From positions 3,658,001-3,722,000 of the forward strand of contig NZ_CP130701.1 of NCBI RefSeq assembly GCF_030553075.1: a stretch of DNA of 64,000 bases, read 5' to 3'. The notes under the pieces are model-generated. The model saw only the letters and a program-made list of their open reading frames with translations, was not told the DNA's origin and made no database searches. How positions within the stretch are numbered: position 1 is the stretch's first letter; each line of letters begins with the position of its first letter. Of the stretch, positions 1-64,000 are shown in pieces. This stretch comes from Halomonas sp. I5-271120 (lineage in GTDB: Bacteria; Pseudomonadota; Gammaproteobacteria; Pseudomonadales; Halomonadaceae). Both the position numbers and the translations under genes were made by a program.

Positions 1-1
1 A

Positions 2-571
2 CTGCACGATTTTGTGGCCGAGAAACGCTACTGGATCTACCAGAAGCTGGCGCAGAAGGCCGAGAGCCAACGCCGGCTGCCGCGGAAGGAGTTCGTCAAC
101 GGCGAAGGCTTCCTCTATCTAGGTCGCAGCTACCGACTCAAGCGGATCGCGTCAGACGATCAGGAGGCCCCACTCAAGCTGGTCGCCGGCCGCTTCCAGC
201 TGCGCGAAGATGCACTCACCGATGCCAGAGCGCACTTCATCCGCTGGTACAGCGATCGCGCCAGCGCCTGGCTCACGGCCTGGGTGAAGGAGCACGCCCA
301 GCGTATGGGGGTGGAACCCACCGGCGTGAAGGTGCAGGACCTCGGCTACCGCTGGGGCTCCTGTGGCAAGGGCAACCGAGTCTATTTTCACTGGAAGACC
401 ATCCTGCTGCCACGCCATATCGCCGAGTATGTGGTCGTCCACGAGCTGGTCCACCTAATGGAGCCCCACCACACACCCGCCTTTTGGCGCCTTATGGAGC
501 GGGCCATGTCGGACTATGAGCAGCGCAAGGCCTGGCTGGCCCGGCATGGCATCGAGGTGGAGGGAGTTTGA
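2..571 (+). CDS. YgjP/DUF45-type zinc metallopeptidase, 5' end outside window
   Basis: C-terminal ~190 residues of a YgjP-like (M48/SprT-like) metallopeptidase. The zinc-binding HELVH motif, followed by a downstream His-rich HHTPAFW stretch and the preceding WGSCGKGNR segment, are hallmarks of this family. The frame is open to the first base of the window (reading LHDFVAEKRYW), so the GTG at 14 is probably not the true start and the gene begins upstream. Relatives are often encoded beside type I restriction genes such as hsdR, which would fit the defence-gene surroundings here, but nothing upstream is visible. It ends just before an IS3 element. The substrate is unknown; the family assignment is firm, the role is not. 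Confidence 0.8.
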   Translation: MHDFVAEKRYWIYQKLAQKAESQRRLPRKEFVNGEGFLYLGRSYRLKRIASDDQEAPLKLVAGRFQLREDALTDARAHFIRWYSDRASAWLTAWVKEHAQRMGVEPTGVKVQDLGYRWGSCGKGNRVYFHWKTILLPRHIAEYVVVHELVHLMEPHHTPAFWRLMERAMSDYEQRKAWLARHGIEVEGV

Positions 572-636
572 AGATCATTCACGTGCCGTGATCGGAGTCT
601 GTCAACATAGTTGGCACATGAAATGACTTCGGCTCT

Positions 637-1668
637 TTAAAACCCTGCTGCCTGTGGCACCGGGTCCCTCTCGGGGTTCAGGTGCACTACCTCTGGCAGG
701 CTGAGTTTCCGGATGTCACCCGACCAGCGCTTCGGGTGACGTTGCTTCGCCGCCTCGAAGACCTCTCGGCGCTGCGCCAAGATGCCTTTGGCCTCGCCGT
801 TATGGCGCTGGCTCGGCGTGACGTAGCGAAGGGCGCTGTGACGGTGCTCGTGGTTGTACCACTCGGTAAATTGCTGAACCCAGTCCTGGGCCTCGGCTAG
901 GGTGGCGAAACCGTCGGCGGGGAAGCCCGGCCGGTACTTCAGCGTCTTGAAGGCCGACTCGGCGAAGGCGTTGTCATTGCTGACCCTCGGCCGGTTGTAC
1001 GACGGGGTGATGCCCAAGTCGTAGAGCTTCTCCAGGAATGTTGCCGCCTTCATCGGACTGCCGTTATCTGAGTGCAGAATCAAGGGCTTGTGAAGATCGG
1101 TGAGGTGCTCTCGCCAGCAGGCCTTCTGGATCAGCTCAGCGGCCAGCTCACCGGTCTCCGTCTCGTAGACTTCGTGCCCAACGATCTTGCGGCTGAAGAC
1201 ATCCATGATCAGGTACAGGTACCACCAGGTGCCACGCGCGGGGCCGGGAAGCCACGAAATGTCCCAGCACCAAAGGCGGTTCGGCGCCGTGGCTTGATGC
1301 GTGGTCGGAGGGCGCTTGCGCTGTGGGGCCTGCTGGTGGCCCCGGTGATGTTGCTGGCCAACTTCATGAAGCACTCGGTACATCGTCGACTCAGAGGCCA
1401 GGTAGCAGCCCTTATCCGCTTGATCGGCCACGATGAAGGCCGGAGGGCGGCTCCGATACTCGGGGGCATTGCACAGCGCCACGATTGCCTCTCGCTCCTC
1501 GGGAGACAGCTTGTTGGCCGGCTCCGGACGGTCGGCATCGGGACGGCGATCAGCCGTCACCTCGCCCTCAGCGACCCAGCGGTAGTAGGTCCTTACGTTG
1601 ATGCCCATCACCTGACAGGCCTTGGCCAGCCGAGCACCGTCACGCTGGGCATCTTGCACCAGGGTCAC
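637..1668 (-). CDS. IS3-family transposase OrfB (DDE integrase core)
   Basis: 343-residue catalytic half of the IS3 transposase. It has an HTH-like N-terminus (INVRTYYRWVAEG) and an rve-type DDE core: Asp in CWDISWLPG, Asp in LHSDNGS and Glu in NAFAESAFKTLKYR. It ends with the usual WYNHEHRHSALRYVTPSQRH tail. Its frame continues open upstream of the ATG to the A6G slippery site in orfA, so the active protein is probably the fused OrfAB product made by -1 frameshifting. No internal stop is present, and the copy looks complete. Confidence 0.88.
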   Translation of the reverse strand: MTLVQDAQRDGARLAKACQVMGINVRTYYRWVAEGEVTADRRPDADRPEPANKLSPEEREAIVALCNAPEYRSRPPAFIVADQADKGCYLASESTMYRVLHEVGQQHHRGHQQAPQRKRPPTTHQATAPNRLWCWDISWLPGPARGTWWYLYLIMDVFSRKIVGHEVYETETGELAAELIQKACWREHLTDLHKPLILHSDNGSPMKAATFLEKLYDLGITPSYNRPRVSNDNAFAESAFKTLKYRPGFPADGFATLAEAQDWVQQFTEWYNHEHRHSALRYVTPSQRHNGEAKGILAQRREVFEAAKQRHPKRWSGDIRKLSLPEVVHLNPERDPVPQAAGF

Positions 1669-1694
1669 GATGCGCTGGCGATCCGGGAGGCTGG

Positions 1695-2204
1695 TCAGTC
1701 GTCCTCGTCGTTGGTCGTGCCCCAGATCGCCTCTGCCTTTTTTGACAAGGCCAGCAGCGCCGCCGTCTCGGCCAGTGCCTTGTCCTTGCGGCGCAGTTCT
1801 CGCTCCAGCTTGCGGAGCCGCTTCTGCTCCTCCTTGCGGGCCTGGCGCTGTTGCTTGGCCTGCGCTGGGGCATCGCCATTGGCGTTCATGCAGGCATCCC
1901 GCCAGGCCTCCACCTGCTCGGGGTAGAGCCCGCGCTCACGGCAATAGGCGCTGAGTTCGGCCTCGTTCATCGGGGCCGTTTCCAGGACGATCTGGAACTT
2001 CTCTTGGCTGGTCCACTGGTCGGGCTGGGTCGAACGTGATGGCAAAACCTGTCCTCTTGTTCTGGCCTGTTTTCGCCAATTGTAGAGGGTTGTCGCGGTG
2101 ATGCCTTCCTGCTCGGCCAGTTCCGGGACGGTCATGCTCATGGGCGGCGCCATCTTCTTGAGGATGGCTTCCTTACGTTCTGCGGGGTAACGCATGTTGA
2201 TCAC
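1695..2204 (-). CDS. IS3-family transposase OrfA (helix-turn-helix subunit)
   Basis: 169-residue OrfA with an N-terminal helix-turn-helix (VPELAEQEGITATTLYNWRK) that would bind the element ends, and a basic, coiled-coil-like C-terminal half. Near its 3' end the minus strand carries the slippery run A6G (bases 1737-1743), read TCA-AAA-AAG. A -1 slip there leaves the OrfA frame and enters the OrfB frame, which is open from this point through its ATG. This is the usual IS3 mechanism for making the OrfAB transposase. Without the slip, OrfA ends in an acidic NDEDD tail. Confidence 0.85.
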   Translation of the reverse strand: MINMRYPAERKEAILKKMAPPMSMTVPELAEQEGITATTLYNWRKQARTRGQVLPSRSTQPDQWTSQEKFQIVLETAPMNEAELSAYCRERGLYPEQVEAWRDACMNANGDAPAQAKQQRQARKEEQKRLRKLERELRRKDKALAETAALLALSKKAEAIWGTTNDEDD

Positions 2205-2238
2205 CTCTCAATCCGTTTAGGTGACAACTACGTTGACG

Positions 2239-2583
2239 TATAGGGTGATGGAAACGCCGATGCGGATTTCATTGTGGCCGCAGACGATGATGAAGAGCCC
2301 CGATAGGATCTGAAAAGTTACTGGCGAAACAAATGGAAACCAAAAAATTGCATCCACGTGGTCATTGACACCCCCTCTGCAACAGACAAAATAACTAGAC
2401 ATTAGATAAAAATAATATTTATAAAGCTTCGCCTCGTTAATCGAAATCGAAGCAAAAGAACAGACAACCCTATAAAAATTAATAACTTCAAGGACTTAAC
2501 ACTAGGATTTCATATAGCTACGATAGACATTAACCATACTATGCTGTGGTACTAAGCCATACCAAAAAAATCACGAGGCAATC
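2239..2583 (+). promoter_or_regulatory. AT-rich upstream region and candidate promoter of the Hhe gene
   Basis: About 345 bp between the IS3 end and the large helicase gene, markedly more AT-rich than the surroundings. I see no gene in it; a 61-codon antisense frame has no recognisable features. A plausible sigma-70 promoter is TTAACA (2496-2501), a 17-bp spacer and TACGAT (2519-2524), about 60 bp before the start codon. A modest ribosome site (GAGG) precedes the ATG at 2584. Confidence 0.4.
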
Positions 2584-5500
2584 ATGACCAGCAGGGATGA
2601 CACCATTGAACGCACCATGACACGGATGGAGGAACTGCGCCCCAAAATCCTAGACACCACGCTGCGCAATAGCCTGCTCAACACACAGTTTCGGGAAAAG
2701 ACCCAAAGTCACATCCGTGTCGTCGATGAGCTGCCTGCGGTCTTACACGAGAAACTCTCAAGCGGCGCAAAGATGCTGCTTGATCCCCTGCCAGCACTGG
2801 AAGAAGAGCCCTTAGACGAGCAAACAGATGACTTTCGCCAGGGCTTGGCAGAGTTTGAGAATACTGACAGCGACTATCAGGAGACGCTAGCTAAGATAGA
2901 AGGCATGGAGCTAGCGGAGACAGACAAGGAAGTCCGCATTCAGGAAGCGTATCGCGATCTCAAAGATCGAGTACGTGCCCATCTCCATATGCCACGGCGT
3001 CATACCGACCATCGAACCGTCAAGCTCGATGAGCATGCCCGTATTCATGGCATCAATCCCGACTATGACATGCCGCACCCCGAAGACAGCCATGAAGATG
3101 GACGGCACGAGGATGAACGCATCCAAACCTTGATGCTGTCCGAGCGTCTGGAACGACGCTGCACTTCCATCCGCAGCCGGGGGCGGGCTTATGAGCAGGA
3201 GACGGGGGTGCAGGTGCTGCAATGTGCGATGGGGTTCCTGGAATGGCAGGACAACGCCAGCGACCGAATTGCCCTATCTCCGATACTTCTTTTGCCGATC
3301 AGCCTGTCGCAGAAAAAAACCTCCAAAGGCTTGGAATTCTGGGTCGAGGCCAGCGACTCGCTGATCAGTAACGCCGTACTCAAGCACAAGATGCTTAATG
3401 ACTACGGCATCGAACTTCCTCAGCCAGATGCCGAGGCACCAAATATCGAGCACCATCTGGCTGAGATAGAAGCTCTCAAACCCAAGTCATTTCGCGTGTG
3501 GCGTATCCGTCGCTTCGTGGCCATTGGTGTTTGGCAGGCGGTGAGTCTCGCCATGTATGAGGATCTCAATCCTGATGATTGGCCTTTACCTGATGGCGCC
3601 CTGATCAGCCGCTTCCTCGGTGGCCGAGAACTGAGCGGTGAAATGGGCCAATTCGCCGATGAGCACGAGGTGGACGATCCTGAAGTCGAGTCCCAAGTGC
3701 CCTTGCTAATTTCTGATGCCGACTCAAGTCAGTTCAGCGCCATGGTCGATGTCATGCGTGGCGAGGATGTCGCTTTGGAAGGACCTCCAGGGACAGGTAA
3801 GTCGCAAACCATCGTCAACACGATCGCTGCAGCGCTGGCGGCTGGCAAGAAGGTCCTGTTCGTGGCGGAAAAGCTGGCTGCTCTCGATGTGGTGCGGTCA
3901 CGCCTAGAGGCTATGGGACTTGGCGAATTCCTGATGAACCTTCAGGCCAGTCAGAACACTCGCCAGCAAGTCCGTGACTCTGTGGTTCAGCGACTCGACT
4001 TGCGCCCATCGCAAGCTCGAGATCCCCATGGACTCGACGAGAAAATTCAAGAATTCACTCAGGTTCGTAACGCCCTGGCTGACTATATTCGCTTGATTGG
4101 CATGGTGTTCCGCGATACTGGCTTTACCTATCATCATATCCTCGGCCAGGCGATTGTAGCCCAGGCCACCTTGGAAGACCTTTCTCCGGAACTTAGGCGC
4201 TTGACGCTACCACACGTGGCCAACTTAAGCGGCCATCAGATCGACCAGCTTTATCGAGATTGCCAAGACTATGCAGATATGGTCACTCGCATGGGCACTC
4301 GAGATAGCGAGTGGAGCTTCGTCAATTGTGGTCCACTCGATCGTTTCCGGCGGGACAACCTACTGGATATGGCAGATGAGGCACGCCAGTCGTTGGAAGC
4401 AGTCCTTGAGGCCCGCGAAGGCTTGGCCTCATTAAGCTTACCTGTCTTGGATATACCCACCACGAGTCGGCTTCGAGATGATCTCAGGGAAAAAGGGCCA
4501 CTGCTCCAACAAACCGACATCGACCTTGTCGAGCGCCTACTGCCTGACTCAGCCCGAGAGACAATAGCCAACTTTCGTCAGATCCTCGCCGACATCGAAG
4601 CCCTACTCCCCCGGCTTGAACTGTTGGCCGACCCTCACAGCCCTGAGGCCGTCTCTCAGCTCGACAATCTGCTCACAGGACTGGATAGCTTAGGGCAGAT
4701 CTATCTCGACGATTGTCAGCTGGACGATCAGGTGGAAAAGCATCGCCAGAGGGAAAGTCAGTTCGATGCCATGAGCGAAGGGTTTGACCGTCTGGTTCGT
4801 TTCCAGCCTCAACTCGCACATCTGCCCCTGCGCCTGTTATCGGCCATGCTCTCCATTTTACGTGAAACACCCTCGTATATTTTGGAGCAGCGCGGCCAGC
4901 AGTCAATCTCCGAGACCGAGATCCATGCCCTGCCGGCAATTGAAGCACAGCTGTCTATCATCGAGACCGAACGGGAAGTCCTGAGCGACACATTCGACTT
5001 GAGCCTAGCCACCGATCTAAAGGCATTGACCAATCATCTCACTCAACTCCGCACTAAAGGCGCCCTATCCTTCCTTTCTGGTGCCCTGCGCCAGGCTCGC
5101 AAAGCACTGAAGGGATTGCTTCGTGACCCTAACAGTTATAGCGATGATCAGATGCTGGTGGACTTGCCGCCTCTTATCGACCACCTCAAGCGCGTCGAGG
5201 CATTTGTAGAGGATAAACAATATAACCAGTTTAGCTGGTTTAGAGGCATACAGACTGATGTAGCTACCATCCGTAAGCGCATTGCCTATCAGCAGCGTGC
5301 TCGTACGCTAGCCCGGGAGGAAGGGCAATCAGTGGTCAGTGTAGTGTTGCTCGACGAGCATCCCGAGGTTCTGATTGGCATGAGAGCCTTGGCAGAACAG
5401 CTCGATACATCTTCGCTTCCAAATGACGTTTTGTCGGGCACCTATCAAGATCTCGAACAGTTGCGCCAAAAAGCTAAGCAAACTCGGGAAGAGGTCGATA

Positions 5501-7806
5501 AACAGGTCGTTGAGCTTCGCAATACGCGCATATCGTTGTTATCAACCAAATCAGCGATCTCCCGGCAAGCAATTGCCGATACTCGGGAAAGTCTAATTAC
5601 TTGGCAGGAGGCACGAGACAAGGCTACCCAACATGAGGCGGCATCGCTGTTAGGTGGGCATTTTGAAGGTCCCGCCACCCCCTTAGAGATCGCCAGTCAG
5701 GAGGTAGCCTTAGTTCAATGGATCATTGGGTACCCCGATGCCTTGCACAACCCCCTGCTATCGTTATGGAGGCAAACACCCGCAGCACTCTGTGAGGCCT
5801 TAGATATCTATTTGGCCCGGCATACAGCTCATTTAGAGCGTGTGGCAGTTCTGGTTGACACAACCCGAGTTCCTGCCGAGCAGTGGAGATGCAACCCTTA
5901 TGATGACAGCGCCGTCGACGCCTTACGCCGCATGGCCCAGGATGCCGAAGGGCTGGATCACTTTGCCCAGCGTAATACCCAGAGAGCTCAACTTGAAATG
6001 TGGCATGTCACACCGCTGGTGCTCGCGCTGGACCACCAGGAGATCGCCGCCGAGGTATTTATTGATACCGTAAAGGCAGTAGTTGCGATGACCCTTGCGA
6101 AGGCCATCTACGACACCCACGGGCATCACCTGTCTCATTACCGAGGACAGAGGCTGAATGATCTACGAACCCGGCTTGCTGATCTTGATCGAGAAATTAT
6201 TCGCCTCAACCGAGAGCGCTTGCGCCATCTGCTAGTAACCAACGCCCATCCACCGCAGGGCAATGGTAGTTTCGGCAAGCGGGCCAAGGTTTCAGAAATG
6301 ACGGATTTGGCACTCTTGCAGAACGAGGCCAAAAAACAGAAACGCTTCCTTCCCGTACGCGACCTGACTGCCCGCGCTGGCACAGCGTTACGCGAACTTA
6401 AACCATGCTGGATGATGTCTCCTCTGACGGTAGCGAAGTATCTTCCAAAAGTAGAAAGCCTCTTCGACTTGGTGATCATCGACGAAGGCTCACAGATGCG
6501 ACCCGAAAACGCCTTAGGGGCGATGCTACGTGCCAAGCAATCCATGACAGCCGGGGACACCAAGCAGCTCCCCCCCTCGAGCTTCTTCCGCAACCTTGGC
6601 CAGGGGGATGACGACGACGATGAAGATACCGTACAAGAAGAGTCGATCCTCGACCTTGCCAACCTAACGCTAAATTGTCGCCGACAATTACGTTGGCATT
6701 ATCGCTCCCGCCACGAGAGCCTGATAGCCTTCTGCAACCGGCATATGTACAAAGATGACCTGGTAGTTTTCCCAACAGCGAATGCTAATGACCCACGTTT
6801 AGGCGTCAAGCTAGTACCCATTGAAAATGGCACCTATCACAAAAGCTATAATCGTGAAGAAGCTAAGGTCATGGTCAACCATATCCTTCAGCATATGAGC
6901 GAGCACCCTGATCGCTCACTCGGTGTCGTAACTCTCAACAAGGCCCAGCAGACCTTACTCGAGGACGAATTTCAGGCAATGGCGCAAACTTCGGCTGTCG
7001 CCCAGAGTTATGAGAAGCATTGGGAGGAAGCACGACATGGCCTGGAAGGCTTCTTTATCAAAAACCTCGAAAATGTCCAGGGCGATGAGCGTGACGTGAT
7101 CTTTATCGGCACAGTGTTCGGTCCGGATCCTGGCTCAGGTAAGGTACATAACCGCTTTGGACCGCTGAGTGGGAGGGCTGGCAAGCGCCGACTCAACGTT
7201 CTTTTTTCTCGCGCAAAGGAAAAGATTGTCACCTTCACGTCAATGAAACCTAGCGACATCCGAGCTGAGCCAGATAAGAGCCCAGGAGCGCACATGCTCA
7301 AGCAATGGTTGGAATATTCCGCCACCGGGCAGCTGGATAGCGGATTCTCTACGGGAGCCGAGCCTGATTCAGAATTCGAGCGCCACGTGATAAAGGTGAT
7401 CGAGGGAATGGGCTTCGAGGCCGTGCCCCAGGTCGGGGTGCAAGGTTTCTTTATCGACATTGGCGTGCGTCACCCTGATTACCCCTACGGCTACTTGCTA
7501 GGGGTGGAGTGCGACGGTGCTACCTACCACTCCTCACGTTCTGCCCGTGATCGGGACAGACTGCGCCAGGAAATTCTGGAGAGCAAGGGCTGGCATCTTC
7601 ACCGCATCTGGTCGACCGACTGGTTCACCGACGCCCTCGGCGAAAAGGAGAAGCTCAAGGTGTCCATCGAGAATCGTCTCTCAGAGGCGGTGAGGCAGAT
7701 GCCAAAGAGCGAAAGCATTCCATTAGATGAAGAAGATGATAGTCATAATACCATCCACCTTTCCCAATCAAATGAGGCTGAAGCACAGCGACCATTATTT
7801 AATTGA
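2584..7806 (+). CDS. hheA: Hhe-type antiphage protein: DUF4011 - SF1 helicase - Vsr/DUF559-like nuclease fusion
   Basis: A 1740-residue single-gene defence protein. Domains in order: N-terminal DUF4011 (from about residue 12, RMEELRPKILDTTLRNSLLN); a split superfamily 1 helicase with Walker A EGPPGTGKSQ at about 399 and DEAD-like box VIIDEGSQ at about 1297, separated by a very long helical/coiled insert; later helicase motifs (NVQGDERD, SRAKE) near 1500-1545; and a C-terminal Vsr/DUF559-like PD-(D/E)XK nuclease at about 1595-1690 (ECDGATYH, then Trp/Arg-rich HRIWSTDWF). This architecture matches the Hhe system reported in a survey of prokaryotic antiviral genes. It is presumed to recognise and cut invading DNA or RNA; the trigger is unknown. 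It stands alone between IS elements, has its own AT-rich promoter region and a 3' hairpin, and looks intact. Confidence 0.88.
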   Translation: MTSRDDTIERTMTRMEELRPKILDTTLRNSLLNTQFREKTQSHIRVVDELPAVLHEKLSSGAKMLLDPLPALEEEPLDEQTDDFRQGLAEFENTDSDYQETLAKIEGMELAETDKEVRIQEAYRDLKDRVRAHLHMPRRHTDHRTVKLDEHARIHGINPDYDMPHPEDSHEDGRHEDERIQTLMLSERLERRCTSIRSRGRAYEQETGVQVLQCAMGFLEWQDNASDRIALSPILLLPISLSQKKTSKGLEFWVEASDSLISNAVLKHKMLNDYGIELPQPDAEAPNIEHHLAEIEALKPKSFRVWRIRRFVAIGVWQAVSLAMYEDLNPDDWPLPDGALISRFLGGRELSGEMGQFADEHEVDDPEVESQVPLLISDADSSQFSAMVDVMRGEDVALEGPPGTGKSQTIVNTIAAALAAGKKVLFVAEKLAALDVVRSRLEAMGLGEFLMNLQASQNTRQQVRDSVVQRLDLRPSQARDPHGLDEKIQEFTQVRNALADYIRLIGMVFRDTGFTYHHILGQAIVAQATLEDLSPELRRLTLPHVANLSGHQIDQLYRDCQDYADMVTRMGTRDSEWSFVNCGPLDRFRRDNLLDMADEARQSLEAVLEAREGLASLSLPVLDIPTTSRLRDDLREKGPLLQQTDIDLVERLLPDSARETIANFRQILADIEALLPRLELLADPHSPEAVSQLDNLLTGLDSLGQIYLDDCQLDDQVEKHRQRESQFDAMSEGFDRLVRFQPQLAHLPLRLLSAMLSILRETPSYILEQRGQQSISETEIHALPAIEAQLSIIETEREVLSDTFDLSLATDLKALTNHLTQLRTKGALSFLSGALRQARKALKGLLRDPNSYSDDQMLVDLPPLIDHLKRVEAFVEDKQYNQFSWFRGIQTDVATIRKRIAYQQRARTLAREEGQSVVSVVLLDEHPEVLIGMRALAEQLDTSSLPNDVLSGTYQDLEQLRQKAKQTREEVDKQVVELRNTRISLLSTKSAISRQAIADTRESLITWQEARDKATQHEAASLLGGHFEGPATPLEIASQEVALVQWIIGYPDALHNPLLSLWRQTPAALCEALDIYLARHTAHLERVAVLVDTTRVPAEQWRCNPYDDSAVDALRRMAQDAEGLDHFAQRNTQRAQLEMWHVTPLVLALDHQEIAAEVFIDTVKAVVAMTLAKAIYDTHGHHLSHYRGQRLNDLRTRLADLDREIIRLNRERLRHLLVTNAHPPQGNGSFGKRAKVSEMTDLALLQNEAKKQKRFLPVRDLTARAGTALRELKPCWMMSPLTVAKYLPKVESLFDLVIIDEGSQMRPENALGAMLRAKQSMTAGDTKQLPPSSFFRNLGQGDDDDDEDTVQEESILDLANLTLNCRRQLRWHYRSRHESLIAFCNRHMYKDDLVVFPTANANDPRLGVKLVPIENGTYHKSYNREEAKVMVNHILQHMSEHPDRSLGVVTLNKAQQTLLEDEFQAMAQTSAVAQSYEKHWEEARHGLEGFFIKNLENVQGDERDVIFIGTVFGPDPGSGKVHNRFGPLSGRAGKRRLNVLFSRAKEKIVTFTSMKPSDIRAEPDKSPGAHMLKQWLEYSATGQLDSGFSTGAEPDSEFERHVIKVIEGMGFEAVPQVGVQGFFIDIGVRHPDYPYGYLLGVECDGATYHSSRSARDRDRLRQEILESKGWHLHRIWSTDWFTDALGEKEKLKVSIENRLSEAVRQMPKSESIPLDEEDDSHNTIHLSQSNEAEAQRPLFN

Positions 7807-7813
7807 AAGATAT

Positions 7814-7840
7814 GAGAAGGCGGGACCTTCCCGCCTTCTC
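7814..7840 (+). terminator. Hairpin terminator after the Hhe gene
   Basis: Perfect 11-bp stem GAGAAGGCGGG / CCCGCCTTCTC with a 5-nt loop, 7 nt after the stop codon. The tail is AT-rich (attaatagtt) rather than a T-run, so it may be a weak or bidirectional terminator. Confidence 0.6.
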
Positions 7841-7952
7841 ATTAATAGTTACCCCATTCGATAATAACCAGCCAGCAAGACTCCCACCGCCTTCCTACAA
7901 AGGGAAAGACCGTCGCACCGGATGGCTGATGCAGGCTCTGAGTGCAACAGCG

Positions 7953-8626
7953 TCATTGGATAGATGATGGACCTTCTTGATATTTCGCCATCAGTTCACC
8001 CATCACCTCTATCGGGCATTTGAAATCAAAACGCTTACGTGGGCGCATATTCAGCTCAAAGGCAATGGCATCCAGCTCTTCCTGACTATGCACGGATAAA
8101 TCCGTCCCTTTGGGCAGGTACTGGCGGATTAAGCAATTGATATTTTCGTTGGCACCCCGCTGCCACGGGCTATGTGGGTCACAAAAGTAGATGGCCACCC
8201 CTGTTTCCTGTGTGATCTTCGCATGCTTAGCCATTTCTCTACCCTGGTCGTAGGTCATGCTTTTGCGTGCTGCCAGAGGCATCCGGTTGAGAGCAGAACT
8301 GAACCCCTCCACGGCTGAAGTCGCGGTAGCGTCATTCATCTTTGCCAAGACCAGATAGCCGCTTTTGAGTTCCACAAGAGTGCCGACGGCAGAGGCATTG
8401 CCTTTGCCCTTGATCAGGTCACCTTCCCAGTGGCCGGGCACCTCACGTTTCTCAACTTCAGGGGGACGCAGGTGGATGCTGACCATATCGGGGATCTGAT
8501 TGCGCCTGTCGACGTGCCCTTTTCGAGGCTTACGGGTCGATTTTCCCTGCCGTAGGCAATGAATCAGTTCTTTTCGCAGCTCACCGACAGGCAGGGCATA
8601 GATGGCGTTGTAGATCGTTTCACGGC
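7953..8626 (-). pseudogene. IS30 transposase, C-terminal part (split by IS21)
   Basis: C-terminal two-thirds of an IS30 transposase, beginning in-frame at ETIYNAIYALP and running through the DDE-type core: GHWEGDLIKG, then MTYDQGREM, then WQRGANENINCLIRQYLPKG. It ends normally at 7953. The open frame appears to extend to 8666, but residues upstream of 8626 are encoded by the IS21 end and are not native. The missing N-terminus is at 11071-11423. Confidence 0.88.
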
Positions 8627-8686
8627 TGTCAATGGCCATCAGAACTGACCCACCAGTGGCCAACAAAATTGACCCACCCGTGATCG

Positions 8687-9427
8687 TCAGCTGAGCGTCT
8701 TCTGCTTCAACCGGTAGCTCTCCCCGCCGAGCAGGTAGAGGTGCGAGTGGTGGATGATCCGGTCAACGATCGGCACCGCCACGTTGTCGTCGTGGAAGAA
8801 CTCCCCCCAGCTGGTGAAGTCCTTGTTGGTGGTGATGATCAGCGAGCGGTGCTCATAGAACCGGTTGATCAGCTGGAACAGGGCGTAGCGCGCCTGCCGG
8901 CTCATCGGTAAATACCCCAGCTCATCGATCACCAGGGCGTCGACCTTGGCGAGCTTGTGCAGCGTCTTCTTCAGCTCCCCCTTCATCTCGGCGAGTTCCA
9001 GCTCCTCGACCAGGTCCAGGGCGTTGCGGAACAGCACCCGGTAGCCTGCCTCGATGGCCTTCTGGCCGATGCCGATCGCCAGGTGTGTTTTCCCGACCCC
9101 CGGCGGGCCGATGAACACCAGGTTCTCGCGGTTGTCGAGGAAGGCGAAGTCGAGCAGGGCGTTGACCTGGCGCTTGGTGATGGTGGTCTGGTGCCGGTAG
9201 TCGAAGCCCTCCAGCCTCTTGTCGCTGGGAAACCCGGCCTGTCGCCGGTAGAGGTCGACGCGCTTGGCCTCGCGGGTCTGGCGCTCGTGCTCGACCAGCA
9301 TGTCGGCGAAGGCCAGGTAGGAGACCTCGTTGGCCTCGGCCTGGGCCAGCAGGTCGGTGAGGCCCCCGGCGATGGCACCGAGGCGCAGGCTGCGATAGCG
9401 CCCGGCGGTCAGCTCAAGCTGCCCCAT
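8687..9427 (-). CDS. istB: IS21 helper ATPase IstB
   Basis: 246-residue DnaA/DnaC-like AAA+ ATPase that assists the IstA transposase in strand transfer and target selection. Walker A is GPPGVGKTHLAIG, Walker B is LVIDELGYLPM, and the C-terminus has the IstB signature VDRIIHHSHLYLLGGESYR. The start overlaps the end of istA by 14 nt, the normal translationally coupled arrangement in IS21. Length and motifs are complete. Confidence 0.95.
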   Translation of the reverse strand: MGQLELTAGRYRSLRLGAIAGGLTDLLAQAEANEVSYLAFADMLVEHERQTREAKRVDLYRRQAGFPSDKRLEGFDYRHQTTITKRQVNALLDFAFLDNRENLVFIGPPGVGKTHLAIGIGQKAIEAGYRVLFRNALDLVEELELAEMKGELKKTLHKLAKVDALVIDELGYLPMSRQARYALFQLINRFYEHRSLIITTNKDFTSWGEFFHDDNVAVPIVDRIIHHSHLYLLGGESYRLKQKTLS

Positions 9428-11012
9428 GGGTCACCTCCTGCTGGCCGCTGGAGCGGCCAAGTCGGGCGTACTGGCTCAGGTCCGGGGGCGGCGTGAAGGC
9501 GCCGGACGGGGCGTCATCATCGCCATCTCGCCCGCGCGCCTTGGCCAGCCGGGCCGCCGCCAGGCGCTCCTTGAGACGGCCGGCGGTGAGGCGCTCACGG
9601 GTGACCCAGTCGCCGATCAGCGCCCGATCCAGCGCGTCCTCGCCCTCCAGCAGCTTTCTGGCGGCGCGCAGCTGGTCCTTGTAGTGACGCGGCATGCTCT
9701 CGCGCAGGCGCGCACACAGCTGGCCTCCCAAGGGCTCGCCGAGGCACCGGGCGATGGCCTGTTCCAGGTCGGCCTCTTGCTGGCGGTGATCGCGGTAGTG
9801 GGCCTCGTTGCGCAGCGTGCGGCCCTTGCCCAGGTGCAGGGCATGGGTGGCGATCTCGTCGCCGCTCTCCAGGTCATGGATCGACAGGCGATCATCTTCT
9901 TCCCGCACCCCGACGCGGCCCTGCTGGTAGGCCATCGGCACCGAGTACTTGTTGGCCTGCCAGGCGATCAGCCCGGTCTTGTCGACCCGGCGCGGGGCCA
10001 GGCCGTCAGCCTCGCGGCCCACGCAGACTGGCGTCAGGTAGGGGCGCAAGTGGCCCCGCTCCTCGGCGTCGAAGTGGGCCCTCGGCTGCTGACCGGTGGT
10101 GCCGTGAATGCGCACGTTGGCGACGTCGTCGAGCCACTGCTGCACATGAGCGCGCAGGTCGGCCTCGTCGCGGAACGTCTCGCCATAGAAAGCATCCTGC
10201 TTGGCGTACTTCACCCCGGCCTCGACCTTGCCCTTGCTCTCCGGGTCATAGCCGCAGCAGGCGTGGATCCGGAAGCCGGCGGCGGTGGCGTACTCGTGGA
10301 AGCGCTGGTTCACCTCCAACTCGCGGAACTGCTCGCTGATCACCACCATCTTGGTCTGGTCGTAGACGCACTCCTCCGGCAGGCCACCGAAGTAGCGGAA
10401 CGCCTCGTCGTGCAGGCGGATGAAGGTGACGGTATCGAGCGGCGACAGACTGACGCCGACATAGGTCAGGCGCGAGTAGGAGAGCACGAACACCACGAAG
10501 TACAGGGGGCTCGGCTCGCCGCCGATCATCACCTCGCGCAGTTCGCCCGGATCCACCTGGCACTGCACGCCGGGCACCATATCGAGCACCGGCTCGTAGT
10601 AGCGACGCTGCCGGCTGGCCACGGTGCTCTTCACCTGCTGGACGTAGCGACGCAGGGTGCGTTCCGAGACTGCCAGCTCGCCGACCTTCTCGCGCAGCTT
10701 GCGGGCGACCTTGACGCTGCTCAGCCGAGGGAAGGTGCGCAGCAGGTAGGCGATATAGTCGCGGTGGGCATCGAGCTTCTTCTCGCGTTCCCGGTTGGAC
10801 TGCGCCGCCTCGATGGTGGCCACCTCCTGGCGCAGGTACTTACGGACGGTGTTACGAGAGATACCCAGCTCCTGGCCGATGGCACGGATGGAGAGGCCCT
10901 GTCCGTCATCGTGTAACGCTTTGATCTTGTGAATCATTCCCCAGTCCTTCACATCTCCGTCCCGACCCTTGGCTGAGCCGACACGGTAGGTGGATGGTGG
11001 CAGCGCTGCCAC
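9414..11012 (-). CDS. istA: IS21 transposase IstA
   Basis: IS21 DDE transposase of about 510-530 residues. N-terminal helix-turn-helices (LSIRAIGQELGISRNTVRK and AVSERTLRRYVQQ) bind the ends. The catalytic core has Asp in QCQVDPGELREV, Asp in CVYDQTKMVV and Glu in DPESKGKVEAGVKYAKQDA. The annotated ATG at 11012 adds residues before the usual IstA beginning (WGMIHKIKALHDDG), so translation may start about 25 codons later, near 10937. A long antisense open frame opposite this gene is only a codon-bias shadow. Confidence 0.92.
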   Translation of the reverse strand: MAALPPSTYRVGSAKGRDGDVKDWGMIHKIKALHDDGQGLSIRAIGQELGISRNTVRKYLRQEVATIEAAQSNREREKKLDAHRDYIAYLLRTFPRLSSVKVARKLREKVGELAVSERTLRRYVQQVKSTVASRQRRYYEPVLDMVPGVQCQVDPGELREVMIGGEPSPLYFVVFVLSYSRLTYVGVSLSPLDTVTFIRLHDEAFRYFGGLPEECVYDQTKMVVISEQFRELEVNQRFHEYATAAGFRIHACCGYDPESKGKVEAGVKYAKQDAFYGETFRDEADLRAHVQQWLDDVANVRIHGTTGQQPRAHFDAEERGHLRPYLTPVCVGREADGLAPRRVDKTGLIAWQANKYSVPMAYQQGRVGVREEDDRLSIHDLESGDEIATHALHLGKGRTLRNEAHYRDHRQQEADLEQAIARCLGEPLGGQLCARLRESMPRHYKDQLRAARKLLEGEDALDRALIGDWVTRERLTAGRLKERLAAARLAKARGRDGDDDAPSGAFTPPPDLSQYARLGRSSGQQEVTHGAA

Positions 11013-11070
11013 CTCGGGGGTGGGTCAAAAGCGTTGGCCGGTACTGGGTCAATTTACTTGGCCATTAACA

Positions 11071-11423
11071 CACGGCAGACGTAGGCGTCTCTGAGGCTTG
11101 GTATCGTCATCTTCTTGAGCTTGCCGGCGATCTGCTCAGGTGACAAGCGCTGCCGCAGCATGTCAAGAATCAGCTCAAACCGTTCGCTACCAGGCGCCAG
11201 CTTTTGCTTCGGACGACACCCGACTCGCCGTGCCTTTCGGAGACGTTGGGCATGATGAACAACGTAACGTCCACCAGGTTCTTGATTGCGTTTTATTTCG
11301 CGACTGATCGTGGATCGAGGGGGAGCGTTCCATCATTCGAGCGATCTGTCGCATGCTCATACCTTGAGCAAGGCTGACGTGGATCGTGGCGCGCTCTTCG
11401 ATGCTGAGTTCAGAATATGACAT
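11071..11423 (-). pseudogene. IS30 transposase, N-terminal part (frameshifted)
   Basis: Encodes the IS30 N-terminal HTH region (MSYSELSIEERATIHVSLAQ... RQIARMMERSPS). The reading frame then slips within the tccccctcgatccacg stretch near 11330. After the slip another frame continues with STISREIKRNQEPGGRY and LSPEQIAGKLKKM up to AYVCR at the IS21 junction. The transposase therefore carries both a frameshift and an insertion and cannot be made as one protein. Confidence 0.85.
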
Positions 11424-11472
11424 GGATACAACACCTTACCTAAAAGATCAGGTGTTGCACTCAGATTCTGCG

Positions 11473-12416
11473 GCCAAGCCTTTAATATCGGGCAATATTG
11501 TGATGCAGGTGGCCTAACTTGGCTCAGCACCGCCAAGTCATCCGGTAGCCCCTTTGCGATACGCTCGGCGAAGCCGCTAAAGGGTGGGTTCCGCCAGCAT
11601 GAAAAATGCCAAGCTTGATCATAAGCTTCTCCTCTGCGCCTCATGACCCGGCCTAGTACTTGGCGTTAGTACAGCTCGGTCCGAATTGGCTGAAGTAGCA
11701 GCACACTTAAAGGCGAGGAATATCTTATCCCTAGCTGATTATCCCAACCGCCACGATCTAGCGGCAATCACTATGTCGAAACGCGTTGATCAAGGGCATT
11801 GATCCGAGCCAAGCAGTCGTTTTCCGGAATGCCGCGACGACGCCAGCGTGACCATCAATTGGCGATTGACTTAGGGTGGATGGCCACAGACCGCCAAATC
11901 AAGTCCCTCGCGCCGGCACATGGACTTGCGGAAGGCCGCGAGATGCTGTCTCGGAAGCTCGCCAAGATTCGGGCAGCGCTACCAATTCGCCCCCTGCAAG
12001 GTCGGTCGGGGCGAAGGGGGCCAAGTATCATACTGATCGAGCCAGCAGCCTGCTAGCCAGTGATTAGCATGCAGAGAGAACGTATCTAGATTCGGGATCC
12101 AGGCACGCAGTCGACCTACTCCTCCGGTAAGAGCTGGCGGGTTTCGGATCGCCGTTGCGATGGATTTCTTCATCAAATAAGTCTCTACTGAGGTTTGCTC
12201 TGCGAAGCCAATGGCACGATTGACATAGTGGTCGACGCCCCCTTCGGTGCGCACCCAGCTCAGTGCAATAATGGCAAGATCGGCAACAAGGCCGGCTGAG
12301 CGCCGTCGCCAGCCTTGCCACGGCTTGGGCGGTGCTTCGGGCGATCTACCAACTGGAAAGGCCGACGTAGATTGTGATGCAGGCTGAGAACGGGCCAGGC
12401 CTCCGAATTTCGAGGA
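11473..12416. other. Gene-free stretch between the IS30 element and the biosynthetic operon
   Basis: About 940 bp. Several frames of 60-95 codons exist on both strands, but none shows a ribosome site, family motif or consistent codon pattern. It is probably decayed DNA downstream of the minus-strand operon that ends at 12417. I saw no strong terminator. Confidence 0.5.
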
Positions 12417-13271
12417 TTATTTCAGGCTTCGTCGCAACCCAATCCCCTTTAGCAGCGGATGCCTGACGGCGTACTCACATAATCCAAAATTCCGATGTTC
12501 GAGCAAGAACTCATCGATAGCTTGGAGTGCTTCCTCGTCATCATGACCCCACAAATCTTCGATCACCACTGTGCCCCCCTTAGACACAAACTCAACCCAG
12601 GCCCCCAACGCGGCTAGGTTCCGGCGAAGATCGCCGCCTAGGTCGATCACGATCACGTCAAAAGTCCGCGTAATTTCGCACACAGAGGTCAGGGTCTCTT
12701 GACTCAGAGCGTCACCAATCAGCATATGCTGCCCGACCGCAGACCAGCATGACCCATCGATCGCCGGCTCTTGGGGATCGGTATCAACCGAAACCACAAG
12801 CCCCCCCCCCAGCAGGTGCAGCACGCTAGACAGAAACCAGACTCCGCCTCCACGCCCTCTACCGAGTTCGAGCACTCGCCGGCCTGCAGCGCCCATGAGC
12901 AGCTCCTGCAGATAGAACAGGTCGCTCGGCATCTTGACCACAACCTCACCCAGCCAACAGTAGTCTCGCTCGGTCTCGATCTCATGCCGCCAATACCAGC
13001 GCTGATAATCGGCAGCCAGCGCTGCTTCCGAGCCTGATGCTGGACCATGACCTGCGAGCGTGTCGGTGAAGGGCTCGACGAGCACGCCCAGCTCAACCCA
13101 CTGCGCGAAGCCGGGCGGGGCGGAACTAAATCCCAAGAACTCACGCAGATACTCGTAAGTTGCACGATCGACACAATGCCGCTCTCTGCGGACAGCGTGC
13201 TGGACTTCAATGAAGTCGCCATAGTCCACAAACACAGCAAAGCGGCTCAATCGAAGCGGCTGCCCGATCAC
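12417..13271 (-). CDS. CmcI-like (cephalosporin hydroxylase family) enzyme with extra N-terminal domain
   Basis: 284 residues, last gene of the operon; its GTG start overlaps the upstream stop codon. From about residue 85 it resembles the CmcI/rhamnosyl O-methyltransferase family: WYWRHEIETERDYCWLGEVV, then KMPSDLFYLQELL, then a Rossmann SAM-binding region VLELGRGRGGGVWFL and the acidic VIVIDLGGD. Members act as O-methyltransferases or accessory hydroxylation factors. The first ~80 residues (RFAVFVDYGDFIEVQHAV... YEYLREFLGF) are unusual for CmcI. They look like the small winged domain at the front of SagB-type and other peptide-modifying enzymes; this is inferred from pattern only. A run of ten Gs on the coding strand (12801-12810) could make expression switchable. 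Confidence 0.65.
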   Translation of the reverse strand: MIGQPLRLSRFAVFVDYGDFIEVQHAVRRERHCVDRATYEYLREFLGFSSAPPGFAQWVELGVLVEPFTDTLAGHGPASGSEAALAADYQRWYWRHEIETERDYCWLGEVVVKMPSDLFYLQELLMGAAGRRVLELGRGRGGGVWFLSSVLHLLGGGLVVSVDTDPQEPAIDGSCWSAVGQHMLIGDALSQETLTSVCEITRTFDVIVIDLGGDLRRNLAALGAWVEFVSKGGTVVIEDLWGHDDEEALQAIDEFLLEHRNFGLCEYAVRHPLLKGIGLRRSLK

Positions 13272-14023
13272 CGCAGACTCCGCCGAGCAAGAACAAAGGG
13301 GCTAATAGAGTGCAAAAAAGCTTCACCGCGCCAACTGTCTAACATCTCAATGTTTACAAAGCCGATTTCGGCCAGGATCGAGGTTAAGAGCCTCACGTCG
13401 GCTACACGGAGTTCGTGACGCTCCTTGAAATGCTCCGCTGTGGAGACACACTCAAACTCGTACTCGGCGAGCAGCTTCTGAGGCCCGTCAGACCAGAAAC
13501 GGTAGTGCAGCACGATGTCTTCGGGACCACCAGGGCCGCTCTCTAAGTCAACGTTGAACGACGGCATCTCAGTGGCCGCACTTGGTGCGTGGGCAACCTG
13601 CAAGACCAGGCCACCACCAGGGCGCAACATCCGATAGCATCGTCGAAACACGTCACGTAGCTCGTCGAGGTCTCGGCAATAGTTGAGCGACCACGACAAC
13701 GACACGAGACAATCGAACACTTGCTCATGCTCGAGCTCCTGCATCGGCAGAAGCTGCACTCGGTTTCGGCCGACACGTGCACGCGCACACTCAATCATCT
13801 TGGGTGCTGAGTCAATGCCGAGCGGGTCGAGTCCGGCCGCTAGGGCCTTCTCGAGTAGTACACCGGTGCCACAGCCGAGGTCGAGGAGCCGACCTTCACC
13901 ACCGACTCCACATGCTTGCTTGATCACAAAGGCGTGATCATGGACGTAATGGTGAGGCGGCGTGTGCAGATCGTAGCGATCACCGAACTCGCCATAGAGC
14001 TTGTAGTTAAGGTCGTCGCTCAT
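13268..14023 (-). CDS. Class I SAM-dependent methyltransferase
   Basis: 251-residue methyltransferase. Motif I is LLDLGCGTGVLLEKAL, followed by GIDSAPKMIECAR and the post-motif LRPGGGLVLQVAHA. A Ser-rich SLSWSLNYC segment falls where the acceptor site usually lies. The ATG at 14021-14023 overlaps the TGA of the UvrA-like gene (ATGA), so the two are translationally coupled; an in-frame upstream extension would run inside the neighbour and is rejected. The substrate is not predictable; it probably modifies the product of this operon at O, N or C. Confidence 0.8.
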   Translation of the reverse strand: MSDDLNYKLYGEFGDRYDLHTPPHHYVHDHAFVIKQACGVGGEGRLLDLGCGTGVLLEKALAAGLDPLGIDSAPKMIECARARVGRNRVQLLPMQELEHEQVFDCLVSLSWSLNYCRDLDELRDVFRRCYRMLRPGGGLVLQVAHAPSAATEMPSFNVDLESGPGGPEDIVLHYRFWSDGPQKLLAEYEFECVSTAEHFKERHELRVADVRLLTSILAEIGFVNIEMLDSWRGEAFLHSISPFVLARRSLR

Positions 14024-17000
14024 ACGTCTCCTTCTGTGAGCACTGGCATATTGGTAAAGGCTCTCGCGACTGCGGGGGCGAGGATCAACCAAGAGCCACC
14101 CGCGCCGAGGTGGCACAGTTTCGTAGAACCGAGCTTTTCAGTGTTGAGCAGGGTGAGGACCTTGATGAGGCGAGCTTGCCGTCGCTCGCTGCGGGCATTG
14201 GGGGGTACTAGCTTCTTAAGTGCATAGCAGAGTTCGGCGACAGTGCCCGTTGTTAGCCAATCAGCGTAGCTGCGGCCAGCGAACTCGAACAACAACACGT
14301 GCCGGCGCAACCCCAGACCGGCACACAAAGGGCAAGAGATCATCTCCTCAGAAGCCAGCACCGCTTCGCGCCATTGCTGCGAGCCGCGCGAGGCATTATC
14401 ACGCATATACGCGAACAAGCCATCCCAGCGTAGCCAGCTCGCTACTTCCTTGGGATTGCTCTTAGGTGTCCGCAGGAATGACCCCGGGCCGGGACGAGCC
14501 CAAAAACCGTATAGCAGCAGCTTCCACTCATGATCGGAGAGCTGAGCAATAGGGCGGCCAGCTGGCCAAAGTTCTTCTTTGACCATGCGTCTAAAGAAAG
14601 GCAAAAGGACGTTGCGATGGACACCTTTGAGCACATCGAGTGCGCCCGGATGTAAGAAATCATTGTCCTCGACCGGCCTTCGCACATCGCCTATCAACAA
14701 GGTAAGGTCATAACTGAGCACCTGCCCGCGCCCCATGCAGCACGGACACCGTCCCCGCAAAGTGTGCCTATCAAAGTCGAAGGCCGAAGCCGAGTGCGGC
14801 CCGACCAAACCTCGCTCGAGATCTACTGGCCGTTTAAGACAGGTTGCCAGCACCTTCGCCCCTCTTTTCAGTTCAATATAGCCACCGCCGAGTAGCAACG
14901 CGCTATCGATCAGGCGAGCTCGCACGTTGCGCTCGGTTGCATCATCGCAAACGAGTGGACCACCAGCTGCGCGGAGTTGGGCGAGGTCTTCTTGCTCTAT
15001 CCACTCTAGGCCCTGCTTGGACAACTGCTCGCGACGCTCCTGGATCGCACTAACTGGAACCTTGTCCCCCCATACATATAACTCGCGAATCAGTGGATAA
15101 ATGAGCAACCGAGCGTCTGGTGCGCCTTCCCAAGCATCGAGCATCGAAGTTACGTCAAAACGGGGATCCATTGCGCACTTGCACTCGAGCATAAGCGAGG
15201 CGAGTTCACGATCAAGTCCTCCATACTCAAGCATACGACGATCACCCAAGCCCTGCGCATCAACGACCACCGCAAGCTGCTTCCCCTCGTGTGCGAGTTC
15301 TTGCTCCTGTGGAGGCAGGTCGTACCCGAGTAACCTTCGTAACCAACGAAGGGCACTTGCGGCTTCAGCAGAGCTAGGTGACGCATCGGGTTCGTAGCTT
15401 GCTGATCGGCGCGATAACTTAGCCGGCTTCGGCGATGCTCGGAGCATGCGACCGCTTGGAGTGTCCTGCTCGCGTAACTGGTTTGGGGTGCCCTCGGCTA
15501 TTAGCCGCCCTCCTCGCGGACCACTTTCCGGACCGAACTCGACGACCCAATCTGCTGCAGAGACTAGCTCAAGGTTGTGCTCGACAACTACGAGCGAGTG
15601 CCCTTTTCTAACAATGTGATCTAAAGTTCGGAGCAAGCGTGCGACGTCGTCGCGATGCAGGCCCGCCGCCGGCTCGTCGAGCACGAATATCAACCGCTCA
15701 CGCGAGCGTTGGTTCAGTTCGCGTGCAATCCTTAGGCGCTGAAGCTCACCGCCGCTTACGGTGTCGAGTCGACGCCCGAGTGAAAGGTGACCGACACCGA
15801 GTTCGTCGATAGTCTCCAACAGTGGCAGAGTGCCATCGAACGCGGAAAATGACTCAGAGCAGAGGCTTGAGATAGACCGCTCAAGGACTTGCGCGATATC
15901 AAAGCCGTCGTCGAGGACTGCCAGTACCGAAGAGCCAAACCGGGCGCCCCCGCAACTCGGACAGGTAACCCAAAGGCCTGCCTCATCAATCTCGCCAATA
16001 CCTAGACACTGATCACATCGCCCCTCGCCGGCGTTGAGACCGAAGTCACTGGCTCGTAGCCCGATAGCGGCTGCCGAAGGCAACTTGGCATAATGTTGTC
16101 GCAGCGGCTCGGCCAGGCCCAAAAACGTAGCAACAGTGCTCCGCCTGTTCGCTGCGGGGGCCCGCTGATCTAGAGCGACAAGGCCCTCGAGATGTTTGGT
16201 ACCAGAGAGAAATGTCCATCGTCCGCGGCGAACGTCGAAATCCAGCACTTCCGGCGAGGTCTCGAACGAAGCGGCAAGGGCGGGAACCAGCGCTCCGCGA
16301 ACGAAGCTCGACTTGCCCGACCCGGATACACCAACCACGCATACGAAGTGCCCGAGGGGAATCTCCACGTCTACGCCCTGGAGATTGTTTGCCCGGGCAC
16401 CCTTGATTTGAAGCTTCGGCCCACGCTCTTGTACGGCGAGGGGCTCCCGAGTGAGCCTAGCATCAGGTTGCCACCAACTATTGGGAACCTTACCCGCGTG
16501 GACGACAGTGCCGCCATGGGGGCCGGCACCAGGGCCGAGCTCGACAAAGAAGTCGGCCGCTGCAGCCAATCGGTGCCGATGTTCGTTAAGTATTAGGCTA
16601 TGTGTACCCCGTAAACCGGCTAGAGTTGCCGAAAGTCGGTCGAGATCTTCATCATGTAAGCCGCGGGCAGGCTCGTCGAGCAACAGACACAGACCAGCAT
16701 GACGACCGTCAAGGGTGGCCGCCAAACGCAATCGCCGCGACTCTCCCTCGCTGACGTCCAACATTCCGCGATCACCACTTATGTGATCTAGGCCAACGCC
16801 CACAAAGCTCTCGGCAAGGCGATGAAGCTGGGCGAGATAAGGACCAGCCTCCTTAGGCAGTGACTTTGCGAGGGCGGATTCGGGCGCGCAGAGGACCGAT
16901 AGCTCATCGAAGGTGTACGCCAGGAGCTGATCTATTGAAAACCCTCCGAGTCGTAATGCACTAGTCACACCGGACCAACGACTGCCACAACAACTGGGAC

Positions 17001-18273
17001 ACGGCCCTTCGTCTACCAGGAAAGCTAACCGCTCAGCGGTCACGCCGCGCTTTCTTACCCGCTCGAGGATCGCTGAGCGAAACCCATCGAAACGGCGAGG
17101 AATGCTCATCTTGTGCCCACTACCTAGCTCGCGGTCAACGATAAGCTCTTCACCCGCCCCTTCGATGACCAACCGACGTGCGTCCTCGCTAAGCTTGGAC
17201 CAGGGCTGATCGGGGCTGAAGCCCCTCACTCCACGCAACCCTTCAATCGTCTGGTGCTGAATGTTGACGTACTTATAGTTGTTAGTTTGCCACAACGCGA
17301 AGGCGCCCTCATGCATGGACAAATCGGGACGCACAACCAGCGAATCTATGTCCACAGTAATACTTCGCCCAAGTCCATGGCACTCGGGGCACGCACCGCT
17401 GGACTCATGCTCCGGCGCGTTGAACGACAAGAGATGCTCGCTTGCTGGTTGATAGCGTAGCGGGTCTGCTGGTATCACCCAGTGTTGTCGGGAATCAATC
17501 GCGGCCACTTCGGCCCCCTCAAGCTCGAGAAAAACACGTCCTTCGCCTGCATCGAAGGCGAGCGACAGCAACTTTTCGAGCTGCTGTTGAGTTGCCTTTG
17601 TCCGCTTGCCGAGGTTAACGCTGCCCACTTCGGTCTCGACGACGTGACGGGTTTTCGCGGAGAGAGGTTTGAATCTATCAAGCAGGACAATACTGCCCTT
17701 CTCCCAGCGTTTAGGAGAGTCGGTCTCGCTTCGCACGATAACACTAGTAAACCCCAGACCTCGCAGGCGCTCGGCCATCGCGACTCCGTCGCTAGTCACG
17801 AACGAGAGAGGGATTGCCCAGATTTTCACTTGGCCATGGTGCTGCTCCAGCAACCATGCTTTGTAGCTCTCCACGCTGGGAGCAGGAACTGCTTCGTCGC
17901 AGCACTTCGAGACAGGCACCGACCACCGGATGAACATCCGCCGAAGCAGAGAGAGTAGTCCACTTGCAGTACCGACTGTTGTCCTCGACGATGCTCGAAA
18001 GGCTCGTTGACCTAGGTGAAGAGTTGGCGGCATTCGACCCACGAATGCGTTACTCATCGGCAGGTCGAGGTGGTCCTGACCAACCCCAAGAAAGATCCTC
18101 AGCCGCAGGTTCCCCTCGCGAGCGAGCGTATTTGCAAGTAAGGAACTCTTGCCTGACCCCGAGACACCAACAACCATCGACACTCCCCCAACCGGGAAGC
18201 TAACGTCAACATCCTGAAGATTGTTGGCATTGGCGCCTACAACTTCGATAGTCTCAGGCTCTATTTGGGCCAT
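14020..18273 (-). CDS. Giant UvrA-like ABC ATPase with a third, ATPase-less UvrA-type module; candidate self-resistance protein
   Basis: 1417 residues, against about 950 for UvrA. Module 1: Walker A GVSGSGKS (36-43), zinc pairs CPEC (295-298) and CPSC (425-428), altered signature VSEGESRRLRLA near 507, Walker B LLLDEP (530-535). Module 2: Walker A GVSGSGKS (648-655), zinc pairs CDQC (753-756) and CPSC (771-774), signature VSGGELQRLRIA near 839, Walker B FVLDEP (863-868), switch His in VVVEHN. Residues ~960-1417 repeat the UvrA zinc/insertion region (CPCC 1176-1179, CPLC 1314-1317) and end in a decayed signature (HLGAGGSW), with no Walker A. UvrA paralogues such as DrrC protect producers of DNA-binding antibiotics. 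The ATG at 18273 lies 13 nt inside the upstream gene. Confidence 0.85.
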   Translation of the reverse strand: MAQIEPETIEVVGANANNLQDVDVSFPVGGVSMVVGVSGSGKSSLLANTLAREGNLRLRIFLGVGQDHLDLPMSNAFVGRMPPTLHLGQRAFRASSRTTVGTASGLLSLLRRMFIRWSVPVSKCCDEAVPAPSVESYKAWLLEQHHGQVKIWAIPLSFVTSDGVAMAERLRGLGFTSVIVRSETDSPKRWEKGSIVLLDRFKPLSAKTRHVVETEVGSVNLGKRTKATQQQLEKLLSLAFDAGEGRVFLELEGAEVAAIDSRQHWVIPADPLRYQPASEHLLSFNAPEHESSGACPECHGLGRSITVDIDSLVVRPDLSMHEGAFALWQTNNYKYVNIQHQTIEGLRGVRGFSPDQPWSKLSEDARRLVIEGAGEELIVDRELGSGHKMSIPRRFDGFRSAILERVRKRGVTAERLAFLVDEGPCPSCCGSRWSGVTSALRLGGFSIDQLLAYTFDELSVLCAPESALAKSLPKEAGPYLAQLHRLAESFVGVGLDHISGDRGMLDVSEGESRRLRLAATLDGRHAGLCLLLDEPARGLHDEDLDRLSATLAGLRGTHSLILNEHRHRLAAAADFFVELGPGAGPHGGTVVHAGKVPNSWWQPDARLTREPLAVQERGPKLQIKGARANNLQGVDVEIPLGHFVCVVGVSGSGKSSFVRGALVPALAASFETSPEVLDFDVRRGRWTFLSGTKHLEGLVALDQRAPAANRRSTVATFLGLAEPLRQHYAKLPSAAAIGLRASDFGLNAGEGRCDQCLGIGEIDEAGLWVTCPSCGGARFGSSVLAVLDDGFDIAQVLERSISSLCSESFSAFDGTLPLLETIDELGVGHLSLGRRLDTVSGGELQRLRIARELNQRSRERLIFVLDEPAAGLHRDDVARLLRTLDHIVRKGHSLVVVEHNLELVSAADWVVEFGPESGPRGGRLIAEGTPNQLREQDTPSGRMLRASPKPAKLSRRSASYEPDASPSSAEAASALRWLRRLLGYDLPPQEQELAHEGKQLAVVVDAQGLGDRRMLEYGGLDRELASLMLECKCAMDPRFDVTSMLDAWEGAPDARLLIYPLIRELYVWGDKVPVSAIQERREQLSKQGLEWIEQEDLAQLRAAGGPLVCDDATERNVRARLIDSALLLGGGYIELKRGAKVLATCLKRPVDLERGLVGPHSASAFDFDRHTLRGRCPCCMGRGQVLSYDLTLLIGDVRRPVEDNDFLHPGALDVLKGVHRNVLLPFFRRMVKEELWPAGRPIAQLSDHEWKLLLYGFWARPGPGSFLRTPKSNPKEVASWLRWDGLFAYMRDNASRGSQQWREAVLASEEMISCPLCAGLGLRRHVLLFEFAGRSYADWLTTGTVAELCYALKKLVPPNARSERRQARLIKVLTLLNTEKLGSTKLCHLGAGGSWLILAPAVARAFTNMPVLTEGDV

Positions 18274-19139
18274 GTAGGCTCGTCCCGTAGATGGAGAACA
18301 TGAATCTCCCGGGCTTTGAAGCGTCGAGGAAATTCCAAGTATTGGACCGTACAATCACCACGATAGTGGAGTGCGCGGACATTAGAAACTAATAGCGCGT
18401 CACCCACCCCAAGTTCGATTGGCTCGGACGCCGCAAGTGCAGCGTTGTGGATCGTGTCGAGCTGATATTCAAGTGTATCGGTGAAGCGAGCCCCGCGCCG
18501 CTCGGCCGCCCTTAGAGTCTCAGGGTGAAAACGAATAGTCGATTCACTCGCCATAATCCCGGACCAAGATCCTTGTGCACGCTCATCAACCATCTCAACG
18601 TTGTCGGTGAGCAGAAGCTGCAAAGCCTTGACGGCTCCGCGCCGTTGAAGTTCCGCTAGGAGTTCACAGAGCCGAACGACACGGACAACACCGTAACCCT
18701 CGCTCGGGTCAGGCGCTCGACAGTGGATCAAGGTTACATGCGGAGGCTCGTCAGCCGTACTTAAATCAGTATGGAAGTGGCCATCGCGCAAACTCTGAGA
18801 AAGCTCTGTGGTCCACGGAGACATCTTGAAGTGCTTGACGATCTTCTCTCCACGGTAAGTCTTGAACTCGGCATCTAATGCGAGTGCGAGAAGCAGCGAC
18901 GTGGTACCGTCTCCAAGTACAGGAAGTCCACGAATGACAGCGTGGTCGCGCATCATCCAAGTTCGAGCAAGATCTGCAACGAAAGCCCGCCAGTAGGGTG
19001 AGGCGAGTTCAGTAGCGAGCGCTCGTCGCTGCATGGGGACGAGCGCTAGTGCTTCGTAAAATTCAAGCGACCCACGAATAGCAAGGGCGATTAGGGTCTC
19101 TCTCACGGGAGTAGATAGCTTCAGCTCAGGAACGCTCAT
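18261..19139 (-). CDS. TauD/TfdA-like Fe(II)/2-oxoglutarate oxygenase
   Basis: 292 residues. The metal-binding HxD is in GHFHTDLSTADEPPHVTLIHC (about residues 120-140), and the distal His with a following Arg (ALHYRGDCTVQYLEFPRR) sits near the C-terminus. This spacing is normal for TauD/clavaminate-synthase-like hydroxylases, which couple 2-oxoglutarate decarboxylation to C-H hydroxylation or desaturation. Its ATG overlaps the stop of the upstream methyltransferase (ATGA), and its 3' end overlaps the UvrA-like start, placing it firmly in the operon. Probably a tailoring enzyme; substrate unknown. Confidence 0.75.
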   Translation of the reverse strand: MSVPELKLSTPVRETLIALAIRGSLEFYEALALVPMQRRALATELASPYWRAFVADLARTWMMRDHAVIRGLPVLGDGTTSLLLALALDAEFKTYRGEKIVKHFKMSPWTTELSQSLRDGHFHTDLSTADEPPHVTLIHCRAPDPSEGYGVVRVVRLCELLAELQRRGAVKALQLLLTDNVEMVDERAQGSWSGIMASESTIRFHPETLRAAERRGARFTDTLEYQLDTIHNAALAASEPIELGVGDALLVSNVRALHYRGDCTVQYLEFPRRFKAREIHVLHLRDEPTWPK

Positions 19140-19834
19140 TCTCGGTTCTCGAATCGAAATAGCAGCTTATGGCGGAATTGATGTTTGAGCAGCGCTCCGA
19201 CCGAAGGATACGAGAACGATCCGGATACACTCGGATCGTGGAATACCCAGCCGGTATCTCGTAGAGGACGAACCGAAGGTTTGAGCCCAGCGTGTGAACC
19301 TGCAGCCATCAATTCGAGTGGTGAGTGATCGTAGACAACATGACCCAGCTCTTCGAGTTCATGCTTCCAGTTGACCCACAATGGGTTTTCCGTGTGGCAA
19401 CCTAGGACTAAGTACGCAAAACGGCCTGGTGCGAGCACCCGACGTATCTCTGCCATCAGCCACGAAGGATCGCTGATATATTGCAGGATCTCATGACCAA
19501 GGATGAGGTCCACACTCGCATCGGGGAGCTCGGACCAGCCATCGGAACCAACCAATTGAATCTCGGTCGCGAAACGAGCGAGACGTTGGGCAGCCGCGCG
19601 TCTCGCGCTAATGAGCGGCTCTAGACCTATAAGCTTCGACGGCCTTAAGCGCTCATGCACCAATTCCAGAAGTCCACCACGATGACAGCCGATATCGAGC
19701 ACTGTCGCACCAGGCAATACGCAACCATCAGCCTGCACATGACCGACGAGCGCCCGCCAAAAATGAACATTGCGCTCGTCTAGACGCTTATCTTCCGCAT
19801 AATCGAAGAAGTGCGTACGAATGACCTCAGACAC
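19136..19834 (-). CDS. Class I SAM-dependent methyltransferase
   Basis: 232 residues. Motif I VLDIGCHRGGLLELVHERL, an acidic residue in KLIGLEPL, and the Methyltransf_11-type stretch DASVDLILGHEILQYISDP followed by RRVLAPGRFAYLVLGCH. The start is GTG at 19834, immediately after the TGA of the preceding gene (TGAGTG), so translation is coupled. It shares little obvious sequence with the second methyltransferase of the operon, suggesting two separate modification steps. Confidence 0.8.
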   Translation of the reverse strand: MSEVIRTHFFDYAEDKRLDERNVHFWRALVGHVQADGCVLPGATVLDIGCHRGGLLELVHERLRPSKLIGLEPLISARRAAAQRLARFATEIQLVGSDGWSELPDASVDLILGHEILQYISDPSWLMAEIRRVLAPGRFAYLVLGCHTENPLWVNWKHELEELGHVVYDHSPLELMAAGSHAGLKPSVRPLRDTGWVFHDPSVSGSFSYPSVGALLKHQFRHKLLFRFENRE

Positions 19835-20320
19835 TCAGGGACACCGCTGTGGAGCGCAGCTTCGGGCCTCGGCATCACCAGCGGTTGGATCGATCCCGAA
19901 GTGCGATACGAACAGGTTGAGTGACTCCTCGAACGTCGACTCGAGGTTTGCACGATCCGCCGCGCCCCGCATCCCAAAATACGGGAAGTGATGAAGATAC
20001 TCGCCAAACAAGATATCGCAGTCCGCGAAGTAAGCATGCGTGTCGAGGATGTGAGCGTGCCAAAATTCGTCGATCGGTCCCGAAGGGCAGATCTTTTTAT
20101 CTGGGTAGCGGATGTTGAGCGCGAGGAACTTGCGGTACAGGCTCTCAACCTCGTCGCAGTACTCGCGAGTCCAGCCACGTTCCTCCATTAATTTTCGCCC
20201 AAGCATGGAGAAGTCGAGTTGAGCGACCTTGTCTAAGGCAGCTTGCATCACCTCATCAATGCGTAGAAGTCTATGTGACTCCTCGAACGTGAGGGGGGCG
20301 CGGACAGCACTCTGATCCAT
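19835..20320 (-). CDS. Small GRDP-like protein heading the operon; possible precursor or carrier
   Basis: About 161 residues. The core YPDKKICPSGPIDEFWHAH, ILDTHAYFADC and HHFPYFGMRG matches the glycine-rich-domain-protein-like family (GRDP/DUF1399-type WHxHI motif), whose biochemical role is unclear. After this domain a short tail ends in the cysteine/proline sequence SCAPQRCP. The ATG at 20320 is preferred over the one at 20341 because GGAG lies 7-8 nt upstream of it. As first gene it could encode a structural partner, or a precursor with a folded leader and a C-terminal core; the latter is my inference. The upstream ~80 bp is AT-rich and probably holds the promoter. Confidence 0.6.
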   Translation of the reverse strand: MDQSAVRAPLTFEESHRLLRIDEVMQAALDKVAQLDFSMLGRKLMEERGWTREYCDEVESLYRKFLALNIRYPDKKICPSGPIDEFWHAHILDTHAYFADCDILFGEYLHHFPYFGMRGAADRANLESTFEESLNLFVSHFGIDPTAGDAEARSCAPQRCP

Positions 20321-20425
20321 AAAGGTCTCCGATATATCCATTAGCGTGACAATATTAGTTAAGACCTGGCTAACTTTATAGGATTAAGGACGGCATGTCA
20401 GGCCTCACGGAAAATCACCCCTTGG

Positions 20426-21521
20426 TCGGCGGTCTCAATGACCAAGTGCAACACTTAACCCATCAGGTACGGTGTTGCCATGACCTACTGCTACCGCCAT
20501 CTCACTGCTGAAGACCGAGCTGCCATCATGATGATGCGAACGACTCACTCGATCCGAGCTATCTCCTGTCATCTGGGCCGTGCCCCGAGTACCGTATCGC
20601 GTGAAATCGCTCGCCATACGATTGACTCCATCAAAGGCTACGATGCCAGTCTCGCCGGCTACCGGGCCCGCCTAACGCGTCATCGGCCACGTCAGCGCCC
20701 CAAGCTGCATCCCGACGGCGAGTTGTTCGAGGTCGTGGTCCATCTGCTGCGCAAGTACTGGTCACCGCAGCAAATAGCCCGCACACTGAAACGCATGTCT
20801 CCCAACGATTCACATCGACAAGTTTCTCATGAGGCCATCTACAACGCGCTCTATGTGATGCCCCGTGGCAGCCTCAAAAAAGAGCTCATCGCCTGTTTGC
20901 GGCAGGGCAACGGCAAGCGTCGGCCACGCAGCCGTGGCTCAGATCGACGCCAGCAGATTCCCGATCTGGTCAGTATCCACATGCGGCCGCCTGAGATCGA
21001 AGACCGCTTGATGCCTGGCCATTGGGAGGGCGACCTCATCATTGGCGCCAATAATCGCTCCGCGGTCGGTACATTGGTGGAGCGCACCACGCGGCTGGTG
21101 ATCCTGGCGAAGGTGGATGGCACCACGGCGGCGGCGGTTGGCTTCAGCGACAAGCTCAATGAAGTGCCTCGATCCCTGCGTCTGTCCATGACGTACGACC
21201 CAGGCAGGGAGATGGTTAAACATGCCGAGATCACCCAAAAGACCGGTACGGCCATCTACTTCGCTGACCCGCATAGCCCATGGCAGCGGGGCTCGAATGA
21301 GAACACCAACGGGCTGTTACGGCAGTACCTGCCGAAAGGCACGGATCTCTCTGTCTACCGCCAGGAAGAACTCGACGCGATCGCGGACTCACTAAACACG
21401 CGGCCGCGCAAGACACTGGACTGGCGCACGCCACTGGAAGTGTACGCCGAGGTGCCCAAGAAATCGGTCGCCGGTCCCGGCACCCTTCAATAGCGTTGCA
21501 CTTGGAACTTGAGACCGCCGA
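20426..21521 (+). mobile_element. Complete IS30-family element
   Basis: About 1.1 kb. Inverted ends share ggcggtctcaa and ccaagtgcaac (20428-20453 and, inverted, 21493-21519) around one intact transposase. It faces the operon from the promoter side. Its sequence differs clearly from the IS30 element on the other side, so the two do not form a simple composite transposon. Confidence 0.85.
20480..21493 (+). CDS. IS30-family transposase
   Basis: 337 residues with no internal stop. N-terminal HTHs (LTAEDRAAIMMMRTTHSIRA; LGRAPSTVSREIARH), then the DDE core GHWEGDLIIGANNRSAVGTL, SMTYDPGREMVKHAE and SPWQRGSNENTNGLLRQYLP with the final Glu. Length and motifs are those of a functional IS30 transposase. 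Confidence 0.93.
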   Translation: MTYCYRHLTAEDRAAIMMMRTTHSIRAISCHLGRAPSTVSREIARHTIDSIKGYDASLAGYRARLTRHRPRQRPKLHPDGELFEVVVHLLRKYWSPQQIARTLKRMSPNDSHRQVSHEAIYNALYVMPRGSLKKELIACLRQGNGKRRPRSRGSDRRQQIPDLVSIHMRPPEIEDRLMPGHWEGDLIIGANNRSAVGTLVERTTRLVILAKVDGTTAAAVGFSDKLNEVPRSLRLSMTYDPGREMVKHAEITQKTGTAIYFADPHSPWQRGSNENTNGLLRQYLPKGTDLSVYRQEELDAIADSLNTRPRKTLDWRTPLEVYAEVPKKSVAGPGTLQ

Positions 21522-21602
21522 TACTACTGCCAAGGTATTAATGATACTTGGACCATTTCACACCCCTCCCCAGCAACAACAATTCTTTTTCTGTCGTTAG
21601 GT

Positions 21603-23096
21603 CTACATTTTCACCAGCGATGGATGCCAAGTGTAACGGGTGGTCGGGCGACCGCCTTGAGTGGAAGAAGGAACCTCTAAAGCCATGAGATGCTGGTAGT
21701 CCACCAGTGTATCGAGCGCATCACGCACGGCCTCGGGGGAATCCAGCCCGATCCAGCCCTTGCGCTGCACGTCTCGACTGGTGAAGAAGGAAGGCAGTTT
21801 GTCACGTCGCTCATGAATCAACCGAGCGCCCTCGACACCACCATTGGAGGACATGCTGTAAATCCGTTCAGCATGGCTGCTCAGGTAGTATGCCCAGTCC
21901 ATTGCCCGGGCGGTTGCCACCTCCCCTACGCTGCCACTTTGGTCGTCCAGCACCTCGAACAACAGCGCCAACCCTGCCACAGTTTGTGGCATCTTCAGCA
22001 GGTGGGACTCCAGCGCAGGATGAATATCACAACGCCGAGCTTGAGCCTGCAGCCTCTCCATCCAATCCACAAACATGGTTTGTGCTGCGGCTGTGAAGCG
22101 CCAGATAGGCGGCTGTTTATCCTGGGCGGGGAAGGGCAAGCCATGCAGCTTTTCGAAAGCCTGGTCGAACCGCTCACGGGCTTGTGCATTTGGTGCCCGG
22201 TCACGCCACCTCCAGCTCCCTGGGTCATCTGGCCATACAGCCAATTGCAAGCGTTGCACCAAGCCATCATCGACAGTACCTCGGATGGCAGCTCGCACCA
22301 ACTGGGCAAGCTTGCTCGGCTGAATACCTCCAACCAGCGACAAGGTGCAATTCTCAATTTCGATGGTGCCCCGCCCGATGCGGTCATAGGTGTAACGACC
22401 GTTGCCGTCGAAGCACTCCAGATAGAAAGCACGGTCAACTTGATAGTCATCTTGAGCCAACTTGCTGAGCCAGCCAGCGAGCTCGTCTCGTACCAAGAGC
22501 AAGCCATTGGCGTTTTCATTTAGCAGCTCACCCAGTTTCTCGACAGTGGTGTCATTCACAATAATGCGCTGCCGAGTCGGCAGTTTTTTGGTTTCAGTAC
22601 CTGCCAAGAGCTTCAAAGCCTGCTGCCGCTTGCCCTCTTTGAACAAGCCCTTGGCAGTCAACTCAACCTCTTTCCTTTCAAACTCACAAAGTTTCGACTC
22701 AGCCGCAAATGCTTTGGATTCCTGTTGCTGCTGCTGGCGAGCCTGGCGCTCGATATTATCAAGCGGACGCAGCGCCTCTTTGATGCTCGGCGACTTCATG
22801 GCTGAAGGCCGACCAATGATGATGCCCCATTGGTTAGGCGTCACAGTCCAGTCATCGTTCTGCTTGGGGCGAATCAGTAGCTTGCGTCCCAGCAACGCCG
22901 CCAGACCGCAAATAGTGGCAACGGCCACGAAGTCGGGCGGGCTTTGCTGGCGGTCGGCCACATCCATGACATAGTCGCGAACTGCCTCAGGCAGCATCCT
23001 CGAGTCGAAGGGCGCGACGGGGGGCAGACTAGTAGGCAACGGTTTGGGCAGCAGGTCGTCGGTCGCCTGCTGAATTGCTGCAAAGGTCGCATTCAT
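21603..23096 (-). CDS. DUF3987 (YfjI-like) mobile-element protein
   Basis: 497 residues. Starts MNATFAAIQQATDDLLPKP and has a P-loop-like GIIIGRPSAMKSPSIKEAL near residue 95, a charged coiled-coil segment (RQARQQQQQESKAF) and a long helical remainder. DUF3987 proteins are common beside primases and integrases of satellites and genomic islands, and are thought to be helicase/replication-associated ATPases. The ATG overlaps the stop of the Toprim gene by 4 nt, so the two form one operon. It probably belongs to the replication or maintenance module of the integrated island. Confidence 0.75.
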   Translation of the reverse strand: MNATFAAIQQATDDLLPKPLPTSLPPVAPFDSRMLPEAVRDYVMDVADRQQSPPDFVAVATICGLAALLGRKLLIRPKQNDDWTVTPNQWGIIIGRPSAMKSPSIKEALRPLDNIERQARQQQQQESKAFAAESKLCEFERKEVELTAKGLFKEGKRQQALKLLAGTETKKLPTRQRIIVNDTTVEKLGELLNENANGLLLVRDELAGWLSKLAQDDYQVDRAFYLECFDGNGRYTYDRIGRGTIEIENCTLSLVGGIQPSKLAQLVRAAIRGTVDDGLVQRLQLAVWPDDPGSWRWRDRAPNAQARERFDQAFEKLHGLPFPAQDKQPPIWRFTAAAQTMFVDWMERLQAQARRCDIHPALESHLLKMPQTVAGLALLFEVLDDQSGSVGEVATARAMDWAYYLSSHAERIYSMSSNGGVEGARLIHERRDKLPSFFTSRDVQRKGWIGLDSPEAVRDALDTLVDYQHLMALEVPSSTQGGRPTTRYTWHPSLVKM

Positions 23097-24037
23097 ACGG
23101 CTACCTCCCGGTCCAACAGGGCCAAGTCGTTGTAGTCGCTGGCGCCCTCGATACCATCCAGGGCCGGCCAGATCGCGCGCCCCCCCACTGCCTCGGCGGC
23201 CGCCCTGCCCTTGGTGACACCTGGATTGCCCACGGTGGCGTGGTCGTTATCGCAGGCGACGATGATGCTGGCGCCGGGATAGCGACTGCGAAGATAGCGG
23301 GCCACGGGCATCAGGTTGCCAGCATCCATCGCGCAGGCCACGGCCAAGCCAGTCTCCGCGTGCAGCGTCATACCGGTCGCCCAGCCCTCACAGATCAGCA
23401 GCGGTCGGTCGGTGTCGAAGGCTCCGATGGGGTGATAGCAGCCCTGCTTGCGGCCTCCTTTCAGAAAGCGCTTGGTGCCATCGGTGGCAATGGTCTGCAC
23501 ATTCACCAGCCGGGTGCCGTCGACCAGCGGCACCAGCATCAAGCTGCCCAGCTGGCGATTCGAGCCGGGCGCAACGCCCTTGCGCCGCAAATAGGCATGA
23601 TCCTTTGTCGGCATTGCCTTTGCCCAAAGCTCATGAGCTCGCAAAGCGGTTTGAGCATGCTCCTGCTGGCGCTGGGCTTGCTGCACGCGGCGGGCCTTTT
23701 CGGCAGCTTGCCAGGCCCTATCACGATGCTCGCATTGTTGGCGCTCGTTCATCTTGTTATCGCCCACCGCTACGAGGTGGCGCTCGCCATTATCCCAGCG
23801 GCCAAGCACTGCAACGTCATGGCTGAGAGTCGCGGCATATCCGTCGAGGTCGTGTTTGCCAAGCGGTGCGAACCTCTGCCACCGCCCACGACCCCGCAGA
23901 ACAACGTCCCGTCCATAGAGGTCACTCAGCGCCAGCAAAAGAGCGCTATCGATGGTGTAGTGTCGGGCATCAAACTCGATGATGCTGTCGTATGACGCCC
24001 GGCTCAGCTTGCCGGTCGTTGTCATTCCGAGGGTCAT
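23093..24037 (-). CDS. Toprim-domain primase-like protein
   Basis: 314 residues. The C-terminal half is a Toprim fold: the acidic LLICEGWATGMTLHAETG and the DxD-type IIVACDNDHATVG, as in phage and island primases. The first ~100 residues resemble the partner region seen in such proteins (LGRWDNGERHLVAVGDN), followed by a Gln-rich helix. No zinc-finger domain is present. The start ATG overlaps the stop codon of the AlpA-like gene now split by IS66, showing that the three genes were one operon driven from the right. Confidence 0.75.
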   Translation of the reverse strand: MTLGMTTTGKLSRASYDSIIEFDARHYTIDSALLLALSDLYGRDVVLRGRGRWQRFAPLGKHDLDGYAATLSHDVAVLGRWDNGERHLVAVGDNKMNERQQCEHRDRAWQAAEKARRVQQAQRQQEHAQTALRAHELWAKAMPTKDHAYLRRKGVAPGSNRQLGSLMLVPLVDGTRLVNVQTIATDGTKRFLKGGRKQGCYHPIGAFDTDRPLLICEGWATGMTLHAETGLAVACAMDAGNLMPVARYLRSRYPGASIIVACDNDHATVGNPGVTKGRAAAEAVGGRAIWPALDGIEGASDYNDLALLDREVAV

Positions 24038-24173
24038 GAGCTCGCCCTCCCCGTCACACCCGCCTCAGCGGTGCTCGCGTAGCTACTACGTAACCGCCCG
24101 GTGAACCCATCTGCCGAAAGTACCTGAATTCCATCACAGTAGGTGCCCACCTATTAATAAGTGGACACCTACC

Positions 24174-24542
24174 ATGACTGACTTAAGCGTGCCGGAAGCC
24201 CCTCGGAAGCGTCGTCGCTTCACCACCGCGTTCAAGGCAAGAATCGTTGAGGCCTGCCTGCAATCGGGTGCCTCCGTGGCCGGGGTTGCCCTGGAGCACA
24301 GCCTGAATGCCAACTTGGTCCACAAGTGGATCCGCGCCGCCCGCCAGCGGACTGCCGCGCCAGAAGCACCGGCGTTTGTGCCGGTGCCCATGGCCAGTGC
24401 CTCATTACCGGTCGCTCGCCAAAATCAGGTGACGGACCGTATTCGCCTCACGATCCCGCACCCCAACGGCCCGATGGTCATCGAGTGGCCTGCCTCGGAG
24501 GCCGACGCGTGTCGATCTCTGATCCGAGAGCTGCTCGCATGA
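24174..24542 (+). CDS. tnpA: IS66 TnpA accessory protein
   Basis: 122-residue TnpA of IS66: an HTH of the IS3-OrfA type (RRRFTTAFKARIVEACLQSG, SVAGVALEHSLNANLVHKWI) and a basic linker. It is needed with TnpB and TnpC for IS66 transposition. The stop overlaps the tnpB start by 4 nt (ATGA). Confidence 0.9.
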   Translation: MTDLSVPEAPRKRRRFTTAFKARIVEACLQSGASVAGVALEHSLNANLVHKWIRAARQRTAAPEAPAFVPVPMASASLPVARQNQVTDRIRLTIPHPNGPMVIEWPASEADACRSLIRELLA

Positions 24543-24874
24543 TCCGCATCGACGAGATCTGGTTGGCGACGGAGCCGTTGGATATGCGCGCCGGACCGGA
24601 TACGGCACTGGCCCGGGTGGTGAAGGTCTTCGGTGCCGCCCGACCGCACTGTGCCTATCTGTTCGCCAACCGGCGCGGCAACCGTATGAAGGTGCTGGTT
24701 CACGATGGCCTGGGCATCTGGCTGTGCGCCCGGCGTCTGAACCAGGGCAAGTTCCACTGGGCCAGCCACCGGCACGGCGATCGCGTCGAGCTCTGCCCAG
24801 AGCAGGTCACGGCGCTGGTTCAGGGCCTACCCTGGCAACGTCTCGGCGCCGGTGGCGTGATCTCGGTGGTCTGA
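24539..24874 (+). CDS. tnpB: IS66 TnpB accessory protein
   Basis: 111-residue IS66 Orf2/TnpB (unrelated to the IS605 RNA-guided TnpB). It starts MIRIDEIWLATEPLDMRAG, with the family motif NRRGNRMKVLVHDGLGIWLC and a C-terminal FHWASHRHGDRVELCPEQ. The ATG at 24539 overlaps the tnpA stop codon; a longer upstream frame is a shadow of tnpA. Confidence 0.92.
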   Translation: MIRIDEIWLATEPLDMRAGPDTALARVVKVFGAARPHCAYLFANRRGNRMKVLVHDGLGIWLCARRLNQGKFHWASHRHGDRVELCPEQVTALVQGLPWQRLGAGGVISVV

Positions 24875-24966
24875 CATACCGAGCCAGATAAGGCACAGAA
24901 TCTCCCGGCTCGCTATTCGCTGAAGTGCCAATCCCACTCCCCACGGCAGGTTGGCATACTCAGCGA

Positions 24967-26496
24967 ATGAACATGCCTCCCGACCTGTCTCAGCTCTCTC
25001 CCGATCAGCTCCGCCACCTGGCGGCAACGCTGATGACGCAGGTCGAGGAAAAGGATAAAGCGCTCCGCCACAGCGAGCAGGTCAATCAGAAGCTGACCTA
25101 TGAACTGGCGCTGCTCAAGCGCCACGCCTTCGGCAAGCGCAGCGAGCAGCTCAACGTTCTGCAGATCAGTCTGCTGGAGGATGGGATGGATGCCGACATC
25201 GCCGCCATCGAGACTGAGTTGGAAGACCTGGTCACGACCGATGCGTCATCGGCGCCCAAGAAGACGCCCAAGCGCGCCCCCTTGCCTCCCGAACTGCCGC
25301 GCACCGAGATTCACCATGACCCAGAGAATGATCACTGCCCGTGTGGTTGTCAGCTGCGGCGGATCGGCGAGGAGGTCAGCGAGAAGCTCGACTACACGCC
25401 GGGCGTATTCCATGTCGAGCGCCATATCCGTGGCAAGTGGGTCTGTGATCACTGCGAGACACTGACCCAGGCGCCGATGCCGGCGCAGATCATCGACAAG
25501 GGCATCCCCACCGCCGGTCTGCTGGCCCAGGTGCTGATCGCCAAGTACGCCGATCACCTCCCACTGTATCGCCAGGAGCAGATCTTCTCCCGTGCCGGCG
25601 TGGCGATTCCGCGCTCCACTCTGGCCGAGTGGGTCGGCATCTGCGGCGTGCGGCTTCAGCCGCTGATCGATGCCCTACGTAAGCTGCTGCTCAGTGAGCC
25701 GGTGCTGCATGCCGACGAGACGCCGGTGCCGATGCTGGCCCCGGGCAAGAAGAAGACACATCGCGCCTACCTTTGGGCTTACGCCACCACGCCCTACGCC
25801 GGCCTGAAGGCCGTCGTCTACGACTTCAGCGAGGGACGCAGTGGTCAGCATGCCCGCGACTTCCTCGGCGAGTGGCGGGGCAAGCTGGTCTGCGACGACT
25901 ACAGCGGCTACAAGCAAAGCTTCGCCAACGGCGTCACCGAGATCGGCTGCATGGCTCATGCGCGGCGCAAGTTCGTTGATCTGCATGTAGCCGGCAAGAG
26001 CCAGATCGCCGAGCAGGCCATCGAGCTGATCGGCCAGCTCTACCAACTAGAGCGCGAGGCCCAGCCATTGACCGAGGAAGAACGCCAGCGGTTACGCGAC
26101 ACTCGAGCCAGACCTCTCGCCGACACGCTGCACCGCTGGATGCTGGCCCACCGAGAAAAGGTGCCGAATGGTTCGGCGACGGCGAAAGCGCTGGACTACA
26201 GCCTGAAGCGTTGGGCGGCGTTGACGCGCTATCTGGATGACGGCCGACTACCTATCGATAACAACCGGGTCGAGAACCTGATCCGCCCTTGGGCGCTGGG
26301 CCGCAGCAACTGGCTATTCGCCGGGTCACTGCGCAGTGGCCAGCGCGCCGCTACCATCATGAGCTTGATCCAGTGCGCCAAGCTCAACGGCCACGAGCCC
26401 TATGCCTACCTGAAGGACGTGCTGGAACGGCTACCGACACACAAGGCCAGCCAGATCCACGAGCTTCTGCCCCATCACTGGCAGCACAACGTCTGA
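24967..26496 (+). CDS. tnpC: IS66 transposase TnpC
   Basis: 509 residues from MNMPPDLSQLSPDQ. An N-terminal leucine-zipper-like helix, a zinc-ribbon-like segment (CPCGCQLRRIGE), and a DDE core with Asp in LHADETPVPML, Asp in VCDDYSGYKQ and Glu in NNRVENLIRPWALGRSNWLF. The ATG at 24967 is chosen because family members begin there. Complete, with no stop or frameshift. Confidence 0.93.
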   Translation: MNMPPDLSQLSPDQLRHLAATLMTQVEEKDKALRHSEQVNQKLTYELALLKRHAFGKRSEQLNVLQISLLEDGMDADIAAIETELEDLVTTDASSAPKKTPKRAPLPPELPRTEIHHDPENDHCPCGCQLRRIGEEVSEKLDYTPGVFHVERHIRGKWVCDHCETLTQAPMPAQIIDKGIPTAGLLAQVLIAKYADHLPLYRQEQIFSRAGVAIPRSTLAEWVGICGVRLQPLIDALRKLLLSEPVLHADETPVPMLAPGKKKTHRAYLWAYATTPYAGLKAVVYDFSEGRSGQHARDFLGEWRGKLVCDDYSGYKQSFANGVTEIGCMAHARRKFVDLHVAGKSQIAEQAIELIGQLYQLEREAQPLTEEERQRLRDTRARPLADTLHRWMLAHREKVPNGSATAKALDYSLKRWAALTRYLDDGRLPIDNNRVENLIRPWALGRSNWLFAGSLRSGQRAATIMSLIQCAKLNGHEPYAYLKDVLERLPTHKASQIHELLPHHWQHNV

Positions 26497-26879
26497 TCAC
26501 TGACAAGCGGTGTTTGGCGAACGCTTACGCTACTACCATCGGCGAGCCAATCGAGTACGTCCTTGAGCCGGTAGCGAATCGAACGGCCACGACGTACGAA
26601 GCGCGGACCAGGGCGTCCCAAAAGATTGCCAGTACAACGAGCCTTTCGAGCAGTTGTGGGTTGGGCGGGGATAAGTCCGGGGAAGACCGCTTGCTCAGGC
26701 AATTCGATCAATGCTGGATCAAAGCCGTCACGATAGCGAGCCAGGGCATTGGCCAGGATGTCGCGGGGGTCTTGAGTCTTGGTGGGCATCGAAGCGTTTC
26801 CTTGTTGATGATGTACGCTTCGATGATAAACATAGGTTTAATGAAGTTAGGTCCACTTGGACAGGGTATTGGTCCAGCA

Positions 26880-27500
26880 TCAGTCCAACGGGGCTTCATG
26901 TACTGAAGGGAGTTGCTTGAATAACTCGCCCAAAGTATTACGGGCTGCTGGTGCTTTTACCCTCTGCGACTGGCAATCATCAAGCACTGCATCTGAGAGA
27001 CGATAAGGGTTCTCTAAATCCTTCATGCCGTACTGTATAGCCAATAGAGCAGCGATAATGCGTTGATAGGTGACCTCACGCCTGGGGTTGAGATCGTCGT
27101 CATCAAGGACTTTCTTAGTTACTGGCATTGCACGAAGCGCCTCGGGAATGTCTTCACCCGCTATTCCCCTAGACTTCAACCAGCGGATTACATTCAGGCG
27201 AGGAAACCAAGCACACACCTCATGACGTTTCGGATCATACCCGCCCATGGTCCAGTCTGAATCGTTATTTAGGATGATCAACTTTTGCTCACTTGTGAAT
27301 AATAATGCTCCCCCTTCGTCCGGCTCCAGCTCTCCAACTATGATGGCCTCCACCATAACCCTCTGCCAGTACGGCACGTTTTCGAGATCACACCTGTGGT
27401 AGTACCCACCCTCAGCCATAGCAGGATCGAGACCGGCCAGTAGGTAAGAAACATCATCGAAGCTTAACCGCCGAGCCACATGCTGCGGTGAAAGTGCCAT
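26880..27500 (-). CDS. Uncharacterised island protein
   Basis: 206 residues from MALSPQHVARRLSFDDVSYL. The start at 27500 is set by AAGGAG about 8 nt upstream; a longer frame to 27677 overlaps the integrase end and lacks a ribosome site. I see no catalytic motif. The protein is mixed helical, with an acidic stretch (VLDDDDLNPRREVTYQRII) and Trp/Tyr-rich patches (YYHRCDLENVPYWQRVMVE). It sits between the integrase and the AlpA-like gene in the same direction, so it is probably part of the island core. Function unknown. Confidence 0.65.
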   Translation of the reverse strand: MALSPQHVARRLSFDDVSYLLAGLDPAMAEGGYYHRCDLENVPYWQRVMVEAIIVGELEPDEGGALLFTSEQKLIILNNDSDWTMGGYDPKRHEVCAWFPRLNVIRWLKSRGIAGEDIPEALRAMPVTKKVLDDDDLNPRREVTYQRIIAALLAIQYGMKDLENPYRLSDAVLDDCQSQRVKAPAARNTLGELFKQLPSVHEAPLD

Positions 27501-27627
27501 AGCAAACTCCTTGCAACCTTCTATGGAAGATATTGACCAACGCAGATGGCAATTGCAGCGCTTTTTGGGGTGCCGTTGAGCTATCCGGAGAAAACGAGTA
27601 CGTACCATCGGCGCTAGCCCTATCGAA

Positions 27628-28983
27628 TCATGGGCTTTGCAGGGGTTCTTCGCCAGTTGTGTCAGTTCTGTCGGCACCCTGTCTCAGGGTTTTGCGTGCG
27701 AACACCTCAACCGCATCACGGGTATGGTCGGGGCTAAGGTGCGCATAGTGAGCAATTGTCGTCTGGATGTCTGAGTGCGCCATCAACTTTGAGACTGCCA
27801 GCAGATCCACGCCGGCCATCACCAGTTGACTGGCAAAGTGGTGCCGCAGGCTATATAGGTGCAGGTCATCAGGCAACCCCGCCAGCTTGCGCACGGTAGC
27901 CCAGGGTTTCTGCATCGCCGTCTTGTCCATACGCCGACCATTCCGCGCTGAGGGGAACACCAGCCCCGCCTTTGGTTCGCCCTGCTGATGGTGCCATCCC
28001 TTGAGGACGTCCAGGGCCGCCACTGACAACGGAAAGGTCATGGGATCGGGATGGTGATGGGCAGTTTTCTCTACCACCTTCCGAATAGTGGCAAAGGTCA
28101 GATTGACGTGTTCCCAGCGAAGCCCGGTGATATCACCCGGCCGGAAGCCGGTGTAGTACATCGTCAGAATCCACGGCTTCACGTGATCCACGTAAGTCAC
28201 GCCTTCAAGATCGGGCAGATAGGCCTTGCCATGACAGCGGCTGCTGCGCCGCTGTTGGCGCCGATCGTCTTGATACGCTTCCAGCCCAAAAAACAGTGCC
28301 TCAACCTCCTCATCATCCAGATAGCGGCGGCTAACTGCTTGATCGGCCATGGCATCATCGGACATGGCGGGTTTTTGCAACTTCACTCCAGCTAGGGGGT
28401 TGGCTGGTATCACCTTGCGCTCGGCCGCATGTACCAGCAGAGCGTGCATAGCGTCATAGGAGCGCTTGAGACTGCCAAAGGCCAGCGGCTTGTCCTTGGA
28501 CTCCTGCTCGGCCTGCCAGCGCTCCACTTGGTCGCGACTAAGGCTGCTCATCGATTTGTTGAGCCAACAGCTAAAATCTTTCTCGATTCTACGTAGCGTA
28601 CCCTTGCCGTCTTTCTTGCGATTCTGGAAGGCGGTATAAGGACCAGCCAGATAAGCACCTAGCGTTTGCTGCTGCTGGCGCTGCTCCTCGATCCTGGCCT
28701 CCTCCAGCACGGCTCGGGGGTCGCCGCCTTGGGCCACGATAGCTAGCGCTTCGATGGCATTCTCGCGAGCTTGAGCTGCAGTGAGGGTGCCGTAACGGCC
28801 AATAGTCAGGATGCGCTGGCGGCCAGTCTTGGTCCGGTAGTACAGTCGGAAAGTCAGTCCACGCTTGCCAGGGCGGACATGATAGCCTGCTAGTTCGGTG
28901 TCGAAGACGTTATCAGTCGGCGGCGCCTTCGCAAGCCGCTCAAGCGTTCTGGCTGTCAGCTTCTGATTGGTTTTCCCTGACAT
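27628..28983 (-). CDS. Tyrosine-type site-specific integrase of the island
   Basis: 451 residues from MSGKTNQKLTARTLERL. It begins with a DUF4102-like arm domain (ELAGYHVRPGKRGLTFRLYY), then a SAM-like core-binding domain, then the catalytic domain with Arg in YTGFRPGDITGLRW, the HxxR box HLYSLRHHFASQLV, and His/Tyr in MAHSDIQTTIAHYAHL. The full catalytic set is present. A proline tRNA 3' fragment lies ~160 bp from its start, indicating integration into that tRNA gene. The ORF could start upstream at 29049, but family alignment favours 28983. Confidence 0.93.
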   Translation of the reverse strand: MSGKTNQKLTARTLERLAKAPPTDNVFDTELAGYHVRPGKRGLTFRLYYRTKTGRQRILTIGRYGTLTAAQARENAIEALAIVAQGGDPRAVLEEARIEEQRQQQQTLGAYLAGPYTAFQNRKKDGKGTLRRIEKDFSCWLNKSMSSLSRDQVERWQAEQESKDKPLAFGSLKRSYDAMHALLVHAAERKVIPANPLAGVKLQKPAMSDDAMADQAVSRRYLDDEEVEALFFGLEAYQDDRRQQRRSSRCHGKAYLPDLEGVTYVDHVKPWILTMYYTGFRPGDITGLRWEHVNLTFATIRKVVEKTAHHHPDPMTFPLSVAALDVLKGWHHQQGEPKAGLVFPSARNGRRMDKTAMQKPWATVRKLAGLPDDLHLYSLRHHFASQLVMAGVDLLAVSKLMAHSDIQTTIAHYAHLSPDHTRDAVEVFARKTLRQGADRTDTTGEEPLQSP

Positions 28984-29145
28984 GCTGGCCCCGTGTTCTA
29001 GGTAGCAAATAGGTAGCAGTTGTAGGATAGAACAGGATACGCTGGGCAACGAAGAAGAAACTGTGGTACTGTTTCAGGCTATTGATTTTAATTGATAAAT
29101 GGTGCCAACTTGTTGCTCCTCATTTCTAGTCAAATACCGAGTGAA

Positions 29146-29194
29146 CGCAATGGGGTTGCAGAGGTCGCTGGTTCGAATCCAGTCGCTCCGACCA
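29146..29194 (+). other. Attachment site: 3' fragment of a tRNA-Pro(GGG) gene
   Basis: The sequence from the GGG anticodon loop (gcaatggggttgcag) through the T-arm (GCTGG TTCGAAT CCAGT), acceptor strand CGCTCCG, discriminator A and CCA is that of a bacterial tRNA-Pro(GGG). No D-arm or 5' acceptor strand precedes it; the left sequence is unrelated. This is an att junction: the island to the left integrated within the 3' half of the tRNA, and an intact copy should exist at the other end, outside this window. Confidence 0.85.
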
Positions 29195-29202
29195 GTAATA
29201 TT

Positions 29203-29235
29203 AAAAGCCACTCGGCCTTGTCGAGTGGCTTTTTT
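29203..29235 (+). terminator. Rho-independent terminator after the tRNA-Pro 3' end
   Basis: Stem AGCCACTCG / CGAGTGGCT followed by T5, 10 nt beyond the CCA. It is probably the native chromosomal terminator of the tRNA gene, supporting this side as the outside of the island. Confidence 0.85.
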
Positions 29236-29370
29236 CATTGTGTTACCGAATCTCACCCTCCCCCACAGTTACCAGCAGCAAACGCTACTCTCACTGAGCG
29301 CTCTGCTTTTTCATCCTGTACGTTTTTGGCGCCAGACCCGGGTGAAGGTCATTATCTTGGCAGGCATAAA

Positions 29371-29405
29371 AGGCAACACCGCCCAAGACTCACGGGCGGT
29401 GTTGC
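29371..29405 (-). terminator. Terminator for the O-antigen ligase-family gene
   Basis: Strong 12-bp stem GCAACACCGCCC / GGGCGGTGTTGC. On the minus strand it is followed by CCTTTTATG, about 60 bp past the stop codon of the gene ending at 29466. Confidence 0.7.
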
Positions 29406-29465
29406 AATATTACTGATGGAAGCCATCAGTTCGCGTGGTTCGGACCACGATCCTGACTCCAAACA

Positions 29466-30734
29466 TTAAGCGGCAGCGTCCATCTCACGCTCACGTTGCC
29501 GCAACAGCCCCCAAAGCGATACCAGCAAGAAAGCGTACATCATGGTGCCGCTGTTGTGCGTCAGGAAGGCCTGGGTCAGCCCATAGTCGATAAAGGCCAC
29601 AGGAAGCAGCACACCAGCAGTAGCAATCGCATTGGTCGCTGAATCGTCAGCCCCTATTCGCTTGGCGAATAACCTCATGGGGACAAGGTAAAGGGCCAAC
29701 AACGCGAACACTCCAAGAAGGCCACGCTTCGATGCAGCATCCAAAAACTCGTTATGCGGATGACCGTAGTGTGCACTCCTTTGCGTTATGATCCCCTGGT
29801 CCGCCAGCTCTCCCATTCGCTTGGCATAGCCCAGGTCCCCCCATCCCAATACCGGCCGCTCAAGGAATAGATGGCTCGAACCTTTCCATAATTCAAACCG
29901 ATTCCCAACAGAGCTTGTTTTACCCTCGCCGTGAACGTAGAGGGCAATTTGGTTTACAGCTTCCTGGACTCGCTGCTGCACACCCATCTGGGGCAAAGTA
30001 TATATAAGCCCCAAAGCCAAAATCACGGCACACCCAGCTCCTAGAATCTGCTTTCGCGTCAGAAAATGGCCATAACCTCTATACATCACCAACAGAACAA
30101 AGGGCAGGCCAACCCAACCGCCACGACTACCGGATAGCAGGGAGCCGAGGATGCCAGAAAGCCCCGCCACGACAAGCAGTGAGACCCAGGCACGATGACG
30201 GGGCTGAGCCGCAGCCCAACCGAGCCCCGCAAGGCTAAGCACCCCCATGAGCATGCTGAGATTGCCGAACTGAATGGCATTGGTTGATCCATCCGCGCGC
30301 GCGGCACCCTCAACAAACTTCTGCCATGCCGCCAAAGAGCCAGACCCCAGCGCGCCTATCGCCAATCCAGACCAAAATGCCATTTGACGAGGTGGATAGC
30401 GCAGCAGCACCAGCAACACAGGGATAGCCAGAAGGTATCGACTGGGTTTATCGAAACCGGAGGTGCCTTGCCCATCCAGCACCACCTCCAAGCACCCCAC
30501 CAAGCCAAATACTGCAAGCGCCCCCATGATTAGGAAGTCTTCACGCTGGATGTCGGATACGGGGCGCGCAGCCCATATCGTGAGGCTGGCCAGCACCAGC
30601 AAAGCAGGCCCCACTGAATAGCCACTCGGTATCACCAGCGCCAATGCACTCAGCAGAAATACACAAGCGCTGGTAAAAATGATCATAAGGTGAGAAATGC
30701 CACGGGTAGAATCAGTGTTAGCGGAAGCAGGCAT
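29466..30734 (-). CDS. O-antigen ligase/polymerase family membrane protein
   Basis: 422 residues with about 10-12 hydrophobic segments and a large periplasmic loop. The loop holds the Wzy_C/WaaL-type pattern: GSLLSGSRGGWVGLP, then NRFELWKGSSHLFLERPVLGWG, then HYGHPHNEFLDAASKRGLLGV. Such proteins join O-polysaccharide or another glycan to lipid A-core at the inner membrane. No other glycan genes are adjacent. The gene lies just outside the island and is followed by its own terminator, so it is likely host chromosome. Confidence 0.85.
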   Translation of the reverse strand: MPASANTDSTRGISHLMIIFTSACVFLLSALALVIPSGYSVGPALLVLASLTIWAARPVSDIQREDFLIMGALAVFGLVGCLEVVLDGQGTSGFDKPSRYLLAIPVLLVLLRYPPRQMAFWSGLAIGALGSGSLAAWQKFVEGAARADGSTNAIQFGNLSMLMGVLSLAGLGWAAAQPRHRAWVSLLVVAGLSGILGSLLSGSRGGWVGLPFVLLVMYRGYGHFLTRKQILGAGCAVILALGLIYTLPQMGVQQRVQEAVNQIALYVHGEGKTSSVGNRFELWKGSSHLFLERPVLGWGDLGYAKRMGELADQGIITQRSAHYGHPHNEFLDAASKRGLLGVFALLALYLVPMRLFAKRIGADDSATNAIATAGVLLPVAFIDYGLTQAFLTHNSGTMMYAFLLVSLWGLLRQREREMDAAA

Positions 30735-30925
30735 AGAGGGACCAGAAGCAGCAGTTTAGTGACTCTCAGGGGGTATCCGCTGAGCGCGCCAAATCGGTCG
30801 GCATCTTACCACCGGTCCCTCATTTAGCCCTACATGCGTGTTAGCCGCATCAAGCAATTTTCTCGTATTTGTCGATTTATTGCCCCCACTCCTAACGAGT
30901 CATCACTACCGCACAGAAGGCCAAA

Positions 30926-31654
30926 TCAAGACGTGCTAGCCAACGCCTTGTCCACTTGTTCGATGGCTGCGGGGCCGATCCCCTTGATGTCCGCCAGAGT
31001 GCCGGCTGCATAACGGCTCTCAATGTCACTAACCATCACGGCCCCGTTTTCGGCCAGTGTTGCCATAACTTTTGTTGGCAGTTCCAGGTCTTCAACCCTC
31101 AGGCACTGGTTCTGCTGTCGCCAGCGAGCCGCCATGGCCTGAGAAGCATGCTCCACGAACTCGCCGTACTCGCTCTCGCGAACTCTGGTGATCAGGCCGC
31201 AGAATTCGAGCTCATGCTGGTCACTGTCGCTCAACGGAGTGCTACTGATAACGTAATGAGGCGGCTGAGCAATGTGGACCTGGTCATTGATCAGCGACAC
31301 CTTGACCTTGCCATCGTCACTGGTGATCGACGGCGCATCTTCATCAGCGCCGCTATTGGCCGACTTGCCACGCTTGGCATCCTGCTTGGCACGTGCCTTT
31401 TGCAACTCTTCGCGCGCCAGGTGCTTGGCCTGCTTCGCGTCTTTCTTTGCGGCATCAAGTTTGTCACTGAGCTTGGCGTTGCGGGTACGCAACTGCTCGG
31501 CTTCGTGCTTGGCCTTGTCACGCGCCTTCTGGGCCTGCTGCGCCTCTTTCCTCAGCTGCTGAACGTCAGCCTTTAGCTCATCGACTTCCATCTGCAGCGT
31601 GATGGCACGAACCAGCGCGTCGTCCTGAGTATCTTGAGCGGCTGTATCGGTCAT
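30926..31654 (-). CDS. Coiled-coil protein with C-terminal helix-hairpin-helix
   Basis: 242 residues. A long Lys/Glu/Gln-rich coiled coil spans residues ~20-95 (QLRKEAQQAQKARDKAKHEA), then an unassigned central region, then a C-terminal HhH-like fold ADIKGIGPAAIEQVDKALA resembling non-sequence-specific DNA-binding or DUF4332-like modules. A ribosome site (GGGAG) precedes the ATG at 31654. It is probably a DNA-associated structural protein; function not known. Confidence 0.65.
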   Translation of the reverse strand: MTDTAAQDTQDDALVRAITLQMEVDELKADVQQLRKEAQQAQKARDKAKHEAEQLRTRNAKLSDKLDAAKKDAKQAKHLAREELQKARAKQDAKRGKSANSGADEDAPSITSDDGKVKVSLINDQVHIAQPPHYVISSTPLSDSDQHELEFCGLITRVRESEYGEFVEHASQAMAARWRQQNQCLRVEDLELPTKVMATLAENGAVMVSDIESRYAAGTLADIKGIGPAAIEQVDKALASTS

Positions 31655-31676
31655 AGGATCTCCCTTGGTGGATCAA

Positions 31677-31710
31677 GAAAAAACCCCGCCCAGCCAAGGC
31701 TGGGCGGGGT
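31677..31710 (-). terminator. Strong minus-strand terminator upstream of the coiled-coil gene
   Basis: Near-perfect GC stem CCCCGCCCAGCC / GGCTGGGCGGGG followed on the minus strand by seven Ts. It lies between 31711-32060, which has no clear minus-strand gene, and the coiled-coil gene. It may end a short untranslated transcript or insulate that gene. Confidence 0.75.
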
Positions 31711-31853
31711 GCGAAGCGAGCATTGGTAAACAGACCGACGGCAGATGCCGCCGATCATGAGCGATATGATAGCGGCGAACAGCTTGTTTTCAAGCCTGGC
31801 GTCAAAGCTGACATCAAAGCCATGGAGCCAGGTAGGCGAGACTGCCTCCTGAC

Positions 31854-31889
31854 CCATGCACAAGACCCATGCACAAAATCCATGCACAA
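31854..31889. repeat. Three 13-bp-spaced direct repeats of CCATGCACAA
   Basis: CCATGCACAA occurs at 31854-31863, 31867-31876 and 31880-31889 with a regular 13-bp period; a partial atgcac is at 31971-31976. The array lies in the intergenic region upstream of satD. It could be a regulator-binding array. I see no other sign of a replication origin. Confidence 0.6.
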
Positions 31890-31977
31890 GCGATTCACCG
31901 AGCAGGCCGCCGAGCATCTAGCGTGAAACGATTTGGCGCGTTATCTGACATAGCCGTTTAATAGAATATCATGCACC

Positions 31978-32029
31978 TATAGCCCTTTTAGGCTATATAT
32001 TTGACAAATAGCCATTTTAGGCTATTTTT
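31978..32029 (+). promoter_or_regulatory. satD promoter with two palindromic operators
   Basis: Two near-identical palindromes, TATAGCC-N6-GGCTATA (31978-31997) and AAATAGCC-N6-GGCTATTT (32006-32027), have centres 29 bp apart. A consensus -35 TTGACA (32001-32006) lies between them and TATTTT (32023-32028) serves as -10, so the second palindrome fills the spacer. This is the geometry of a repressor operator, plausibly bound by the C-terminal HTH of the SatD-like protein itself. Confidence 0.75.
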
Positions 32030-32060
32030 ATGGCAAACCATGCTATGAGAGAACGCCCCC

Positions 32061-32702
32061 ATGAGGCAGCCCCTTGCCGTGCTGACCGGCGACATCATCG
32101 CATCACAGCGAATCAGCGATACGACTGCTCTCTACCAAATGCTGGATACCACCTTGGCACGCCTTGCCAACCACTATGGCGGCCGTTTCGAACGCTACCG
32201 GGGAGATGGCTTCCAACTGGCCATACCCGGCACCAGCGAAGCTCTGCATGCCGCGGTGGCTCTGCGTGCCGAGCTGATCATGCATTCACAAGACCAACGC
32301 TGGGATGCCCGAGTCGCGGTGGCCGTTGGTCATAACGAGTGGCAGCCCGACAGTCCCCTGGCATCCGCCGACGGGCCAGTATTCGTTGCATCAGGCAAGG
32401 CGCTTGATGCCATGAGCGAGAGTGAAGCCCACCTGGCGCTGATCGAGGCTAGGTCCCCTCATGACGCCGCCATGACGCTGCTGGTCCGCTATGTGGATGA
32501 GCTGATCGATGACTGGTCTCACTACTCAGCTGAGATCGCCTATCTGAGGTTATGGCACGACGAATCCCAGCAGGCCATGGCCGAGCGTCTAGGCATCCGC
32601 CAGCCAAGCGTACACAAGCGCCTGCGTGCCGCTCGCTGGGCCATGCTCGCCGATACTCTGGACTTTTTCCAACAGCGCCTGGCCACGGAGCAACCTGACT
32701 GA
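32061..32702 (+). CDS. satD: SatD-family protein with C-terminal helix-turn-helix
   Basis: 213 residues. The N-terminal ~120 residues begin AVLTGDIIASQRISD and include GGRFERYRGDGFQLAI, reminiscent of a nucleotide-cyclase-like fold used by SatD proteins. The C-terminus (LRLWHDESQQAMAERLGIRQPSVHKRLRAA) is a helix-turn-helix. SatD genes commonly precede a DUF3307 membrane gene, as here. The stop overlaps the next start by one base (TGATG). The role is unknown; the promoter carries two palindromes likely to be an autoregulatory operator. Confidence 0.8.
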   Translation: MRQPLAVLTGDIIASQRISDTTALYQMLDTTLARLANHYGGRFERYRGDGFQLAIPGTSEALHAAVALRAELIMHSQDQRWDARVAVAVGHNEWQPDSPLASADGPVFVASGKALDAMSESEAHLALIEARSPHDAAMTLLVRYVDELIDDWSHYSAEIAYLRLWHDESQQAMAERLGIRQPSVHKRLRAARWAMLADTLDFFQQRLATEQPD

Positions 32703-33442
32703 TGACTTCCCCAGAAATGGCGACACTGCTCGGCTTGGTGCTAGGCCACATGAGTGGCGATTTTCTGCTTCAGCCGCGCCGATGGGTGGACTCAAAACAA
32801 CGCCACAAGCGATTGTCGCCAGCCCTCTACTGGCATGCATGCCTGCACGGTTTGCTCACGGCTCTGGTGCTCACGCTCGCAGGGAGCGGGCCGGGCATAA
32901 TTCTGGCCGGCACGCTTCTCGTGGCGACCAGCCATGCACTGATCGACCTTGGCAAGGCACACCTTGATTCGAACCGACTGCGGTGGTTCCTACTCGACCA
33001 GCTATTACACCTGCTGGTGCTACTCGGGCTTTGGCTTGCCTGGCTAGGCAGCCTACAGCCACTCTTTGAAGTCGCCGCCTGGATAACCACCCCACGAGCC
33101 CTGACGCTTGCTGGCGCCTACCTGCTAGTGACCCGACCGATGGCCATCGCCATAGCCCTGGCCATGCGCCCCTGGAGCGATGAAGTCAACGACCCCGGGA
33201 CTCTGGCGGCGGCCGGAGCCCGCATCGGCATGCTCGAGCGCTTCCTGGTACTGACACTGGTGCTGCTGGACGAACTGACCGCCGTGGGCTTCCTGCTGAC
33301 TGCCAAGTCAGTGCTGCGCTTCGGCGACCTGCGCGAAAGCAGCGATCGTAAGCTCACCGAGTACGTGCTTCTAGGCACCCTGCTCAGCGTGTCAGCCACT
33401 CTGGCTCTAGGCTTGCTGGTACGCAGTCTGCACCTGGGCTGA
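32702..33442 (+). CDS. DUF3307 membrane protein
   Basis: 246 residues with about six hydrophobic segments. The N-terminus LGLVLGHMSGDFLLQPRRWV carries the conserved GH...DF.LQ motif of DUF3307, followed by HACLHGLLTALVL with His residues inside a predicted membrane helix, and ATSHALIDLGKAHL. Partner of SatD in a two-gene operon (one-base overlap). Likely an inner-membrane protein of unknown function. Confidence 0.82.
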   Translation: MTSPEMATLLGLVLGHMSGDFLLQPRRWVDSKQRHKRLSPALYWHACLHGLLTALVLTLAGSGPGIILAGTLLVATSHALIDLGKAHLDSNRLRWFLLDQLLHLLVLLGLWLAWLGSLQPLFEVAAWITTPRALTLAGAYLLVTRPMAIAIALAMRPWSDEVNDPGTLAAAGARIGMLERFLVLTLVLLDELTAVGFLLTAKSVLRFGDLRESSDRKLTEYVLLGTLLSVSATLALGLLVRSLHLG

Positions 33443-33475
33443 TAGCTTCAAGCTAATAAACTCGAGCTAATTAAA

Positions 33476-34509
33476 GGCTATGTCCCTGTTACGTATTGCA
33501 CGGGACGCCCGACCGCTTCCTGAAGACAGTGAACGGGCTGTATCGCCGTTGCATAGCGCTCCAGCAGGCGCCGCCAGCCGAGATAGTTGACGAGATACTT
33601 GGTGGCAACGCCATGAAACCGAGCGATCCAGCGCCTCAATCGGCTGTGGTAGGCATTCACGTTCTGGATATGAAAAGCGCCCGTCTGGACTCGCTGTCCG
33701 GGCTTGGCATGCACTACCCGATGGGTGATGCCGCACTCTCTGGCAAAGGCCGCGTACACACTGGCACCGTCCGTGCACAACACGGATTCGCGATCGATCA
33801 GGGGCGTTAGCGCCTCCCGCACATGCCGCGCGTCGAGTTTTTCCAGCTGGAAATCAGCCGTGTGGCCTGCTCGGTCACGCACCACCATGACCGGAATCTG
33901 GTCCGGTCCAGTGCCTCTTGTCGCCCCGACACCCCCTCGCTTGCGCGATGGCCGTGGCAGGAGACGTTGGCCTTTGAAGGATTCCAGGAAGAAGGTTTCG
34001 TCCGCCTCGACGATGCCGGCTTCGCGTGTGTCGCTATGCTCGGCGACCCGTGTCAGAAAACGATGTCGCCATCGCGAAGGCCGTATTCTTGCTGATCCCA
34101 CAGCGGCGCGCGGCCTCTCTTACTGTGAGCCCTTCGATCAGGGCCTGGGAATAGGCCAGCCAGCACTCGGCATGACGAAGGCGCGCCAGTGGCGTGGCCG
34201 TCAAGGCATTGCAGGTACGATGGCACTCCCGGCACCGGTGGCGGTGCAACCCGCGGCTCCAGCCCCACGGAGCTAACGACGCGTCATTGGCTGCACAGTG
34301 TGGGCAGGCCTGGTGCGCTGGCAAGGTATCGAGGAGTGCGTCTTGCTGGGGTCGCTTTTGAAGCTGACACCGAAGCAGGTGCTTTTGCCTGGTGTTGAGT
34401 TGGGTCAGCTGGCCCAGCCAGTGCTGGAAGGCGTGAGCATCCATGAGCAGGTACCTCTTAAGGCAACTACTAACAGGATAGCCTTCCAACACGTAACGGG
34501 GACATAGCC
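33476..34509 (-). mobile_element. IS1595-family element
   Basis: 1034 bp with inverted ends GGCTATGTCCC (33476) and GGGACATAGCC (ending 34509); the repeats extend inward about 20 bp through ...gttacgt. It encodes one transposase broken by a frameshift. A clean 8-bp duplication is not visible. Confidence 0.88.
33478..34444 (-). pseudogene. IS1595 transposase, frameshifted
   Basis: The N-terminal part starts MDAHAFQHWLGQLTQLNTRQ, with a zinc ribbon (CPHC ... CREC) and HTH ([19 protein letters not shown]). The catalytic ISXO2-like part ([48 protein letters not shown]) is in another frame. The break is near 34080: ttcgcgatgg has one base more than needed to read [12 protein letters not shown]. 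Translation would stop at SFSDTGRRA unless the ribosome slips. No classical slippery run is present, so I call it a pseudogene. Confidence 0.8.
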
Positions 34510-34539
34510 TTTAAAATGACCGGTTGGGGGTAGTTGTCG

Positions 34540-34760
34540 TCAGCCTGACGACACGGCTTTTCCTCCTTGTAGTTGACGCTGGTAGGCGCGTTTCCGGTAG
34601 CTCTCTCCGCTCAGCTCCATCAGCGTGGCGTGGTGCACCAGCCGGTCGATGGCGGCCACGGCCATCATGCTGTCGGGGAAGATGCTGTCCCAGGCACTGA
34701 ACGGCTGGTTGGCAGTGATGATCAGGCTGGCCGACTGGTCGCACACCTCCCCAATACTCA
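34540..34760 (-). pseudogene. IstB C-terminal fragment
   Basis: About 70 residues match the end of an IS21 IstB different from the complete copy at 8687: SLIITANQPFSAWDSIFPDS, then MMAVAAIDRLVHHATLMELSGESY. No Walker A, istA or IS21 ends are nearby. The fragment abuts the IS1595 element. Confidence 0.85.
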
Positions 34761-34791
34761 CTGGGACGAACAACAGCGCCAGAGGAAGGCC

Positions 34792-35571
34792 TCAGATCTT
34801 GATGTCGTAGTCGACGTACTTGTGCATGAGCTCGTCGTAGGTGCCATCTTGCTTAATCTCACGCAGCGCCTCGTTGAACTGATCCGCCAGGGCTTCATTG
34901 CGAGGGTGGAAGGCCACCGCGACGCCATGCCCGAAGTAACGGTTGGGCTCGCGAATCAACGACGAGCTCGTGACGAAGTCACTGCCTTCAGCGTCGACGT
35001 CGAGCGATGATAGCGCCAGGGGGTAATACATGAAGGCGGCGTCGAGGCGCCCCGTCCTCACATCCAGCGCCAGGTCCTCGCCTGTCGAATAGCGCCGCAC
35101 GTCGACGAGATCGCCGTAAGTATCGGTGATGTAATTGTCCCGGATAGTGCCTCGCTGCACGCCCACTGCCAGGCCTTCCAGCGCTGCAGTGTCCTCGATA
35201 TCAATTTCCCGGCCTTCCTGGGTCACCCAGACACTGGGATTGCTATAGTAGGGCTCGGAGAACAGGACCTTATCGCGGCGTGCATCGGTGATCGCCATGG
35301 AGGACATGATGGCGTCGTATTTCCTGGCCAGCAGGCCGGGAATGATCCCGTCCCAGCCCTGCTCCACCCATTCGCATTCACGCTGGATGCGCCGGCAAAC
35401 TTCCTCTCCCAGTTCCACTTCGAAGCCTGTCAGGGTGCCGTCGGGCAAGCGATATTCGAAGGGTTCAAAGGGAATATCCACGGCGAGCGTCAACGGGTCA
35501 TCCGCGTGGGCCGGAGCAGCGATCAACAACGACGCCAACGCAGCGGCCAAGCCTGCAGTAACACGGGTCAT
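34792..35571 (-). CDS. Periplasmic polar amino-acid-binding protein
   Basis: 259 residues. A cleavable signal peptide (MTRVTAGLAAALASLLIAAPAHA) is followed by a family 3 solute-binding fold: AVDIPFEPFEYRLPDG, TGFEVELGEEVCRRI, WDGIIPGLLARKYDAIMSSM, TDARRDKVLFSEPYY. This resembles Lys/Arg/Orn-binding proteins. The ATG at 35571 has AAGGAAG just upstream. No permease or ATPase genes follow, so it is an orphan receptor or works with a transporter encoded elsewhere. IS debris on both sides suggests that its operon was broken. Confidence 0.85.
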   Translation of the reverse strand: MTRVTAGLAAALASLLIAAPAHADDPLTLAVDIPFEPFEYRLPDGTLTGFEVELGEEVCRRIQRECEWVEQGWDGIIPGLLARKYDAIMSSMAITDARRDKVLFSEPYYSNPSVWVTQEGREIDIEDTAALEGLAVGVQRGTIRDNYITDTYGDLVDVRRYSTGEDLALDVRTGRLDAAFMYYPLALSSLDVDAEGSDFVTSSSLIREPNRYFGHGVAVAFHPRNEALADQFNEALREIKQDGTYDELMHKYVDYDIKI

Positions 35572-36216
35572 GGTGACTTCCTTATCATTGTTAATATGAG
35601 GGATTAAGAAATTACCACGTCGACCTTGGCCCAGCCACGATCCAATGATCGTAGGTCGAGGCATCTCTGCCTCACTGCTGGACGCAGCACGTCTAGGGAC
35701 TGCGTCACACCAACTCAAGATCCCGATCAGTACCTGGTTCCTATTGGCTCAGGCAAATGACTCACCTGAAGTTTTCGTGCATTAACCACACTCGGATCGA
35801 TGAGACAGATGTGAATCGTCCCGGTTTTCGTAGAAACCTGCACGGCGTATTACCGAAAGAGTGAAGTGGGGCTCATCGACGGCCCGCTGAACCTATAGGT
35901 AGCTGGCGCACCGAAAAATGGTTCGGACAGTGCGGCGACTGGCAAGGCGGTGGAGTATCTCCTGAAGCGGTCGGTAGGACTAGATCGCCACCTAGTAGGA
36001 AATAGCTGCCGACCGACAACAATCGAGTCGAGGTGCCTGGTTCGACCCTGAATTCAAGCAACAAGCGCAGCGCTGGACGGTCACATCCATCCCCCAGCAT
36101 TGACAGTCTGCTCGTGTCCGCCACCTGGCTCTTGTTGCCTACCTCGCCCTGTTCGCTATATCGCCCCACCTACCGCACTGACGGCCAACGAGAGCCCCAT
36201 GGCCATCAACACATGG
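35572..36216. other. Degenerate intergenic region with an IS66 TnpC remnant
   Basis: Within 35941-36040 the plus strand reads like the IS66 TnpC segment YSLKRWAALTRYLDDGRLPI-DNNRVE, but with frame disruptions (for example EYLLKRSVGLDRHL, then ACRPTDNNRVE-like). The remainder shows no gene. It separates the binding-protein gene from the inverted-repeat-flanked TA module. Confidence 0.55.
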
Positions 36217-36243
36217 TGTGGGATGAAAAAGAATATCATCCTA
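36217..36243 (+). repeat. Left inverted repeat flanking dinJ-yafQ
   Basis: TGTGGGATGAAAA-N6-TCATCCTA. It is matched in inverse orientation at 36949-36976, with both outer arms conserved and only the 6-7 nt centre different. The repeat itself can form a GGATGA/TCATCC hairpin. Confidence 0.75.
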
Positions 36244-36325
36244 TGGTGGGCTATAACCCTTTGATTTCTGGTCAGGGGCAGCCATGCCGTCAAGGTAAAG
36301 TATCATCCTTTCTTGCTTGCCTTGC

Positions 36326-36598
36326 CTACTCGCGGAAAAGATCAGCGTGGCTACCAGTACGAGCCAAGTGCAGTTCGTCATCTACTACGCGATACAGCAC
36401 CAACCAATCGGGTTCGATGTGGGCATCCCGGTAGTCCTTCCAGTTCCCCCGCAGCGGGTGATCCTGGTAGGTATCCGGCAAGGGAGCTTGCTCGAGCAGC
36501 AGGCCCAGGAGGTGCCGTAGCTTGTCCATGTCCTTGCCGCGCTTCTGGACCCGCTTCACATCGCGTTTGAACTGACTGGAACGGATTGGGGTCAGCAT
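36326..36598 (-). CDS. yafQ: YafQ-family ribosome-dependent mRNA interferase toxin
   Basis: 90 residues of the RelE/ParE fold, YafQ type. FKRDVKRVQKRGKDMDKL and HPLRGNWKDYRDAHIEPDWL, followed by RTGSHADLF, retain the His/Asp/His residues associated with YafQ catalysis. It cleaves mRNA on translating ribosomes when freed from antitoxin. The start overlaps the dinJ stop (TGATG), the normal antitoxin-first order. Appears intact. Confidence 0.9.
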   Translation of the reverse strand: MLTPIRSSQFKRDVKRVQKRGKDMDKLRHLLGLLLEQAPLPDTYQDHPLRGNWKDYRDAHIEPDWLVLYRVVDDELHLARTGSHADLFRE

Positions 36599-36855
36599 CA
36601 GATGCCCAGGTCCTCGAACAGTGCATCCGCACTATCAAAGCGCTTGCCCTTGCCAGCATCCAGCTCTTCCAGGGCCTTAGCCGTGGTGGCGTTGGGCACC
36701 TGCACGGCAAACGGCAGGCGCTTTTCGTCGGCGATCCGCAGCATCAGCAGGCGAATGGCGTCGGACACGGACAGACCCATGGCCTCCAGGGCGGCGGTGG
36801 CGCGCTCCTTGGTTTCGGTATCGATGCGGGCTCGGACCACAGTATCAGCACTCAT
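36598..36855 (-). CDS. dinJ: DinJ/RelB-family antitoxin
   Basis: 85 residues. A ribbon-helix-helix N-terminus (VVRARIDTETKERATAALEA) would bind the operator; the C-terminal part (DAGKGKRFDSADALFEDLGI) would wrap the toxin. A ribosome site (AGGGAG) lies upstream of the ATG. It forms one operon with yafQ, and the pair sits within an inverted-repeat-bounded segment of about 760 bp. Confidence 0.9.
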   Translation of the reverse strand: MSADTVVRARIDTETKERATAALEAMGLSVSDAIRLLMLRIADEKRLPFAVQVPNATTAKALEELDAGKGKRFDSADALFEDLGI

Positions 36856-36948
36856 GATTATTCTCCCTCTCTATCGTGGCTACATCGTAGCTACATCATA
36901 GCCGGGCTAGGCCACCTTGTCATCACCGGAGGGTGACTCTCTATTTTC

Positions 36949-36976
36949 TAGGATGACACTTTGTTTTCATCCCACA
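36949..36976 (-). repeat. Right inverted repeat flanking dinJ-yafQ
   Basis: Read on the minus strand: TGTGGGATGAAAA-N7-TCATCCTA, the inverse partner of 36217-36243. Together the two bound a 760-bp unit with the TA operon as the only genes. Confidence 0.75.
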
Positions 36977-37121
36977 CATGGGTTTATGACGCCCAAGACG
37001 GCCTTACTGCGTCGCCACACATGACCAGCGGTTGCCGAAGTGGTCCCCGAAATTCGGACCAGGTCTGAACAATGGGGTCAGTTCAGTGCGGAAGGCTTCC
37101 TCGCTCACGACGCCGTTCAGG

Positions 37122-37433
37122 TTATGTGTGAACTCCTCTCTCCAGCCTGCCTATCAGATCCAGTACCTGATGAGGATCTTCTCGCATGACATCGATGGGG
37201 CGCTTCCAGCCGAGGCCTTTTACCTCGCTATATAGCCAACGCTCTGCCGCAGCTCGATTACCTTCGAAAAGTTCGATTGCTGCCCGCCAGACGGCGATTG
37301 CGATCTCCCCTACTGGCTCGGCAGCGCCATATATCGTCCAATCTTCCGCTTCTGCAGCTGGCTCTAGCGGGGCCTCGTACTTGATGACACTACCCCGTAA
37401 CCGAACACGCGGTGTATTGCGTTCAGTCGTCAT
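37122..37433 (-). CDS. DUF2384 (MbcA/ParS/Xre C-terminal) antitoxin-like protein, no toxin partner visible
   Basis: 103 residues. The C-terminal half (FEGNRAAAERWLYSEVKGLG ... VMREDPHQVLDLIGRLERGV) is the DUF2384 toxin-binding domain found in antitoxins paired with RES toxins. The N-terminus is short and lacks a clear Xre HTH. GGAGG lies just before the ATG. No RES-domain gene follows, so it is an orphan antitoxin or a remnant. Confidence 0.75.
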   Translation of the reverse strand: MTTERNTPRVRLRGSVIKYEAPLEPAAEAEDWTIYGAAEPVGEIAIAVWRAAIELFEGNRAAAERWLYSEVKGLGWKRPIDVMREDPHQVLDLIGRLERGVHT

Positions 37434-37580
37434 CGCAACCTCCAGTCAGAGACTCGCGGGTGAGGATAAGTACCTAGCTGACGCTGACCACCGGCGTGAG
37501 AACGGGCACCGAGGGAAGGGTCACTCACGTCGCCGGGCGACATGCCGGTATTCAGGATTATCAGTTACTTCTCTCAGTAC

Positions 37581-38225
37581 TTAACTCTTGGCACGCAGGA
37601 CTCGGACATCAGCCAGCGCAAGGCCCGTCGCCTCCGCGATCTGTTCATCCGTCAGCACACCCAACTGAATAAGGTTACGAGCTGTCTGTTCAGCACGCAG
37701 TTGCTCACCTTCCTGGCGACCTTCCTGCCGCTCTTTCTTCGCCCAGTTTTCCAGATTTTCTGCCAGCATGTCTCTATCCTCCACCAAGCTGTTGAGCTGC
37801 TCAAGGTTAACGCCAGCCCCGAGCCATTGAAGATGGCGCTTCAACCAGCGGGTGATGATGGCGTCCGTACGTTCCTTGTGGGGATCATTCTGGATGATCC
37901 CCACAACCCGATCGACGGCCCGTTGTAGGGCCTCTCGACTGCCCACGGCATTTTCGATACCGAACACCCCACTCAGTGGGGTCTGCCGCTGCCCTAGTTC
38001 CTCGGCAGTATAGCGGCCCTCATCGATTAGGTAGTATCGCAGGTGCGGCTGATAGACCCGGAGAAAGGCTGGTGGTTCCGGCTGTACCATGTCGTAGATG
38101 TCTTGCGGTGCCGTCCAGCGATCCGAGCCGTTGTAAAGCACGATGGGCAACACCGGTGGCAACCCTTGGCGCGGCGTCGTGACATGGGCCTTGAGCAGGT
38201 GGTCAATTCGGAAAATGCGCGGGTC
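37581..38225 (-). pseudogene. Rpn/YhgA-like recombination-promoting nuclease, N-terminus lost
   Basis: C-terminal ~210 residues of an Rpn-family (transposase_31) protein. The frame reads IFRIDHLLKAHVTTPRQ into LPPVLPIVLYNGSDRWTAPQ, then a long helical part, a Glu/Gln-rich coiled coil (KKERQEGRQEGEQLRAEQ) and the HTH-like tail LTDEQIAEATGLALADVRVL. The PD-(D/E)XK nuclease start normally found in the first ~100 residues is missing and is replaced upstream by an out-of-frame HipA fragment. Non-functional or severely truncated. Confidence 0.75.
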
Positions 38226-38560
38226 CGACTGATCCTGAATCCCATATCGTCGCTGGGGATATAGGGGATAGTCGAGACAGGGTCATAGGCCGGCGCGAGT
38301 GAGGCGTTTTGCCGTTCGGGATAAATAAGTGACCAGTTCTTCTTGTGCATATTGCCGTTTCCCGTCAGAACGCAGAACACAAGACCCCGGATGAATTCAG
38401 CGATATCGGGATCGCTGGTCTCGGCGGCGAGCACCTATGCGATATTGAATAGGGCTGCCGTTTTGCCCTTACCCAGTAATCGGTCACGCCATTCAGCAGG
38501 GCTAGCTCGGCGATCGAGGCGCTCCCCCTGAAGTGGGCCTTAAGGACGGTGATGATCCGC
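38226..38560 (-). pseudogene. HipA-family kinase/toxin fragments
   Basis: Short frames match HipA: DIAEFIRGLVFCVLTGNGNM, then HKKNWSLIYPERQNASLAPA and YDPVSTIPYI (38230-38430), preceded in a shifted frame by HFRGSASIAELALLNGVTDY and LGKGKTAALFNIA-like sequence. The catalytic GNxDxHxKN-type region survives as GNGNMHKKN, but the reading frame is broken and the N-terminus is gone. Confidence 0.75.
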
Positions 38561-38653
38561 GTTTCGGAATGACGGTATCGAGTCATCGCGAGACCTCCTG
38601 CTATCAGGGTAAACGTAGCGAAAATCTCAAATTGCCAGTGGACCGGTTTTTTT

Positions 38654-38668
38654 GGGGGGGGGGGGGGG
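38654..38668 (+). repeat. Homopolymer G15 tract preceded by T7
   Basis: Seven Ts (38647-38653) run directly into fifteen Gs within pseudogene debris between the HipA remnant and the SNF2 helicase. No intact gene spans it. Its length may be unstable or partly a sequencing artefact. Confidence 0.8.
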
Positions 38669-38803
38669 AGAAGGTCAATTACGCAGCTGGCCTTGGCATG
38701 GCCTTCCAGCAGCATATTAAGCCCGACCAACCCGCCAGGCACGGATACCGCTTATGTCACGACTGCCCCTCTGAGCAGAATTCACACGGACTTCTCACAC
38801 CAA

Positions 38804-41800
38804 CTATTCCACTGGCGCGAACAGTAACGCCAGATCCTCTTCATCGAACAGGGGACCATCGCTCTTCTGTTCCCTACCACCCTCCAGGATCGAGGCGGCC
38901 AGGTCCGCCTTGCGCGCCTGCAGGTCGAGAATGCGCTCCTCCACGGTGCCGGCACATACCAGCTTGTAGACGAACACCGGATTCTGCTGTCCCATGCGAT
39001 GAGCACGTCCGGTCGCCTGAGCTTCCACCGCAGGGTTCCACCAAGGATCATAGTGAATCACGGTATCTGCTGTGGTGAGATTGAGACCGGTGCCGCCGGC
39101 CTTGAGGCTGATCAGGAAGACCGGGACCTCGCCCTGCTGGAACAGCGCTACCCGCTGGGTGCGGGTCTTGCCCGGAGTGTCGCCAGTAAGAGTCGTGTAG
39201 GGGATGTGGTCGTCTTCCAACGCCTGGCCAATCAGCCCGAGCATTTCGGTGAACTGCGAGAAGATCAGGATCCGGCGCCCGTCCTCGATCAGCGGCGGCA
39301 GCAACTCACGCAACTGCTCCAGCTTGGCTGAGCGGCGCACCTCTTTCGCGCTGTCCAGCTTGACCAGGCGAGGGTCACAGCAGGCCTGACGCAGCTTAAG
39401 CAGCGCATCCAACATCACGATACCGGAACCGGCCAGGCCACGCTCGGCGATGGCCTCTTGCACCCGTTGGTGCTGGGCCAGGCGCAGGCTCTCATAGAGA
39501 TCGCGCTGGCCACCGGTCAGCGCGATCTCGCGACGCGTCTCGGTCTTATCAGGTAACTCACTCAGCACCTGCTGCTTGGTTCGGCGCAGCATCAGAGGCG
39601 CGATGCGCCGCGAAAGGCTCTGGCTCAGCGATACGTCGCCGTCCTTCTCGATCGGGGCGCGAAAACGCTGCCCAAACCACTGCTGGCTGCCCAACGCCCC
39701 CGGTGCCACCACATCGAGCTGGGCCCACAGCTCGCCCAGATGGTTCTCCAACGGCGTCCCTGTCATCGCCAACGCTCGTTCTACGGTGAGCTCGCGTACA
39801 GCACGCGCTGTCTGGCTCGCCGCATTCTTGATCGCCTGAGCCTCATCAAGCACTAATAGACCAAACGTCTGTTCTTGCAACAAGACCACATCGCGCATCA
39901 GCAACGGGTAGGTAGTTATCACCATATCGGCCATGGGTAGGGACTTCTCGATCTGCTGATGACGCTGGATTTTACTGCCCTGCAAGACAATTACCTTCAA
40001 ACTCGGGGCGAACCGTGCGGCTTCAGCACACCAGTTGCCCACCAGGCTTGTAGGCGCTACCACTAGTACTGGCCCTTCCAGCGCACCACGGGCATGCTCA
40101 TCGAGTACATGTGCCAGCACCTGAACTGTCTTGCCAAGCCCCATATCGTCGGCGAGGATACCTCCCGTGCCGAGCTCGGAGAGAAAGCGCAACCAGGCCA
40201 CACCTCGAGACTGATAGTCACGCAGCTCTCCGGCAAACCCTGATGGTTGGGGGACGCTGACGGGGAGCTCCCGTAGGCGTTGAGCCAAAACGGTTACGTT
40301 CTCGCGTCCCGCCCAGTGTTCTTGTTCAGCCAAGGGCGCAAGCTGCTCGGCCGTTGTCAGTGGCAGCTTGAGCGCCTCCTCGGGATCGCTTTCATCTTCC
40401 AACCAGTCGAGGATCGGCGACATTAGCGCCCGCAGCTTGGCCAGAGGCAGCACCAGCTGCCGGTTATCCGGCAGGCTCAGCGTCCAGGTCGCGTCTTTAG
40501 ATTCCTCCTCACAGGGTTCCAACGGAAAATCCTCACGCATCAACAGCTGGCGTAGGATCGGCAGTAGGTTCAGCCGCTCCCCTGCCACCTCGATATCCAG
40601 CGCCAGATCGAACCACCCATTGCCCGCTGGCTCCAGTTCGCCATGCCAGCTATCCGGCTCGAGGCGAATTGGCTCATCGGGAAAGTCATCGCTGAACACG
40701 ACCAGGCAACCCGCCTGACGCAGCTGGGCGATCATGTCCCACCAACCATCGGGGTCCGCCAGATGGGTCGGCCACTCCACGGCGCTGGTCGGAGGCGTTT
40801 CATCGATGGGCAGCAGAAACGTCCAGGGGGGCAATTCAAGATGGTCCGGCATCCTCTGCAGCTCGGCCAGCCGCTCCAGCGTCACCATCCCAGGCGGCAG
40901 GGCGCGCACCAATGCCAGCTCCGCCTGCGGATCGCGCACCACCGTCAGCCGCCGACCATTTCGGTAGCCCTTAGCGACCTCGCCTTCTTCAGGAGGCACC
41001 TCGATTCCGTCATAGTCAAAGCTGACGACCGCCGCTCCTGTCTGGATCCAACGAGGTAACGGCGCACCATGACGGAAGCCAATTTGGCCTTCAGCCACTA
41101 CCATGGTCACCTTGAGCCGCGGCGCCACGTCCTCCAGAGTGTGCTCTGACACTTGGCTAGGCGCCGGAAATGCCGCCCCCGCCCTCTTCGACTCACGCAA
41201 CCGCTCTGCTAACCAGTCACTGATCTCGGGTGGTACCGACGGCGCCCGACGTAACATGGCAAACAGGTCTGGATCGCCGTCCATTCGGCCAAACTGGCCA
41301 CGCTCGGGATCGAGATAGCAGAGCTCACGACCAGCTCTAAGAATGATGGCCTCGGAGGAAAGCATGTCGGGAGGCATCGTCGACACTTGCAGTTGCTGGA
41401 CGCCCTGGTCATCTACCTGCCAGCTGGGCGCCAGGCGGCACTCAGGGCCATGCTCCAGCTGAGGGCCTGTCTGCTTGCCGTAAAACAATAGCGGCGGCGT
41501 ATTGCTGTCTAGTAATGCCCATAACGCCCGCGCCTGAAACGGTTGTGATATCAGCGCCCATGGCGGCTGACCGCTCGACCAGGGCATCTCTACCTTGCCG
41601 TGCATCAGCAGATCAATCGCGTCTTCTTGCTCGGCCAGCCAGCCCGCCTCAGGGGCCGGCACTAACTCTCCCGAGGCACTGACTTCGATGTGGCGGGGAG
41701 AGACCCATCCCGTTCCGCGGCTGCGTTGTTTGGAGGGTCGCAACCACACTGGAATCACCGTCAACGTAGGCACATGGGCATGTCGACCGCCGCGATCCAA

Positions 41801-42298
41801 GAACAGTCCTAGTCGATACTTGGCGTCAACGCGTTGCCCCTCGGCCAGTGACGTCTCGGTCAGCTCCCATTGACTAATCCAATGATCCCACTGCTGCTTG
41901 AGCGCACTCGTCTCATCCACGTTTGATGGCGCACTCGACTCGAGTGACGTGTCTTTTCCATCGCCCAGTTGATTGAGAAACGTTTGGATCAAGGCGACGG
42001 CATGTTTACAGCCGACGCCCACGGGGCAGCTGCAGCTCGTACTCAATGCCCCATACTTATCTACTACGTCAATCTCGATCCGCGTCTGATAAGGCCGCTT
42101 GTGGCTGCCATCTACATTGCCGCTCAGTGTTACCCGCTCATGCTTACGCTGCAGGTCCATCGTTCCCAACACACGCTGCTGATTGGCATATCGAAGACCT
42201 CGCTGAAACGCTCCGTTATCGAAGTTGCCCTGCCAATCGCGCTGGAGCAAGGCGATGAACAACGCCAAGGAGTCGTTCGTCGGAAGAGAATCAGACAC
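38804..42298 (-). CDS. SNF2/HepA-family DNA-dependent ATPase with N-terminal SWIM zinc finger
   Basis: 1164 residues. The SWIM finger CSCPVGVGCKHAVAL (about 86-102) is followed by a long family-specific region and a SNF2 motor: motif I DDMGLGKTVQVL near 716, DEAQ box LVLDEAQAIKNA near 815, motif III ALAMTGTPLENHLGELW, and the helicase C-terminal lobe ending GLNLTTADTVIHYDP, WWNPAVEAQATGRAHRMGQ. It likely remodels protein-DNA or protein-RNA complexes by translocation. The gene is intact, standalone and probably host-encoded; similar proteins also occur in some defence loci. Confidence 0.9.
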   Translation of the reverse strand: MSDSLPTNDSLALFIALLQRDWQGNFDNGAFQRGLRYANQQRVLGTMDLQRKHERVTLSGNVDGSHKRPYQTRIEIDVVDKYGALSTSCSCPVGVGCKHAVALIQTFLNQLGDGKDTSLESSAPSNVDETSALKQQWDHWISQWELTETSLAEGQRVDAKYRLGLFLDRGGRHAHVPTLTVIPVWLRPSKQRSRGTGWVSPRHIEVSASGELVPAPEAGWLAEQEDAIDLLMHGKVEMPWSSGQPPWALISQPFQARALWALLDSNTPPLLFYGKQTGPQLEHGPECRLAPSWQVDDQGVQQLQVSTMPPDMLSSEAIILRAGRELCYLDPERGQFGRMDGDPDLFAMLRRAPSVPPEISDWLAERLRESKRAGAAFPAPSQVSEHTLEDVAPRLKVTMVVAEGQIGFRHGAPLPRWIQTGAAVVSFDYDGIEVPPEEGEVAKGYRNGRRLTVVRDPQAELALVRALPPGMVTLERLAELQRMPDHLELPPWTFLLPIDETPPTSAVEWPTHLADPDGWWDMIAQLRQAGCLVVFSDDFPDEPIRLEPDSWHGELEPAGNGWFDLALDIEVAGERLNLLPILRQLLMREDFPLEPCEEESKDATWTLSLPDNRQLVLPLAKLRALMSPILDWLEDESDPEEALKLPLTTAEQLAPLAEQEHWAGRENVTVLAQRLRELPVSVPQPSGFAGELRDYQSRGVAWLRFLSELGTGGILADDMGLGKTVQVLAHVLDEHARGALEGPVLVVAPTSLVGNWCAEAARFAPSLKVIVLQGSKIQRHQQIEKSLPMADMVITTYPLLMRDVVLLQEQTFGLLVLDEAQAIKNAASQTARAVRELTVERALAMTGTPLENHLGELWAQLDVVAPGALGSQQWFGQRFRAPIEKDGDVSLSQSLSRRIAPLMLRRTKQQVLSELPDKTETRREIALTGGQRDLYESLRLAQHQRVQEAIAERGLAGSGIVMLDALLKLRQACCDPRLVKLDSAKEVRRSAKLEQLRELLPPLIEDGRRILIFSQFTEMLGLIGQALEDDHIPYTTLTGDTPGKTRTQRVALFQQGEVPVFLISLKAGGTGLNLTTADTVIHYDPWWNPAVEAQATGRAHRMGQQNPVFVYKLVCAGTVEERILDLQARKADLAASILEGGREQKSDGPLFDEEDLALLFAPVE

Positions 42299-43016
42299 GG
42301 GTACGCCTCAAGGTCAAAACCAAAACGGCCATTGGACCGAAGCCGTCATGGATTGACAACCATCGCTGGGGTTCAGGCCATCTCCTGCCGATCGCGCGAC
42401 TTCCGGTGCCAGATAACGATCAAGCATTGAGACTACAACGCGAGCTCATATGCCAAGCGGCCGGGTTCGAATGTCAGGGACCATTACACCCTGGGACTAA
42501 ACACCTAGCTATCGGAGCCGTATGTTGAAGTGCCTGCTCCAGCACATCCACTATCATGTCGCTGCGAGGTAAGCAGGAGACTCGCCCGACGATCATACCG
42601 GGCGATCCGGCGGGCAAAGTCGCCATAGACGAATCCTCGTCAGGTTGTGACCTAAGGGAAATTCGACTTCCATAAGCATCCAGCTGAGCCGTTTCAAACG
42701 GCCGCTGTAAAGCTACCAGCGAGGCCTTATAAAGATCTGACACAGTGATACGGGCTGGATTACGGGTAGAGGTTCACGCCCCGGGGCTATGAGTCGATCT
42801 CAGGACGGCCTTCGGTGAGACCCAGCGTAAATGCAAGCGCCCAGGCCAAGGGTCTGGGCGCTTGTGTGAGGTTTGGATCAACCCGCGCTACGTTCGAGCT
42901 CATGCAGGGCCGCAAGGGCCAGGAAACCAGAGAGGCTCTTGAACTCTCCATGGCGTGCGACGGCATTGTCGATGCGCTTGGTGAACAAGTATTGATTTCA
43001 CTAACATTGACGAGGC
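42299..43016. other. Intergenic stretch without convincing genes
   Basis: About 720 bp upstream of both the minus-strand helicase gene and the plus-strand prlF-yhaV operon. It contains a GC stem-loop (AAGCGCCCAG ... CTGGGCGCTT, around 42836-42864) without a T-run, and 76-89 codon frames lacking ribosome sites or recognisable motifs. The helicase promoter should lie near 42299-42450. Confidence 0.5.
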
Positions 43017-43058
43017 AATGCAATCGCATTACCTTTTTCGAATAACAGTTGCATTACC
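43017..43058 (+). promoter_or_regulatory. Candidate PrlF operator upstream of prlF-yhaV
   Basis: AATGC-AATC-GCATT (43017-43030) is an inverted repeat, and a third half-site GCATTAC lies at 43051-43057, about 20 bp before the start codon. TTGACG at 43006 may be the -35 box. This fits autoregulation by an AbrB-type antitoxin; binding is inferred. Confidence 0.45.
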
Positions 43059-43076
43059 ATTGAGCAAAGGCCAACC

Positions 43077-43412
43077 ATGAACACGACCATTGAGGATGAC
43101 TCCACCCTGACGGATCGCTACCAGACGACCGTTCCGGCATCGGTTCGTCGTGCGCTGAAGCTGAAACGCCGTGATCGGATTCATTACATGATTCGCCCCA
43201 ATGGGGAAGTAGTGCTAACTCGTGCCTGCGATGAGCCCGGCCAAGATCCCGTGATTACCAGCTTCCTGGCCTTCCTGGAGCGCGATCTGCAGGAGCACCC
43301 GGCCAACATTCGTCCTGTCACTGCCAGCACCTTTGCCGAGGCCGAACGCCTGACGGCAGGCATTGAGGTAGATCTCGATGAAGAACTGGCAGAGGACGAC
43401 GACGACGCATGA
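43077..43412 (+). CDS. prlF: PrlF/SohA-family AbrB-type antitoxin
   Basis: 111 residues. The N-terminal swapped-hairpin AbrB domain (STLTDRYQTTVPASVRRALK, LKRRDRIHYMIRPNGEVVL) is the DNA-binding part, and the acidic tail (VDLDEELAEDDDDA) is typical of PrlF. It neutralises YhaV and represses the operon. Its stop overlaps the yhaV start (ATGA). Confidence 0.9.
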   Translation: MNTTIEDDSTLTDRYQTTVPASVRRALKLKRRDRIHYMIRPNGEVVLTRACDEPGQDPVITSFLAFLERDLQEHPANIRPVTASTFAEAERLTAGIEVDLDEELAEDDDDA

Positions 43413-43906
43413 ACCCCCTGGAGATAAATGGATGGACGATCTACGCACATCCGCTGTTCCTGGAGCAGGTCGATGCGCTCACCAATAAGGTAAAGCGACT
43501 TCAGGAAAAGGATCCACTCGGATATCGCAGCAAACCGGCCACCAAGCGTCTGGCGGCGGTTGTGAAGTTGACCAAGAGCGACATTCCACAAGATCCGGCA
43601 GGCTCTCAGTATCGCCAAGGAAACACTCTCGGGTCTAGGCACACTCATTGGTGCCGGGCAAAGTTCTACCAGCAGTACCGGCTGTTCTTTCGCTATGACC
43701 TGGCGAACAAAATCCTCATCTACGCCTGGGTCAACGACGAATCCACCAAGCGCGCCTATGGCAGCAAGCAGGACGCTTACACTACCTTCAGTAAGATGCT
43801 CGAGAATGGTCACCCACCAGATAGCTGGAGTGACTTGTGGAGAGCGGCTATCAGGGATGGCGAACACATCAAAGCGCTTCTAGGGGCTGAGGATGATCAG
43901 CCTTAA
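43409..43906 (+). CDS. yhaV: YhaV-family ribosome-dependent endoribonuclease toxin
   Basis: 165 residues. NGWTIYAHPLFLEQVDALTN, then HTHWCRAKFYQQYRLFFRY, then KILIYAWVNDESTKRAYGSK are diagnostic YhaV (RelE-fold) segments, complete to the C-terminus. Paired with the upstream prlF and translated by overlap. It cleaves mRNA to arrest growth when unneutralised. Confidence 0.92.
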   Translation: MNPLEINGWTIYAHPLFLEQVDALTNKVKRLQEKDPLGYRSKPATKRLAAVVKLTKSDIPQDPAGSQYRQGNTLGSRHTHWCRAKFYQQYRLFFRYDLANKILIYAWVNDESTKRAYGSKQDAYTTFSKMLENGHPPDSWSDLWRAAIRDGEHIKALLGAEDDQP

Positions 43907-43943
43907 TTTCGACATGCTGGAATTGCCCCTCAATTAGCAAGCC

Positions 43944-44431
43944 ATGAACCATTCCGGGAGTGTCGGCGGCGCACCGGTCAAGGTGGCCACCTCCAACTAC
44001 TTCCGCGGTGCCTTCGCCCATCACCACTGCTTGGTGCCGGCGGATGGCTGGTTCGAGTGGTTGCCGGTAGATGAGAAGAAGCAGCCGCACTTCCTATGCC
44101 GGGCAGATCATGAGCCGGTCTGGCTGGCATCTGGAGCGAGCGGCCGGACGGCATGCCCGGCTGCGAGATCCTCACCGAGCCCGCTCGAGGTGTGGCCAAG
44201 GAGATCCACTCGCGCATGCCGTTAGCCTTGGAAGCCGAAAGCCTGGAGCCTTGGCTAGATCCCCACCTGACCGACAGCAAAACCATACGCCAGCTGGTTC
44301 ACCATCTGCCCGCCGATACCCTCACTCAATGGCCGGTGAGCACCCGCGTGAACCGTCCGGGGAATGACGACGTCAGTTTGATTGAGCCGTTGTCTGCCGA
44401 ATCCTGGCCATTGATCCGTTATTCGAGATAG
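43944..44431 (+). pseudogene. YedK/HMCES-type SOS response-associated protein remnant
   Basis: YFRGAFAHHHCLVPADGWFE followed by LPVDEKKQPHFLCRADHEPV is the middle of a YedK (SRAP) protein. The C-terminal half continues in another frame: CEILTEPARGVAKEIHSRMP, then PWLDPHLTDSK. The N-terminus with the catalytic Cys2 that crosslinks to abasic sites is missing, and a frameshift near 44140 splits the rest, so the gene is non-functional. Confidence 0.82.
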
Positions 44432-44501
44432 TGGCCAACGGTCGTTCTCAGCAGGTCCTTGTGCCGGCAGAGATACCTGATCACGGGCGCGTTTCTACAG
44501 A

Positions 44502-44534
44502 CCCCCCAGCCTTCAACGCAAGGCCAGGGGGGTT
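44502..44534 (+). terminator. Hairpin after the YedK remnant
   Basis: CCCCCC-A-GCCTT ... AAGGC-CA-GGGGGG forms a strong stem with a 6-nt loop, followed by TTAATGA. Probably a former terminator of a neighbouring gene. Confidence 0.45.
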
Positions 44535-44609
44535 AATGAGATGGTCAGCCTGACCTCGATGTCCAGCAGGCTATGCTTGTCGGGCTTCTTCTTTTATGAG
44601 GACCTCGCC

Positions 44610-44678
44610 ATGACCACTGCCACCATCATCGGTATCGACCTGGGCAAGCAAACCTTCCACTTGCATGCTCAGGTAAGG
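44610..44678 (+). pseudogene. IS110-family transposase N-terminal scrap
   Basis: MTTATIIGIDLGKQTFHLHA is the DEDD-transposase start of IS110 elements, with the first catalytic Asp in GIDLGK. The match stops after about 21 codons at a TGA. No further IS110 sequence follows. Confidence 0.75.
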
Positions 44679-44781
44679 TGACGCTTTCTTGATGATTTGA
44701 GTACCGTCGCCACAACCCTCCTAACTCTGGGCCGCGCTGGCGACGACGGCCTCGCTATCTGTCACGTGAATGACATGACAG

Positions 44782-44795
44782 GCATTTATAAATGC
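44782..44795. promoter_or_regulatory. Perfect 14-bp palindrome upstream of arsC
   Basis: GCATTTATAAATGC lies 33 bp before the arsC start codon. Its AT-rich core resembles operators of small winged-helix repressors such as ArsR, but no arsR is present nearby. Confidence 0.45.
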
Positions 44796-44827
44796 TTATC
44801 AAAATGTGCTATCGGAGCGACGTCCTC

Positions 44828-45253
44828 ATGCAGAAACAGCGCGTGCTTTTTCTCTGCAACGCCAATTCCGCCCGTTCTTTGATGGGAGAAGCACTGTTAC
44901 GCCACCTGGCAGGTGAGCGTTTCGAGGCTTTCAGTGCCGGTTCCGAGCCCGATCGACCCCATGAGCAGACACTAGCGGCGCTGCAAAAACAGGAAGTTGC
45001 GACAGAGCAACTCGCCAGCAAGTCCTTGGACGAGTTCGAGGGCGAGCATTTCGATGCCGTCATCGTGCTCTGTGACAAGGCGCAGCAGGCATGTCGCGAT
45101 TGGCAAGGCAGCAGCACCGAATACCTCTACTGGAACATCCGCGACCCTCGCCTGATCGAACGAGCCGATGCCTACGAACAAGCACTGCAGGAAATCCGTC
45201 AACGCCTCCAGCTGTGGCTTCAGCTCAAGGAACGAGACGACATTCCTCAATAG
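44828..45253 (+). CDS. arsC: Arsenate reductase / low-molecular-weight phosphatase-fold protein (ArsC type)
   Basis: 141 residues from MQKQRVLFLCNANSARS. The P-loop CNANSARS (C-X5-R-S) near the N-terminus is that of thioredoxin-linked ArsC and LMW-PTP proteins; SAGSEPDRPHEQTLAAL, VIVLCDKAQQACRDW and NIRDP follow as expected, with the Asp-Pro general acid loop. It reduces arsenate to arsenite using redox cysteines. The start at 44828 is preferred because the upstream ATG at 44792 lies inside the palindrome and lacks a ribosome site. No arsR or arsB is adjacent, so it is an isolated gene. Confidence 0.8.
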   Translation: MQKQRVLFLCNANSARSLMGEALLRHLAGERFEAFSAGSEPDRPHEQTLAALQKQEVATEQLASKSLDEFEGEHFDAVIVLCDKAQQACRDWQGSSTEYLYWNIRDPRLIERADAYEQALQEIRQRLQLWLQLKERDDIPQ

Positions 45254-45562
45254 CCACCTCACCTTTGGTCATGGATCAGGGCGCGGGATATGGCCAATCG
45301 TGGCGCCATGTGCCACATTCAAAGAGTTTGTATGAACCTGGGCCGAGAGGGCCTACCGATGTATTCCGAGAACGCTAAAGTAGAAGCCCCTTCGCCGACA
45401 ACGTCCTGTCCTTATGAACAAGGCGGTATCGTTTCTAACATCAGAAGATGCGTTCGCCATAGAGTGAGGCGCTAGGCCCACTCCTTACCCAGGCCCGTGA
45501 CGAACCTCGATTCCCCGGGCGATATGGCCAGGAAGGCTCCGATTCATCGAGCGTGGCATACC

Positions 45563-45814
45563 ATGAAGCTCCTTATCGTCAGCTACACCCCCGGCAGTTC
45601 TCTCCTTCATCCCCTGGACGCCGACCACATGCCTCAAGTGGGCGAAATCCTTCAGGTTGGACACACACGCGGTGAGGTGCTCCGCGCCTTGCCCATAGAG
45701 GATGTGCAGTGCTGTGAATGTATCGTCGTCGTGGATGACTTAACGTTTAGGACACCGCCCATGCCGATGACGGAGGCGGCTCGTGATCCGGCGCACCAAC
45801 CCATCCAGTATTAA
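45563..45814 (+). CDS. Small hypothetical protein
   Basis: 83 residues from MKLLIVSYTPGSSLLHPLDA; the segment VGEILQVGHTRGEVLRALP and a CC pair are visible. The start at 45563 is chosen over the longer frame at 45497 because the sequence before it looks non-coding. No family recognised. A further small gene follows in the same direction after 38 bp. Confidence 0.4.
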   Translation: MKLLIVSYTPGSSLLHPLDADHMPQVGEILQVGHTRGEVLRALPIEDVQCCECIVVVDDLTFRTPPMPMTEAARDPAHQPIQY

Positions 45815-45852
45815 CATTCATGAAACACAAACCTATCCTGTGAGGATTTCTC

Positions 45853-46182
45853 GTGGATGGGGAAACCATTCTCAATGGACCCGAAGAGCCAGCCGTGGCC
45901 TGGGTATTAGCCAGGCTGCTTGAGCAAGATGTCTTTCCCGAAGGGACGGAAGCCCACCAGATCGCCAGAAAGTGGGTACAGCACGGCCATGATGCCATCA
46001 CGCCCATCGAACTGACGTTGCTCGCCCGGTCCATTGAGCCGCTGATGAAAAACGCCCGCTGCCAGGTGTGCGGCCAGCCCATCACCTTCGTGGAACTCCC
46101 CGCCTACCTGAAGGGTAGCGATGGCCGCTGCTGGCGGCATCATCTTTCCCGCCACATCGGAAACGACTCTTTTATTTTCTAA
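45853..46182 (+). CDS. Small hypothetical protein with a CxxC pair
   Basis: 109 residues. The N-terminal half is helical (AVAWVLARLLEQDVFPEGTE); the C-terminal half has CQVCGQPITFVELPAYL and CWRHHLSRHIGND, suggesting a small metal-binding or redox site with Cys and His ligands. I do not recognise the family. Possibly cotranscribed with the preceding small gene. Confidence 0.45.
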   Translation: MDGETILNGPEEPAVAWVLARLLEQDVFPEGTEAHQIARKWVQHGHDAITPIELTLLARSIEPLMKNARCQVCGQPITFVELPAYLKGSDGRCWRHHLSRHIGNDSFIF

Positions 46183-46307
46183 ATCAGCCTTGTGCGTAAC
46201 CGCTTCGCCGTTGCTGTCTGGTTATTAGGTTGAAGCCAGACAATGACACGGCAATGCCGAGAACCTGCCGGGCTTGCTCCACCCTAGATGTTTCACCAGA
46301 ATTCTCG

Positions 46308-46343
46308 CCCTTTCCCCTTTCCCCTTTCCCCTTTCCCCTTTCC
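46308..46343 (+). repeat. 7-bp tandem repeat (CCCCTTT)x5 upstream of the cyclotransferase-like gene
   Basis: Five consecutive CCCCTTT units end 24 bp before the start codon at 46367, with the ribosome site (AGGAG) between. Change in unit number would shift promoter or leader spacing by 7 bp steps. Confidence 0.85.
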
Positions 46344-46366
46344 ACTATCCCGCTAGGAGACATGTC

Positions 46367-46690
46367 ATGGAACGCCTTTTCATCTACGGAACGCTTGGCC
46401 CCGGCCGCCCCAACGAACACGTCATGCAGAAGATAGGCGGCACCTGGGAAGCTGGAAGCATCAAGGGCCGTCTCATCGAAGCGGGTTGGGGCGCCGAGTT
46501 GGGGTTTCCCGGCTTGGTACTGGATGACGCCGGCGACGATATTGAAGGCCATGTCTTTGTGTCGGAGAACCTGTCTCAGCATTGGACCGCGCTGGACGAC
46601 TTTGAAGGGGCAGAGTACAAACGACAGCTGACGACGGTGACACTTTCCAAGGGTGGCACAACTGAAGCCTACGTATACGCCCTGCGCTGA
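46367..46690 (+). CDS. Gamma-glutamylcyclotransferase-family (AIG2/GGACT-like) protein
   Basis: 107 residues from MERLFIYGTLGPGRPNEHVM. The YGTL loop, the catalytic-type Glu region and HWTALDDFEGAEYKRQLTTV match the AIG2-like fold, which releases pyroglutamate from gamma-glutamyl compounds. The start is fixed by AGGAG and the FIYGTL homology; a longer frame runs through the CCCCTTT repeat and is unlikely. Exact substrate unknown. Confidence 0.82.
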   Translation: MERLFIYGTLGPGRPNEHVMQKIGGTWEAGSIKGRLIEAGWGAELGFPGLVLDDAGDDIEGHVFVSENLSQHWTALDDFEGAEYKRQLTTVTLSKGGTTEAYVYALR

Positions 46691-46749
46691 AGCACTGGTC
46701 GCATCGCTGACACTCTTTAGGTGCCGGGCCTTCTTCTCGGAGTCTGGCA

Positions 46750-46930
46750 CTATCCCGGTATGTTTTGCTTTAGGTGTCGACGGTACTCATCCGGCGTCTC
46801 ACCGGTGAGACGCCGGAACATCGCGATAAACGCTGAGATACTGGCATAGCCTATACCCATGGCAATGCTTTCGACATTGGCCCCGGCCTATAATCGAGCC
46901 ATCGCCTTGATGACCCTGAGGCGATGCCGC
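46750..46930 (-). pseudogene. AraC-family regulator C-terminal fragment
   Basis: Minus strand reads ANVESIAMGIGYASISAFIA followed by MFRRLTGETPDEYRRHLKQN, the second HTH of AraC regulators. An in-frame stop precedes it (RVIKAMARL-stop-AGANVES). Only about 60 residues remain, between the cyclotransferase-like gene and a GNAT gene. Confidence 0.8.
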
Positions 46931-46971
46931 CACTGCGACAGCGATCTCGGATTCACTGCGCGGTATGTCTC

Positions 46972-47511
46972 TTACCAGAAGGCTGGATCATTGAACGCCT
47001 CGACACAGTGCGCCGTTCCCTTCAGCGGCGTTATCTCGGTCTCCGCGAGCGATTGTGCGAGCCAGCCCTCGGGGTATTGCAGCGTGAAAGGCGCGGGGAT
47101 GAGCGCCCCAGTGACCGGCGCAAAGCCAACACGCGAGTAGTAGTTCGGGTCACCATAGGTCACAGCGATGTCGATCCCCGCCTTACGCAGCGCCTGCAAA
47201 GCATAAGTCAGCAGCTGCCGCCCAATACCTTGACCTTGCCTCTCGGTCGCCACCGCTACCGGGCCGAGTACAAACACGCTCCGATCATCCTGGTCGTAGG
47301 TCAGCCTCGTGAAGACCGCCCCACCGATGGCCACACCATCGGACTCGGCGGTGAAAACATAGAGATCCGCCGCTGGCGTGCGAGACAGCTGGTTACGCAC
47401 CAGGTCGCCAATCAGCGTGCCTTCTGACGCTCCCTCAGAGGCGGTGAAGGTCGCCGTGAACAGCGCGACGAGCTCCTGATAGCGCCCTCGGGCGTCTTGC
47501 GAAAATTCCAT
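46972..47511 (-). CDS. GNAT-family N-acetyltransferase (YhbS-like), intact copy
   Basis: 179 residues. The acetyl-CoA loop RQGQGIGRQLLTYALQAL follows the beta-strand VFVLGPVAVATE; DIAVTYGDPNYYSRVGFAPV and the C-terminal LKGTAHCVEAFNDPAFW complete the YhbS pattern. It acetylates an unknown amine or small molecule. A decayed second copy (48769-49308) lies on the same strand beyond the EamA transporter gene, and similarity extends about 75 bp upstream of both copies, implying a segmental duplication. Confidence 0.85.
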   Translation of the reverse strand: MEFSQDARGRYQELVALFTATFTASEGASEGTLIGDLVRNQLSRTPAADLYVFTAESDGVAIGGAVFTRLTYDQDDRSVFVLGPVAVATERQGQGIGRQLLTYALQALRKAGIDIAVTYGDPNYYSRVGFAPVTGALIPAPFTLQYPEGWLAQSLAETEITPLKGTAHCVEAFNDPAFW

Positions 47512-47730
47512 GGAGGCTCCTTTGGTGCCATGCGCATGTGCAGAGCCACTGTCCGGGTTCTAGTTGAAAGCCAGACAGTACACTACCACCTCGGCGAAGC
47601 GACGCCCGAAAGCAGCGGTCGCCTAATCCAACAGGCCCATCCATCGCCGAAGGTAGCGGGTTCGGTTAGGGTAGCTCCTTCTTTTGCAGATCCGTTGCGG
47701 ATGCGAAAAAACGGGATCAAGGAGGATCAT

Positions 47731-48606
47731 ATGCCGTCGTCATTGAAAGGCATTCTGTGGATGTGTGCCGGAGTGTTCTGCTTTTCGGCGGGTGATGCAC
47801 TTTCCAAGTGGCTGGGCGAGGTGCATTCGCCAGTCCAGATTATCTTCTTCCGTACCCTGGTTTCTCTTCCATTGATCGCCCTGATCGCCCACTTCAGCGG
47901 CGGCCTTCGCAAGCTGTCCACCCAGCGTCCGGGCTTGCACCTAGTACGTGGCTTATTGGCTACTGCAGCGATGCTGTGCTTCGTGTATAGCTTAACGCTG
48001 CTACCGCTGGCAGAGACCACTGCGATCGCCTTTGCCGCACCACTCTTCGTGACGCTGCTCTCGGTGCCACTGCTCGGCGAGCGAGTTGAACGTTTGCCCC
48101 TGACAGCCGCGATTGTCGGATTCCTCGGGGTACTGGTGGTAGTGCGCCCTGGCGCGGAGAGCTTTCAACCGGGGGCGCTGGTGGTAGTAGCTACCGCGCT
48201 CTTTTACGCATTGGTGATGATCACCACCCGACGCTATGGGGCCCGAGAATATCTGTGGGCGATGGTCTTCTACGTGACCCTTGTGCCACTGCTGGTTACC
48301 GGCGCTCTCTTGCCCTGGGCTTGGCAAACGCCCTTGCCCTGGCACTGGCTGGGGTTTCTGGCCGCTGGTGTATTCGGCATCGGCGCCATGGCCAGCATCA
48401 CCTTGGCCTTTCGTCATGCTCCAGCGGCGCTTGCTGCACCCTTTGATTACACCGCCATGGTCTGGGCGGTGCTACTGGGCTGGTGGTTCTGGGATGAGCA
48501 ACCGGATCTGTGGGTCTATATCGGCACCCTGATCATCATCGCCAGTGGCCTGGCGATCGCTTATCACGAGAAGCGCACCAGCCTGAAGCGTAGGCCGGTG
48601 TCGTAA
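47731..48606 (+). CDS. EamA/DMT-family transporter
   Basis: 291 residues with ten predicted transmembrane helices in two EamA repeats: first GILWMCAGVFCFSAGDALSK to VVVRPG, second PGALVVVATALFYALVMITT to ASGLAIAYHEKR. The drug/metabolite transporter superfamily exports small molecules or amino acids. The ATG at 47731 has AAGGAGG 6 nt upstream. The gene lies between the two GNAT copies on the opposite strand. Confidence 0.88.
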   Translation: MPSSLKGILWMCAGVFCFSAGDALSKWLGEVHSPVQIIFFRTLVSLPLIALIAHFSGGLRKLSTQRPGLHLVRGLLATAAMLCFVYSLTLLPLAETTAIAFAAPLFVTLLSVPLLGERVERLPLTAAIVGFLGVLVVVRPGAESFQPGALVVVATALFYALVMITTRRYGAREYLWAMVFYVTLVPLLVTGALLPWAWQTPLPWHWLGFLAAGVFGIGAMASITLAFRHAPAALAAPFDYTAMVWAVLLGWWFWDEQPDLWVYIGTLIIIASGLAIAYHEKRTSLKRRPVS

Positions 48607-48768
48607 AAATGCCGTTTGGCCTCAGGTAACCGTCGCATACCATCCGTCATCACTCGTAGGTTGAGCACTATCTGGGTTCTAGGTAGGCCAGACAGCAGGC
48701 GCCTCCAGGCACGTCATTGGAGGGATGGTAGCGCTGTCGACATGGAATTCACTGCGCGGTACGTCTCC

Positions 48769-49308
48769 TAATAGAAAGCTGGATCATTGAACGCCTCGAC
48801 ACAGTGGGCCGTCCCCTTCAGCGGTGTCATCTCGGTCTTCTTCAGTGATTGTGCGAGGCCACCCCACGGGGTACTTCAGCTTGAACGCGGCCGGGATGAA
48901 TGACTCAGAGACTGGCGCAAAGCCAACACGCGAATAGTAGCTCGGGGCACCATAAGTCACAGCGATGTCGATTCCCGCCTAACACAGCGCCATAAGAGCG
49001 TAGGTCAGCAACTGCCGACCAACACCTTGGCCTTGCCACTCGGTCGCCACCGCTACCGGGCCGAGTACAAACACGCTCCGATCATCTTGGTCGTAGGTCA
49101 GCCTCGTGAAGACTGCTCCACCGATGACCACACCATCGGACTCGGCGGTAAAAACATAGAGATCCGCGGCTGCCGTGCGAGACAGCTGGCTACGCACCAG
49201 GTCGCCAATCAGCGTACCTTCTGACACTCCCTCAGAGGCGGTGAAGGTAACCGTGAACAGCGCGACGAGCTCCTAATCTTGCCCTCAGACGCCTTGCGAA
49301 AATTCCAT
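48769..49308 (-). pseudogene. Decayed duplicate of the GNAT gene
   Basis: Closely resembles 46972-47511 along its whole length. The first third (TFTASEGVSEGTLIGDLVRS) and acetyl-CoA loop (WQGQGVGRQLLTYALMALC) are readable, then an in-frame TAG interrupts (ALC-stop-AGIDIAVTYG), followed by a frame disruption. An upstream stop also separates the original start. No functional product is expected. Confidence 0.88.
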
Positions 49309-49633
49309 GTGGGCTCATTTGATGCCATGCGCATGTGCAGGGTCGCTGTCTGGGCTCCATCTAGAAGCTAGGTAGTGTATGCCTTCTCCGATCGGCTCGA
49401 TCAACCTGACCCCCTTGGGACATTAGCGGCAGCCACCAACACGGTGCTCACCACCTCGTCTTTGCTGGTTGAGCGAAGCAGGAGGTGAGCCATGCACGCC
49501 GCAGGTAAAGAGTATCGACCTAAGGCAACCGCTCGAAAAGAGAACTTCTAGAAGGCCCTGGGCTTTCTATCCCGGGGTACGAAGCTACATGAAGCGCTAG
49601 ATGAAGGTGACGGGCCGGTGAACTTATCTGCTG

Positions 49634-49830
49634 CTAGCTATGTAACCCCACCAGGTTGTTTACAGAAAGCCCCAGCCGGCTAACCGAAGGCTGATAATTC
49701 AGACTGGCATGCGGTCGATGCCAGTTGTACTGATGGAGCCAGGCGAGGAGATGCTGTAGAGCGCTTGGAGGATGCCACCATCGCCCTTTCTGTCGGGGGT
49801 GTTGGCGACTCATATGATAACGCACTGGCC
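49634..49830 (-). pseudogene. IS481-like transposase C-terminal fragment
   Basis: About 60 codons matching the end of an IS481/IS3-type transposase: LAWLHQYNWHRPHASLNYQP, then SRLGLSVNNLVGLH. It runs into an oppositely oriented IS3 fragment. Confidence 0.7.
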
Positions 49831-50032
49831 GAGACGGTGATTGGGTTGTTCAAGACAGAGGTGATCCGCCGAAGTGGGCCATGGCGGCATCTGGAAGCTG
49901 TTGAGTTCGCTACCCTGGAATGGATCGACTGATTCAATCATCGGTGGCTCTTGGAGCCGATCGGTAACATGCCGCCGGTCGAACGAGAAGCGCTGTACTA
50001 TGAGCAACAGGGTCAGGCCAAGAAAGCGGTGT
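49801..50032 (+). pseudogene. IS3-family OrfB C-terminal fragment with internal stop
   Basis: GDSYDNALAETVIGLFKTEV, then GPWRHLEAVEFATLEWID, then a TGA where family members have Trp, then FNHRWLLEPIGNMPPVEREA to the normal end. Only the last catalytic Glu region survives. Confidence 0.85.
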
Positions 50033-50035
50033 GAC

Positions 50036-50083
50036 TGCTCGCCGCCCGGATGGGCGAGGGTTCTCGCGGTTTTATTGCTGACT
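50036..50083. repeat. Solitary IS605-type end sequence
   Basis: The hairpin CGCCCGGATGGGCG with flanking gtgactgctc on the left and gttctcgcggttttattgctga on the right. Its left part matches the left end, and its right part the right flank, of the complete TnpB element at 59777-61140. No tnpB lies here; it may be an excision scar or a non-autonomous derivative. Confidence 0.6.
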
Positions 50084-50137
50084 CAAACCAACGGAGCTCC
50101 GAGAAAGCCAGTACGGTTCAGTTTTTCGGACAATCGC

Positions 50138-50179
50138 GTTACATGTAACGTAGATGTGCGCTAACATGTTTCATGTAAC
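50138..50179 (+). promoter_or_regulatory. Palindromic operator upstream of mazEF
   Basis: GTTACATGTAAC (50138-50149) is a perfect palindrome; a second site CATGTTTCATGTAAC (50165-50179) shares the half-site CATGTAAC and ends 17 bp before the mazE start. Likely an autoregulatory site for the antitoxin complex. Confidence 0.55.
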
Positions 50180-50196
50180 AAGACGGAGAAACCGCC

Positions 50197-50433
50197 ATGG
50201 TGGCTACGAACGATGTAAACAACAGGGTAAAAAAGCACCGCGGCGCCCTGCGAGCGGCCGGCCTGCGCCCGATCCAAATCTGGGTCCCGGACACTCGACA
50301 GCCCGGCTTCGCCGAAGAGGCTCGCCGTCAGTGCGCTATCGTGGCAGCTGCCGACGCCGGGGATCGCGACCTGCAGGACTTAATGGACGCGGCTCTGCTG
50401 GATCTTGACCTGGATGACGAGGATGACGCATGA
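50197..50433 (+). CDS. mazE: MazE-family antitoxin (DUF3018 type)
   Basis: 78 residues. RVKKHRGALRAAGLRPIQIW followed by VPDTRQPGFAEEARRQ is the DUF3018/MazE-like pattern, with an acidic tail (LLDLDLDDEDDA). Start ATG at 50197 lies near GGAGAA. Its stop overlaps the mazF start by 4 nt (ATGA). Binds and inhibits the downstream toxin and likely represses the operon through the upstream palindromes. Confidence 0.88.
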   Translation: MVATNDVNNRVKKHRGALRAAGLRPIQIWVPDTRQPGFAEEARRQCAIVAAADAGDRDLQDLMDAALLDLDLDDEDDA

Positions 50434-50753
50434 GGCGTGGGGATCTCGTGACCATTGCCCTAACGGGTGATTTCGGTAAGCCGCGTCCCGCCCTCATCGT
50501 CCAGTCTGATCAGTTTGCCTGCACAGGCAGTGTGACGGTGCTGCTGCTCTCCAGCAGCCGGGTCGATGCACCGTTGATCCGCCTCGATGTTGAGCCCACC
50601 CCCGAAAACGGCTTGCACCGACGCTCCCAGATCATGGTGGACAAACCCATGACGGTGAAACGCGAGAGAGTTGGAGAGTACTTCGGTCACCTCGATGACA
50701 GCGCCATGGTCGCCGTCAACAGAGCGCTGGCCGTCTTCCTGGGCTTCGCGTGA
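50430..50753 (+). CDS. mazF: MazF-family endoribonuclease toxin
   Basis: 107 residues. MRRGDLVTIALTGDFGKPRP with ALIVQSD, LLLSSSRVDAPLIRLDVEP and RSQIMVDKPMTVKRERVGE match the PemK/MazF fold with its conserved Arg and Ser/Thr active-site positions. Cleaves RNA at specific short sequences. Intact and paired with mazE. Confidence 0.92.
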   Translation: MRRGDLVTIALTGDFGKPRPALIVQSDQFACTGSVTVLLLSSSRVDAPLIRLDVEPTPENGLHRRSQIMVDKPMTVKRERVGEYFGHLDDSAMVAVNRALAVFLGFA

Positions 50754-50802
50754 GTGAGGCTAGCCATCACTTGCCCCACACATTCTTGAATGAAGGCCAG
50801 CC

Positions 50803-51190
50803 TCACCTTCCGCTCACGCACATAAAGAATATCGCCTTGCTCGTCATCTCAGGCCCGTTATCGCCGGAAATCGCGGTGGGAAACGGGTGCTGCTGCGCGA
50901 TTGCTTCCAGAATCCTGGCCAGGCACCGCCTCGCCGATCGATGATCCCACCCATTGGCTGACGTATTCCCGACTGACGCCATCACCGATCGTCAGCACAC
51001 GGAATCGCCGCCCCGCCACTAGCTGATCCGCGACGCTATTCATTGAGCAGCGTGGGTTGGCACTGAACGGGCACGGCATCGTCGTTCACGACCGCTCTCG
51101 TCGCTTGCACTTTCGGGTTCAGGCCTACTCCCGCTTCCCTCTGCAGCTGAGAAGCTCACTCGCGATTCATCATGCGGCCCTCCTGGCGGA
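50803..51190 (-). pseudogene. IS3-family OrfB debris
   Basis: Minus strand carries broken OrfB segments in different frames: REAGVGLNPKVQATRAV (about 51090-51150), MNSVADQLVAGRRFRVLTI (near 51045-50990), then LARILEAIAQQHPFPTAISG with DNGPEMTSKAIF (50930-50820). The order matches the IS407-type OrfB core, but frameshifts and stops abolish it. Confidence 0.75.
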
Positions 51191-51870
51191 CAGCAATAGG
51201 CAGACGTAGTGGGGAGCAACAGGTTGCCAAGGCATTCAGCCACATCGGTAGCGGGTCCTCATCTCGCGGCATCACCGGGTAGTGGACCACCGGTCATAGC
51301 AGCCCCACCTTCAACAGCGATATCACTGGACTGAACCAGCCGCCGGTCATCAGGTGCATTGCTGCGCCTCCTTCGCGTCGATCGTCCTCAATTACCCGAG
51401 ACAAGCTCCTTGTGGTCGTCACTGTCGCGTGGGCGCTTGCCGCAGTCCTTTCGTCAGGCAAGTGCTTGGGGTTTCAGATCATGGAGCCCCTTCGTCCCCA
51501 AGCCTTCCATGCCGCCCTACCAGATCTTCCCACGAAAGATGTCTATTCGGTCACGCCATCTCGACGGGCTAGATCGGCGAGGGAGGCGCCTCACTCGTGG
51601 GTCCTAAGGACGGCGATGGTTTGCAAGCCGAAATGACGGTGTCGCTGCACCGCGAGATCGCCCGGTACCGGGGAACATAGCGAAATTCTCACATTGGCAG
51701 TGACCGGGATTCGGGGCGCGATTTGGCAGCGTAAGACTTAACGCTTTGCGTGCCACTTATAGAAGGGGGGAATACATCCTGTACCACCCATGAATCTTAC
51801 AGTCTCATCCAGCATCGCACCGACTCAGGCCATTTTTGAGCAGTGGGCACGCCATGCGACCCGACATCAA
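51191..51870. other. Degenerate region without genes
   Basis: About 680 bp between IS3 debris and the upstream element of the first paralogue gene. Frames of 67-82 codons on the plus strand overlap each other and show no ribosome site or known motif. Confidence 0.45.
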
Positions 51871-51962
51871 AGTTTTTTTACTCCCTTCGCCAAAAAACAC
51901 CGCAAAAGTACGCCGTTGACCCCTGTTCTAAGGGCATACCCCAAAGAAACAGTGAGTTGAGC
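51871..51962 (+). promoter_or_regulatory. Conserved upstream element of paralogue A
   Basis: A T-run with TTCGC and then CACCGCAAAA (51898-51907), an A/C-rich stretch, and ACAGTGAGTTGAGC directly before the ATG at 51963. The same order, spacing and sequences precede paralogue B (53694-53786), so it is probably a shared promoter or regulator site. Confidence 0.6.
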
Positions 51963-53093
51963 ATGACCAAAGATACAGTTATCGTCGCCCGAGGTGGCTT
52001 TCATTACTTCGCCGAGCACCTCTGTTGTGAGGTAGGAGACCTCCCGCATCTTGATTTAGCGCAGCCGGTCAACGGTACGCCAAATGTTAACCTGAGCATC
52101 AAACCGGTCCTTTTGAAGAAAGCCGATGGACAGCGTGAACTGCTCAATGCGGAATCGGTGTCGCATGCACTGCAGAAGCTGCCCGGGGTAGGCAGCGTCA
52201 TGGTTCATGAAGTCGACGAGGACGACCTCTCCCCTATTGCCGACCTGTTCCTCAAGTTTATCTATCGCATAATTAAGCCCTGCTACGAGTTGCCCACCAA
52301 GAAGCAGAAAACGGCCGCACGCCGGCAGAACGCCCTTAATATCCTGAAAGGTGACCCACTGCTTCAGCAGTTTATTACAGAGGTCGTGTTTCCAGGTAAA
52401 GATCCGCTGCAGCGTTCCACTATTTTCAAGCTCTTCGACGCCAAACTGTCGATCAATGCCATCGATATGGACCTGAAGGTGTTTCGTGACAACCAGCAGA
52501 AAACGGGGGAGCACACGTCGACTCGATCAAACGCATCACCCGCTAAAAAGCCCAAGCCAGCACTTGCCACAGAATCAATGCAGGCTGAGGTTTCGGGCCC
52601 AGCTGCGCCCATCGCTTCCGATATCCCTGCTACTCGGTTGGCAGTAGACGGTTGCTCTGCGCCGGCGTCAGCGCAACTCGCCCCTACATCACAGGACGAC
52701 CAGCCCCATCACCGCCAATCGCTGGCCCTCGTCAGTGAAGACGCACAACCCGATTCAGACGCCGCACATCATCCCTATTCAAGCGTCGATGATCGCGTCG
52801 AAGCTGACACTGTCCCTGAGCATATGCCGCCGCCCTCTCCAAAGGTCAGTGCTCCGCCCCAGGCCCCATTAGAGAATAACGCCACCTCAACACCGTCTCA
52901 TCCTGCGCCGCCTGCTACCCACCAGCCTGCCAAGGCGAAACCGACATTCCCGCATAACCTCTCGCAAATCACTGACCCGGAGCATGCCTTACGAATGGCC
53001 GAATTCGACTTTGGTGTTTCCCCGCGAACTCGTCATGTGGGGCGCACGCCACAAACAGTAATCCGGGAAAAACTGGGCCTAAATATCGATTAA
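51963..53093 (+). CDS. Uncharacterised protein A: N-terminal domain, Pro/Ala-rich linker, short conserved C-terminus
   Basis: 376 residues from MTKDTVIVARGGFHYFAEHL. Residues 1-180 form a compact domain (VGDLPHLDLAQPVNGTPNVN, LLNAESVSHALQKLPGVGSV, VVFPGKDPLQRSTIFKLFDA) shared with protein B. Residues ~190-320 are a low-complexity Pro/Ala/Ser/His linker. The last ~45 residues (DPEHALRMAEFDFGVSPRTR, VGRTPQTVIREKLGLNID) look like a binding peptide or small helical module. I recognise no family. The start at 51963 is set by the conserved upstream element and homology with B; the in-frame extension upstream is non-coding. It precedes two recombinase-like genes on the same strand. Confidence 0.65.
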   Translation: MTKDTVIVARGGFHYFAEHLCCEVGDLPHLDLAQPVNGTPNVNLSIKPVLLKKADGQRELLNAESVSHALQKLPGVGSVMVHEVDEDDLSPIADLFLKFIYRIIKPCYELPTKKQKTAARRQNALNILKGDPLLQQFITEVVFPGKDPLQRSTIFKLFDAKLSINAIDMDLKVFRDNQQKTGEHTSTRSNASPAKKPKPALATESMQAEVSGPAAPIASDIPATRLAVDGCSAPASAQLAPTSQDDQPHHRQSLALVSEDAQPDSDAAHHPYSSVDDRVEADTVPEHMPPPSPKVSAPPQAPLENNATSTPSHPAPPATHQPAKAKPTFPHNLSQITDPEHALRMAEFDFGVSPRTRHVGRTPQTVIREKLGLNID

Positions 53094-53344
53094 TTGAGCA
53101 TCCTCCGGCTCATTTCCGCGACAGACCCCGGCGTCAACGACGTCGGGTAGACCGGGAGGTTGGTTTTTGCCCACAGACCCGGGCATGTGCGACTGACGCA
53201 TTCGGGTTCTCAGCGCCAAGGCGGTATTACGCCGAGAGCTCGTACTTGATGGTGGCAACCACCAAAGGGATTAAAGGTCTGCCCCTTGGCGGTCGCGGCA
53301 TCGACAGCATTGTTGTGTCGATCTTCAGGTACGCGCACCTGAAT

Positions 53345-53535
53345 TTAGGAAGACGCGCAGCGATATCCAGCCTTCCTCATGCAGCGTTGGCCACTCGCTC
53401 GGCGTAGACGTCGGCGCCACCGCTTACGCCGGTGAACTCGCCCCCGAAACAACTCGATATCCGGGTCGAACTGAATAACAGCGGCGTTATAGCCGTCAAT
53501 GGTCATGACGTTGTTCACCGGGGCTCTCTGTTCTC
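53345..53535 (-). pseudogene. HicB-family antitoxin remnant
   Basis: NNVMTIDGYNAAVIQFDPDI with ELFRG is the HicB start. An extra G at a poly-G run then shifts the frame; after the shift GEFTGVSGGADVYAERVANA continues as HicB before a stop. No HicA or C-terminal RHH is visible. It lies between the two paralogues, on the opposite strand. Confidence 0.8.
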
Positions 53536-53693
53536 TTTCAACCACAGGCGGATGGTAGCCATCGCGCCCTTGTCGGTATCCGGTGAAGGCTGAGGGCTAG
53601 GGGAACACGCGCACCTCACCCAACAGCACAATCGCGATACACGAGCCTTCTCGTTCCTGGATGTCGGTGCCCAGCTCTTCGAGCAGCGATCCA

Positions 53694-53786
53694 AGATTTT
53701 TTTTTATCCATTCGCAACAAATCACCGCAAAACCAGGACCACAGCCCCCTTTATATAGAGCAGGCACATAGAACAGTGAGTTAATC
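53694..53786 (+). promoter_or_regulatory. Conserved upstream element of paralogue B
   Basis: Matches 51871-51962: T-run, ATTCGC, CACCGCAAAA (53723-53732), then ACAGTGAGTTAATC before the ATG. The distance from CACCGCAAAA to the start is about 55 bp in both copies. Confidence 0.6.
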
Positions 53787-54338
53787 ATGACCCAAGAAAC
53801 AATTTTCGAGACGCCGGACAGCTTTCATGTCTCCGCCAATCGCATCAGTCGCGAGGTGTGGGACATCCCGACGCTCAATGTCGCGCAGCCGATTACCGGT
53901 GCGCAAAATGTCAGCCTGGACAACCCCCCAGTCATCTTAAAGTGGGCCAGCGGCGAGCACGAACTCCTCAATGCGGAAATCGTGGCGCATCAGCTGCAGA
54001 ACCTGCCTGCAATAGCCAGCGTCATGACCTATGAAGTCGCAGAGGACGACCTTCCCCCCGGTGCCGTGCGATTTCTGATGTTTATCTACAGCAAACTGCA
54101 GCCCTGCTACGTGTTGCCCATCCAAAAGGGGGTAACGGCCAGACGCCGGCGGAACGCCCTTATCACGCTGAAGGACGACGCCCGGCTTCAGCAGTTCATT
54201 AAAGAAATGGTGTTCCCATGCAAAGACCCGCTCCAGCGTTCAATTATTTTCCAACTCTACGACGGCCAACTGTCGCTACAAACAGTGGACGAGGACCTGA
54301 AGACGCTACGTGGCAGCCCGCAGAAAACGGCGGAGTAA
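53787..54338 (+). CDS. Uncharacterised protein B, paralogue of A truncated before the linker
   Basis: 183 residues covering only the N-terminal domain: WDIPTLNVAQPITGAQNVSL, HELLNAEIVAHQLQNLPAIA, MVFPCKDPLQRSIIFQLYDG. The stop is TAA where A has CAC. The DNA after it (to about 54538) still resembles A: the ACTCGATCA linker start, then GRTAD-like and CTAACTATCGGTTAA matching the A end. B is therefore an A-type gene that lost its linker and C-terminal tail by a stop plus a deletion. It may still make a stand-alone domain; 231 bp separate it from the recombinase genes. Confidence 0.65.
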   Translation: MTQETIFETPDSFHVSANRISREVWDIPTLNVAQPITGAQNVSLDNPPVILKWASGEHELLNAEIVAHQLQNLPAIASVMTYEVAEDDLPPGAVRFLMFIYSKLQPCYVLPIQKGVTARRRRNALITLKDDARLQQFIKEMVFPCKDPLQRSIIFQLYDGQLSLQTVDEDLKTLRGSPQKTAE

Positions 54339-54569
54339 ACGCCGACTCGATCAACCGCTAAAACATCCGAGCCATCATCTGATACAGAACGGCGCAGTCG
54401 GAGGTTTCAGTACTAGCTGCGCCCACCGCTTCCGAGATGCCTGCTGAAGCTGAAGGCCATGACGCCCCGCAACATCGTCGTATGGGACGCACGGCAGACT
54501 GATTCAACAGGGAAATACTGGACCTAACTATCGGTTAATCGACCTTTACTTCGATGCATTTTCACGTAA

Positions 54570-56939
54570 ATGACAGGACATCAAGTGAGCAAATCGCCAC
54601 AACTACCCGCTTGGACAATTCCGCGCTGCGAGGAGATCCTGACGGCCTCCTCGCTATCCGACAGCGAGCGCGCGTTCGGGCTCGCCGTCATTGGCTATTC
54701 GCTGCCCGCGCCAACACAACCAGACATCGCAAAAGCCTACGATCGCTATGTCGCCGACCATGACCTCGAGCCGGATACCGATGCCAGAAACAAGCTGGTA
54801 ATGACCCCAAACTGGCACCTCTCGCCCTGCACAACGGTCGGCTCGCAATACCCCCTGTCATATGCGATGGAGCAGCCCCACCTGCTCAACCGCGCGGGTG
54901 AGGAGGCCAAATGTGCCCGGACGCTGCTTAGTCGCATGTTTGGCTGTGTCATCCCGCATGCCCAGCCATCGATCTATACCGCCCAGACGCGCCATGTCAG
55001 AGATGTCCTGGTGAGTGTGCTGGAGAATAAGGACCTGCATGGCATCTCGTTGCATGATTGGGATAGCGCATGCCGCGCCCTGGGCAGCCCCAGCATGGCC
55101 GCGGAACGCCAGCGCCTCGGGCGGCAGTATCAGACCTTTTATGCGTTGCTGGAAAAGACGCGCCGGCCGGGACAGGCCGAGCGCGACACATCGTCAGTGC
55201 GCCGAGGCCCACGAGAAGGGGCCACGCCTTCGCCGGCGCTCACTCATCACCAGCGACACCGTCGCGATCAGATTGCCGATGCCCTGCCCTCGCCGACCAC
55301 GCGACAGCAGGTACCGACCAACAGCGACACGGACTGGCAACCCATGGCGAATGCCATGCCCAGCGAGCTGGCAGCGCAAGGCTACCGGTTGACCCGACCC
55401 TCCAACGCCCATCGCGCGAGCCCCGACGATGAAGCCCCCGTACTAATGCTCGAACGGGCCCGCCCATCGCTACTCACGCCTAGCGATGACCGCCGTGCGG
55501 CACGCCGCGTCGCGTCCATGGCGGCGACAGATGCTTTGGTGACCCAGGAGGACGTTCAGCGCCTGACGCCATGGCAAGTGCATCAGGTATTGGCCCTCAC
55601 CCTGCCCCCTCTGGCCCATGCACTGGTTCGGCTACTGCTGGTCACGGGGATGCGCGTCAAACGTCTGATCACGCTGACCCGACACCCCTATGCCCCATCG
55701 GATAGCGATGAACTCGACGCTGACACACCGCGCTGGGATCCTGAGCGGGGCCTCCTGTATTACCGGCTCCTGGACGGGCCCAGCCAGCATCCTGACGGAT
55801 CCCAAGACAACTGCTGGGTGATCCTGACCCTGCCGCCGTCCCTACAGCAGGCGCTGCTGAGCGCTGATCAAGAACGACCGCTGAACGGCAGCGTCACGGT
55901 ACTGAACCGTCATCTGCGCAAGCATTTCCACGCTTTGCCCGGTATCTCCCCCACGGCCAACCGACTCAGGGCGACGGCATGGCTGCACATGCGCTCGCTA
56001 TCCCAAAACAACCACCTGGTGCTGACCCTGCAGGGACAATACGGCGCGCTAGATGCCGCGCCTGCCGCGTATCGCGCCGTCCCTCGGCAGCGCTTACAGG
56101 CGTTGTTCGATGCCGGCATGCAGCGCTGTGGTGTGCCGGTCAGCCCGTCCGAGGACCAGCAGCCGCTATCTACCCAAGGATGGGTGGGTTCAGGTCGGGG
56201 ACTCTCCGAGTCAACCGCCCAGCAATGGTTCACCGCGCTGCGTGACGCGCTTCAGGCCTCGGCGACACCGATCCAACAGTGGTTACGCGTCGACCCCCTG
56301 CCGGTCGAGGCACTCGTCACGTATCTGCAGGTGTCGGCCGCCCACACCTACCTGGGCTGGATGGTCAGCACCGGGGCGCGTCCCGTCTCCGCCAACACGC
56401 AGACCCACATCACGGGCACGACAGGCTGGTTGCGCGATAAGGCGTCCAGCCGTGGCCTCGAGAGTCGTGTGACGCCCCTGCTCCCGGCCATCGTCGAGCA
56501 ACTGTCAGCTCATCAGCAGCTTCTCAAAACCGCGATGACACTGCTAACCGACCAGGGCTATCGCGTGGAGGACCAGCGTCAGGTAGATCAGCACTGGCCG
56601 GCCTGGCTGATCCCGACCAGCAAGCGCAGGACCGGATTCCGTGTGCGCGCGCTCCATCATGGCGACTTCCGCGCCCTGCTCTGTGACGTGCTGGGGGTCG
56701 ATGAGCTGACCGTTTCGGACAACGCCACACGGCACAGCTTCACCACGGCACTGCACGAACACCTCGACGAGGCGTTACTCGATGCGCTGGTCGGGCATGC
56801 CCGCATCGGACGCGACCGCTGTCATCCCCGCTCGCTCGCCCCCATCACCGGTTGGCAACAGGGAACGATGGCCATGGAGCAACGCCTGTCGGCCGTGAAT
56901 TTTCGCCCCCTCAAGATGGAGGTATTACGATGGCTATAA
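54570..56939 (+). CDS. Large tyrosine-recombinase-like protein, apparently lacking the catalytic tyrosine
   Basis: 789 residues. The C-terminal half has integrase-fold motifs: Arg in LLVTGMRVKRLITLTRH (about 360), the HxxR-region equivalent DNATRHSFTTALHEH (about 717) and VGHARIG (about 742). The following segment RDRCHPRSLAPITGWQQG has no Tyr where the nucleophile is expected (usually 9-10 residues after the His). The first ~350 residues match no family I know. The 3' end overlaps the next recombinase gene by 10 nt, so both are made together. Probably a non-catalytic or specialised partner, as in multi-recombinase elements such as Tn554 or recombinase trios. Confidence 0.7.
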   Translation: MTGHQVSKSPQLPAWTIPRCEEILTASSLSDSERAFGLAVIGYSLPAPTQPDIAKAYDRYVADHDLEPDTDARNKLVMTPNWHLSPCTTVGSQYPLSYAMEQPHLLNRAGEEAKCARTLLSRMFGCVIPHAQPSIYTAQTRHVRDVLVSVLENKDLHGISLHDWDSACRALGSPSMAAERQRLGRQYQTFYALLEKTRRPGQAERDTSSVRRGPREGATPSPALTHHQRHRRDQIADALPSPTTRQQVPTNSDTDWQPMANAMPSELAAQGYRLTRPSNAHRASPDDEAPVLMLERARPSLLTPSDDRRAARRVASMAATDALVTQEDVQRLTPWQVHQVLALTLPPLAHALVRLLLVTGMRVKRLITLTRHPYAPSDSDELDADTPRWDPERGLLYYRLLDGPSQHPDGSQDNCWVILTLPPSLQQALLSADQERPLNGSVTVLNRHLRKHFHALPGISPTANRLRATAWLHMRSLSQNNHLVLTLQGQYGALDAAPAAYRAVPRQRLQALFDAGMQRCGVPVSPSEDQQPLSTQGWVGSGRGLSESTAQQWFTALRDALQASATPIQQWLRVDPLPVEALVTYLQVSAAHTYLGWMVSTGARPVSANTQTHITGTTGWLRDKASSRGLESRVTPLLPAIVEQLSAHQQLLKTAMTLLTDQGYRVEDQRQVDQHWPAWLIPTSKRRTGFRVRALHHGDFRALLCDVLGVDELTVSDNATRHSFTTALHEHLDEALLDALVGHARIGRDRCHPRSLAPITGWQQGTMAMEQRLSAVNFRPLKMEVLRWL

Positions 56940-59341
56940 CGCTGACGCCCCACACGATGATGGCGCAACTGAAGGCCATGCAGTCGCCTCTCTACGCCAA
57001 GGCCTCACGGGATGAGACGTGGGCCATCATGGAGCGTGCGCTCAGGTATCAGGCCAACGGTGAATTGCGGCTGGGCAGTGAGCAGGCCACTGCCCTCATT
57101 CGTGAGCACCAGGCATGGCGCAAAGCCCAAGAGCGTCCGATCAGCCGGCGCGAAAGCCATCGCCGCGTCTGCAATGTGCTGGCAACGCTTAACACCTTAC
57201 CCGGGTGCTGTAACGTCTTGCCCATCCAGCCACAGCCGGTTCATCGCGCGACCGCCATGCCCACGCGGGGTGATCTGTTGCAGGATATCAACGAGGCGGA
57301 GCAGGTGCTCCGACAGTTGCGGCCCTGGTGCGTGAAGCATCAACATCGGCACCCCGATGCCTGGTTGGTGGGACTGGCCCTGTCGCTTACGGCGAGTGCG
57401 GGCATGGGGGAACGGGTCATTGTGTCGACCCTCGCGATGTTACGGCCAAGCATGGTGGGAGATGACCAATGGTTATCCATTCCGTCCCAGCCCATCGAGG
57501 CCGAACAGATCGGCCGCTACCCTCTGCGGCTGACCCAGCGGGCATCAGAGGCACTGAACGAACTGCGCCGGGGGGCACCGACGGACCTGAATGATGGCCT
57601 GCTCTTGTTTACCGAGCATGATCAGACTAAGACGCTAAAGCAGCGCGAGAAGAAGATCCGCCAGCGTCTGGACAAGGTCACCCAGGTGTTCTTGGCGGCA
57701 TGCCGGGATGAGGCCGACGAGGATACGCCGCGCCGCTTGAAGCATTGGCATTCCCTGGCGCGAGCGACCCGTTATCTGCCGGTGTTCAATGGCATCGCGC
57801 CGTTATGGAGCTCGTTGCTTCTGCGTTACCCCCTGCCCATCAGTACGCGACACGCGCTACTCGAGATTCCCGGTGTCGTGCAGAAGACGTGGCGGCCATC
57901 CCCCTCGGCGCAAACCAACCACCAGCCCTCCACCAGTGAGCCGGAGTTATTGACCACCCCAGCCGGTGTGTGGGCCCCCGACTGGCAGCAACTGCCACCT
58001 GATTGGCCGCGACGCTTGAAGAACATCACCCATCAGTTCATCAATACGATACGCCGGGACGTGGCGACGCCGTATTCGAAGGCCGCCAGTCAGCGCGCGG
58101 TGGAGGATATCAAGCAGCACTATCACGATGAACTGACGCAACTGACCGGCTCCACTACCAGTTATGTCCACCTGTTGCTGGATTGGGCGTACGATCTCCT
58201 GTGTCGCCAACCCAAAGGCAACCTCAACACGCTACAGACCTATCTCTCGAAGCTGACCCAGATGCGTCTGCTGGAGCACCCAGCCGTGCTGGAGCTTCAG
58301 GACTGGGATGACGACACGGTTGAGGATCTGCAGGCCATATTGACCGATGAGGCTGGGATCAGGGACTCCACCCTGTCGCAGACCCTCGGGTTGATGCGAC
58401 GCTTCTTGGCCTTCTGTCCCGAACTCGGGCTCCTCGAGGGCATTCGGCTGCCGCATGTCGATGTCGAGGTGCCGCTCAGTACCTTGCGAACCGACATCAT
58501 CTCCCCGAGCGAGGCTGCTTCCCTGTGGAAGCGCCTGACGTACGCGGGCGTGGATGGCTCCACGCGCCAGATGTACGCCCTCGTGATCGCACTGGGCTGT
58601 TATGGCGGACTGCGCATCTCTGAGATTGCCAGCCTGACGCTCAAGGATGTGCAACTCGAACCCTTGATGTCATTTGCCACGCCCTTTAACGGCGACAGGT
58701 CAGTGACACATGACGAGAGTGAGGGCGAGGGAGGAGAAGAGAAAGCGGCGCCTCTGGCCTGCTGGATTCTCGTGCTGGACGGTAAGAGCGAGGCGGCAAG
58801 GCGCCGTATTCCGCTGCATGTGCTATCCCCCCGCCGCGTCATTCCCATGCTCCAGCGGTGGGTCGAGGAACGAAAGCGGCAGTGCCCGGGGCGTCCTCTG
58901 GATCAGATCGCCCTGTTCGGGCCGCGGGGCAATCCGGATGCGTATCAGAAGGAGGTTCTGAGCCGCGAGACCATCACCCTGCTAAGAGAAGAGATGGGTG
59001 AGCATGTCGATTTCCACAGCCTGCGCCATGCGGCGGCGAGCTGGTTGATCCTGCGGCTGCATGCGGCCCAGTCGGCGGACTTTCTTCAGTCACTGTGCTA
59101 CCAATACGACGAAATTTTTACCCCGCCCCGGGTACAGGAAGCGCTCACGCATTTCTGTGCGGAAGAAGGTCAAGACACGCTACGGCGGGGCACCCTCTTC
59201 GAAGTCGTGGCGAAATGGATCGGTCACCGCCATGCCGGTACGACGCTTCAGTACTATGTGCATACCCTATCGGTCATTCACTCAGATATTCTCAAGGAGG
59301 CGACCCCGGCCAACGGCAAAGCCGCCAAGCGTCGACGGTGA
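56930..59341 (+). CDS. Large tyrosine site-specific recombinase
   Basis: 803 residues from MAITLTPHTMMAQLKAMQSP. The N-terminal ~480 residues are of unknown type. Then comes a phage-integrase core-binding region (SKLTQMRLLEHPAVLELQDW) and a catalytic domain: Arg in CYGGLRISEIASLTLKDV (about 560), VDFHSLRHAAASWLIL (about 692), and WIGHRHAGTTLQYYVH with His and Tyr (about 763-776). All key residues are present. The ATG overlaps the end of the upstream recombinase-like gene. Likely the active recombinase of a mobile unit that includes proteins A and B; its att sites are not evident. Confidence 0.82.
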   Translation: MAITLTPHTMMAQLKAMQSPLYAKASRDETWAIMERALRYQANGELRLGSEQATALIREHQAWRKAQERPISRRESHRRVCNVLATLNTLPGCCNVLPIQPQPVHRATAMPTRGDLLQDINEAEQVLRQLRPWCVKHQHRHPDAWLVGLALSLTASAGMGERVIVSTLAMLRPSMVGDDQWLSIPSQPIEAEQIGRYPLRLTQRASEALNELRRGAPTDLNDGLLLFTEHDQTKTLKQREKKIRQRLDKVTQVFLAACRDEADEDTPRRLKHWHSLARATRYLPVFNGIAPLWSSLLLRYPLPISTRHALLEIPGVVQKTWRPSPSAQTNHQPSTSEPELLTTPAGVWAPDWQQLPPDWPRRLKNITHQFINTIRRDVATPYSKAASQRAVEDIKQHYHDELTQLTGSTTSYVHLLLDWAYDLLCRQPKGNLNTLQTYLSKLTQMRLLEHPAVLELQDWDDDTVEDLQAILTDEAGIRDSTLSQTLGLMRRFLAFCPELGLLEGIRLPHVDVEVPLSTLRTDIISPSEAASLWKRLTYAGVDGSTRQMYALVIALGCYGGLRISEIASLTLKDVQLEPLMSFATPFNGDRSVTHDESEGEGGEEKAAPLACWILVLDGKSEAARRRIPLHVLSPRRVIPMLQRWVEERKRQCPGRPLDQIALFGPRGNPDAYQKEVLSRETITLLREEMGEHVDFHSLRHAAASWLILRLHAAQSADFLQSLCYQYDEIFTPPRVQEALTHFCAEEGQDTLRRGTLFEVVAKWIGHRHAGTTLQYYVHTLSVIHSDILKEATPANGKAAKRRR

Positions 59342-59776
59342 GGGCCGCGAAGGCGTCTTGTGCCTAGTGTCGCGATTCGTCGTATGTTGCCGGTGGTGGC
59401 GCATGGCATGAGGCCATGACGCGGAGGGGCTCCTGGGCTTTGGCTTGCCGCTATCAAGCCCAGGTGGCGATGCGCCTTCTCGGCTAACCAAGACACGCGA
59501 GCCCCTGCGCCTGATAAAGCATAGCGATGGCATTCCCTATCCGTGCACCTGCTTGGACCTTGCCTTGCCCTGGCCTGCCAGGCCATCAAGGCAAGAGGCA
59601 CACTACTCTGGTCAGTCCTCGGGTGGCGGGGACTGCATATTCTGATCTTGCCGGGCAGCAGTGGACACCTCGTTATGACATTACACTGAGACGAGGAGAC
59701 CGATGGCAAGGCAAGCAGCTGCGATGAAGAAGCCCCATGCCCGCTACTCCTAAAGCTAAACGTAAAAAGGGCATGT
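59342..59776. other. Intergenic stretch downstream of the recombinase pair
   Basis: About 435 bp rich in short inverted repeats (ggcctgccaggcc; gcaaggcaag copies) but without a convincing gene. Near 59703 a start-like ATGGCAAGGCAAGCAGCTGC could be the beginning of an IS transposase frame that stops after 16 codons. It may contain the outer end of the recombinase element. Confidence 0.4.
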
Positions 59777-61140
59777 ATGTGACTGCTCCCCGCCCGGATG
59801 GGCGAGGCTTCTCACTTCATCGGCCGTTGCCTGCGGTATCACGCAGGGCTTATACCGCCTCCATGAGCAGAGACGGACAGCCCTGCCGCCTTTAATTCGA
59901 TAATGCCCTGGTGTCGGATATTGCGTGCCGCGTTGATGTCGCGGTCGATGCCTTGCGTGCCGCAGACCGGGCAGTCCCAGGTGCGGACGGAAAGCGGCAT
60001 CGCCTCGGCCTTGTGACCGCAATGGAAGCAGGTCTTGCTGCTTGGATACCAGGCATCGAGCTTGACCAGATGCTTGCCGGCGCGTTCGGCCTTGTAGGCG
60101 AGTTTCTGGATCAGTCCGCCCAAGGCCGCATCGGCAATGTGCTTCGCCAACTGCTTGTTCTTGAGCAAATTGGCGATACGCAGGGTCTCGACGATCACCG
60201 CTTGATTATCGTCAATGAGCCGTCGAGACAGTTGGTGCTGGAAGTTGGCGCGGGCATTGGCCAGCCGTTCATGCGCCTTGGCGACCTTCAGCCGTGCTTT
60301 CGCCCGACGCCGGCTGCCTTTCTGGCAGCGCGACAGTGCTTTCTGCTTGCGGCGCACGTTGGCCGCGGCCTTAAGCAAAAAGCGCGGATTGGGCAGCTTG
60401 CGCCCACTGGAGTCGATGACGAGATGTGACAGGCCGGCATCGAGGCCGGTGACCGCCTCCGCGTCAAGGTCACGGATCGGCGTCGTTGCCGCCTCGCCGG
60501 TTTCCACCAGAATCGAGGCAAAATACTTGCCGGTGGTGGTGCGGGTGAGCGTGAGGCTTTTCAGGCTGTCGTCGATGGACCGATGGAGGCGGGCCTTGAT
60601 CGGCCCGACCGTGGGCACCTTGATTGCGCCCTCGCCGACCTGAATGCCGACGCAGTGATAGCTCGACTGCTTACCGTGCTTGCGCTTGAAGCGCGGATAG
60701 CGTGCCTTGAGCTGGGGATTGAAGAAGTTCTGGAAGGCGCGATCGAGGTTGATGCACGCCTGCTGGAGCGCCATGGAATCGGCCTCGCGCAACCAGCCAT
60801 ACTTGCGCGACCTCTTGGCCACCGGCAGCAGCTTTTTCATGTCGTGCTTGGCATTAAGCGACTGGCCATGGACACGATAGCGGTGAGAGAGGATATGCAG
60901 CGCCTTGTTGTACACAAATCGCACCGCCCCGAACTGCCGATTCAGAAAATCGGCCTGTTCGGCGGTGGGGTAAAGACGAACCTTGGTGGCCTGTCGCATG
61001 GCTATCTCGCCGCTCATGACTGTATATGCATACACTACTATAGAGGGTGGGCATCAGGCCCGCAACCCGGCAACGCTATCGCACTGCCCGCTTTCCCCCC
61101 CGCCCGAATGGGCGAGGGTTCTCGCGGTTTTATTGCTGAA
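59777..61140 (-). mobile_element. IS605-group element carrying only tnpB
   Basis: The tnpB gene is bounded by hairpin-forming ends with CGCCCG(G/A)ATGGGCGAGG at 59790-59807 and 61091-61109; no TnpA Y1 transposase is present. Such tnpB-only elements depend on TnpA supplied elsewhere. Exact ends cannot be fixed by eye. Confidence 0.8.
59839..60999 (-). CDS. tnpB: TnpB RNA-guided endonuclease (IS605 OrfB)
   Basis: 386 residues from MRQATKVRLYPTAEQADFLN. RuvC catalytic residues: Asp in VTGLDAGLSHLVI, Glu in AVIVETLRIANLLKN and Asp in GIDRDINAARNI. The zinc ribbon is CFHCGHKAEAM ... CPVCG. All are intact, so it should be an active omega-RNA-guided nuclease that cuts at target-adjacent motifs and favours element retention. 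The start at 60999 is favoured over 61035 because family members begin with MR-type residues there. The guide RNA would come from the minus strand across its 3' end and the 59777-59838 element end. Confidence 0.92.
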   Translation of the reverse strand: MRQATKVRLYPTAEQADFLNRQFGAVRFVYNKALHILSHRYRVHGQSLNAKHDMKKLLPVAKRSRKYGWLREADSMALQQACINLDRAFQNFFNPQLKARYPRFKRKHGKQSSYHCVGIQVGEGAIKVPTVGPIKARLHRSIDDSLKSLTLTRTTTGKYFASILVETGEAATTPIRDLDAEAVTGLDAGLSHLVIDSSGRKLPNPRFLLKAAANVRRKQKALSRCQKGSRRRAKARLKVAKAHERLANARANFQHQLSRRLIDDNQAVIVETLRIANLLKNKQLAKHIADAALGGLIQKLAYKAERAGKHLVKLDAWYPSSKTCFHCGHKAEAMPLSVRTWDCPVCGTQGIDRDINAARNIRHQGIIELKAAGLSVSAHGGGISPA

Positions 61141-61330
61141 GGCTTTCAACAGCGAACGACAGTTGAGGCTCCCATTCATCCTCCCCCTGGTTCTGGTCCA
61201 CTCGCAATGTGAGCCACCGCATTGGGTGTTTGGCGATGCGATCATCCGGGACCCAGTAACTGTTGGGTCCCGGATGATTGATTAAACGCTTGGCAAACAG
61301 CTCTGGCCGCTTGGTCTGCCCTACTTTCAT
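61130..61330 (-). CDS. Short hypothetical frame beside the IS605 end
   Basis: 66 codons (MKVGQTKRPELFAKRLINHP ... MRWLTLRVDQ) on the same strand as, and 24 bp after, the DUF2384 gene. Its end lies in the IS605 right end, so it may be the stump of a gene interrupted by the element, possibly the partner of the DUF2384 protein. No ribosome site or recognised motif. Confidence 0.3.
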   Translation of the reverse strand: MKVGQTKRPELFAKRLINHPGPNSYWVPDDRIAKHPMRWLTLRVDQNQGEDEWEPQLSFAVESLQQ

Positions 61331-61353
61331 CGCTGCAATTGGTGATTGATGGT

Positions 61354-62010
61354 TCAGCGCCTAAACACCCCATATTCCAGTCGCATGATAAGGTCGTAAA
61401 CGCGTTGAGGGTCTTCAACCACCACATCTGCCGGCGTGCGGCCTCGGAGAGCAATTTCTGGGCTCGTCATCCAGCGTTCGGCGCCTTCTCGACTTTCAAA
61501 CAAGCGCTCGGCGGCTTGCCAGATATCTGTCTCGGTAGGCGCCTCCAGGATTTCGCGTCCAACATCGGGCATGTCCTGCCAGGCTTTTAGCTCATCAGGG
61601 TTTGGAGCCTGAGGATTGCACTGTGCCAGTAGCTGATCGAGTGAGTAAGGTCGCTCTTCCGCGGGAACACCCTTAGTGGTGTCTACATCACGTCGCGTGA
61701 GCGTTTTCCTCAGCCAGGCCTGCACTTTCGCGCACACCGCATCATTTTCTTCAAGAGGTACGAGAGTGGCGTCGAGCTCGCAGCCGCGGCGTATGAAAAA
61801 CTCGTCAGGGATTGTCAGGGAATTACCACCGCGCAGGTATGCAATGATCTCGCCGCTCATCGCGGCCATGTAGGAGCGTTCGCTCTGCAGGCATTCCAGT
61901 GCCTCGCGAAAGCTCTCCAGAGGTTGGGGGAAACGGTCACGGAGGTCGATGGCCCTGTAGGCAAAGATCCGGGCTAGCGGGTCTTTGGGAGGATGTGAGG
62001 ACGGTGTCAT
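61354..62010 (-). CDS. DUF2384-domain antitoxin-like protein with extended N-terminus
   Basis: 218 residues. The C-terminal ~60 residues (LFESREGAERWMTSPEIALR ... VVEDPQRVYDLIMRLEYGV) form a DUF2384 toxin-binding domain like that at 37122-37433. The preceding 150 residues (FREALECLQSERSYMAAMSG, EIIAYLRGGNSLTIPDEFFI) are not a typical Xre HTH and may hold another interaction domain. No complete RES-type toxin follows; the next 66-codon frame is cut by an IS605 end. Role uncertain. Confidence 0.65.
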   Translation of the reverse strand: MTPSSHPPKDPLARIFAYRAIDLRDRFPQPLESFREALECLQSERSYMAAMSGEIIAYLRGGNSLTIPDEFFIRRGCELDATLVPLEENDAVCAKVQAWLRKTLTRRDVDTTKGVPAEERPYSLDQLLAQCNPQAPNPDELKAWQDMPDVGREILEAPTETDIWQAAERLFESREGAERWMTSPEIALRGRTPADVVVEDPQRVYDLIMRLEYGVFRR

Positions 62011-62131
62011 GGGGAGGCTGCCCAGCTGATGATATGACTATCAGGGTAGCCCACGGTGATACTCGATCGCTTACCAACAAAAAAGCCGCCTCGATGGGCG
62101 GCTGTAGAAAGGATTCTGGAGAAGAGGAGGA

Positions 62132-62512
62132 TCAGGTGCTCTTTGCATGGCGCGGAGGCTTGATCAAGCTCTCTGCCGGGATCCCGAACATTTCGTGGAG
62201 CTTCCAGACCATGGCCAGGGTCAGGTTGCGCTTACCGTTGAGGATCTCGTAGACGCGGTTGCGCTTGCCGATAGCCGCCTCCAGATCCTTGGCGGTAAGA
62301 CCTTCCTGCTCCATCCGAAACTTGATGGCCTCGATGGGGTCCGGCAGATCCACGGGGAATTGCTGCGCTTCGTAGTGCTCGATCAGAGTCAGCAGGATGT
62401 CGAAGCGATCGCCGTCCTCGGTGCCGGGCTCAGGCTCGTTGTCGAAGTACGCAGATACCTCGCGCAGGGCGGCCTTGTAATCGACATCGGTGCGAATCGG
62501 GCGAATATTCAT
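62132..62512 (-). CDS. higA: HigA-family antitoxin
   Basis: 126 residues. N-terminal MNIRPIRTDVDYKAALREVS and YFDNEPEPGTEDGDRFDILL are the HigA signature; the C-terminal Xre HTH is MEQEGLTAKDLEAAIGKRNR with ILNGKRNLTLAMVWKLHEMF. It follows higB by 3 nt in the toxin-first order typical of this family. It neutralises HigB and represses the operon through the upstream palindrome. Confidence 0.92.
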   Translation of the reverse strand: MNIRPIRTDVDYKAALREVSAYFDNEPEPGTEDGDRFDILLTLIEHYEAQQFPVDLPDPIEAIKFRMEQEGLTAKDLEAAIGKRNRVYEILNGKRNLTLAMVWKLHEMFGIPAESLIKPPRHAKST

Positions 62513-62515
62513 AGA

Positions 62516-62818
62516 TCACTCCATCTCAACTGTCTCGGCGTCCACCTTGTCGTACTCCGCATGGGTGCCGATGAACTTGATATAGACTGCGCCGAACCGA
62601 TACGCAACGCTCACGATAAGCCGGTAATCGTTGCCCTTGATGTCGAAAACGACGCGCTTGTTACCCAATATGCTGGCTCTTGGGTATCTCGCCTTGATGT
62701 CATGCGAGCTCTGCCACTCCGAGTGCTTTACTTCGTCTGCCCAGGCCTCCAGCGGGCCCTTAGCGTCGGGATGCTGCTCCCAGAAATCCCTGAGGTTTTT
62801 GATTGCTATTATTCTCAT
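62516..62818 (-). CDS. higB: HigB-family mRNA interferase toxin
   Basis: 100 residues. DFWEQHPDAKGPLEAWADEV with IKARYPRASILGNKRVVFDI and NDYRLIVSVAYRFGAVYIKF is the HigB-type RelE fold (HigB_toxin family). AAGGAGG sits 5 nt before the ATG. Complete. Promoter and operator immediately upstream. Confidence 0.92.
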   Translation of the reverse strand: MRIIAIKNLRDFWEQHPDAKGPLEAWADEVKHSEWQSSHDIKARYPRASILGNKRVVFDIKGNDYRLIVSVAYRFGAVYIKFIGTHAEYDKVDAETVEME

Positions 62819-62837
62819 GCCACCTCCTTGTCAAGCA

Positions 62838-62875
62838 TATTGTCCCAATTTGGGACTACTGTCAAACCTTACAGT
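62838..62875 (-). promoter_or_regulatory. higBA promoter with overlapping palindromic operator
   Basis: On the minus strand TTGACA (62870-62875), a 17-bp spacer and CAATAT form a good promoter. The palindrome GTCCCA-A(A/T)T-TGGGAC (62842-62856) fills the spacer and touches the -10, as expected for HigA/HigBA repression. Confidence 0.75.
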
Positions 62876-63249
62876 TCATTCCACCTCAGCGTTCGAACGA
62901 CAAACGTGACAGCATGCCCGGCCAGGGCTTCGCCGGGGTCGCCTCAGGACAGAACTGTCCTCCGCCTTGGCCGCTCCGCCCTCGACCAGGGTGCGTCCCT
63001 TCGGGGTCAGGGTGCCGTCCACCTCGAACAGGCCGCTCTCCGCCCAGCTCTCCAGCGGCGTCGCCAGGTCATCGCGAGCCACAGCCAGACGCCACGCTGC
63101 CACGCGCTCGCCATCTTCCAGTCGGGCCAAGGCCTCCTCGCGTTTGCGAGCCTCTTCGGCCTCACGACGTTGCCAGCGGCACTTGCGGGCGTTGGCGGGC
63201 CACGCGTTCTAGAACCAGAACGATGGACCCGACCAACCGTGGCTGGCAT
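62876..63249 (-). pseudogene. Fragment of an unidentified coiled-coil protein
   Basis: Minus strand reads RKCRWQRREAEEARKREEAL, then ARLEDGERVAAWRLAVARDD, then SWAESGLFEVDGTLTPKGRT to about 62930, before running into unrelated sequence. It looks like the C-terminal end of a larger protein whose 5' part is absent. I do not recognise the family. Confidence 0.4.
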
Positions 63250-63318
63250 TTGCCCTCACTCTGGGAATAAGCGTGAAAGTAGTGGGCGAGAGTTATCGTC
63301 AAATCTGGTGTACGGCGG

Positions 63319-64000
63319 TCAGGCCGCATTCCTGTCGGATTGATCGGTTACCTGCTCCCCGTCCTGGAACTTGACGTTGCTGACGACCAGTTCCAGCTTC
63401 TGGAAGTTGATGCGCCTCCATCGCTTTTGGGCGCTCTGAAGCAGCTTGAAGACCATCGCCAGAGTCATCGCCCGAGAGCCGCAGTTTCGGCTTCGCTTAC
63501 TGCGTAGGCGGACCGTGGCGAAGGTCGATTCGATCGGGTGGGTGGTGCGGATATGCACCCAATGTTCGGCCGGGTAGCCATAGAACGCCAGCATCTCTTC
63601 CTGATCCTTGGCCAGGCACTCCATCGCTTTTGGGTACTTGGCTTCGAAGCGTTTTAGCGTGCGATCAAAGGCCTTGAGGGCCTCGTCGCGGGTCTCGGCC
63701 ATCCAGATGTCATGCAGGTCGGCCTTGACCTTGGGCTGAACGGATTTCGGCAGCTTGTTCAGCACGTTAGCGGTCTTATGGACCTAGCAGCGCTGATGGT
63801 CAGTTTCTGGGCAGATCTTGCTCAGCGCCGCCCAGAACCCCATGGCGCCGTCACCTACTGCTAGCTTTGGGGCTTGCGTCAGGCCACGCTCTCGCAGCCC
63901 CGTCAGCAGCGTCTTCCAACTATCCGCCGACTCCCGGAAGCCATCCTCGACCGCCACCAGTTCCTTGCGGCCCTGCTCGGTGACGCCGATGATCACCAAC
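63319..64000 (-). pseudogene. IS256-family (mutator) transposase with internal stop, cut by the window edge
   Basis: C-terminal ~225 codons of an IS256 transposase. IGVTEQGRKELVAVEDGFRE and LAVGDGAMGFWAAL (second catalytic Asp) run to TDHQRC; a TAG at about 63781-63783 then replaces the Trp of the QRCWVHK motif; the frame resumes with VLNKLPKSVQPKVKADLHDI, HPIESTFATVRLR (final Glu) and RAMTLAMVFKLLQSA. The 5' end continues beyond 64000. The stop probably inactivates it. Confidence 0.88.

Follow-up and report, generated by a model that had tools for sequence, protein, structure and literature searches.

Among described systems, those closest to the locus analysed here are the crocagin cluster, the UvrA-like proteins DrrC, Ecm16 and MtrX, canonical UvrA itself and, as a neighbour, RADAR. 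According to the available part of PMC10070186, the crocagin cluster of Chondromyces crocatus (CgnA-CgnE and CgnL) comprises a 2-oxoglutarate-dependent oxygenase, the peptide-binding proteins CgnB and CgnE, transport genes and CgnL (PDB 7pd7), which N-methylates the crocagin scaffold once this has been released from its precursor CgnA, a peptide of 21 residues with an Ile-Tyr-Trp core at whose extreme C-terminus the product is built. The term 'UvrA' is absent from the text of that paper. Clusters of DNA-binding natural products are marked by UvrA-like genes, and DrrC and Ecm16 are without the UvrB-binding domain, as stated in the available part of PMC10413001.

The window, i.e. the whole stretch of 64,000 nucleotides that was analysed (positions 3658001-3722000 of contig NZ_CP130701.1 of Halomonas sp. 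I5-271120, genome size 4.04 Mb), contains six genes, here termed A to F, on the minus strand at 12417-20341. All six reading frames are open and, as the first-pass annotation had reported, the genes are joined by overlaps or zero spacing: the stop codon of A directly precedes the GTG of B, the B/C and D/E junctions are ATGA overlaps, the E/F junction is a GTGA overlap, and C and D share 13 nucleotides when D is started at the ATG at 18273. This start is preferred, and an extension to a TTG codon (1444 aa) is not needed, since the closest homologues of D measure 1417 aa. Gene A probably starts at 20320 (161 aa), matching its closest homologues, rather than at 20341, and the likely start of E is the ATG at 14023. 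The cluster resembles those of DrrC, Ecm16 and MtrX in placing a UvrA-derived ABC ATPase beside methyltransferases and oxygenases in a biosynthetic-looking setting, and it resembles crocagin in combining a 2-oxoglutarate-dependent oxygenase with a CgnL-type N-methyltransferase.

Further copies were sought by a pattern scan with the C-terminal extension of D across 84,980 species genomes (at least 86 proteins match this extension, those scored being the 7995 candidates sharing most words). Thirteen loci were obtained, a lower bound, and these are partly non-independent, as L014 and L015 share 96% identity in E and L005 is closely related to L006. They derive from Pseudomonas, Endozoicomonas, Methylovulum and Marinobacterium, from metagenome-assembled genomes named Methylococcaceae, Chromatiaceae, Sulfuritalea, Rhodobacteraceae and Acidobacteriaceae, and from others assigned to Acidobacteria gp4, Vicinamibacterales, Myxococcaceae and Gemmatimonadetes. 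The order A-B-C-D-E on one strand is maintained in all 11 loci that have the whole operon on the contig, in three phyla, and recurs on a plasmid of Azospirillum; the contigs of L013 and L014 break off within D, E being present in both, and in L015 a second TauD-type gene lies between C and D. A distant version, L060, has the order A-C-B-pentapeptide-D near a contig end. The proposal that the operon is built around the UvrA-like gene thus holds for every complete copy, bearing in mind that the loci were found through D; in a partial search for homologous operons devoid of that gene no A-B-C set without D was seen, the divergent L060 has D as well, and matches to the A family outside the operon were not accompanied by the other genes as a set.

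Gene F belongs to a variable part of the cluster, being present in six of the 15 loci with E when the Azospirillum plasmid is counted (the window, L003, L005, L006, L007 and L009). A PhyH gene occupies its position in Azospirillum, and a second TauD-type gene is found in L005, L006, L008, L009, L010, L012 and L015; these second TauD-type genes mostly score below the Pfam cut-off yet are related between loci.

The distance matrices of A to E from 12 loci correlate with r values of 0.77-0.94, none of the ten values being reached in 2000 permutations, and for F (six loci) r is 0.89-0.94, with 8-23 of 2000 permutations reaching the values. The parallel divergence of A to F may reflect co-inheritance or, in part, host relationships. 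Relative to the Pseudomonas copy L003, pN/pS ranges from 0.13 to 0.31 with synonymous sites near saturation, and the operon genes are under purifying selection. Among protein-database contigs of at least 7 kb, exact size coincidences numbered 14 for A/D, 15 for A/E and 22 for D/E (lists of 53, 78 and 63 entries for A, D and E), where jittered lists gave means below 0.2. Given the same gene order in other phyla together with these pN/pS values, the operon is more than a chance arrangement, and that A to E form a conserved functional unit is, in our assessment, virtually certain.

Gene A (19835-20320, reading frame to 20341) encodes the small protein that the first-pass annotation had called GRDP-like. 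This match stays below its cut-off (18.5 bits against 22.7), although the homologues listed carry the newer Pfam family PF27765; the assignments of B and E to methyltransferases, C to TauD, D to the UvrA-like proteins and F to CmcI-like enzymes all stood. The protein ends in ARSCAPQRCP (19838-19867, minus strand) with the stop codon directly after it, and the motif C-x-x-Q-x-C-P immediately precedes the stop in 119 of the 120 A homologues among the matches listed. A structure model predicts this tail to be disordered. In these properties A resembles, on balance, a ribosomal scaffold or precursor, and if it is a precursor the extreme C-terminal position of the motif parallels the site at which the crocagin product is built; in contrast to the 21-residue CgnA and its Ile-Tyr-Trp core (available part of PMC10070186), A has 161 residues, a folded domain and the C-x-x-Q-x-C-P end. 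Counterparts of CgnB, CgnE and the crocagin transport genes were not noticed in the operon, and neither were a protease or a RiPP recognition element.

Relatives of A also occur by themselves. In genome G394, where it stands without the other operon genes as a set, the A relative terminates in C-K-P-Q-K-C-R followed by the stop codon, C has no match, and the D extension is matched weakly inside a 973-aa frame. Relatives in G441, Variovorax and Cupriavidus have repeated Cys tails, and no modifying enzyme was recognised beside them. The occurrence of Cys tails on such stand-alone proteins implies that the tail may serve an independent purpose, in metal binding or redox chemistry, which partly counts against the precursor reading, and the conserved His/Asp/Cys pattern of A would also fit a metalloenzyme.

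Genes B (19136-19834, 232 aa) and E (13268-14023, 251 aa) encode class I SAM-dependent methyltransferases according to family models. The product of C (18261-19139, 292 aa) matches the TauD model with 32.2 bits (cut-off 27), and its residues H123, D125 and H258, forming an HxD...H pattern, are invariant columns among 13 sequences, in keeping with an Fe(II)/2-oxoglutarate enzyme. Among proteins of solved structure it comes closest to clavaminate synthase 1, in a match that covers a short stretch only (E 2.1e-6), and AlkB is absent among its six solved-structure matches. The product of F (12417-13271, 284 aa) matches RMNT_CmcI with 40.8 bits (cut-off 23.2). The profile of E matches CgnL (7pd7) over its full length with 304 bits (E 5.8e-90; 4.8e-54 for the single sequence). 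Members of the E family score 330-385 bits with leave-one-out profiles, and CgnL therefore looks like a near outgroup of this family, a comparison of separate runs that is approximate. The suggestion that the operon makes a DNA-targeting metabolite or modified peptide gains from the tail of A and from the kinship of E and CgnL as far as a modified peptide is concerned, while its DNA-targeting part is still a matter of inference.

Gene D (14020-18273, 1417 aa) encodes a UvrA-like ABC ATPase, and a separate canonical UvrA is encoded in the same genome. D matches TIGR00630 (UvrA) over residues 36-960 of the 1444-aa frame with 563.5 bits, below the equivalog cut-off of 729.8. As in canonical UvrA, it has two Walker A motifs (GxSGSGKSS), two Walker B motifs (LDEP..GLH) and the zinc-binding CxxC pairs, all of which are conserved in 90% or more of the 79 homologues in the alignment; the intact Walker motifs of both ABC ATP-binding sites are also a feature of the DrrC/Ecm16 class. 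Unlike canonical UvrA, D falls below the TIGR00630 cut-off, has a diverged first ABC signature (S-x-G-E-x-R-R) and carries an additional C-terminal module. This extension, formed by the last 467 residues (aa 951-1417, at 14020-15423), holds a third copy of the UvrA zinc/DNA-binding insertion, as judged by within-family hhalign (probability 98.2, E 3.8e-14) and by profile-profile comparison with the canonical UvrA of the same genome (probability 96.9, E 2e-10), and no Walker motif was seen in it.

The first-pass annotation had likened D to DrrC as a self-protection protein, a claim that is not established because D retains a diverged segment in the UvrB-binding region and has a third DNA-binding module. 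The segment between the landmarks of that region spans 261 residues against 243 in canonical UvrA, and its median length in 76 D homologues is likewise 261, in a range that includes at least one out-of-order match. The Pfam model UvrA_inter scores 13.6 bits on the segment of D, below its cut-off of 23.3, and is missing from a whole-protein Pfam scan of D; in the family member P0033 it reaches 25.5 bits, above the cut-off. DrrC and Ecm16, in contrast, have no UvrB-binding domain according to the available part of PMC10413001. D further differs from DrrC, Ecm16 and MtrX in its length and third module. Against canonical UvrA (2r6f) it scores 419 bits in one stretch, which exceeds the 298 bits, spread over four stretches, that it reaches against 7sh1, a UvrA chain of 812 aa that we take to be Ecm16.

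The genes surrounding the operon repeatedly belong to defence systems. BrxA and BrxB of BREX adjoin L005, HsdM and HsdS of a type I restriction-modification system adjoin L006, and SIR2 and QatABC are found beside L011. RdrB is encoded in L008, L009, L010 and L012 (three acidobacterial loci and one myxobacterial), adjoining the operon or one gene away, with an AAA_16 gene in the RdrA position beside it in L008, L009 and L012 and a related gene in L010; the PADLOC RdrA model has a weak match in L008 and none in L009, L010 and L012. In the Gemmatimonadetes locus L013 an RdrA-like gene (weak match, 2.9e-6) begins 24 bp after E. Established defence systems thus lie beside seven of the 13 loci (L005, L006 and L008-L012), with the weak RdrA of L013 as an eighth. 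PDC-M63B neighbours L004, a weak PD-Lambda-2_B match L003 and only a weak PtuA match L015, three genes beside L014 appear recombinase-like by eye, and the contig of L007 offers no flanking sequence. The Azospirillum copy, on a mobilizable plasmid, adjoins genes for Vsr and a DNA cytosine methyltransferase, and an integrase gene follows 5 kb downstream. In the window, a DUF4011 helicase with a REase_MTES_1575 domain (PADLOC PDC-S37/Hhe; 2584-7806, plus strand) lies 4.6 kb from the operon.

The neighbour scan covered 27 of 102 flanking ORFs of at least 80 aa, picked by eye as likely defence genes, so that leaving out the remainder can only have reduced the defence count. As a control, 91 ORFs of at least 150 aa from ten regions of the genome that contains the window, a single genome unmatched to the loci, were scanned and gave matches to 20 PADLOC families, including mad3 (5), mad8 (4), AriA, ShosA, PsyrA, mad2, PD-T4-2_B and LeoA. 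As raw PADLOC matches are this common, the contrast depends on the signature genes BrxA/BrxB, HsdM/HsdS, RdrB, QatABC and SIR2, which are absent from the 20 control families. Defence islands also hold genes without a defence role. We are nevertheless confident that the operon is associated with such islands, and the idea that it might provide chemical defence against phage gains support from these neighbours.

No description of the operon as a unit was found. PADLOC-DB 2.0.0 has no specific model for A to F, and the operon as a whole matches no described system in it. D is matched there by ATPase models, including the MADS models mad3 (9e-46) and mad8, B, E and F are matched by the MADS methyltransferase model mad2 through a methyltransferase domain (B also by REase_II, 0.036), and A and C have no match; we read these as hits that concern ATPase and methyltransferase domains only. 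The RADAR models likewise do not match A to F, and RADAR is a partner or neighbour of the operon, not the same system. None of the NCBIfam matches listed (best 25 for D and E) reaches its cut-off, and a search of open-access full text, a corpus holding few subscription papers, for UvrA together with anti-phage, TauD, RADAR, defence island or RiPP returned no description. The view that the operon was undescribed is borne out within this coverage. We rate it as new as an assembly, each enzyme coming from a known superfamily and the function of the whole being putative.

The reading that best accommodates these data, to which we assign a probability of roughly 50%, is that of a mobile intracellular cassette directed against phages (or other mobile elements), with a modified peptide or small molecule as its product. 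A would serve as a folded scaffold, with its flexible C-x-x-Q-x-C-P tail as substrate or carrier. By analogy with crocagin, the tail chemistry would most likely consist of oxidation and methylation of the C-terminus of A: C would hydroxylate the tail, the CgnL-like E would N-methylate it, B would add a further methyl group, and the exchangeable enzyme (the CmcI-like methyltransferase F, a second TauD-type protein or PhyH) would introduce a variable decoration. D may scan DNA in the manner of UvrA, driven by ATP and equipped with three DNA-binding modules, and act at the point where the product meets DNA, either clearing the product from host DNA or directing a response to invading DNA. We infer the modification chemistry, the anti-phage activity and the role of D with differing confidence: an anti-phage function of the operon appears probable, host protection by D is a tentative assignment, and a role of D as sensor or effector is possible and ranks next. 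A fuller version is doubtful as a whole, namely a new class of defence in which a folded GRDP (PF27765) leader with a Cys-x-x-Gln-x-Cys-Pro tail gives rise to a DNA-active peptide that acts on phage inside the cell, the UvrA-like ATPase with its three modules tells host DNA from invading DNA, and the system is wired to RADAR in some phyla. The conserved core, the exchangeable tailoring enzyme, the lack of a recurrent exporter in the flanking DNA examined, the defence neighbours and the patchy spread make intracellular chemical defence a better fit than secretion of an antibiotic or a role in repair.

The alternative that survives best, unlikely as we judge it, is a cryptic antibiotic or bacteriocin cluster in which A-C, E and F make a secreted DNA-active compound, D confers self-resistance in the manner of DrrC, Ecm16 or MtrX, and the island location reflects shared mobility. 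The kinship of E with a natural-product methyltransferase, the exchangeable tailoring genes and the UvrA_inter score of D below its cut-off would all fit such a cluster, as would the UvrA-like gene itself, by which clusters of DNA-binding natural products are marked (available part of PMC10413001). Recurrence between loci is, however, limited to the second TauD-type and RADAR genes among the flanking ORFs compared, so that no exporter or regulator recurs in the flanking DNA examined, and the neighbours are repeatedly defence genes; D, moreover, retains a stretch comparable in length to the UvrB-binding region, for which P0033 exceeds the Pfam cut-off, and has an extra module.

Ranked just after it, and also unlikely, is a protein-based defence without a diffusible product, in which D would sense phage or foreign DNA, the Cys-tailed A would be a metal or redox partner, and the methyltransferases and oxygenases would modify A or nucleic acid, thereby licensing or triggering the response. 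The defence-gene neighbours, the three DNA-binding modules of D and the Cys-tailed A-like proteins outside the operon are all in keeping with this, but exchangeable CmcI-like, TauD-type or PhyH enzymes together with a CgnL-like one belong more typically to the tailoring of small molecules. A DNA-repair or stress operon, with D as a specialised excision-repair UvrA working with the host UvrB and the enzymes removing or detoxifying alkyl or oxidative lesions, is improbable: a segment is kept at the UvrB-binding-region position in D and 2-oxoglutarate oxygenases can act in DNA repair, but C has its best solved relatives in the clavaminate synthases, AlkB being absent from the six matches, the methyltransferases and the small Cys-tailed protein do not fit, and the operon is rare and patchy, the same-species genome G059 having no match.

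In Halomonas, the operon region has a GC content of 55-59%; of ten other regions sampled from this genome, nine have 63-67% and the tenth 53%. The D extension has no match in the same-species genome G059 or in the five same-genus genomes searched. Genes that appear transposase-like by eye flank the operon on both sides.

This five-to-six-gene unit may thus represent a bacterial defence system that has so far gone undescribed and whose product is a modified peptide or another small molecule. Cluster rules based on genes for NRPS, PKS, terpenes or lanthipeptides would be expected to overlook it. If the reading is true, the unit would bring together prokaryotic immunity, an extended UvrA and chemistry of the RiPP type, three fields that rarely meet, and provide a testable case of a defence that is encoded in defence islands and works by chemistry, possibly through a peptide, while the recurring RADAR neighbourhood makes a partnership with that system testable as well. 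It would also offer a lead on the function of the bacterial GRDP-like family. The literature found on the GRDP domain deals mostly with plants.

Genes resembling those of the anti-phage system RADAR were observed in the neighbourhood of the operon in other genomes: an RdrB-like gene adjoins the operon or lies one gene away at four loci (L008, L009, L010 and L012) and a fifth locus (L013) has an RdrA-like gene as its RADAR-type neighbour. The RdrB-like protein of L008 also matched RHS repeats. In the window itself, a 1740-aa DUF4011 helicase with an REase_MTES_1575 domain (2584-7806, plus strand; PADLOC PDC-S37/Hhe) represents a candidate defence gene. A 96-bp element (window 29147-29242), 95-97% identical in three related genomes and possibly an attachment site, is located immediately upstream of a gene (27628-29049) which appears recombinase-like by eye; ARAGORN and Rfam returned no match for this element.

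Concerning the GRDP-like proteins, three that are encoded at other loci (L063:8272-10638 in genome G441, L054:7977-8552 and L053:7992-8630) carry tandem Cys repeats in their tails (TAYCAGPH..., WCSLEAGK..., PAYCAR...) and in this resemble multi-core precursors; no modifying enzymes were recognised adjoining these genes. The second contig of the Halomonas genome encodes a further GRDP-like protein (G000:C2:221822-222196; L058:9248-9724), which lacks a Cys tail and whose gene is followed by that of a 442-aa protein; on one plasmid of Pseudomonas savastanoi and one of Maritalea, a GRDP-like gene likewise precedes one whose product is about as long.

A 1066-aa UvrA-like protein encoded on a Niallia taxi megaplasmid (L017:10249-13449) carries a distant form of the giant UvrA-like protein's C-terminal extension, and the gene for this 1066-aa protein adjoins one that looks AlkD-like by eye.
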